Origin: Clostridiales bacterium | Lineage (GTDB): Bacteria > Bacillota > Clostridia > Monoglobales > WRBX01 | Assembly: GCA_031263785.1 (NCBI GenBank) | Contig: JAISFC010000072.1 | Location: forward strand, 1-37,690 | Direction: 5' to 3' | Length of the DNA: 37,690 nucleotides | In this document: one piece after another, positions 1 through 37,690 of the stretch | How the letters are laid out: the number at the start of each line of letters is the position of its first letter | Position numbering within the stretch: the first letter of the stretch is position 1 | Program-made: the position numbers and the translations under genes | The notes under the pieces: model-generated | Told to the model about the DNA's origin: nothing | What the model saw: the letters and a program-made list of their open reading frames with translations, nothing else | Database searches by the model: none

Positions 1-165
1 CAACAAATCCACTGATATTCCCGCTTTCCCCCGCTCCAGATTGCTGACGTGTTTATCGCCGACGCCAATTTTCTCCGCCAAAAATTCCTGCGTATATCTT
101 TTGGATTTACGCGCCTGTTTAATGTTGTAACCTATAAGCTTGTAGTCGTATTCCTGCGGCGTCAT
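1..165 (-). CDS. XRE-family helix-turn-helix regulator (N-terminal part; runs off the left edge)
   Basis: Reverse strand reads MTPQEYDYKLIGYNIKQARKSKRYTQEFLAEKIGVGDKHVSNLERGKAGISVDLL, a typical Cro/C1-type HTH; not in the ORF track because the stop is outside the window. Confidence 0.85.
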   Translation of the reverse strand, partial: MTPQEYDYKLIGYNIKQARKSKRYTQEFLAEKIGVGDKHVSNLERGKAGISVDLL

Positions 166-369
166 CTTCAAAACACCCCCATCCGCTTCATACAGTTTAT
201 CATTTGCAGATGGATTTTAAACAACTCAAGAGATGGATATCCAATATTCTAGATTGACTTCTCAAAAGAATTTATGATACTATAATTTACGGGGGCGTAT
301 TTTTTAATCTTAAAAACGCGGCGATTTAAACGCGCAAAAAAATTCAATAATTTCTCCAAATAAAAAAAC

Positions 370-398
370 TCAAAAGCACATTCACATAACGCTTTTGA
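370..398 (-). terminator. Rho-independent terminator downstream of the zeta-like gene
   Basis: Perfect 8-bp inverted repeat TCAAAAGC...GCTTTTGA, followed on the minus strand by a T-run (AGTTTTTTTATTT). Confidence 0.7.
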
Positions 399-444
399 AG
401 CCATATTTTTTATTAATTAACTTTGGGAAATCCGCAAAGGTCTC

Positions 445-1266
445 TTATTTTGCCTCTATTTTTGGCTCTTTAACAATATGCGAAGGACTTTTCCCTTCAA
501 TGGACTGCTGTAAAGGTCCGCGGGGATCTACATTAGGCGTTTTTGCTAAATTATAGACCTCCTTACCGTCCCTTCCTACAATCCTAATTTGTTCAAATTC
601 CCTCGATTTATATAATACGCTACTACTTGCCACAAGGTCGATAACTACTGAATTAAAATATTCACGTCCCACCGCTCGAGGGAATATTTCCGATTCCTTT
701 CCTGCTGCTATTTCTTTTTCTCTAGCTCTAGTCACATCCTCAAATCTTTCTTGTATCCCGTTCCAAGCAGTGTACTTGTCTGTCGCAATGATTTCAACAT
801 TAGCGGCGGCATATCCCTTTTTCTTAAAAATCCTCGCTGCTCTAATAGCATATCGGGGATCGCGAAGAGTTCCATCTATGATCACATTATACCCTGCCTC
901 TCTAAGTCTTTTTATCAAACCTCTTGACACCCGGCGGGCAAATTTGTTTGTTTGAATTGAATAATAACTCGGTTCTTCAGCTTTCACCTCAGGCATTTCC
1001 CCGATTTCATATATATCTTTTGCTTTTGGATGGTCTTCTCTATATTCATCAATATCCACTGAAATAATATTTCCCTTATATTCCCCTTTTATATTTTTAA
1101 CGGCTCTGCTTTTTCCGGCACCCGGTAATCCTCCCATAAAAATAACAACACGAGGCTGTTCTGCAGGAGCTATCGTCTTAGTCAAAAACCGAAAGTTATC
1201 TTCAATTACGGTTTTAACATCCTCGGCAGTAAACGCATCTGTATAATCATTGAATTTTTCGTCCAT
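445..1266 (-). CDS. Zeta-toxin-like P-loop kinase
   Basis: Walker A MGGLPGAGKS, VDIDEYREDHP and GYNVIIDGTLRDP match the zeta toxin/UDP-GlcNAc kinase pattern. ATG at 1266 (MDEKFNDY) is better spaced from the SD (AGGGAG) than the GTG at 1275. Confidence 0.8.
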   Translation of the reverse strand: MDEKFNDYTDAFTAEDVKTVIEDNFRFLTKTIAPAEQPRVVIFMGGLPGAGKSRAVKNIKGEYKGNIISVDIDEYREDHPKAKDIYEIGEMPEVKAEEPSYYSIQTNKFARRVSRGLIKRLREAGYNVIIDGTLRDPRYAIRAARIFKKKGYAAANVEIIATDKYTAWNGIQERFEDVTRAREKEIAAGKESEIFPRAVGREYFNSVVIDLVASSSVLYKSREFEQIRIVGRDGKEVYNLAKTPNVDPRGPLQQSIEGKSPSHIVKEPKIEAK

Positions 1267-1308
1267 GTTTTTCACTCTCCCTTGATGGGGAAATTAGTAT
1301 GGGAAGTT

Positions 1309-1743
1309 TTATCTTGTCGGTCTCTTCCCACGGGTTTGTGCTTCTTTTTCATAAATATCCTGCGCCTCTTTTATATATACAATTAGTTGGTCATGCATTG
1401 CATCCACTTCTTCAATTGTTTTGCAGTCAAAAGCCAGTTCTCCCATAGGATGAATTTTTTCCGCCCATATTTGCAGTATAGGGTGGCTTTCATCGCCCGG
1501 TCTGCCCAATTTCCTAACATAGCGGAAACACGCATGACTAGAAGATGATATGTGTTCACGAAGAACATCCTTTGCAATATCCAGCTTGTAATCGTAATCA
1601 AGCTCAACAACCGGTTCCCTTTCCGTAACATCGTCCATTTCTTTACTCCTTTCAAGCTTTCTCTTAGAGGAAAACCGCGCCAAAAGTCCTCTTATCGCTT
1701 CCTTTGCGCCAACTCCAACAATTCCTACATCTAATGTACCCAT
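1309..1743 (-). CDS. Small unknown protein, repeat copy 1 (alternative start at the internal MDDV ATG)
   Basis: MGTLDVGIVGVGAKEAIRGLLARFSSKRKLERSKEMDDV...CFRYVRKLGRPGDESHPILQIWAEKIHPMGELAFDCKTIEEVDAMH...; paralogous to the two adjacent ORFs. The longer ORF start at 1881 reads into the preceding copy and is unlikely. Confidence 0.75.
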   Translation of the reverse strand: MGTLDVGIVGVGAKEAIRGLLARFSSKRKLERSKEMDDVTEREPVVELDYDYKLDIAKDVLREHISSSSHACFRYVRKLGRPGDESHPILQIWAEKIHPMGELAFDCKTIEEVDAMHDQLIVYIKEAQDIYEKEAQTRGKRPTR

Positions 1744-1770
1744 ATTATCACATCCTTTACAAAAAGTCAA
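1742..1770 (-). promoter_or_regulatory. Sigma-A-like promoter for copy 1 (-10 overlaps the upstream ATG)
   Basis: Minus strand TTGACT-17 nt-TAATAT. Confidence 0.55.
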
Positions 1771-1810
1771 GCAAAAATATATATTTGATGGGGAAATTAA
1801 CGTGAATTTT

Positions 1811-2212
1811 TTATCTTGTCGGTCCCCCACGGGTTTGCAATTCTTTTTTATAAATATCCTGTGCCTCTTTCCCATATGCAATTAGTTGAGTACGCATTGC
1901 ATCCACTTGTTCAATTGTTTTGCAGTCAAAAGCCAGTTCTCCCATGGGATGAATTTTTTCCGCCCATATTTTCAGTATCGGATGACTTCTATCACCCGGT
2001 CTGCCCAACGCTCTAACATAGATGAAACAGTCAGAACCGGACGATGCTATACTATCACGAAGAAAATCCTTTTCAAAATCCAGATCGACATCAATAACAT
2101 TTTCCATTTTTTTGCTCCTTTCAAGCTTTTTCGTAGAGGAAATCCATGCTAAGAGTCCCTTTACGGTTTCTCTGACGCCGTTTCCTAACATTCCTACATC
2201 TAATGTACCCAT
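1811..2212 (-). CDS. Small unknown protein, repeat copy 2
   Basis: MGTLDVGMLGNGVRETVKGLLAWISSTKKLERSKKMENV...CFIYVRALGRPGDRSHPILKIWAEKIHPMGELAFDCKTIEQVDAM...; paralogue of copies 1 and 3. Confidence 0.75.
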   Translation of the reverse strand: MGTLDVGMLGNGVRETVKGLLAWISSTKKLERSKKMENVIDVDLDFEKDFLRDSIASSGSDCFIYVRALGRPGDRSHPILKIWAEKIHPMGELAFDCKTIEQVDAMRTQLIAYGKEAQDIYKKELQTRGGPTR

Positions 2213-2239
2213 ATTATCACATCCTCTACAAAAAGTCAA
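2211..2239 (-). promoter_or_regulatory. Sigma-A-like promoter for copy 2 (-10 overlaps the upstream ATG)
   Basis: Minus strand TTGACT-17 nt-TAATAT, same geometry as copy 1. Confidence 0.55.
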
Positions 2240-2279
2240 GAAAAAATATATATTTGATGGGGAAATTAGCGTGGAAAGT

Positions 2280-2606
2280 TTATCTTGTCGGTTCCCCACG
2301 GGTTTGCAACTCTTTTTTATAAATGTCCTGCGCCTCTTTTGCATATATATTTAGTTTATGATGCATTGCATCAACTTCTTCAATTGTTTTGCAGTCAAAA
2401 GCCAGTTCTCTCATAGGATGAATTTTTTCTTTCCATATTTTCAATATCGGATGGCTTCTATCACTCGGTCTGCCCAATTTCCTAACATAGCTGAAACACT
2501 CAGAACCGGAAGCTGATATGTGTTCACGAAGAACATCCGTTGCAATATCCAGCCTATGAGCGTAATCAAGCTCAACAACCGGTTCCCTTTCCGTAACATC
2601 GTCCAT
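2280..2606 (-). CDS. Small unknown protein, repeat copy 3 (short form; lacks the MGTLDVG leader)
   Basis: MDDVTEREPVVELDYAHRLDIATDVLREHISASGSECFSYVRKLGRPSDRSHPILKIWKEKIHPMRELAFDCKTIEEVDAMHHKL...; SD GGGAG before ATG 2606. TTG at 2651 is an alternative start. Confidence 0.7.
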   Translation of the reverse strand: MDDVTEREPVVELDYAHRLDIATDVLREHISASGSECFSYVRKLGRPSDRSHPILKIWKEKIHPMRELAFDCKTIEEVDAMHHKLNIYAKEAQDIYKKELQTRGEPTR

Positions 2607-2683
2607 TTCTTTGCTCCCTTCAAGCTTTTTTGTAGAGAAAATCCGCGCCAAAAAAATACATATTTTACCTTATCTATAATTTA

Positions 2684-2712
2684 ATTTTAACACATTTTCG
2701 CCTAAAAGTCAA
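2684..2712 (-). promoter_or_regulatory. Sigma-A-like promoter for the triplicated-gene/zeta locus
   Basis: Minus strand TTGACT-17 nt-TAAAAT. Confidence 0.65.
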
Positions 2713-2821
2713 GCGTTTTATGAGAATTCCGCCCTTTATTGCAGTAATCTTTTCCTTTGCGCCTATAATTCATGTATTTTTAATTTTTTCGTCACAAATT
2801 TAAAATATTTTCAAAAAAAGC

Positions 2822-2850
2822 TTGACAAAATTACCCAATGCTTATATAAT
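2822..2850 (+). promoter_or_regulatory. Sigma-A-like promoter of the SLH gene
   Basis: TTGACA-17 nt-TATAAT, then AGGAGG before ATG 2887. Confidence 0.8.
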
Positions 2851-2886
2851 CATGTTAGAGTACAAATAAATTATAGGAGGTAGTTT

Positions 2887-5448
2887 ATGTTTAAACGGTT
2901 TTTAGCAACAATTACTGTATTAGTGATGGCAGTTGCTTTATTGCCGTCGATGACTTTTGCAGAGGAAGAGCTTAAATACACAGATATCGGCGGACATTGG
3001 GCAGAGGCTCAAATTACGGAATGGAGTGATTTGGGCATTTTACAAGGCAACGACAGCGAGTTTCTTCCGGATGACGAAATCAGTCGTGCGGAAATGGCGG
3101 CAATGATAGTGCGCATTATGAAGTATCAGACCCCCGCTGCCAACACATTCACGGATTTGGGACAAGATTGGTACACGCAGGATGTTCTGCGCGCGAACAA
3201 CGCGGGGGTTATTATCGGGTACGGTAACGGCGAGGTTCATCCGTTGTCAAGCCTAACTCGCGAGGAAGCGGCGACGATTTTAGGGCGCTCGATGGACGTA
3301 GTGCAAAGCTCGTCTGCGACCGAATTTATTGACAGGGCTAAAATCAGCCAGTTTGCGCTGGGGTACATCAATGCGCTTGCGTCTAAGGGGATTTTGACGG
3401 GTGCGAATAATATGATTAATCCGACGGAAAACGTTACACGCGCGGAGGTAGTCGCTATGCTCGACAGGAGCATTTCGGGCTTGTACGGCACGGGCGGGGA
3501 TGTTACGCTTACGGCGGACTCGAGCATTATACTCACCGCGGACGGCGTAACCCTCAAGGATACCACTATTGCAGGCGACGTAATTATAACGGAAGGCGTC
3601 GGCATCGGGGATATTATTTTGGATAATGTTAAAATTAGCGGTCGTTTGATTGTGCATGGCGGAGCTAATGTGATTGTTAAGGGCAATTCGGATGTAGCGG
3701 CAACCTTGGTGCGTAAGGCGGGCGGCATAGTTAATCTGGCTGTGCAGGGCGCGGCGGAGGTTGGCGAGGTACGCGTTGCCGACAATTCAGGCAGTGTTGC
3801 GATAAGCGGGTCGGTTGATTCTATCGTGGTTGGCGCTGAAGTTAATGTTACGTACAGCGACGGAACGGCAGGGACTGTGACTATCGAAGGCATTGGTTCG
3901 ACTTTCACAAACAAAGGAATTGTGAGCGTTTTAGAGGCGAATAATAGCGGCGAGATAGTAAACAACGGGACGGTTAGCAAGTTGACGGCGAGCGCGAACG
4001 ATGTGGTTTATGACGGCAACGCTCCCGGCGTATTGGAAGTAGACAGCAGTGTGACTTACCCCCCCGTGGACAGCAACGGCGTGTTGGTTCAGGCTAGAAG
4101 GACTGGCGGCGGTGGTTCAGGCGGTGGCGGCGGCGGACTTCCCCAAGCGACTCCGGCAGGTACGCCCGTAGTTCAGGGACCTGTGACGTCGCAGGAGATG
4201 GTAGAAGGGACGAATCCGGTAGCGGCAAAATGGGAAATTACACTTACTACCCTTTTGGAAGAAGGGGACACAGTCGGAATAAGAAGCAATTATTATAACG
4301 ACACATTGGAGTGGGTTGCTCCTACGCCTACTCCGATTATAAGCGATCAGGTTGCGGCTTTAGTAACAGAATTGGATACTCTGGATAATGGCAATCATTA
4401 TACTTTCGCTGTAAAAAGCGGAGGGTCGGGTGATACTATTGAAGTTACGCAAAATGTAGTAGAACAGGATAGTATCGCGCTTATCGGCACTGCAGCAAGC
4501 AAGTTTTCGTTGAGCAATACTGTGCCGTTTGACCTCGGGACTAAGTCCGTTTGGAAGGCATCGTTGGGCGCAAAATTGCAAAACGGCGATAAAATAGATG
4601 TGTCGGCAACAATCGGGGTCTTAGGTTCGCAAAGTGTGTCATTTACAGCTGATTCAACTTTTGCCGCCCTTAGCAGTCAGCAACAGGCGGAAGCGATTAA
4701 GACGGCGCTTGAAGCGGATAGTACTATAGCCTCGCTTTACGACTTCGAGCTTTCCGGCACTCAGCTTACGGCGACAGCTAAAAACGCGGGTACGGACAGT
4801 ATTACTATAACGTTCACACCTGCAGCGACCAGCGTAGCCACGATTGAGGATGCCACGGCGTTTGAAGATGCGATTGCTATAGGTTATAAGAATATAACGG
4901 TTGACGGCAATCTGGATTTATCGGAAGAAGGAACCTTTGAGCTTGATGACGTGGAAGTGACGCTTGCTAATGGCAGCGAAACGGTACTGCCGATGGAACT
5001 TGATATCACAAACGGCGGCGAGTTGAAGGTAGAAGAAGGCGCTACGTTAAAATATGTAGACAGCTTGGGCAATACAGAGGAATTGATTGGCGATAACTCT
5101 TTGGTTCTTGATGAAGACGCATCAATTACAATTACGGGTACGTCTACCGGAGCTTTCAACACTTGGACGCGTCAACTAGTAATAACGGGAGATGTTGTTG
5201 TTAAATCCCCCACAGAATTAGTGTTTGCCGTAGGTGAAACTGTGACTATAAGTGCCGATTCTACTGTTACCATTGAAGATGGTGCGGCGTATTATTTCCT
5301 CGGATCGACTTTGAATGTTGTCGGCACCGCCGATACATCTATCTTAGTGATAGAAAGCGGAGCAATTGTTGACAGTAAAGCGAGTTCCGCACCACTTAGC
5401 ACCGGATTATATAAATGGAACACTAGTCAGTGGGAATTACAAACATGA
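2887..5448 (+). CDS. Secreted SLH-domain (S-layer-type) surface protein
   Basis: Signal peptide MFKRFLATITVLVMAVALLPSMTFA; N-terminal SLH repeats (YTDIGGHWAEAQITEWSDLGILQGND..., FTDLGQDWYTQDVLRANNAGVIIGYGNGEVHPLSSLTREEAATIL..., FIDRAKISQFALGYINALASKGILTG...); Gly-rich linker; repetitive beta-rich C-terminal half. Confidence 0.9.
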   Translation: MFKRFLATITVLVMAVALLPSMTFAEEELKYTDIGGHWAEAQITEWSDLGILQGNDSEFLPDDEISRAEMAAMIVRIMKYQTPAANTFTDLGQDWYTQDVLRANNAGVIIGYGNGEVHPLSSLTREEAATILGRSMDVVQSSSATEFIDRAKISQFALGYINALASKGILTGANNMINPTENVTRAEVVAMLDRSISGLYGTGGDVTLTADSSIILTADGVTLKDTTIAGDVIITEGVGIGDIILDNVKISGRLIVHGGANVIVKGNSDVAATLVRKAGGIVNLAVQGAAEVGEVRVADNSGSVAISGSVDSIVVGAEVNVTYSDGTAGTVTIEGIGSTFTNKGIVSVLEANNSGEIVNNGTVSKLTASANDVVYDGNAPGVLEVDSSVTYPPVDSNGVLVQARRTGGGGSGGGGGGLPQATPAGTPVVQGPVTSQEMVEGTNPVAAKWEITLTTLLEEGDTVGIRSNYYNDTLEWVAPTPTPIISDQVAALVTELDTLDNGNHYTFAVKSGGSGDTIEVTQNVVEQDSIALIGTAASKFSLSNTVPFDLGTKSVWKASLGAKLQNGDKIDVSATIGVLGSQSVSFTADSTFAALSSQQQAEAIKTALEADSTIASLYDFELSGTQLTATAKNAGTDSITITFTPAATSVATIEDATAFEDAIAIGYKNITVDGNLDLSEEGTFELDDVEVTLANGSETVLPMELDITNGGELKVEEGATLKYVDSLGNTEELIGDNSLVLDEDASITITGTSTGAFNTWTRQLVITGDVVVKSPTELVFAVGETVTISADSTVTIEDGAAYYFLGSTLNVVGTADTSILVIESGAIVDSKASSAPLSTGLYKWNTSQWELQT

Positions 5449-5479
5449 AAAAGAAAATAAACTAGATATGGAAAATATG

Positions 5480-5514
5480 AAAACACCCTTCAGCAATCGC
5501 TCTAGGGTGTTTTT
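5480..5514 (+). terminator. Rho-independent terminator after the SLH gene
   Basis: AAAACACCCT...AGGGTGTTTTT perfect 10-bp stem plus T-run. Confidence 0.8.
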
Positions 5515-5550
5515 AGTCTTAATTACGGCGTCGCAAAAGGGGTTGTAAAA

Positions 5551-5815
5551 GGGAACAGGTAATAGGGAACAGGGAACAGGGAACAGGGAACAGGTATTGT
5601 TGAATTGCTTACGCAATTCTTTTTATTTAATTTAATTCAAAGATTTTCGTAGGTCCAGGTAATAGGTAGTGTTGAATTGCCCACGCAATTCTTTTGTTTT
5701 ATTATTCAAAGATTTTCGCAAGAAAATCTACTACACCTGTTCCCTGTCACCTGTTCCCTGTTCCCTCTTTAAAGGTTTTCGCAAGAAAATCACTACACCT
5801 GTTCCCTGTTCCCTA
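5551..5815. repeat. Composite intergenic repeat island: GGGAACA heptamers, inverted TGTTCCC heptamers and short palindromes
   Basis: Left array GGGAACAGGTAATAGGGAACAGGGAACAGGGAACAGGGAACAGG; right arrays CACCTGTTCCCTGTCACCTGTTCCCTGTTCCCT and CACCTGTTCCCTGTTCCCT; hairpins GAATTGC-TTAC/CCAC-GCAATTC (twice) and GATTTTC-GCAA-GAAAATC (two copies, one G/G variant). Confidence 0.85.
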
Positions 5816-5824
5816 TATATGTTT

Positions 5825-5860
5825 AAAAACACCCATCAGCAACTGCTTTAGGGTGTTTTT
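5825..5860 (-). terminator. Terminator hairpin after gap (bidirectional type)
   Basis: AAAAACACCC...GGGTGTTTTT perfect stem, near copy of the 5480-5514 hairpin. Confidence 0.75.
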
Positions 5861-5887
5861 GCTATTAATAAAATACAGTGTTATTTC

Positions 5888-6904
<1,017 letters not shown>

Positions 6905-7011
6905 TTAATTGAATTATAGCCGCTTGTCGAAATAAATCAGACCCCGCAAATTAGCCTCATAACCTTAGTTTCGGTGCGAGGCAGCTTTGCCGATGCGGCT
7001 TAAATTTTAAT

Positions 7012-7263
7012 TTAATCAATCGTGAAGGGCAGCAGGGCGATGTGGCGCGCGCGTTTGATTGCCAACGTCACTTGACGCTGATGTTTGGCGCAATTTCCGC
7101 TTACGCGCCGCGGAATTATCTTCCCGCGTTCCGTTATAAATCTCCGAAGCCGCGCTATATCCTTATAATCTACAAATTTAATCTTATCTATGCAAAAAGG
7201 ACAAGAACGCCGTCTTGCTCGGCGCATCCCGTTTTTGCGGTCATTTTTTTGGTTGGGTTCCAT
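7012..7263 (-). CDS. rpsR: 30S ribosomal protein S18
   Basis: [63 protein letters not shown]. Confidence 0.97.
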
Positions 7264-7320
7264 AGTTTCACCACCTTTGTTGTGCTCGGCGAAAAACGCC
7301 CCTGCCTCGTGCGCTACGTA

Positions 7321-7746
7321 TTAAAAGGGAAGGTCGTCATCGGCGTCAATTGCCATAAATCCTTCGTTGTGAGGTTCTTCGTAATTACTACTGTCGGAGG
7401 TCTGACTCTCGCCCGTGTTTTCGGACCGCTTATCGCCGCAAAAGTTAATCTCGTCGGCGACAATATCGGTAGCATACCGTTTTTTGCCCTCATTATCGTT
7501 CCAAGTGCGCGTCTGGATGCTGCCCACGACGTTAATCATTCGTCCTTTTGTGAAATATTTGCTGACAAATTCCCCCGTTTGCCGCCACGCGACACAGTTG
7601 ATGAAATCCGCTTGCCTTTCCTCGCCCTGACGCACAAATCGGCGGTCTACCGCAACGGTAAAACTGCAAACGGATACGCCGTTAGGAGTTGAGCGCAATT
7701 CCGGGTCACGAACCAGTCTACCCATCAAAACAACTTTATTCAACAT
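7321..7746 (-). CDS. ssb: Single-stranded DNA-binding protein
   Basis: MLNKVVLMGRLVRDPELRSTPNGVSVCSFTVAVDR...; C-terminal acidic tip DDDLPF. Confidence 0.97.
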   Translation of the reverse strand: MLNKVVLMGRLVRDPELRSTPNGVSVCSFTVAVDRRFVRQGEERQADFINCVAWRQTGEFVSKYFTKGRMINVVGSIQTRTWNDNEGKKRYATDIVADEINFCGDKRSENTGESQTSDSSNYEEPHNEGFMAIDADDDLPF

Positions 7747-8728
7747 CTTTTGAATCCTCCTCAGATACGTTCGCAGCAGCTTTTTTCACTGCCGTCGACT
7801 TAGTTTTAGGTTTGGGCGATTCTTCGGCGGTCTTTTCAGCGGCGGATTTTTTAGCTGTAGTTTTGCGAGCCGCGGGTTCTTCAACCGCCGGTTTTTCTTT
7901 ATCCGACGCGGATTTTTTGGCTTTTGTAGCTGTAGTTTTTTCCGTCGCGGACCCGGTGGATTTCAGCTTTTCGTCGGCGACTTTTTCAGCCTCGACCGCT
8001 TCAATTTCGGGTTCCATAATCGCGGGTTCGACAACTACAGGCTCAATAGCTACAGGTTTTTTCTCCGACGGGTCGTCGGTTGCTGATTCCTCAACGGAAG
8101 ACACATCAATTTCGATGTTTTTATCAATAAATTCCGCGGTTACGGCTTCATCGACCGTAGCCTCCGAATGCGCATCCTCCGCGTATTCATTAATCAGAGT
8201 AGGTTCGTCGGAAAGCGCGCCGGTCAAAGGCTTTTCAGCGGCAGGTCCCGTGATTGCGGGCTCCTTAACTATCGGCTCAACCGCTACGGGTTCCGCTGCA
8301 TTTGACGTTTCAACCGGAGCCTCAAAATTTTCAGCGGAGCTCGCGGGCGATTCGTCCTGAGACGACTTAACCCCTCTGTTGGCAACGTTGCGAGATGTTC
8401 GACCGGGGTTGGCGGGCGGTATATCCAAATAACGCTCGTCCTTGCGAACAACAAGCGTACGTATAACGCCGTCCGTGATTTTATAAACTCGGTCAAGTTC
8501 TTTGGGAAATTCGGAGTCTGATGTGAAGCTAATCAGCGTATAATGCCCTTCTAATTTGCCGTCTATGGGATACGCCAAACGACGTTTGCCCCATGTGTCA
8601 ATGCCATCAATCGTAGCGGACGACTCGATAAGAGACTTAAATTTTTCTAAAAGCTCGTCAAGCTCCTCCTGAGATTTGCCGGAATCTAATATTAAAACCG
8701 TTTCATAAGCGTGTTTTGTTTTTTCCAT
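7736..8728 (-). CDS. rpsF: 30S ribosomal protein S6 with a long low-complexity C-terminal extension
   Basis: S6 core YETVLILDSGKSQEELDELLEKF...WGKRRLAYPIDGKLEGHYTLISFTS...; start placed at ATG 8728 behind AGGAGG; conserved rpsF-ssb-rpsR order; about 230-residue A/E/K/P-rich tail. Confidence 0.93.
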   Translation of the reverse strand: MEKTKHAYETVLILDSGKSQEELDELLEKFKSLIESSATIDGIDTWGKRRLAYPIDGKLEGHYTLISFTSDSEFPKELDRVYKITDGVIRTLVVRKDERYLDIPPANPGRTSRNVANRGVKSSQDESPASSAENFEAPVETSNAAEPVAVEPIVKEPAITGPAAEKPLTGALSDEPTLINEYAEDAHSEATVDEAVTAEFIDKNIEIDVSSVEESATDDPSEKKPVAIEPVVVEPAIMEPEIEAVEAEKVADEKLKSTGSATEKTTATKAKKSASDKEKPAVEEPAARKTTAKKSAAEKTAEESPKPKTKSTAVKKAAANVSEEDSKDVE

Positions 8729-8744
8729 TCTTTTTACACCTCCT

Positions 8745-8810
8745 TGTGGACTGCGCGGACGCATGAAGCCGCCCGCAACTAATGACCCTCGCGCGAGGGT
8801 AAGGATTTTC
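8745..8810 (-). promoter_or_regulatory. Putative structured leader of rpsF-ssb-rpsR
   Basis: Perfect 16-bp palindrome ACCCTCGCGCGAGGGT (8785-8800), then a GC-rich stem TGCGGGC...GTCCGCGCA before the SD. Confidence 0.45.
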
Positions 8811-8884
8811 TCACGATGATATTTTATAACAAAAAAAGGGATTTGTCAACCCCTAATTTTTGCAGTCCTAAATAAAATTTGTTT

Positions 8885-11800
8885 TTAATTGGTTTTTTGC
8901 AACAGACGGAATAAGATTACCACCGCTTCGGCTCGCGTTGCTCCGGCGGTAGGATTGAATGAATGCGTATTTTGAGCGTTAATAACGCCCTCCATCAGCC
9001 CGTTTTTCTGCACTGCCTCCACAGCCTCCAACGCCCAAGCGCCTATGTCGGTTTTATCCGCGAACTCGAAATTTGCGCTCGTTTCAGGTAGCGCGATTCC
9101 CTTATAATCTAAGTATCTTGTGATTATAACCGCAATTTCCTGCCTTGTAACCGTTTGCCCGGGCGCGAACAGGGAGCCGTCGTAGCCGTTGACAATGCCC
9201 GTGTTTTCCGCCCACGCGACGTACTTTGCAAACCAATCGTTGAGCGACACGTCGAGGAACGTTTCCTTGCCCTCGATTTCATCGCCGCTCATGGTTGCCA
9301 ACAATTTCACCATTTCTGCGCGGGTTATCGCTCTGCCGGGCTGGAAGGTGCGATCATCCATGCCGTCCACAATGCCGAGCGCGACCATCTCGTTAATCTC
9401 AGCCTCCGCCCAATGCTGCGCAATATCGGTAAAACGGGGAGTGGTATCGGGGGACGGAGTTGGACTATTGTCCGGCGATGGTTTGGGTGAAGGGGGCATA
9501 TTCCTGCCGCCGCTTGACCCGCCGCCGCCGCTCGAATTCAGCGTATATTGAGCCGTTACAATCAAGTCGCTTGTCACATTATCAAACGCCATATCCCACC
9601 CGCTGAATGTGTATCCCGCGCGGGTCGGATTTTCCGGCGCGGTTGCCGCTTCGCCGTACGTTATATCGGTTTCGGTCTTTAAAATCTCGCCGTCGTAATC
9701 CTTAAAATATACGGTGTATTTTGTCGCCCTCGCGGTAATCTCCGCGACGTCATTCTCCGTGATATAGCTGTCATTATCCATATCCGCCTTGTCCAATTCG
9801 TGTTCAGCCATAGTGCTTTCACCGGCGAGAAACGCCTGAATAAACGCCACATCGTCGTCGTCCGCGACACCGTCATTATTAATGTCGCCGACAATATCCG
9901 TGATGTTCGGCTCAGTATCAGACGCGCCGGGCGGTTGCAGATAATAATGAGGAATTATATCGCCGTCAAAGGAATAATTTAAAATTTTGAATTTATACAG
10001 GAAAAGGGCGGGGTCCTGGCTTCCCGCGAAATGTTGATAAAAGCCCGTGTCAGCCACAATGGTCCGCTCGTGAAATGTCACGGTTTTAACGGACAGACCA
10101 ACTTCCGCGCTTGTAACGCCTTCGGCTAGTTTAAACACATGCGGGTCGTTAGAGCTATTGACCAAAGCCATAAAAGACGCTTTTTCATCGGCGTTATGAA
10201 TAATATACGGGTCCTCAATCGTCCCCGAGCCCTGTAGAACTAACGCGGGGACTACTTGTATATTATTTAATCCGATAGTGTTCTTGTTGGTAATAACATC
10301 GTATTTCGTTTTGCCGTCAGGAGTTTGGTAGCCTTCGGGGATGTCAATTGAGCCGAATAAATATACTTGACTGCCGGAAAAATCCGCATGTCCCCGAAGA
10401 GTACGGCTTATTTCGTCACTGCCGATTTTCGCGTCCCCGTAATAAAAATCAAAAGAGTAGGTAATAACTTTATCAACACGAACTGATTGCTCTATAACGG
10501 TTAATTCTTTATTTGTAGCTAATAATCCGCTATCTCCAATAGGAATAATAGGACCGCCTGTATAAATCGGATCAGGATCATTTATTATTAGACCGCTTAT
10601 GTACCAACTAATACTATTCTTGCCATTTACCGTAAAACCCGACGGAACAGGCATGGCTACTGTGATTGTATCGGGGACAATTATGGAACCAAAAGTATGA
10701 TGGAAAACACTGACATAATTATATTCCGCTAAAATAGTGTTGTTGTCAGCGCTTTTGAACTGAAGATTTGCAGTGTCATGCCATGTGCCGTAATTGTTTA
10801 CAGTGGGGAAATTACCGTCTTTAATGTAGACGGAGCTTCCGAAAGATGTCCCTTCTAACTTATCACAAAGCGTATCCCACTCATCAATGTTGCTGATAAT
10901 ATATGGATTTGAGCCTGTACCCGTACCCGTTAACGGGATATCAAGGGCAAGTTTTAAAATATTGTCGCCGGGTGTCAGAATCGAATACTCATTACTGTAT
11001 GTATATGCAATAGTTTCGCCGTGATATTTGTAACCGCTTGGAACGGTATAAGATGAACCGCCTGCAAACCGGTCTCCATAAGGTATGTCGTAATTAGGAG
11101 GAATACTGTCGGGGCGAGTGCGTTGTACAGTGGACGCGACAGTCCTAAAAGAATTAAAGGTATCCACAACTTCATCGCCGTGTTTAAATATTATTCTGTG
11201 AAATTTAAAGTCATCGCCTGACGTTTTATCAACGATTAATCCGTCTGTAATTTCAAAGAATTTTTCCTTGTAGTTTCCTTTTTGAGTGTCTAAAAAAGTC
11301 GCCCACTGTTCGCTGTCTGAAATAATATAGGGATTTGCTTGTGTACCCGCGCCCGTTAAAGTTAAATCGCGGACTACTTCAAAGGTCGCGTTGCCGCTCG
11401 TCCAAACGACATTTCCGCCGCGATATAAATAACCGTCCGGGATTTTAACTACTGCGCCGTAAACTCTGTCTATATTGTTTGCCGTCATATCCACAGCGCG
11501 GACTTTGCCGACGCTTACGCCGTTATATGTAAAATCTGTGTAAACAAAGGATATTCCTGCGTTAGAAGGATGATATTCTAAGAGGTTGTCGTCTTCTATG
11601 AATACCTTACATGTGAATAATGAATTACCAGCGCTTAATAACGTGGATTTTACCGCTTCTAAATCACTGTCCGTAATGCCGCTTAAAGTGTAATAAAGCG
11701 TCTCGGAATCTTCTAAATGCGCAAATTCTTTATATGCTAATTCGTCAGCTTTTTCGCGGATTAACGTTCTAAATTGTTCGGCGGAAGTAATCACTATTTC

Positions 11801-11896
11801 CGTATCGGCGGAAACAGTAGTCGCGGGAACAATGCCGACTAATATACACACGCAAAGCATCACAACAACAATCTTTTTGGCAATTAAAAACTTCAT
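8885..11896 (-). CDS. Secreted surface protein with dockerin, InlB/Flg_new-type repeat and C-terminal SLH domains
   Basis: Signal peptide; dockerin-like pair DINNDGVADDDDVAFIQAFLAG / ADMDNDSYITENDVAEITARA; YTVYFKDYDGEILKTETDITYGEAATAPENPTRAGYTFSGWD; Pro-rich linker; SLH repeats FTDIAQHWAEAEINEMVALGIVDGMDDRTFQPGRAITRAEMVKLL. Confidence 0.88.
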   Translation of the reverse strand: MKFLIAKKIVVVMLCVCILVGIVPATTVSADTEIVITSAEQFRTLIREKADELAYKEFAHLEDSETLYYTLSGITDSDLEAVKSTLLSAGNSLFTCKVFIEDDNLLEYHPSNAGISFVYTDFTYNGVSVGKVRAVDMTANNIDRVYGAVVKIPDGYLYRGGNVVWTSGNATFEVVRDLTLTGAGTQANPYIISDSEQWATFLDTQKGNYKEKFFEITDGLIVDKTSGDDFKFHRIIFKHGDEVVDTFNSFRTVASTVQRTRPDSIPPNYDIPYGDRFAGGSSYTVPSGYKYHGETIAYTYSNEYSILTPGDNILKLALDIPLTGTGTGSNPYIISNIDEWDTLCDKLEGTSFGSSVYIKDGNFPTVNNYGTWHDTANLQFKSADNNTILAEYNYVSVFHHTFGSIIVPDTITVAMPVPSGFTVNGKNSISWYISGLIINDPDPIYTGGPIIPIGDSGLLATNKELTVIEQSVRVDKVITYSFDFYYGDAKIGSDEISRTLRGHADFSGSQVYLFGSIDIPEGYQTPDGKTKYDVITNKNTIGLNNIQVVPALVLQGSGTIEDPYIIHNADEKASFMALVNSSNDPHVFKLAEGVTSAEVGLSVKTVTFHERTIVADTGFYQHFAGSQDPALFLYKFKILNYSFDGDIIPHYYLQPPGASDTEPNITDIVGDINNDGVADDDDVAFIQAFLAGESTMAEHELDKADMDNDSYITENDVAEITARATKYTVYFKDYDGEILKTETDITYGEAATAPENPTRAGYTFSGWDMAFDNVTSDLIVTAQYTLNSSGGGGSSGGRNMPPSPKPSPDNSPTPSPDTTPRFTDIAQHWAEAEINEMVALGIVDGMDDRTFQPGRAITRAEMVKLLATMSGDEIEGKETFLDVSLNDWFAKYVAWAENTGIVNGYDGSLFAPGQTVTRQEIAVIITRYLDYKGIALPETSANFEFADKTDIGAWALEAVEAVQKNGLMEGVINAQNTHSFNPTAGATRAEAVVILFRLLQKTN

Positions 11897-12026
11897 AAAT
11901 TTCCACCGCTTTTCCTAATATGGTAAAAACACCTACTCTTTTATTCTATCACAAATTTAACTCAAAAAAATTAATGTCACAGAAACTTAATCGTTCTGTA
12001 ACATTAATGTAATATTTTTTTCAGAT

Positions 12027-14240
12027 TTATTTAGATATTTTAATCCCGTCGGAGTAATCAACGGTTATCGTATCGCCGTTTTTAATTTCGTTGGAAATGA
12101 GCATGTGGGTAATTTTGCTCTCAATTTCCTTTTTTATAACGCGCCGCATGGGACGTGCGCCATATTTGGGCTCATAGCCCTTATCTACGATAAATTCAGC
12201 CACCGCGGGCGTGAATGTGATGGTGATTTCCTTTTCCGCGAGCCCCTTTTCCAGCTCGGAAAGCATAAGCTCGGCGATGAGCAATAGGTCGTGTTTGTCA
12301 AGCGGATTAAAGTTGATGACCTCGTCAACCCGATTCAAAAATTCGGGGCGGAAAATATCCTTGAGCGCGGTGTCAATTTTACTTTTGCTCGTGGATTCAG
12401 CGGTTTTATTGAACCCATAGCTGCCGTCCTTGAGCGTTGAGCCGGCGTTGGACGTCATAACAATAACGCTGTTTTCAAAGCTAACCAGCCGCCCGCGCGA
12501 ATCGGTGATGCGCCCCTCGTCAAGCACCTGAAGGAGTATATTAAAGATATCGTGGTGCGCCTTTTCGATTTCGTCGAGAAGAATGACGCAATACGGATTC
12601 CGACGCACTTTTTCGGTGAGCTGCCCCGCGTCGTCGTAGCCAACATAGCCAGGAGGCGACCCGATAACCTTCGCGACAGCGTGTTTTTCCATATATTCGC
12701 TCATGTCAAGGCGAATTAGCGAGTCCTGCGTGCCGAATAATTCCTGCGCAAGCTGGCGCACAAGCTCGGTTTTACCCACGCCCGTGGGACCGACAAAAAT
12801 GAAGGAAACAGGGCGTTTACGCGGAGAAATCGCGGCGCGGTTCATTCGTACGGCTTCGCTGACGGCTTTAACCGCTTGATTCTGACCGATTACATTTTTT
12901 TCCAACCGCGCTTCGAGGCTCATCAACTGATTTGCCTCAAATTCGGTGATTTTTTTGATGGGGATGCCGGTCCAAAGCTCGATTACCTCGGCGACGTCCT
13001 GCGCGGAGATATACACGTCCGTGCATTGATTCTCAAGCTGCTGGATTTTCTCTATGAGGCAGCACTCTTTTATCTTTAAATCAGCCGCTTTTTGGTAGTC
13101 CTCGATGGAATCGGCGGAAACGGCGTTTTCCTTTTCTTTTTGAATCTTCGCCAGGTCCAAACGCACCTTCGCAAGCTCCCAAAGCTCTGTGTTATTGATG
13201 TTAATCCGCGCGCCCGCCTCGTCAATGACGTCTATCGCCTTGTCGGGCAGGAAGCGGTCCGTGATGTATCGTTTGGAGAGTGTAACCGCCGTTTTTATAA
13301 CTTGGTCGGAGATTTTAACTCCGTGGAATTTCTCGTAATTATTGCGTATTCCTTTGATTATTTCGATAGTTTCGTCGCTCGAAGGCTCGCGGACCATAAC
13401 GGGCTGAAAACGCCGCTCAAGCGCGGAATCCTTTTCAATATATTTGCGATATTCGTCTAGAGTAGTCGCCCCCACCACCTGTATTTCGCCCTTTGCAAGC
13501 GCGGGTTTGAGTATATTTGCGGCGGACATCGCGCCCTCGGCATCGCCTGCGCCGATTATGCTGTGCACCTCGTCGATTACCAAAATCACGTTTTTAGCCT
13601 CTCGCGCCTCATCAACGATGTTTTTCAGACGCTGCTCAAATTGACCGCGGAATTGAGTTCCCGCGACAATAGCCGTGAAATCCAGCAGATAAATCTCTTT
13701 ATTCAGCAGCTTGGGCGGCACCTTTTGCTCCACGATTTTAAGCGCCAGCCCCTCGGCGATTGCCGTCTTGCCCACGCCGGGTTCGCCTATCAAACAGGGA
13801 TTATTCTTAGTGCGTCGGTTGAGGATTTGCATGACGCGCTCAATCTCGTTTTCCCGCCCGATTATCGGGTCAATTTCGTGATTTTTAGCCTTAACATTCA
13901 AGTTCGTGCCGTATGCGGAAAGATGGCTGCGCTTTCTGTTTGCCTTCTGCTTGACTTTCGTGGCAGTAACCCGCGCGGGCTCGTTGTTTTGGGACGCGTC
14001 GCGGTCGTTATCCTCGATAAGCTCGGGCGAAAACGCGGACATAATATTCCTCATAACATCTTGGTCAAACATCTCAAAATCAGCGGTATTAATTCCCATT
14101 TTTTGCATTATATCGTCGATAGGCGCGATGTTAAGCTCGCGCGCGCAATTAAGGCAAAGCCCTTGGCTGGACTGTTTTCCGTTTTTTATTTCCGTGGCGA
14201 AAACTACCGCGATATTCTTCTGACAACGTGAACACAACAT
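12027..14240 (-). CDS. ClpE-like AAA+ unfoldase (N-terminal zinc ribbon, two AAA modules)
   Basis: MLCSRCQKN...[10 protein letters not shown] zinc ribbon; Walker [16 protein letters not shown] and [23 protein letters not shown] before ATG 14240. Confidence 0.92.
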
Positions 14241-14274
14241 ATCAATCACACTCCTCATTTAAAGTTAAGTAATA

Positions 14275-14826
14275 CTACTGAGCCTTTTTGACCGACTTTT
14301 TAACATATTTGTCGTTGTATAACTCTATACATTCCATGATGGTTTCTTCGGCTCTCACTCTGCCTAAAATGTTCTCGACCTTTGTAAATTTGTTCTCAAG
14401 GTTTTTGTAAACCTCAAAAAAGTGCTTGATTTCGTTGAAAATATGAAGCGGCAAATCCGAAATGTCTTTATAGCAGCTCATGGACGGGTCGCCGAAAGGG
14501 ATAGCTATAATTTTTTCGTCATCATCGTCGTTATCTATCATTTTCAGCACGCCAATCGGATAGCATTGGACGAGCGTCATGGGCAAAATGGATTCCTGAC
14601 ACAGCACGAGAATATCCAGCGGGTCGCCGTCCTGCGAGAGGGTGCGGGGGATAAAGCCGTAATTAGCGGGATAATGCGTGGACGTGAAAAGAACGCGGTC
14701 CAAAATAAGCATGCCCGTGTCTTTATCCAACTCATACTTTTGCTTACTGCCCTTAGAAATCTCGATTACCGCGGTCAGGCTGTCGGATGTAACTCGAGAT
14801 TCGTCTAAATCGTGCCAGATATTCAT
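14275..14826 (-). CDS. ppa: Inorganic pyrophosphatase, family I
   Basis: VIEISKGSKQKYELDKDTG...YPANYGFIPRTLSQDGDPLDILVLCQ. Confidence 0.95.
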   Translation of the reverse strand: MNIWHDLDESRVTSDSLTAVIEISKGSKQKYELDKDTGMLILDRVLFTSTHYPANYGFIPRTLSQDGDPLDILVLCQESILPMTLVQCYPIGVLKMIDNDDDDEKIIAIPFGDPSMSCYKDISDLPLHIFNEIKHFFEVYKNLENKFTKVENILGRVRAEETIMECIELYNDKYVKKSVKKAQ

Positions 14827-14865
14827 GAATTCATCTCCGAATTTATATTAACTCCCTACATGTTT

Positions 14866-14894
14866 ATTGTATCATAACAATCGCTAAAAGTCAA
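14866..14894 (-). promoter_or_regulatory. ppa promoter
   Basis: Minus strand TTGACT-17 nt-TACAAT. Confidence 0.65.
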
Positions 14895-14908
14895 TAGCTA
14901 AATTGGTA

Positions 14909-14937
14909 TTGACAAAAAATGCCTCGAGTGATAGAAT
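14909..14937 (+). promoter_or_regulatory. Promoter of the GT4-CsaB fusion gene
   Basis: TTGACA-17 nt-TAGAAT; AGGAGG before ATG 14956. Confidence 0.7.
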
Positions 14938-14955
14938 CTATTTTAGGAGGAAACT

Positions 14956-17148
14956 ATGCGCAAAATTTTGCTGACCTTGATGGGAATGGAAATCGGCGGG
15001 GCGGAGACGCATGTGGTCGAGCTTGCCGTCTGCCTTAAAAAACGCGGGTGGGATGTAACGGTCGCGTCTAATGGCGGCGTTTACGAGGCGGAGCTTGCCC
15101 GCGCGGGGGTCGCCCACTTTTGCGTACCCTTGCACAACAAAAATCCGTTCAACATGTTTAGCGCGTATCGTGCCCTAAAACGTATGGCTATGCGCGAAAA
15201 ATTTGATATTATACATGCTCACGCGCGCATTCCGGCTTTTATTTGCGGGCTGGTGGCGAGGGCTTGCGGGATACCGTTCATTACCACCGCGCATTGGGTG
15301 TTTAAGGCGTATTTCCCCTTCAATATAATCTCCGACTGGGGCGAGCGGACGATGGCTGTCTCCAACGATATTAAGCAATATTTGATTGATAATTATAATA
15401 TGCCGGCGCGCAAAATTGATGTCACCATTAACGGGGTGGATACCGAAAAGTTCTCGCCCGGCACGGATTATAAGCGTATAGAGCGGGAATTAGGGCTGCA
15501 GCGCGGCAAGAAGCGGATAGTTTACGTCAGCCGCATGGACTCGGACAGGAGCGCGGTGGCGTTTATGCTTACGGACGCGCTTGTGATGCTGAAAAATCCC
15601 GATTTGCAAGCGATAATCGTAGGCGGCGGCGACGATTTGGAGCGGCTGGAAAGGTATGCGGGCGATGCTAATAGAAAGCTCGGGCGCAATGCGATAATTG
15701 TGACGGGGGCGCGGACGGACATCAACGAATGCGTAGCTTGCGGAGATATATTTGTGGGGGTGAGCCGCGCGGCGCTGGAGGGGATGGCGGCGGGAAAGCC
15801 CACTATTATAGCGGGGAACGAGGGGTACATAGGGATAATTTCGCCGCAAACCTTTGACGCGGCGTTTGCCACTAATTTTTGTTGCCGCGGCTGCGAGGAG
15901 GCGACGAGCGAGCTGCTTGTGAGGGATATTTCCGCCTTGATTGACGCTGATAATAAAGATATGAAGGAATACAACCGAAAATTGATTTTGGAAAGATATT
16001 CCATTGATAAAATGACGGACGATTATGAGCTTGCGTACCACAAATTAGGGCAGAAAACCGTGATTATTTCGGGATATTACGGGTACAGAAATATTGGTGA
16101 TGACTGCCTTCTTTCGGCGATTTTCGCCTCGCTCGACGCAAGCGGCTTGCCGATGGATATAACGGTTTTGTCCAGAAATCCGCAAGAAACGCAGAAGTTG
16201 TGCGGCGCGCGCTCAATAAGTCGATTCAACATCCTAAAGATTATTCGCGCCATGAAAAAGGGGAAGGGGAATAGGCTGCTAATCAGCGGTGGGGGGAGCA
16301 TTTTGCAGGACATAACAAGCACGAAATCGATTTTGTATTATCTTTTTATAATATCGCTTGCAAAGTGGCTGAAAATGCGCGTTTTCGTATATGCAAACGG
16401 CATCGGTCCGATTAATCTGCCCAAAAATCGACAGCGAACCAAAAGGGTGCTTTCTAAGGCGGACGCGATAACGTTGAGGGAGATGCGCTCGCTTAAAGAG
16501 CTTGAAATTATGGGCGTAGAATGCGGGGATATGAGGGTGACGGCGGACCCGGCGTTTTCGCTTGTCGCGTGTGGGAATGAGCGCGCGGAGCAAATTCTCG
16601 CGGCGGAAGGGGTTGCGCCCGAGGAGAAGTATTTTATTGTTGCGGTGCGCCCGTGGACGGCTAGTGATGTGGATTTTGTTGATAAAATAGTGTCCGTGTG
16701 CCAGGGGTGCCGTGAAAAATATGGGTTCGCTCCGCTTTTTTTGGTCATGCAGCCGTGCAAGGACAGACGAATCAGCCGTGATATTTGCGGGAAAGTGAGC
16801 GGCGGGAAAATAATCAACGGCAATTACGATGTGAGCGAAATCTTGGGAATTGTGTCAAAGGCGGAGTTTGTCGTGGGTATGCGCCTGCATTCCATTGTGT
16901 ACGCGGCGGCGCAAAGTGTGCCTTTTATAGGGATTGCTTACGACCCGAAGATTAACGCGGTGGCGGCTGAATTCAGCGAGGCGCTTTTGCATGATGTGGG
17001 CGCGCTTAATTCCGAAAATCTGCTGCAAGATATTGATTATATAATCGAAAACCGTGATAAAATCAGCAAGAAATTGGCGGCGGACGCGGCGGAAATGCGC
17101 TCCAAAACGAATGAGGACGGCATGATAGCGGCGGGGTTGCTGTCATGA
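14956..17148 (+). CDS. Fused GT4 glycosyltransferase / CsaB-type polysaccharide pyruvyltransferase
   Basis: N-terminal half GT4 (GMEIGGAETHVVELAVCLKKRGWDVTVAS...FVGVSRAALEGMAAGKPTIIAG); C-terminal half CsaB-like (VIISGYYGYRNIGDDCLLSAIFASL...LLISGGGSILQDITSTKSILYYL...GMRLHSIVYAAAQSVPFIGIAYDPKI). Confidence 0.9.
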   Translation: MRKILLTLMGMEIGGAETHVVELAVCLKKRGWDVTVASNGGVYEAELARAGVAHFCVPLHNKNPFNMFSAYRALKRMAMREKFDIIHAHARIPAFICGLVARACGIPFITTAHWVFKAYFPFNIISDWGERTMAVSNDIKQYLIDNYNMPARKIDVTINGVDTEKFSPGTDYKRIERELGLQRGKKRIVYVSRMDSDRSAVAFMLTDALVMLKNPDLQAIIVGGGDDLERLERYAGDANRKLGRNAIIVTGARTDINECVACGDIFVGVSRAALEGMAAGKPTIIAGNEGYIGIISPQTFDAAFATNFCCRGCEEATSELLVRDISALIDADNKDMKEYNRKLILERYSIDKMTDDYELAYHKLGQKTVIISGYYGYRNIGDDCLLSAIFASLDASGLPMDITVLSRNPQETQKLCGARSISRFNILKIIRAMKKGKGNRLLISGGGSILQDITSTKSILYYLFIISLAKWLKMRVFVYANGIGPINLPKNRQRTKRVLSKADAITLREMRSLKELEIMGVECGDMRVTADPAFSLVACGNERAEQILAAEGVAPEEKYFIVAVRPWTASDVDFVDKIVSVCQGCREKYGFAPLFLVMQPCKDRRISRDICGKVSGGKIINGNYDVSEILGIVSKAEFVVGMRLHSIVYAAAQSVPFIGIAYDPKINAVAAEFSEALLHDVGALNSENLLQDIDYIIENRDKISKKLAADAAEMRSKTNEDGMIAAGLLS

Positions 17149-17951
17149 AAAATATACTTGCGATTCACGATATTTCAAGCTTAGGGAAGGCGTCGCTGAC
17201 GGTGGTTATCCCGATTTTGTCGGTAATGGGCGCGCGCGTGTGCCCGCTGCCGACGTCGGTTTTATCCAGCGTCACGAGGGGCTACGGTACGCCGGAGATA
17301 GTTGATTTGACGGATTTTATGCGGCGGGCGAAGGAGCATTTTGCGAGGGTGGACGCGGAGTTTGATTGGATATACAGCGGATTTTTAGGCGCGCCGCAAC
17401 AGGCGGATATTATAATGGAAATGATTCGCAACCATGCCTCGGCAAAGGCGCTGATTGACCCCGTTTTTGGCGACGAAGGCAAGCTATATTCTACGATGTC
17501 TATGGATATGGTGCGGAAAATGCGGGATTTGGTGCGATACGCGGATGTTATTACGCCCAATTGGACGGAGGCGCAATTCCTGACGGGCAAAAAGGCGGAG
17601 GACCCGAGGGATGTGTGCCTGAGGCTATGCGAAAACAGCGTAAAAAAGGATAAAATAGTGGTTATAACCAGCGTCCCCAACAGCAAAGGCGATTGCGTAA
17701 ATACGGTGTTGTACGAGGCGGAAAAGGATGAATTTGAGGTTATTTACGGCGATTATACTCCGCATGAGTACAGCGGGGCGGGCGATGGATTTGCAAGCGT
17801 CTTGTTGGGCGCGCTGATTAAGGGTAATAGTCTTGATAAATCCGCTCAAAATGCCGCTAAATTCATTGCGCTCGCGGTGGAAGCCAGCGCGGGGAATAAA
17901 AAATGTGAGTTGGAAATAGAAAAAGTGCTTGACAGTTTGTTGGATATATGA
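17145..17951 (+). CDS. Pyridoxal/pyridoxine kinase-like (PfkB superfamily)
   Basis: [42 protein letters not shown]...[11 protein letters not shown]...[12 protein letters not shown]...[15 protein letters not shown]. Confidence 0.88.
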
Positions 17952-17957
17952 TATACT
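17929..17957 (+). promoter_or_regulatory. rplS promoter overlapping the 3' end of the pyridoxal kinase gene
   Basis: TTGACA-17 nt-TATACT. Confidence 0.7.
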
Positions 17958-17986
17958 TTTCTGGTGTAGAGAAGGGACGTGCAAGT

Positions 17987-18334
17987 ATGAATGAGATTAT
18001 TAAAGCGATAGCGCAGGAGCAGATTAGAAGCGACCTGCCGGAGGTGCTGGTCGGCGACACGGTGCAGGTTTTTATTAAGATTAAAGAGGGAAACCGCGAG
18101 CGTGTGCAGATGTTCGAGGGCATTGTGATTTCAAAGAAAAACGGCAAGCAAATAGGCGCGACTTTTACGGTGCGGCGTGTGGCTTTTGGCGTCGGCACGG
18201 AAAAGACGTTCCCATATAATTCGCCGTCGATAGAGAAAATCAAGATTGTGCGCCACGGTCAGGTGCGCCGCGCGAAGCTTTATTATTTGCGTGAAAGAAT
18301 TGGCAAAGCAGCGAGGATAAAAGAGAAAATATAG
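17987..18334 (+). CDS. rplS: 50S ribosomal protein L19
   Basis: [69 protein letters not shown]; start at MNEIIK. Confidence 0.97.
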
Positions 18335-18382
18335 GGTTTAGTCCGCGTGGGCGAGAAGTACCGATGAAAGGATGTCGTTGCT

Positions 18383-18961
18383 ATGGGTGAAAAGGTAAGA
18401 AAAAGTCTTACTGTCGAGGTTCTGGAATGGGCGCAGGCGTTGGTGCTTGCCTTTATAGTTGCATATTTGATACGTACATTTGTGTTCACTTTGGTCATGG
18501 TGGACGGACCGTCTATGCAGCCGACGCTTGAAACCAACGACAGGCTGTTTGTGACAAAGCTGCTATATAAGCCGCATAATGGCGATGTTATTGTTTTTAA
18601 GCCCGCGAATAATCCTTCCGTTCAGTATGTTAAGCGCGTTATCGCGGTCGGCGGGCAGGAGATTGACATTGACTACCAGAACAGCACGGTATACGTGGAC
18701 GGCGATAAATTGGATGAGCCTTACATTAACGAACAAGGGCTGCAAATGAGGGGAGATATGAATTTCCCCGCGATAGTGCCGGAAGACAGTGTTTTTGTTA
18801 TGGGTGATAATCGCAATAACAGCCGTGACAGCCGCCGCACGGAGGTCGGTTTTGTCTCGCTGGATTCAATAGTGGGGCGGGCGGTGTTCAGATTCTGGCC
18901 GTTTGAGAAATTCGGCGCGGTGAAAGCCGTGGGTTCACTTGCCGAAGTCGGGCAGTATTAA
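18383..18961 (+). CDS. lepB: Signal peptidase I
   Basis: VDGPSMQPTLETNDRLFVTKL (catalytic Ser), YVKRVIAVGGQ (catalytic Lys), VFVMGDNRNNSRDSR. Confidence 0.96.
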   Translation: MGEKVRKSLTVEVLEWAQALVLAFIVAYLIRTFVFTLVMVDGPSMQPTLETNDRLFVTKLLYKPHNGDVIVFKPANNPSVQYVKRVIAVGGQEIDIDYQNSTVYVDGDKLDEPYINEQGLQMRGDMNFPAIVPEDSVFVMGDNRNNSRDSRRTEVGFVSLDSIVGRAVFRFWPFEKFGAVKAVGSLAEVGQY

Positions 18962-18979
18962 GCGATATAAGGTGATATA

Positions 18980-19822
18980 ATGAACATTCAGTGGTTCCCC
19001 GGGCATATGGCGAAGGCGAAGCGGGAGATTGGCGAGAGCTTGAAAATGGCGGATATAGTGATTGAAATCGCGGACTGCCGTGCGCCGAGAGCATCGCGAA
19101 GCTCGGATTTGGGGCATTTGATTAATAGGAAGCCGTTGATTGTTGCGCTGAATAAGTGTGATTTGGCGGATTCGAGCGTGACCTGCGATTGGATTGAGCA
19201 TTTTATAAAAGCGGGGACGGTTGCGGTGCCTATTTGCAGCGTCACGGGCGATAATTTTGCGGAATTGAGAAGGATGTTAGATAGCCTTGCGCAGGAAAAA
19301 CGCGAGCGTGACCAAGCGCGCGGGATGAAAGGGCGCGCGATAAAGATATTAGTTGCGGGTGTTCCTAATGTGGGGAAATCCGCTTTTATTAACAAATTTT
19401 CGGGGCGCAGCGCGATGGAAATCGGGAACAGACCGGGAGTGACTAAGATGCCGCAATGGATTCGCGTCGGTGACGGCTATGATTTGTTGGATACGCCGGG
19501 GGTGCTTGCGCCGAAGTTTAATGACGAGCTCACGGGGCTGCGTCTGGTGTGGATTGGCGCGATAAAAGACGAGATAATCGACAAAACGGAGGCTGCAATG
19601 TTGCTGTGCGAGTTTTTGCGCGACAACTATCCCGAAAGCTTGCGGGAGCAGTACAAGCTGGATGGGGAGCTCGGCGGCGGATACGAAATTCTGCTTGAAA
19701 TAGGGAAAAAGAGGGGCTGTATTGTTTCGGGCGGCGAGGTGGATGAACATAGAGCTTCCGGAATAATTTTGGACGATTTCCGTGCGGCGAAAACCGGACG
19801 CATAACGCTGGAAAACGTGTAA
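18980..19822 (+). CDS. rbgA: Ribosome biogenesis GTPase YlqF/RbgA
   Basis: MNIQWFPGHMAKAKREI; circularly permuted GTPase motifs NKCD then GVPNVGKSAFIN, DTPG. Confidence 0.96.
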   Translation: MNIQWFPGHMAKAKREIGESLKMADIVIEIADCRAPRASRSSDLGHLINRKPLIVALNKCDLADSSVTCDWIEHFIKAGTVAVPICSVTGDNFAELRRMLDSLAQEKRERDQARGMKGRAIKILVAGVPNVGKSAFINKFSGRSAMEIGNRPGVTKMPQWIRVGDGYDLLDTPGVLAPKFNDELTGLRLVWIGAIKDEIIDKTEAAMLLCEFLRDNYPESLREQYKLDGELGGGYEILLEIGKKRGCIVSGGEVDEHRASGIILDDFRAAKTGRITLENV

Positions 19823-19878
19823 ATTTACGATAGAGGTTGAGTTTTAAGTTATCGGGGTAAAGAGAGGAGATTGTGATT

Positions 19879-20511
19879 ATGCCGGACCTTTTGCTGGAAG
19901 TTGAGATGAAAGCGCGCGGTTTTTCGTGCGTTTGCGGTGTTGATGAGGCAGGGCGCGGTCCTTTGGCGGGTGACGTATACGCGGCGGCGGTGGTGATTGA
20001 TTTCCCTAAAAGCGACGAAAATTGGTGGAGGGAGATTGACGATTCCAAAAAGCTGACGCAGGCTAAGCGCGAGAGGCTTTTCGACGTGATTTGTGAAAAA
20101 GCCCGTGCGTGGGCAGTTGCGCGCGCCACTCCGCGGGAAATAGATGAGATTAATATACGCAATGCCTCTTTTTTAGCCATGAAACGCGCCGTTGAACGCC
20201 TTGGAGAGCGTGGGGTAATGCCGGATTACGCGCTTATCGACGGGAATGGCATGTCCGGGCTGGAGATTCCGTTTTCCTGCATAGTTAAGGGCGATTCCAA
20301 AAGCTTTTCCATAGCGGCGGCGTCTATTTTGGCGAAGGTTTCGCGCGACAGGGCGATGCGGAAATTGCACGAGCTGCACCCTGAATACGGATTTGCAAGC
20401 CACAAGGGGTACCCGACAAAGGCGCATTATGAGGCGATAAAGGCGTATGGAACGCTTGATGTGCATCGTAAGAGCTTCAGGCTGGAGGACGGCTGCTGTG
20501 AAGAGGCATAA
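19879..20511 (+). CDS. rnhB: Ribonuclease HII
   Basis: VCGVDEAGRGPLAGDVYAAAVVI...KGDSKSFSIAAASILAKVSRDRAM...HKGYPTKAHYEAI. Confidence 0.97.
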   Translation: MPDLLLEVEMKARGFSCVCGVDEAGRGPLAGDVYAAAVVIDFPKSDENWWREIDDSKKLTQAKRERLFDVICEKARAWAVARATPREIDEINIRNASFLAMKRAVERLGERGVMPDYALIDGNGMSGLEIPFSCIVKGDSKSFSIAAASILAKVSRDRAMRKLHELHPEYGFASHKGYPTKAHYEAIKAYGTLDVHRKSFRLEDGCCEEA

Positions 20512-20869
20512 CAAAGATTTGGGCGATTTAGGCGAGAAATACGCCGTAAAACGCCTGCGCAGACGCAGATATAAAATTGTTGCGACTAATTATTCGTGCA
20601 AATTGGGCGAAATTGACATTATTGCGGCGAAGGGCGAATATATAGTTTTTATTGAGGTGAAAACGCGCGACAACAGTGAGTTCGGGCGACCCGCTGAGGC
20701 GGTAAACGGCGTCAAGCAGAGGAGAATCGCGAAGATTGCGAGCGTGTATATGACGCGGCATTCGGGGCGGACTGCGCGGTTTGACGTCATCGAAATTTTG
20801 GGCAGGTTGAGATTTAACGGCAAATTAAAGGTGAATGAGTTCAATCACATAGAAAACGCTTTTTATTGA
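20498..20869 (+). CDS. YraN/UPF0102 family endonuclease-like protein
   Basis: DLGEKYAVKRLRRRRYKIVATNYSCKLGEIDIIAAKGEYIVFIEVKTR; GTG start behind GGAGGAC, 3' end of rnhB. Confidence 0.92.
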   Translation: MKRHNKDLGDLGEKYAVKRLRRRRYKIVATNYSCKLGEIDIIAAKGEYIVFIEVKTRDNSEFGRPAEAVNGVKQRRIAKIASVYMTRHSGRTARFDVIEILGRLRFNGKLKVNEFNHIENAFY

Positions 20870-20879
20870 GGGGATTTTG

Positions 20880-21773
20880 ATGTTTATAGCCGATGCGCAT
20901 TGCGACACGATTTCGAGAATTCTGGATACAAATGAAGGATTATTTCAAAACAGCGGGCATCTTGACATTATGAGGATGCGCAAAAGCGGTGTAATGATGC
21001 AGCTTTTCGCCGTGTGGACGGACCCTAAAACGGTGAATCCCTTCGCGAGGGCGACTGCCGTCATTGATAAATTCAACAAGGAATGCGGGATTAACGCGCA
21101 ATATGTGTCGGTAAACGGCGTTGAGGAAGGAAAGATTAGCGCAGTTCTTACTATAGAAGGCGGTTGTGTGCTCGAGGGTGAGATAGCGAATTTACATAAA
21201 TTTTGGGATATGGGCGTCAGGCTGATGACGCTCACGTGGAACGGCAGGAATGCGCTTGCGAGCGGGGTTTTGCAGGACGGAGAGGTTGACGGGGGGCTAA
21301 GCGGCTTCGGGCGTGAAGTGGTGCGTGAAATGGTGAAATTGGGGATGTTTATTGATGTTTCGCACATTGCCGAGCGCGGATTTTGGGATGTTATTGAGCA
21401 AACAGGAGGCGCCGTGCCGATTTTTGCCACGCACTCAAACGCGCGCTCAATCACGAATCATCCGCGTAATCTCACGGATGAGCAGATAAAAGCCATAATT
21501 TCCACTGGGGGATTTATCGGGCTTAATTTGTTCCCGGATTTTTTGGGCGGGTGCAATGTTAGTAATATCGCGAGGCACGCGGAACATATTATGAATTTGG
21601 GCGGCGTGGAAACTTTGGGGCTGGGCGCGGATTTTGACGGAGTGGATGTGTTGCCCGACGGTATCCATGGGGTGGAGGATATGGGCTGCATAAATGAGGT
21701 TATTTTGGGGGAATTTGGGGAAGAAACAGCTCGAAAAATACTTTTTGATAACTTATTTAAGCGTTTTTTTTAG
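20880..21773 (+). CDS. Membrane (renal) dipeptidase family M19
   Basis: MFIADAHCDTISRILD...MTLTWNGRNALASG...FIDVSHIAERGFWDVIEQTGGAVPIFATHSNARSITNHPRNLTDEQIKAI. Confidence 0.94.
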   Translation: MFIADAHCDTISRILDTNEGLFQNSGHLDIMRMRKSGVMMQLFAVWTDPKTVNPFARATAVIDKFNKECGINAQYVSVNGVEEGKISAVLTIEGGCVLEGEIANLHKFWDMGVRLMTLTWNGRNALASGVLQDGEVDGGLSGFGREVVREMVKLGMFIDVSHIAERGFWDVIEQTGGAVPIFATHSNARSITNHPRNLTDEQIKAIISTGGFIGLNLFPDFLGGCNVSNIARHAEHIMNLGGVETLGLGADFDGVDVLPDGIHGVEDMGCINEVILGEFGEETARKILFDNLFKRFF

Positions 21774-21792
21774 AAAAATTTGAAAAAAACAC

Positions 21793-21821
21793 TTGACAAA
21801 CCTTTTTAAAAGTTGTATAAT
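21793..21821 (+). promoter_or_regulatory. Promoter of the coiled-coil gene
   Basis: TTGACA-17 nt-TATAAT. Confidence 0.8.
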
Positions 21822-21830
21822 ATAATCATG

Positions 21831-22016
21831 GGGGATGTGTAGTTACTTTGTCGTATCCGAATGGACGCATCGTAACAAATTGCAAACGGTACACATTCAA
21901 AGTTCTTATATGTATTGTACTCGGGGAAGCCCGAGGTTTCTATGCCACAAAGCGGAAGCAATATAAATAAGCAAAAATCAAGCAAATATTGTGTGGAGAA
22001 AATATAAGGGGGAGTA
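21831..22016 (+). promoter_or_regulatory. Long structured 5' leader (candidate cis-RNA)
   Basis: About 190 nt between the promoter and ATG 22021; 9-bp helix GGATGTGTA (21833-21841)/TACACATTC (21890-21898); nested GTTAC/GTAAC (21842-21846/21872-21876); hairpin CTCGGG-GAAG-CCCGAG (21920-21935). Confidence 0.5.
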
Positions 22017-22020
22017 AGTT

Positions 22021-24708
22021 ATGCCAGGAGAAGAAAATAACAAAAAACTCGAGGAGTTTTACGCAAGAATGGCTGCAAGGAGAGCGGAGCAAGAAGCTGA
22101 AAAGAAAGAAGCCGACAAAGGTGCGGTATTTGTAGCGCCGGGAGCTTCCGAGAAAAGTCGCGCTGTTAAGTCAGGAACAGGGAAGAAAGTTGCTGCCGGG
22201 ATTGGTATAGGGGTAGCAGTAGCAGGTTCAGGTGCAGCGGGATATTTTATAGGTAATAATAAGACAAAAGACATGGAGAAGGCATATGCTGAGCTATTAT
22301 CTGAACATGATGAAACGTTAGCCCAATATAAGCTATTCACCGGCATGTTTTTTAATGCGGGCGACGGTAAGCCTTTTAATGTAGTTGAAGGTGAGTTCCG
22401 TCCTACGGATTATAAGCGTTTTGACTTCACGGGTGAGGGAGTGGTTTCTGCCAAAGATGCCGTTAAGCTTTCCATGTGGTATACGCAACGAGTGCCCGAT
22501 GAACAACTTTTAAATGAGCTTGGTCTTAAAGGAGCAAGTACTCATTTTGATTATGATGAACTTAAGGCTTTAACCTTCGGTCTTTATAATCCGGAAACCA
22601 AAGAGTATACAAATCCCAGCGAGGCAATAAAAGAGATGTTTAGAGATATCGACACATCACAAAACCCTGAATTGGCGAAGTATGCGCAGGCAGTGTTGAA
22701 TGATGTGAACAATCTTGATAATTTGGCTCCGGGGCAAGTAGTTCAACAAACTACAGGTTCAAAGGGCGGTTCAAAGGTAAACACTGTCACGGTTACTAAA
22801 ACAGTTGTTGAAAAAGACGAAGAGGCGCTTAATAGATTGAGAAGTGAATTTGCAATAGAGAAGGAAGCGTTGGAAGCACGGTTAAAAGCGGAAAATGCAG
22901 CCAAATCAATAGCGGCGGAGAAAGAGGTTATCGCCGGTATTAACAGATTAGTTGGTCTTACGGGATGGCCTCAGCCTGTAAAATTAGTTGCAGACGGTAA
23001 TTTTGAGGATGTTCATGCAGCTCTTCTGGGAATAAATGAGTATATCGTTGCAAACGGTTGGAACAAAAATGCAAGCGATACAGATAGGATTGCAGGACAA
23101 ACGCTTATAGACATGTTTATAAAGGGTTCAGGCGGATTAACCAACGAACAGAGAGATTTTTTGACAAATAATCCCATAACGAGGCAAGCTTATCATTGGG
23201 CTTATGACAGATATACAAAAGTTCAGGAGGACCTTAGAATTTCGGAAAAGGCATGCGAAGATTTGAGGAGAGAGTTAGCGAATAGCGGATCAATTATTAT
23301 TGGTGGGTCGAGTTATTACAGAGAGCTTGCAAATGAAGTTGCTGCTTTGCTTGACACTACTGTTTCGGGTATAATTCCTGAATTGAAGGAAGTAATTGCG
23401 AAGGCAGCGGCAGCTCAAATATTGGAACAGAAACTCAAAGAGGCTCAAGAAGAATTAAGCAAGAAAGAAGCGGAGCTTGCAAAAGCGATAGAGGAACGGG
23501 ATGCGCTTCAGGGACAAATTGAAAAGTTAGAAGAGCAAGCTCGAAATGACGCGGGGCTTCTGGAGAGCGAAAGGGCTGCGCATGAAGATTATGTACTTAA
23601 TCACCTTCATGATAATGATGAGTATAACAAATTAGTTGAGGACTTAGAAGCAGCCAATGTTAGAATTGGTGAGTTGGAGCAAGAGTTAGCGGATTATATG
23701 AAAGATCATATTTATAGCAATGAAGAATATGAGGCTTTAGAGGAAGCGAGAAAACAACTTGAGGAAGAGAATGTAGAGCTTAAGGATCGCGTTGACGGCA
23801 ATGAGAAGACTATACAAGAGAAGGATGACGAGATTGGGAAGCTGAAAGACAGAATTGACGAGCTGGAAAAGGGCAGCGGTAATGAAGAAGAATTAAAGAG
23901 ATTGCGCGATGAAATTGATGGGCTTAAAAAAGACATTGTGAAGCTTGAACAAGAAAAGGCGGACTTAGTAAGAGAAAACGAGGGCTTAAAAAAGACAATT
24001 GAAGAGAAAAACAAGACAATTGCAGATAAGGACGCGGAAATCGCAAGATTAAACAAAATCATTGACGAGTTTGACAATGGGCAGATTAAAACTATTAAGG
24101 AAACGTTAGACAAATTGCAAGTAGCATATGATGAATTGCTAATAAAATGTGACGAATACCGTGTTGAGAGAGACGAGCTTGCACATGCGCTTGGATTATC
24201 AGAGGCAGATGTGGCTAGCCTTACAGCTGAAAATTCACAACTAAGGCAGGACAAATCTGTTCTGGAACAAGGGAAAGCTGAGTTAGAAGACAGATTACAG
24301 TCTGCGAAGGATGATGAACGGAACGCCAAGGAGCTGGGCGGAAATAATAGCACAAATTCAACGGAAAAGACGTTTGTTGATGGGTCAGGAGAAGTTATTC
24401 ATAGCACCACCGGGTCGGGGGCTGTTGCTCAAGGGACTGAAGCTGAGGGAATCGCCGAAGACTTAGCTCCGGCGGCACCGGAAGTGGTAGTGGAAGAGGA
24501 TGCACAAGCGCCGGCAGCGGTAGTTGCTGCTGATGATTCTCAACGGGCAAGTGTGAAAGACATATTGGATGCTCCAAAAGTGGATCAAGCTCCACAAGCT
24601 CCGGCAGAAAGCGCGCCTGCACAGGCAGCTCCGTCGGAAGGGGCGCCGGCGCCTCAAGCTCCTGCTGAGAGCGCGCCTACGCAGAATCAAACACCTCCTA
24701 CAATATAA
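22021..24708 (+). CDS. Membrane-anchored long coiled-coil protein with dockerin-like motif and Pro/Ala-rich C-terminus
   Basis: N-terminal Gly/Ala TM segment GKKVAAGIGIGVAVAGSGAAGYFIGN; FDFTGEGVVSAKDAVKLSMWYT; long Glu/Lys heptad region; PAPQAPAESAPTQNQTPPTI tail; GGGGGAG SD. Confidence 0.85.
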   Translation: MPGEENNKKLEEFYARMAARRAEQEAEKKEADKGAVFVAPGASEKSRAVKSGTGKKVAAGIGIGVAVAGSGAAGYFIGNNKTKDMEKAYAELLSEHDETLAQYKLFTGMFFNAGDGKPFNVVEGEFRPTDYKRFDFTGEGVVSAKDAVKLSMWYTQRVPDEQLLNELGLKGASTHFDYDELKALTFGLYNPETKEYTNPSEAIKEMFRDIDTSQNPELAKYAQAVLNDVNNLDNLAPGQVVQQTTGSKGGSKVNTVTVTKTVVEKDEEALNRLRSEFAIEKEALEARLKAENAAKSIAAEKEVIAGINRLVGLTGWPQPVKLVADGNFEDVHAALLGINEYIVANGWNKNASDTDRIAGQTLIDMFIKGSGGLTNEQRDFLTNNPITRQAYHWAYDRYTKVQEDLRISEKACEDLRRELANSGSIIIGGSSYYRELANEVAALLDTTVSGIIPELKEVIAKAAAAQILEQKLKEAQEELSKKEAELAKAIEERDALQGQIEKLEEQARNDAGLLESERAAHEDYVLNHLHDNDEYNKLVEDLEAANVRIGELEQELADYMKDHIYSNEEYEALEEARKQLEEENVELKDRVDGNEKTIQEKDDEIGKLKDRIDELEKGSGNEEELKRLRDEIDGLKKDIVKLEQEKADLVRENEGLKKTIEEKNKTIADKDAEIARLNKIIDEFDNGQIKTIKETLDKLQVAYDELLIKCDEYRVERDELAHALGLSEADVASLTAENSQLRQDKSVLEQGKAELEDRLQSAKDDERNAKELGGNNSTNSTEKTFVDGSGEVIHSTTGSGAVAQGTEAEGIAEDLAPAAPEVVVEEDAQAPAAVVAADDSQRASVKDILDAPKVDQAPQAPAESAPAQAAPSEGAPAPQAPAESAPTQNQTPPTI

Positions 24709-24735
24709 TCGGAAGAGTGTAAAAAAGATAAAAAT

Positions 24736-24769
24736 AAAGCTCGGCGGGAAAAACTCGTCGGGCTTTTTT
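24736..24769 (+). terminator. Rho-independent terminator
   Basis: AAAGCTCGGCG...CGTCGGGCTTTTTT with G-U pairs and T-run. Confidence 0.8.
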
Positions 24770-24792
24770 GTTGAAGAAAAATGAAAAAACTC

Positions 24793-24821
24793 TTGACTTT
24801 TAGCTTAAAATATGATAAATT
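24793..24821 (+). promoter_or_regulatory. fhs promoter
   Basis: TTGACT-17 nt-TAAATT. Confidence 0.5.
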
Positions 24822-24843
24822 TTTACTTAGGAGGCGATAGAGG

Positions 24844-26511
24844 TTGAAAAGCGATATTGAGATAGCGCAAGAGTGCAAAATGAAGCCGATTTTGGAGGTT
24901 GCGGAAGAATATGGGATAAACGCGGACTTTTTGGAAGCTTATGGCAAGTACAAGGCTAAGGTTGACGAGCGGATTTTCGCTGAGACTGCCGGCAAAAAAA
25001 AGGGCAAATTGGTATTAGTCACGGCGATTAACCCCACTCCGGCGGGCGAAGGCAAGACTACCGTCACAATAGGGCTTGCTCAAGCCCTTAATTTAATAGG
25101 CAAGCGCACGTTTGCGGCGTTGCGTGAGCCTTCGTTGGGACCCTGCATGGGCGTCAAGGGCGGCGCGGCGGGCGGCGGGTATGCGCAAATGGTGCCGATG
25201 GAGGACATAAACCTGCATTTTACGGGGGATATCCACGCCATGACCTGCGCGCATAATCTGCTGTCGAGCATGATTGACAACCACATACACCAGGGCAACG
25301 AGCTTAATATTGACCCCAAACGCGTTATTTGGCGGCGTGTCGTGGACCTGAATGACCGCGCGCTGCGTGAGGTCATAGTGGGCATGGGCGGCAAAACCAA
25401 TGGCACGATGCGTCAGGACGGGTACATGATAACGGTGGCGTCCGAAATAATGGCGATAGTGTGCCTGGCGCGCGATTTAACGGACATGAAGCGGCGGCTG
25501 GGCGATATACTTATCGGGTATAACCTCGATGACAAGCCTGTTTTTGCGCGTGAGCTCAAGGTCAACGGAGCGATGGCGGCGCTGCTCAAGGACGCGCTCA
25601 AGCCCAATCTGGTGCAAACGCTTGAGAATACGCCCGTTTTTGTGCATGGCGGACCCTTCGCAAACATTGCCCACGGCTGCAATAGTATCCGCGCGACGAA
25701 GCTTGCGCTTGCGCTGTCCGACATAACGGTCACCGAGGCTGGATTCGGGGCGGATTTGGGGGCGCAGAAGTTTCTTGACATCAAATGCCGCATAGCGGGG
25801 CTGGCTCCCGACGCGATTGTGTTGGTGGCAACCGTGCGCGCGCTTAAACATAACGGCGGGGCGGCGCGCGAGAAGTTGGGCGTGGAGGATTTGGACGCGC
25901 TGAGCGCGGGATTCGTGAACCTACAGAAGCACATAGAAAATTTGCAGAAATACGGTGCTCCTATCGTGGTCGCGCTTAATTCCTTTGCGACGGACACGGC
26001 GGCGGAAACGGATTATATTCGCAAGCGTTGTGAAAAAATGGGCTGCAAGTTCGCGCTTGCCGAGGTATTTAGCAAGGGAGGCGAAGGCGGCAGGGAGCTG
26101 GCGGAGGCGGTGCTTGCGGCGATGGAGCAGCCGTCGGAGTTTAAACTTTTGTATGAGGACGACATACCTATAAAAGAAAAAATTCTGGCTACCTGCCGCG
26201 AGATTTACGGCGCAAAGGACGTCAATTACACCCCCGAGGCGGACAAAATGATTGAGCGGGCGAAGGATTTAGGGTGCGGAAAATTCCCGGTATGCATTGC
26301 CAAGACGCAGTACTCGCTGTCCGACGACGCCGGCAAATTAGGCAGACCCGAAGGGTTTACGGTGACGATAAAGGAAGTGAGAATATCCAACGGCGCGGGG
26401 TTTATCGTGGCGCTGGCTGGCGATATCGTGACTATGCCGGGGCTCCCGAAAGCGCCTGCGGCGTGCAATATTGACGTTGATAACGACGGCAAAATTATCG
26501 GATTATTTTAG
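24844..26511 (+). CDS. fhs: Formate--tetrahydrofolate ligase
   Basis: [27 protein letters not shown]...[36 protein letters not shown]. Confidence 0.98.
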
Positions 26512-26520
26512 GAGGCGAGC

Positions 26521-27042
26521 ATGAAAAATCACGCGCAATTTAAGCTCACATTGGCGGCGATTTTAACCGCAGTGGCGATAGTTATCCCCATGTTTATGCC
26601 TAAAATCGTTATCCCCCCGATGAGCTTCACGCTTACCAGCCACGTGCCCATATTTATAGCGTGTTTTATTTCGCCGGCGGTGGCGGTAGCGGTGGTAATT
26701 GGCTCTACCGCGGGATTTTTCCTTGCGGGGTTCCCGACCGTGATTGTGGCGAGGGCGGGCACCCATCTAATTTTTGCGGTGTTACTTTCGATGTACGTCA
26801 AGCGGTACGGAGCGCCCAAGACGTTTGTTGCCCGTTTGTGCGTGGGCGGCGCGGTGTCGGTGGTGCATGCGCTGTGCGAGGCGGCGGTGGTGCAGTGGAT
26901 GTTTTTCCCCGAAGCCGCCGATAATCCCTATTATGTGCTGTATATTCTCGTGGGTGCGGGGACGTTTGCCCACAGCATGATAGACTACGCGGTCAGCGAA
27001 ATTATCTATAAACGCTTGCGCATTGATAAAAAGTTTGAATAA
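26521..27042 (+). CDS. Multi-TM ECF-transporter S-component-like membrane protein
   Basis: About 5-6 hydrophobic segments; SFTLTSHVPIFIACFISPAVAVAVVIGSTAGFFLAG pattern; downstream of fhs. Confidence 0.6.
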   Translation: MKNHAQFKLTLAAILTAVAIVIPMFMPKIVIPPMSFTLTSHVPIFIACFISPAVAVAVVIGSTAGFFLAGFPTVIVARAGTHLIFAVLLSMYVKRYGAPKTFVARLCVGGAVSVVHALCEAAVVQWMFFPEAADNPYYVLYILVGAGTFAHSMIDYAVSEIIYKRLRIDKKFE

Positions 27043-27058
27043 AATTCCAATTTAAGTT

Positions 27059-27082
27059 AAAACTCTCCACAAGGAGGGTTTT
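27059..27082 (+). promoter_or_regulatory. Hairpin covering the tepA Shine-Dalgarno
   Basis: AAAACTCTCC-ACAA-GGAGGGTTTT directly before ATG 27083; 10-bp stem with one G-U pair. Confidence 0.6.
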
Positions 27083-27766
27083 ATGGATGAGGAGCAGATT
27101 CCGTCCGAAGGTATGAACGAGACGGAGCCAATTAATATAGTCCCGCAGAGGGCTAAGCACAAGGTTCATTTGCTGAATATAATCGGACAAATTGAAGGGC
27201 ACACGGTGTTACCGCCTCAAAATAAAACCACCAAGTATGAGCATGTTGTGCCTCAATTGACGGTGGTGGAGCAGGACGAGGAAATCGAGGGCTTGATGGT
27301 GACGCTTAATACCGTTGGGGGCGACGTGGAGGCGGGGCTCGCGATAGCGGAGATGATTTCGACCATGAGCAAGCCGACGGTTTCGTTGGTGATAGGCGGG
27401 GGGCATTCCATCGGTGTGCCGCTGGCGGTTGCCACGGACTACTCTTTTATTTCGCAGTCCGCCACCATGACGCTGCACCCGATTCGCATGACGGGGCTCA
27501 TTATTGGCGCGACGCAAACGTACGAATATTTCGACAAGGTGCAGAAGCAGGTCGTCCATTTTATTGAGCGCAACAGCAACATAGCCGGGGAGAGATTGAA
27601 GGAGCTTATGCTTGCAACGGGGCAAATTTCAAACGACATAGGCACAATTCTTTTCGGGCATGAGGCGGTGGAAAAGGGCATTATAAACGAGGTAGGCGGC
27701 GTCGGCGACGCGTTCAGGAAGCTGTACGAGCAAATAGAGCTGCGCGCCAAGCCGAAGCCGGAGTAA
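27083..27766 (+). CDS. tepA: ClpP-family protein of the TepA/YmfB type
   Basis: [67 protein letters not shown]. Confidence 0.9.
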
Positions 27767-27805
27767 TAAGCAAGCATGTCGCCTCATACATTTTGACTGG
27801 GTGAT

Positions 27806-28963
27806 ATGATGCGAATGATAATGGTGAAAAAGCGGTTTACACTGCGCGCGGGCGCGTTTTTTGCGGTTGCGCTGGGAGTCTTCGCGGCGGGCGCCGTTGC
27901 CGCAAATGTATTGTTGTCCGTTTTTGCGTTCGTTCCGGCGAATTCTATGGCGCTGGTGCTTGCGGATTCCATGCCCGTCTTTTCGAGCGCGGTTAGTGAC
28001 GATGCGGAATCGCTGCAGCTTGCGAAGATAAGCCGCGTAATATTGGGGTTTGACGTTAGCGAGCCACGGACGATTTTGCAAAATCAGATAGCGTCGATTA
28101 AGTTTGGGATTGGGCTTGAGGCGAGCGGTCCACAGCCGACGGATGCGGCGGTTCCGACAGAGCTGCCTGCGGACATGAAGCCGGTTATTGCCTTAGATAT
28201 GCACCCTGACGGCGGCGAGGGGTATTTGCAGGCGGGCGGCGTCATGATTAAAAACCACACGACCTACACGCCGGACCCGACGGAGCTGCTGGCGCAGGAT
28301 TTAAGCTTTAATTTAAAGGAAAGCGGACCCAAGGTTTTGATTACCCATGCGCACAGCTCGGAGGCATATACGCCGACGGACAGCGATTTTTACAACCCGT
28401 CCGACCCCAGCAGGACGCAGGATATGAGGTACACCGTCATGCACGTGGGCGAGGAAATGGCGAAGGTTCTCAATGATATGGGCATTTCCACGGTGCAGGA
28501 CCGCGCGGTGCACGATTATCCGTCGTATAACGGGTCCTATAAGAGCAGCCTTGCCGAGATTCAAAAATATTTGCAGGAATATCCGTCTATACGCGTGGTT
28601 TTGGACGTGCATAGGGACGCGATGCAGCGCGACGACGGCACTCGATTGAAGGATGTCACGGAAATTAACGACGAAAAAGTGGCGCAAATCATGCTTGTTA
28701 CCGGCACGGACCAGGCGGGGCTAAGTCACCCGAATTGGCAGTCCGGATTGAAGTTCGCAATGAAGTGGCAAAGCGTGATGAATAGCGATTATCCGCGGCT
28801 CACCCGTGCGATTGATTTCAGGCAGGAGCGGTTTAACACACACGCGACGCTGGCGTCGGTAATAGTGGAGGTCGGGAGCGTGGCAAACACGCTGGATGAG
28901 GCGGTGCGCGGCGGAAAATACGCGGCGGAATCGCTGGGGAAAATGCTTAAAACGCTAATTTAG
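27806..28963 (+). CDS. spoIIP: Stage II sporulation protein P-like
   Basis: N-terminal TM; PKVLITHAHSSEAYTP...YPSIRVVLDVHRDAMQRDDG...VIVEVGSVANTLDEAVRG. Confidence 0.92.
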   Translation: MMRMIMVKKRFTLRAGAFFAVALGVFAAGAVAANVLLSVFAFVPANSMALVLADSMPVFSSAVSDDAESLQLAKISRVILGFDVSEPRTILQNQIASIKFGIGLEASGPQPTDAAVPTELPADMKPVIALDMHPDGGEGYLQAGGVMIKNHTTYTPDPTELLAQDLSFNLKESGPKVLITHAHSSEAYTPTDSDFYNPSDPSRTQDMRYTVMHVGEEMAKVLNDMGISTVQDRAVHDYPSYNGSYKSSLAEIQKYLQEYPSIRVVLDVHRDAMQRDDGTRLKDVTEINDEKVAQIMLVTGTDQAGLSHPNWQSGLKFAMKWQSVMNSDYPRLTRAIDFRQERFNTHATLASVIVEVGSVANTLDEAVRGGKYAAESLGKMLKTLI

Positions 28964-28987
28964 CAATTGCAATTGTGAGGTGTACGA

Positions 28988-29143
28988 ATGAAAAAGGTGA
29001 TTATTGTAATGTTTACCGCGGCATTGGTAGTGGTGTGCGGGCTTATTATCACGGAAGCGGCGATTACCGAGCTGACGGGGCTGCCGACTATAATTTCCCC
29101 CGCAATTGTAACTCTTTCAGAATTCGTTGCGCGGCATCTATAG
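28988..29143 (+). CDS. 51-aa membrane peptide downstream of spoIIP (not in ORF track)
   Basis: MKKVIIVMFTAALVVVCGLIITEAAITELTGLPTIISPAIVTLSEFVARHL*; GTGAGGTG SD; one TM segment; 56-nt convergent overlap with the next gene. Confidence 0.6.
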   Translation: MKKVIIVMFTAALVVVCGLIITEAAITELTGLPTIISPAIVTLSEFVARHL

Positions 29144-29861
29144 AACGGAAATTGCCCTTAATTTCATAGTCCGCGTATTTTTTGTAAAGAGGCAGGCGTT
29201 CTTGATAAATTCGGATTAAATCGTTTTTTTTGGCAAGCAATGGGCGTTTAAGCCGGAATTTGCGCTTTGAAAAGACGTTTTCCAAGTCGTATTGAATTGC
29301 CTCAATCGGACGATTCAGGAAAAACACAAGTCCGTTACTCCGCAAAAGAAGCATGTTTTTTTCGTTTAATATCACGCCTCCGCCTGTAGAAATGACGCGG
29401 GGCGGTTTTTTCGCTACTGCACTTGCGATTTGCGCGGATTCGAGCGAGCGGAAGCCCTTCTCGCCATATCTGGAAAAAATAGATGGAATAGACAGCTTTT
29501 GAGCCTTCTCCACGGCTTTATCGGTGTCCACACATTCGATGTCCAACAAATCCGATAAAATGCGCCCTACAGAGGTTTTTCCGCTACCCATCATCCCGAT
29601 TAGCACAATATTATTGTTCAACGCGATTTTCGTCTGTATACATCTGCTTATTTCCATAATTTCCTGAATAAACCGCTTAAAATAGGCATCCTCATCATAT
29701 TTCCCGATGATTTGCCGTTCGCGTTTGGCGTCCAAAATAACGCTACCGTGCGCAATTTTGTATGCAGCCACTTTTTTTGACAGCTCCATCCGCGCCTGGA
29801 AGAGAGCCAGCATTTCGTTGTCAATTTTGTCTATATCAGCGCGCAATTCATGAATATTCAC
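29088..29861 (-). CDS. Bifunctional chorismate mutase / shikimate kinase
   Basis: N-terminal AroQ-type helix MNIHELRADIDKIDNEMLALFQARMELSKKVAAYK; C-terminal AroK NIVLIGMMGSGKTSVGRILSDLL...STGGGVIL. Confidence 0.93.
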   Translation of the reverse strand: MNIHELRADIDKIDNEMLALFQARMELSKKVAAYKIAHGSVILDAKRERQIIGKYDEDAYFKRFIQEIMEISRCIQTKIALNNNIVLIGMMGSGKTSVGRILSDLLDIECVDTDKAVEKAQKLSIPSIFSRYGEKGFRSLESAQIASAVAKKPPRVISTGGGVILNEKNMLLLRSNGLVFFLNRPIEAIQYDLENVFSKRKFRLKRPLLAKKNDLIRIYQERLPLYKKYADYEIKGNFRSIDAAQRILKELQLRGKL

Positions 29862-30799
29862 GACAGCGCACCTCCCAGCCCGAGCGCGAGCATCGCTTCG
29901 GCGACAACTGCGGCGCGCGGAACTATGCAGGGGTCGTGCCTACCGCGTATTTCGATCGTTGTTTCCCGCATATCGGGCATGGAAACGGTATGTTGAGGCT
30001 TTGAAATGGACGGCGTCGGCTTAAATGTGAGGCGGGCGACGATGGGCATCCCGGACGTTATTCCGCCGATTATTCCGCCGCAATTGTTAGTAGTCGTTCG
30101 CACCTGCCCGCCGCTGACGCAAAATTGGTCGTTGACAGCGCTGCCCCTCGCGTTTGCAAAATTAACGCCCGCGCCGAATTCAACGGCTTTTACGGCAGGG
30201 ATGGAGAAAAACAGCTTCGCAAGCACGCCGTCGAGGCTATCTGTGTCAATGCCGCCCGTGCCCGCGGGGACGCCGTTTGCCGTGACCTCCACGCAGCCGC
30301 CTATGGAGTCGCCGTCAGCTTTAGCGCGCAGAATCTCGTCCTCGGAGGGGCTCAAAACCGCCGAAGAAATGGCAATTCCACGGGTTTGCAAAAAGGTTTT
30401 GGCAATGGCTCCAATGGCGGTAATCGGCGCGGTGAGCCGTCCCGAAAAATGTCCGCCACCGCGGTAGTCGCTATGCCCGCCGAACTTCACAAAAGCTGGA
30501 TAATCAGCATGATTAGGGCGCATTTTATTCTTTGTTTCTTCATAATCTCCCGAATGCGCGCTTTCGTTAGGAATTATCACGCATATAGGCGCTCCGGTAG
30601 TCACGTCGTTGAAAACGCCGCTTATAATACGGAAATTGTCACTTTCCCTCCGCGGCGTGGTTAGCTCTGAATTGCCCCCTGCCCGCCGCGCCAATTCGCT
30701 TGCAATGAAATCAAAATCTACGGCGATTCCTGCGGGGAAATTGCATAATACCGCGCCGATTTCGGGTCCGTGGGATTCGCCAAAAACTTCAAAACGCAT
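29858..30799 (-). CDS. aroC: Chorismate synthase
   Basis: MRFEVFGESHGPEIGAVLCNFPAGI...MRPNHADYPAFVKFGGHSDYRGGGHFSGRLTAPITAIGAIAK...RGRHDPCIVPRAAVVAEAM. Confidence 0.95.
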   Translation of the reverse strand: MRFEVFGESHGPEIGAVLCNFPAGIAVDFDFIASELARRAGGNSELTTPRRESDNFRIISGVFNDVTTGAPICVIIPNESAHSGDYEETKNKMRPNHADYPAFVKFGGHSDYRGGGHFSGRLTAPITAIGAIAKTFLQTRGIAISSAVLSPSEDEILRAKADGDSIGGCVEVTANGVPAGTGGIDTDSLDGVLAKLFFSIPAVKAVEFGAGVNFANARGSAVNDQFCVSGGQVRTTTNNCGGIIGGITSGMPIVARLTFKPTPSISKPQHTVSMPDMRETTIEIRGRHDPCIVPRAAVVAEAMLALGLGGALS

Positions 30800-31916
30800 G
30801 TGAACAACACCTTTCATAATCTCTCCAAAAATTAGGATAGGATTTTTTAACCGCCAAATAATCGCTTATAATGACGGGATTTTCAGCGCGGGTCGCCGCT
30901 ATCGCAAGCGACATGACGATTCTGTGATCATTGAAGCCCGAAACCTCACCGCCGTTCGGGCAAAAATCCGCCCCCCGCCCGCTAATAAATAAGCCGTCCT
31001 CCGTTTCGCGCACTTCCGCCCCCAGCGCGTTCAGCCCTCGCGTTATGGCGTCGAGGCGGTTACTCTCTTTATTGCGAAGGCGAGCCACGTTTGTGATGCT
31101 CGTGTTCCCATCCCTAAAAGTCGACCACACTGCCAAAATCGGCACCAGGTCCGGGAATTGCCCTGCCTCAATTTCAATATTGCCGTGTGTGCCCATGCCG
31201 AGAATCTCCAAAATAACTCTGTCGCCCTGCAGGCTGTTTGACGGCAGATTTGTGATTTCAACCTCACTGCCCAAGGCATTCGCAACCAGAAAGAAGGCGG
31301 CTTGAGAAAAATCAGCCTCGCAAGTGTACTCAAACGGTCGGTATTTCTGCCCGCCGTGCACGGCAAAACTGTCGTAATTATCATTAGTTACGTGGATCCC
31401 CGCGTGTTCCATCATGTCAACCGTCAGGTCCACGTACCCGCGCGACTGCAAGGGCGCATCTATGTTTATAGTCGAGTCGCCGTGCGAAAGAGGCGCGGCG
31501 AGCAGCTTGCCGCTTACGTGCTGCGAGCTACTTTTGTCAACGCGGGACATAAGACGCGGGCTCCCGATAAATTCCGTCTCACCTTTGTAAAACGGAGCCA
31601 AATGCGAGGTTAAACGGAGGGTCGTTCCGCTTTCGCGGCAGTCGAGAGTAAGCGGAGAATTGCCGCTAAAAATGCCGTCGCCGTTAATTTGCAAGGTCAC
31701 CACGTCCGCGCTTGCGGTGTTAATCGCAATATCCGCGCCAAACCCGCGCATGACGTCTATCGTTGCGCCTATATCGTCGGAAATTTCTATGTTGCCTATT
31801 TTCGATTCGCCGCGAGCCAGCCCCGCGCAAATAATCGCCCTGTGCGCGAGCGACTTCGAGGGAGGTAGAACCAGTTTTCCCTGAAGTTTATGCGGCTGGA
31901 TGGTTTTTTTATTCAT
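30789..31916 (-). CDS. aroA: 3-phosphoshikimate 1-carboxyvinyltransferase
   Basis: LVLPPSKSLAHRAIICAGLARGES...DCRESGTTLRLTSHLAPF...FNDHRIVMSLAIAA. Confidence 0.95.
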   Translation of the reverse strand: MNKKTIQPHKLQGKLVLPPSKSLAHRAIICAGLARGESKIGNIEISDDIGATIDVMRGFGADIAINTASADVVTLQINGDGIFSGNSPLTLDCRESGTTLRLTSHLAPFYKGETEFIGSPRLMSRVDKSSSQHVSGKLLAAPLSHGDSTINIDAPLQSRGYVDLTVDMMEHAGIHVTNDNYDSFAVHGGQKYRPFEYTCEADFSQAAFFLVANALGSEVEITNLPSNSLQGDRVILEILGMGTHGNIEIEAGQFPDLVPILAVWSTFRDGNTSITNVARLRNKESNRLDAITRGLNALGAEVRETEDGLFISGRGADFCPNGGEVSGFNDHRIVMSLAIAATRAENPVIISDYLAVKKSYPNFWRDYERCCSHAF

Positions 31917-32868
31917 CGCGGGCTCCTTGAAAAAAAGACAAAAGGCTGTGCTTCAACATCTTTTTAATCGAGCTTTTACCGATTTCTTCAAGAAAAATAA
32001 TATTGATAGAATCGCCCGAGGTTTTTTTATCCAGCAAGATAGTTTTTTCAAAAATTGACGGCGGGATTTCCAGCTCATAGGGCAGATTATACTTAATCAA
32101 CACGTTTTTTACGCGCTCCGCGGAGCCCTTCGCGGTCATGCCGTTCCGCTCGCTCGCAAGGGTGACGGCGTACATGCCTATCGCGACGGCTTCACCATGC
32201 GTATAGCGGGAAAAATCGCCGTATTGCTCCACCGCGTGCCCGATGGTGTGCCCAAAATTCAGCTTCATGCGCTCGCCCTTATCCTGCGGGTCCAGCTGGA
32301 CGAAAGCCTCCTTGATTTCGCGGTTTTTAGCTATCAAATATTCCATGGAGAAATCGCCTTTTTCGAGCGCCTGAAAAAGAGACGCGTCGGCAATGCAGGC
32401 GTGTTTTATCGCCTCCGCCATACCGTCCGAAAATACCTTCGGCGGCAGTGTCGAGAGGTAATTTGTGTCTATATGAGTAGTTTGCGCGTCGTAAAATGTG
32501 CCGACCAGATTTTTCCCGCTGGGCAGGTTAATCGCCGTCTTGCCGCCGAGCGAGGAATCTATCATGGCGAGCAGCGTGGTGGGGACATGAATAAGCTCAA
32601 TCCCGCGCATAAACGTCGACGCCGCAAACCCCGCCAAATCGCCGATTACGCCGCCGCCGAACGCGATTATTGCATCGCTTCGGGTATAATTTAGCTCCAC
32701 CAAGGTCTCGTAAATTTGCGACAGGTATTTGACGGATTTTGTTTCCTCGCCCGCGGGCAGGACCAGCAGGTGCGTACCATCAAACCCCTTGTCGGGGAAG
32801 GTTTTTGCGGCGTCAAGCTTGTGCAGACGCGAAACATTGGAATCCGTTATAACAAGTGCGTTGCGCAA
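31909..32868 (-). CDS. aroB: 3-dehydroquinate synthase
   Basis: AFGGGVIGDLAGFAASTFMRGIELIHVPTTLLAMIDSSLGGKTAINLPSGKNLVGTFYDAQ...LNFGHTIGHAVEQ. Confidence 0.95.
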   Translation of the reverse strand: MRNALVITDSNVSRLHKLDAAKTFPDKGFDGTHLLVLPAGEETKSVKYLSQIYETLVELNYTRSDAIIAFGGGVIGDLAGFAASTFMRGIELIHVPTTLLAMIDSSLGGKTAINLPSGKNLVGTFYDAQTTHIDTNYLSTLPPKVFSDGMAEAIKHACIADASLFQALEKGDFSMEYLIAKNREIKEAFVQLDPQDKGERMKLNFGHTIGHAVEQYGDFSRYTHGEAVAIGMYAVTLASERNGMTAKGSAERVKNVLIKYNLPYELEIPPSIFEKTILLDKKTSGDSINIIFLEEIGKSSIKKMLKHSLLSFFQGARDE

Positions 32869-32880
32869 TATAATCCCTCC

Positions 32881-33711
32881 CTAATAATAAACAGCCTCGT
32901 ACTTTTCGCGCACTTTCCGCAGATATTCGCGCAGCTGCCCCTCATCCTCGCGGACGAGCATGTCGCGGACGATGCTAAGCTCGTCGGTGAGCAGGCTGAT
33001 TGCCTCCACCAACGAAGGCATGTTCCGAACAAAAAGCTGGCTCCACATCTCCTCGTTGATGCACGCAATGCGCGTATAATCGGCAAAACTGTTGCCCACG
33101 AATGATTTGTGCCGCCCAAAATTTGGCGAGTTGCAAATGCAAGCCGCGAGTACGTGCGGAAGTTGGCTGGTGTAGGCGACCATTTTGTCGTGTTCTTCGG
33201 GGGTGCAGCGTGTGATTTTCCCGCAATTCAGCTCGCGGGCGAGGGCTTCCACTATGTTAATTTGCGCCTCCATCGCGCCGTTTGACGGTGTTATAAGGAA
33301 ATTCGCCTCGTCGAACAAATGCTCGCTGGACTGCTCAAAACCGCATTTTTCCAGCCCCGCCATGGGGTGCATACCGACGTATACGGCGTTCATCTCAAGC
33401 GTTTCGCAAAGCTTCATGAGCGGAGTTTTGACGCCCGTGCAGTCCGTGAGTATGGAGCCGCGCTTGAAATTATGCCCATTTTTACGCAGAAACTCTATCG
33501 CGATATCGAAATACAAGCAGAGGATTGTCACATCGGCGTCCGCAATAGCCGCCTCGCCGCTCGTAGCAGAATGCGTGATTATACCCTTAGATTTCGCGGT
33601 GTTTAAGACGCTTTCGTCGACGTCGACACCGGTAATTTCATGCCCTTGCTTTATGAGCCGCCGCGCCATGGACCCCCCTATCAATCCAAGCCCGACAATA
33701 GCTATTTTCAT
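32881..33711 (-). CDS. tyrA: Prephenate dehydrogenase
   Basis: MKIAIVGLGLIGGSMARRLIKQGHEITGVD...ILTDCTGVKTPLM...MHPMAGLEKCGFEQSS. Confidence 0.93.
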   Translation of the reverse strand: MKIAIVGLGLIGGSMARRLIKQGHEITGVDVDESVLNTAKSKGIITHSATSGEAAIADADVTILCLYFDIAIEFLRKNGHNFKRGSILTDCTGVKTPLMKLCETLEMNAVYVGMHPMAGLEKCGFEQSSEHLFDEANFLITPSNGAMEAQINIVEALARELNCGKITRCTPEEHDKMVAYTSQLPHVLAACICNSPNFGRHKSFVGNSFADYTRIACINEEMWSQLFVRNMPSLVEAISLLTDELSIVRDMLVREDEGQLREYLRKVREKYEAVYY

Positions 33712-34721
33712 AATTCTCTTCCTTCCAAGGCGGTGTATTTTTTCAAAGTTACCATTAATTCCGCGAATTGTTCGGGATTTAGAGACTGCGCGCCGTCACA
33801 TTTCGCTTCCGGCGGGTTGTTGTGCACCTCTATAATCAGCCCGTCCGCGCCCGCGCTGATTGCCGCCTTTGAAAGCGAGGGAACCAGCCATGCTTGTCCG
33901 CTTGCGTGTGACGGGTCGACGATTACGGGCAAGTGAGAAAGCCGCTTTATTATGGGGATTGCGCTGATGTCGAGGGTGTTGCGGGTGGACGTTTCAAATG
34001 TGCGTATCCCGCGCTCGCAAAGTATCACGTTGGGGTTGCCCCCCGCCAAAATGTACTCCGCCGACATCAAAAGTTCTTCCACGGTATTCGCCAAACCCCG
34101 CTTTAAAAGGATGGGTTTTTGTGTTTTGCCCAATTCCTTCAGCAAGGAAAAATTCTGCATGTTCCGCGCGCCGACTTGAATAATATCAACTTTTTCTTCA
34201 TATTCACCGACAAAGTCGGAACTCATAATTTCAGTTACTATGGGCAAATCCGTTGCCGTGCCCGCCTCACGCAGCAGCTCCAGCCCGTGCAGCTCCAACC
34301 CCTGAAACGCGTAGGGGGAGGTACGCGGCTTGAATGCTCCGCCTCGCAAAAACAGCGCTCCCGACGATTTTACCGCATTGGCAGTCTCCAAAATTTGCTC
34401 ACTCGTTTCCACAGAGCACGGGCCGGCAATTATCGTAAATTTCTTTCCGCCGATTTCCCTGCCGCCGACGTCAATAATCGTGTCCTGCGGATGGAATTTT
34501 CTATTGGATTTTTTATAAGGGTCGGCGATTTTAATCACGTTTTCAACGTAAGGATTCGCTTCAAAGTGATTCTTGCTAATTTGCGAAGTGTCGCCGACAA
34601 GCCCGATTACTATACATTCAGTACCGCGCGAAATATCCAGCTTTAAATCGTATTGCTTCAAAATCCCCTCAATTTTAGAAATTTCAGCTTCAGGGGCGTT
34701 CCCTTTCATGACGATAACCAT
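33708..34721 (-). CDS. aroF: 3-deoxy-7-phosphoheptulonate synthase (type I beta, N-terminal ferredoxin-like domain)
   Basis: FTIIAGPCSVETSEQILETANAVKSSGALFLRGGAFKPRTSPYAFQGL...PVIVDPSHASGQ. Confidence 0.95.
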   Translation of the reverse strand: MVIVMKGNAPEAEISKIEGILKQYDLKLDISRGTECIVIGLVGDTSQISKNHFEANPYVENVIKIADPYKKSNRKFHPQDTIIDVGGREIGGKKFTIIAGPCSVETSEQILETANAVKSSGALFLRGGAFKPRTSPYAFQGLELHGLELLREAGTATDLPIVTEIMSSDFVGEYEEKVDIIQVGARNMQNFSLLKELGKTQKPILLKRGLANTVEELLMSAEYILAGGNPNVILCERGIRTFETSTRNTLDISAIPIIKRLSHLPVIVDPSHASGQAWLVPSLSKAAISAGADGLIIEVHNNPPEAKCDGAQSLNPEQFAELMVTLKKYTALEGREL

Positions 34722-34744
34722 TTTTACCTCCTCTATATACTTAT

Positions 34745-34772
34745 ATTATATAGGAAAAAAAGCAAATGTCAA
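34745..34772 (-). promoter_or_regulatory. Promoter of the aro operon
   Basis: Minus strand TTGACA-16 nt-TATAAT, then AGGAGG before aroF. Confidence 0.7.
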
Positions 34773-34819
34773 CCTTTTTTTTGGATAATTTAAATTTTCA
34801 GCCGCGGAGAAAATTTAGG

Positions 34820-34848
34820 TTGCTTTTTTCGTGCGGGTGTGATATTAT
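34820..34848 (+). promoter_or_regulatory. Promoter of GT-C-like copy A
   Basis: TTGCTT-17 nt-TATTAT; same sequence conserved at 36430-36458. Confidence 0.5.
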
Positions 34849-34911
34849 AAAATCGAAGTGAAAGAGTTACTCGGCGAAAGGAAAATTCAGAGTATAGGAG
34901 CGTGGATTAGC

Positions 34912-36372
34912 GTGAACAAGCCTGCGGAAAAGCATAAAACCATGATTTTTTACGGTTTATGCGCGTTGTTTAGCTTGCTTATGTTTTTCGTGTATTTGAG
35001 CAATGCGACCACGGCGCGTACTCTTCTGCAGATAAGCGCGGTTCTCGTCATTATTTTTGCGTTCCTGCGGTGGCAAAGTAAAAAGCTGGATTTTCACACA
35101 TTGATGGCGTGCATATTTATTTTAGGCTTGATTGTGCGTCTGGTTATTTTAGCGAAATATGGGGTGTATAAGTACGAACATGACATATTCCAAAAAAACG
35201 GGCACCTTGATTACATAAAATACTTCGTTCAAAACGGGCTTTCATTGCCGAGTCACATACAGGAACAGTTTTATCAACCGCCGCTTCACCATATGCTGAG
35301 CAGTATAGTTTACAATATCGGTGTATTATTTCGCATGAGCGATGCCGGAATTTTAGGTCTATTGCAGCTGGTTATAATATTTGTAAGCTTCATAAGCTTC
35401 CGTTTCGCGGCAAAAATCATGTCAATCGCCTCAAACGGAAATAAGACGGCGATATTGATAGGGACGGCATTATTCGTAATGTTCCCCGAGAATATTATTA
35501 TCGCTAATACCCTTAATAATGACCCGACTATGTTGTTTTTCTATGTGGCGGCGCTTTATTATTTGGCACGGTGGATGAAAGACCGCACGATGAAAAACGC
35601 TGTTTTGCTGGGCGCAATGACGGCTCTGGCAGTTATTTCCAAACGCAACGCGCTTTCGGTCGTCGTGGTTAGCTTGTTTGCGTTCATCATAGTCTGCGTG
35701 AAGGATAAAAAATTGCATTGGAAGCACATTTTAGGGTATTTATCTACCGCCGCGCCCCTTCCCGCTTATATTTTTATCCGAGCTTATGTTAAATTCGGGC
35801 AGGGCTTGACGTATGTTGCGAGGTTGGCAAATAATCTTCAAGACGTCCCAAATACTTTTTCCAAGCTTTTTGGAATTTCGCTCAAGAGAATATTCTCGAT
35901 GCCGTATGCTTCTAATTTTCAAGAAGACGGAAAAAATTCTTTTGTGGAATACGCTTTTAAAAGCTCGCTTTTCGACGAACACAAATTTTCCGAAAATTTC
36001 ATATTGCCGTATATTTTGCTGTCCGTCGCGCTTGTTTTTACGATAGTTTGGGTGGTGAACGCGGTGCGCAATTACGACGCAAAAAATAATTATGATAATA
36101 TGTTTTTGTTTAATCTGGGGCTCACTTATCTGCTGTATTTAAAATTCAGGATTGATTACCCGCAAATTTGTACGCAAGTGTTCAGATATGCCGTTACGGC
36201 AGTGCCTAGTTTGGCGTATTTTGCCGCAAAGGCGGCTATCCCGCGCGAAGGGGAAAAACTGAATAGGGCGAAGAGCGGAAATTTTGGCGGCGGAGCGTTA
36301 TTTAGAAAAGTAACGTTGTCCGCGAGCGTTGCGTTCAGCGTTGTGTCATTTGCGTTTTACATGATAATCTGA
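34912..36372 (+). CDS. Multi-TM GT-C-type (ArnT/PMT-like) glycosyltransferase-like protein, copy A
   Basis: Many TM segments; YKYEHDIFQKNGHLDYIKYFVQNGLSLPSHIQEQFYQPPLHHML. GTG at 34912 is favoured over 34858 because copy B has an in-frame stop in the homologous upstream stretch. Confidence 0.75.
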   Translation: MNKPAEKHKTMIFYGLCALFSLLMFFVYLSNATTARTLLQISAVLVIIFAFLRWQSKKLDFHTLMACIFILGLIVRLVILAKYGVYKYEHDIFQKNGHLDYIKYFVQNGLSLPSHIQEQFYQPPLHHMLSSIVYNIGVLFRMSDAGILGLLQLVIIFVSFISFRFAAKIMSIASNGNKTAILIGTALFVMFPENIIIANTLNNDPTMLFFYVAALYYLARWMKDRTMKNAVLLGAMTALAVISKRNALSVVVVSLFAFIIVCVKDKKLHWKHILGYLSTAAPLPAYIFIRAYVKFGQGLTYVARLANNLQDVPNTFSKLFGISLKRIFSMPYASNFQEDGKNSFVEYAFKSSLFDEHKFSENFILPYILLSVALVFTIVWVVNAVRNYDAKNNYDNMFLFNLGLTYLLYLKFRIDYPQICTQVFRYAVTAVPSLAYFAAKAAIPREGEKLNRAKSGNFGGGALFRKVTLSASVAFSVVSFAFYMII

Positions 36373-36429
36373 ATTTAAAAGGGATTTTGAATTGGATAAT
36401 TTAAATTTTCAACCGCGGAGAAAATTGGG

Positions 36430-36458
36430 TTGCTTTTTTTGTACGGGTGTGATATTAT
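36430..36458 (+). promoter_or_regulatory. Promoter of GT-C-like copy B
   Basis: TTGCTT-17 nt-TATTAT. Confidence 0.5.
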
Positions 36459-36521
36459 AAATTTGAAGTGGGGGAGTTGTTCGAAAAAAGAAAAAATTAG
36501 ATTATGGGAGCGTGGATTAAC

Positions 36522-37690
36522 ATGAGTGCAAAGCCGACGGAGAAGCGTAAAATTGTGGTTTTTTACAGTTTGTGCGCATTGTTTAGCTTGATTATGTTTT
36601 TCGTGTATTTGAGTAAGGATACCACGGCGCGTACTCTTCTTCAGATAAGCGCGGTTCTTGTGATTATTTTTGCGTTCCTTCGATGGCAAAGTAAAAAGTT
36701 GAATTTTTATGAATTGATGGCGTGTATATTTATTTTAGGCTTGATTGTGCGCTTAATTATTTTAACAAAATATGGTGTGTACAAGTATGAGCATGACGTG
36801 TTCGCGAAAAACGGACACCTAGATTACATAAAGCACTTTGCTCAAAATGGGCTTTCGTTGCCGGGGCACATACAGGAGCAGTTCTATCATCCGCCGATTC
36901 ACCATATGCTAAGCAGTATCGTCTACAATATCGGTTTATTCTTTCGCATGAGCGATGTTAGAATTCTGGGGCTGCTGCAGCTGGTTATAATATTTGCAAG
37001 CTTTATAAGCTTTCGTTTTGCGGCAAAAATTTTGTCAATCGTCACAAACGGAAATAAGACGGCTATTATTATAGGTACGGCGTTATTCGTGATGTTCCCC
37101 GAGAATATTATTGTCGCCAACGCCTTGAATAACGACCCGACCATGCTGTTTTTCTATGTGGCGGCGCTTTATTATTTGGCGCGGTGGATGAAAGACCGCA
37201 CGATGAAAAACGCGGTTTTGCTGGGCGCAATGACGGCTCTGGCGGTCCTTTCCAAACGCAACGCGCTTTCGGTCGTCATCGTGAGCTTGTTTGCGTTCAT
37301 CATAGTCTGCGTGAAAGATAAAAAATTGCATTGGAAGCACATTTTAGGGTATTTGGCTACCGCCGCGCCCCTGCCCGCCTATATTTTTATCCGCGCCTAT
37401 GTCAAATTCGAGCAAGGTTTGATGTATGTCGCGAGGGTGATTGGCAACTCGCAAGACGTCCCGACTACTTTTTCCAAGCTTTTCGGAATTTCGCTCAAGA
37501 GGATATTCCAAATGCCGTACGCCTCGCATTATGCAGTGGGAGGTAAAAATTCTTTTGTGGAATACGCCTTTAAAAGCTCGCTTTTCGACGAATACGAATT
37601 TTCCGAAAATTTAATATTGCCGTATATTTTGCTGTCCGTCGCGCTCGTTTTTACGATAGTTTGGGTGGTGAACGCGGTGCGCAATTACGA
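36522..37690 (+). CDS. GT-C-type glycosyltransferase-like protein, copy B (incomplete at right edge)
   Basis: Open from ATG 36522 to the window end: MSAKPTEKRKIVVFYSLCALFSLIMFFVYLSKDTTARTLLQISAVLVIIFAFLRWQSKKLNFYELMACIFILGLIVRLIILTKYGVYKYEHDVFAKNGHLDYIKHFAQNG...; absent from the ORF track (no stop in window). Confidence 0.8.
   Translation, partial: MSAKPTEKRKIVVFYSLCALFSLIMFFVYLSKDTTARTLLQISAVLVIIFAFLRWQSKKLNFYELMACIFILGLIVRLIILTKYGVYKYEHDVFAKNGHLDYIKHFAQNGLSLPGHIQEQFYHPPIHHMLSSIVYNIGLFFRMSDVRILGLLQLVIIFASFISFRFAAKILSIVTNGNKTAIIIGTALFVMFPENIIVANALNNDPTMLFFYVAALYYLARWMKDRTMKNAVLLGAMTALAVLSKRNALSVVIVSLFAFIIVCVKDKKLHWKHILGYLATAAPLPAYIFIRAYVKFEQGLMYVARVIGNSQDVPTTFSKLFGISLKRIFQMPYASHYAVGGKNSFVEYAFKSSLFDEYEFSENLILPYILLSVALVFTIVWVVNAVRNY

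Follow-up and report, generated by a model that had tools for sequence, protein, structure and literature searches.

In a stretch of clostridial DNA of 37,690 nucleotides (the window, meaning the whole stretch that was analysed), three related open reading frames (ORFs) for a small protein lie directly upstream of a zeta-like kinase gene. The question raised by this locus is whether it represents a new kind of toxin-antitoxin (TA) module, as a preliminary description made from the sequence letters had proposed, and what the additional copies of the small gene are. We consider it very likely that the genes form a type II TA operon of the epsilon-zeta/PezAT kind, and that its cassette has been multiplied and is recombining across ten loci of one genome; the basis of this reading is computational and comprises homology, predicted folds, catalytic residues, gene order, the ten loci and mosaicism. 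The operon lies on the minus strand (window 445-2713) and reads, in order of transcription, promoter-like site, copy c, copy b, copy a, kinase and terminator hairpin, with the following features:

2684-2713, minus strand: promoter-like site P1 (TTGACT-17-TAAAAT), where the homology shared among cassettes starts (pattern scan)
2280-2651, minus strand: predicted antitoxin copy c, lacking its first ~20 codons (ORF and homology)
2211-2239, minus strand: putative second promoter-like site (TTGACT-17-TAATAT), conserved, which overlaps the copy b start (pattern scan)
1811-2212, minus strand: predicted antitoxin copy b, intact (133 aa), most similar to the C56-locus antitoxin (nucleotide identity, tree)
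1742-1770, minus strand: putative second promoter-like site, conserved, which overlaps the copy a start (pattern scan)
1309-1743, minus strand: predicted antitoxin copy a, 144 aa, intact, adjoining the kinase on its 5' side (AlphaFold core, Foldseek)
445-1266, minus strand: zeta/PezT-type kinase, the predicted toxin, 273 aa (Pfam, PDB sequence and fold matches)
~355-415, minus strand: intrinsic terminator, a hairpin with T-run 3' of the kinase, common to other cassettes (folding, shared sequence)

The kinase starts at the ATG at 1266, with GGGAG ahead of it, and the stop codon of copy a ends at 1309; the ORF coordinates thus confirm the antitoxin-first order and the 42-nt gap reported previously, and the terminator noted after the kinase was recovered as well (fold -12.5 kcal/mol, z -2.37), detected by folding and not picked up by a simple terminator scan. 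Copies a and b most probably begin with the ATGs at 1743 and 2212, both preceded by Shine-Dalgarno (SD)-like AAAGGA/GAGGA, and the longer ORFs of these intact copies (190 and 177 aa) merely extend up into the preceding copy. Copy c has no ATG at the usual place; its best start is an internal SD and ATG at 2606, giving a 108-aa core. Rfam gave no match within the window. Past the terminator lies an HTH_3 regulator gene cut by the contig end (1-165, minus strand), and at the other cassette loci the kinase was not seen to be followed directly by such a gene. Divergent from the operon is a gene for an 853-aa protein with three S-layer homology domains (2887-5448, plus strand), in the region of which a perfect TTGACA-17-TATAAT site occurs (2822-2850), and the intergenic sequence at 5437-5906 contains short repeated units whose ORF translations show repeated CSLFPVPCSLLPVP-like runs.

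The kinase is a clear relative of zeta and PezT with its catalytic residues retained. The zeta motifs quoted in the preliminary description are present, and the searches agree: Pfam Zeta_toxin (PF06414) matched with E 3e-34 (118.6 bits, cut-off 22.3), the sequence matches in the PDB were 1gvn_B (E 5e-23) and 2p5t_B (E 1e-18), and the first eight structures found by Foldseek with a kinase model of moderate confidence (mean pLDDT 64) were all zeta or PezT (E 3e-17 to 6.4e-14). The catalytic residues in the window kinase are K52, D73, D131, T133, R135, R174 and R197. Contig ends truncate two of the source genome's ten kinases at codon 75, and in all eight full copies the equivalents of zeta Lys46, Asp67, Thr118, Arg120, Arg158 and Arg171 are invariant; Glu116 is conservatively replaced by Asp, and the equivalent of Thr121, a residue with a mild effect on toxicity, is variable. 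In zeta, Asp67 (Asp66 of PezT) is the catalytic base and is needed for toxicity together with Thr118, and Glu100 and Thr128 contact the UDP part of UNAG (PMC3062530). Neither of these two contacts is kept in the alignment (Glu100 to Arg115, Thr128 to Ala/Met143), and for this reason the kinase, although likely a UDP-sugar kinase, may have an exact substrate differing from UNAG.

The small protein had been judged by eye to be unlike epsilon and was assigned to an unknown family, a view that structure and profile comparison overturn, as they match it to epsilon/PezA with the same three-helix fold predicted. Pfam Epsilon_antitox (PF08998) scored below threshold over ~70 residues (13.8 bits against a cut-off of 25), and the best score among all copies in the genome, 16.2 bits, was still below it; because the curated cut-off is not reached, the protein is not filed in this family. 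In an AlphaFold model based on 12 paralogues, residues 44-139 form a core of three helices (pLDDT mostly > 90), and the top five of 350,542 PDB chains searched with Foldseek were PezA (three chains) and epsilon (two chains), with probabilities of 0.95-0.99 for the first four and weak E-values (0.18-1.3); this result agrees with the adjoining zeta gene, which played no part in the search. Alignment by hhalign to six epsilon/PezA sequences gave a probability of 78% and a score of 34, which none of 400 column shuffles reached (maximum 20.5), the reversed profile giving 13.5 and 0.4%. The N-terminal extension of ~40 aa forms a short low-confidence helix in the model and has no HTH match. A PDB profile search with the small protein also listed MAT1 (E 0.02), a helical chance match that was rejected because no fold match supports it. 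No non-TA family matches the core. On predicted fold and profile, the small protein is therefore best described as a far-diverged epsilon/PezA-type antitoxin with an N-terminal extension, because of which the guess of a TA module with the small protein as antitoxin was right as the likely reading and that of a new TA class was not. Relatives of the antitoxin outside the source genome were found neither in collections of genome, viral and plasmid contigs (pattern search and tblastn) nor among 50 further genomes from the order (profile search); pattern scans for the kinase were likewise empty, and a kinase profile search found only distant zetas, which adjoin canonical epsilon or PezA.

The source genome (1.45 Mb in 92 contigs, 92% complete, 0 contamination) contains 13 antitoxin copies (the weakest at E 2e-29, well beyond chance) and ten kinases at ten dispersed loci; the amplification of the small gene described earlier holds, with three copies at the window locus. 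An antitoxin gene lies directly upstream of the kinase at 10/10 loci, 29-42 nt apart, the extra antitoxins being two at the window locus and a truncated one behind the C61 kinase, and all 13 copies adjoin a kinase. Each cassette of ~1.5 kb comprises promoter, antitoxin, kinase and terminator; between loci, homology is mostly confined to the span bounded by the promoter-like site and the terminator, and the flanks are mostly unrelated. A genome-wide scan gave nine sites with the promoter pattern and none with its reversed control; eight of the nine precede cassettes, the ninth being at the right end of contig C15; the C13 cassette carries a variant site and the C56 cassette has none where its contig begins. 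The right end of C15 (L062) and the end of C56 (L034) overlap by just 10 nt and look, suggestively at most, like the opposite edges of a single insertion, flanked by a repeated AATATGTATATTTTCACTT, that separates the promoter of one cassette from its antitoxin. No zeta was found at E <= 1e-10 in the 50 other genomes of the order, and since these also have no antitoxin relative, acquisition and expansion of the cassette look lineage-specific within this sample. It is very improbable that, in place of a poison-antidote pair, the genes encode a sugar-nucleotide kinase for house-keeping or signalling and a small regulatory partner: the loss of two substrate-binding residues of zeta and the cost of ten poison copies in so small a genome would suit such an enzyme, but its patchy distribution at that threshold, the antitoxin-first pairs at every locus, the retained catalytic residues and the dispersal of ~1.5-kb cassettes between mostly unrelated flanks argue against it.

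The surroundings of the cassettes are diverse. On contig C70 (L035) the cassette (~4740-6200) immediately follows a prophage-like group (530-4575) of head genes and a holin gene, with matches to phrog_371, phrog_511 and phrog_199. Contig C38 (L033) has an EPSP-synthase-family gene of the MurA/AroA type (1948-3282, minus strand) ~0.85 kb upstream of the kinase start; the zeta product inhibits MurA, and the proximity may or may not be coincidence. A dnaA gene adjoins the cassette on contig C72 (L039; 1067-2533, minus strand), which places at least this one copy on the chromosome, possibly close to the origin of replication. PADLOC gave no match and thus no known defence system, and a visual, non-systematic check recognised no transposase or terminal repeats at the cassettes. 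Could the cassettes be selfish addiction elements, spread by phages or mobile DNA and of no benefit to the host? We regard this as possible but lean against it, because, while their dispersal between unrelated flanks, their restriction to one lineage and the position of one cassette in ten behind prophage genes for head proteins and a holin would be expected of such elements, other cassettes have ordinary chromosomal settings (dnaA; the EPSP-synthase/MurA-type gene) and the visual check points the same way.

The cassette copies are mosaics that have exchanged segments by recombination. A PHI-type permutation test gave 0/1000 for the kinase and for the antitoxin, and half-gene trees conflict, tests and trees alike resting on few, related sequences. 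Copy b has 90.5% nucleotide identity to the C56 antitoxin and 79.9% to copy a, is identical to C56 over alignment codons 38-60 and groups with it in the tree (support 0.99; first half 0.999), but the tree of its second half places it elsewhere; copy a clusters with C70a/C72, not with copy b. The three ORFs described as paralogous are thus homologous, as stated, but two are intact and one is 5'-truncated, and they are not sister tandem duplicates. A repeat of ~20 nt (CTTTTGGCGCGGATTTCCTC) occurs in the antitoxin N-terminus and behind several kinases; it lies at the start of or inside copy c, the additional C61 copy and the 3' ends of several kinase genes, which makes it a plausible site of unequal recombination. 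Copies b and c might then be recombination debris without a function of their own, copy a alone being of importance; we give this somewhat less than an even chance. Copy c has lost its 5' end, and truncation of the extra C61 copy at the same repeat suggests recurrent unequal recombination; against debris, none of the three frames is interrupted, the conserved core positions are common to all of them, each retains a good SD-ATG context, and copy b is full length.

The internal start of copy c raises another possibility, that two antitoxin forms are made: P1 would give the long form, and the internal SD and ATG, perhaps by way of the second promoter-like site, would give a short one, the 108-aa core. 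An SD-like purine run (GAAAGGAG, with small changes at most) followed by ATG, or by GTG in two copies, is found internally in 13/13 copies, both truncated ones included, and the second promoter-like site is conserved ahead of the intact copies. Synonymous variation at the internal site is, however, not reduced (rank 71 among 146 windows), and its conservation may therefore be at the protein level only; we think the two-form arrangement unlikely.

Kinase and antitoxin are under purifying selection overall (mean dN/dS 0.47 and 0.51), although values near 0.5 are also compatible with relaxed constraint. In the kinase the lowest dN/dS (0.05) is at codons 121-140, the region of the GT.R motif, and values near 1 occur at codons 21-40, 201-220 and 261-273. 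Distances of the antitoxin core correlate with those of the kinase (Mantel r 0.78, p 0.006; r 0.36, p 0.03 after removal of the most divergent locus), a correlation that co-inheritance fits as well as co-evolution, and those of the extension show no correlation. The segments of zeta that contact epsilon are known (PMC4963854), and their equivalents in the kinases are variable; as the non-contact C-terminus varies too, variability does not single out the interface. The earlier proposal of evolving specificity thus gains weak support from the correlated distances.

Compared with epsilon-zeta of pSM19035 (PDB 1GVN/3Q8X), the window operon shares the antitoxin-first pair, the zeta kinase fold with its catalytic residues and the predicted three-helix antitoxin, but differs in the N-terminal extension of an antitoxin that scores below the Pfam cut-off, in having no recognised omega-type regulator beside the cassette, in the lost Glu100/Thr128 contacts and in its ten mosaic copies. 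PezAT of Streptococcus pneumoniae (PDB 2P5T) provides, in the epsilon-like domain of PezA, the best fold match of the antitoxin, and PezT is matched by the kinase, whereas the window antitoxin is without the N-terminal HTH DNA-binding domain and is duplicated. With the gonococcal ng-epsilon1/ng-zeta1 the operon would share a zeta-type sugar-nucleotide kinase toxin, but ng-epsilon1 wraps its toxin as an extended chain and the window antitoxin is predicted to be a globular three-helix protein (PMC5923241).

In the characterised streptococcal systems the kinase has its ATP site closed off by a three-helix antitoxin and, once set free, phosphorylates UNAG (PMC3062530, PMC5923241). We infer kinase toxicity, complex formation, substrate and cross-protection in the window operon. 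Both proteins would come from one transcript, the antitoxin first, and the antitoxin, by analogy with the epsilon2-zeta2 complex, would sit on the ATP site of the kinase and hold the enzyme off; upon loss of the labile antitoxin the released kinase would use ATP to phosphorylate a UDP-sugar wall precursor (UDP-GlcNAc or a close relative), and wall synthesis would stop. The system is probably functional. The 1.5-kb cassette has multiplied to ten loci in this lineage and exchanged segments by recombination, leaving two extra antitoxins at the window locus, one closely like that of C56, and copy b may neutralise the C56-locus kinase or raise the antitoxin dose. Tentatively, and with rather more doubt than belief, we suggest that the ten loci may act as one recombining TA network, in which segments are reshuffled, new specificities arise and spare antitoxins, such as copy b from a C56-like locus, protect against the toxins of their source loci.

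The proposed mechanism is a known one; the ten mosaic loci and spare antitoxins are the unusual and new part, and a limited literature search found no paper describing such a multi-copy zeta family. Epsilon antitoxins as diverged as these escape Pfam and NCBIfam, and their kinase neighbours may therefore be taken for orphan toxins. This one genome, in which ten cassettes recombine and spare antitoxins occur, is a natural test bed for the divergence of TA specificity, and it bears on cross-neutralisation between related pairs and on the origin of antitoxin-only duplicates.
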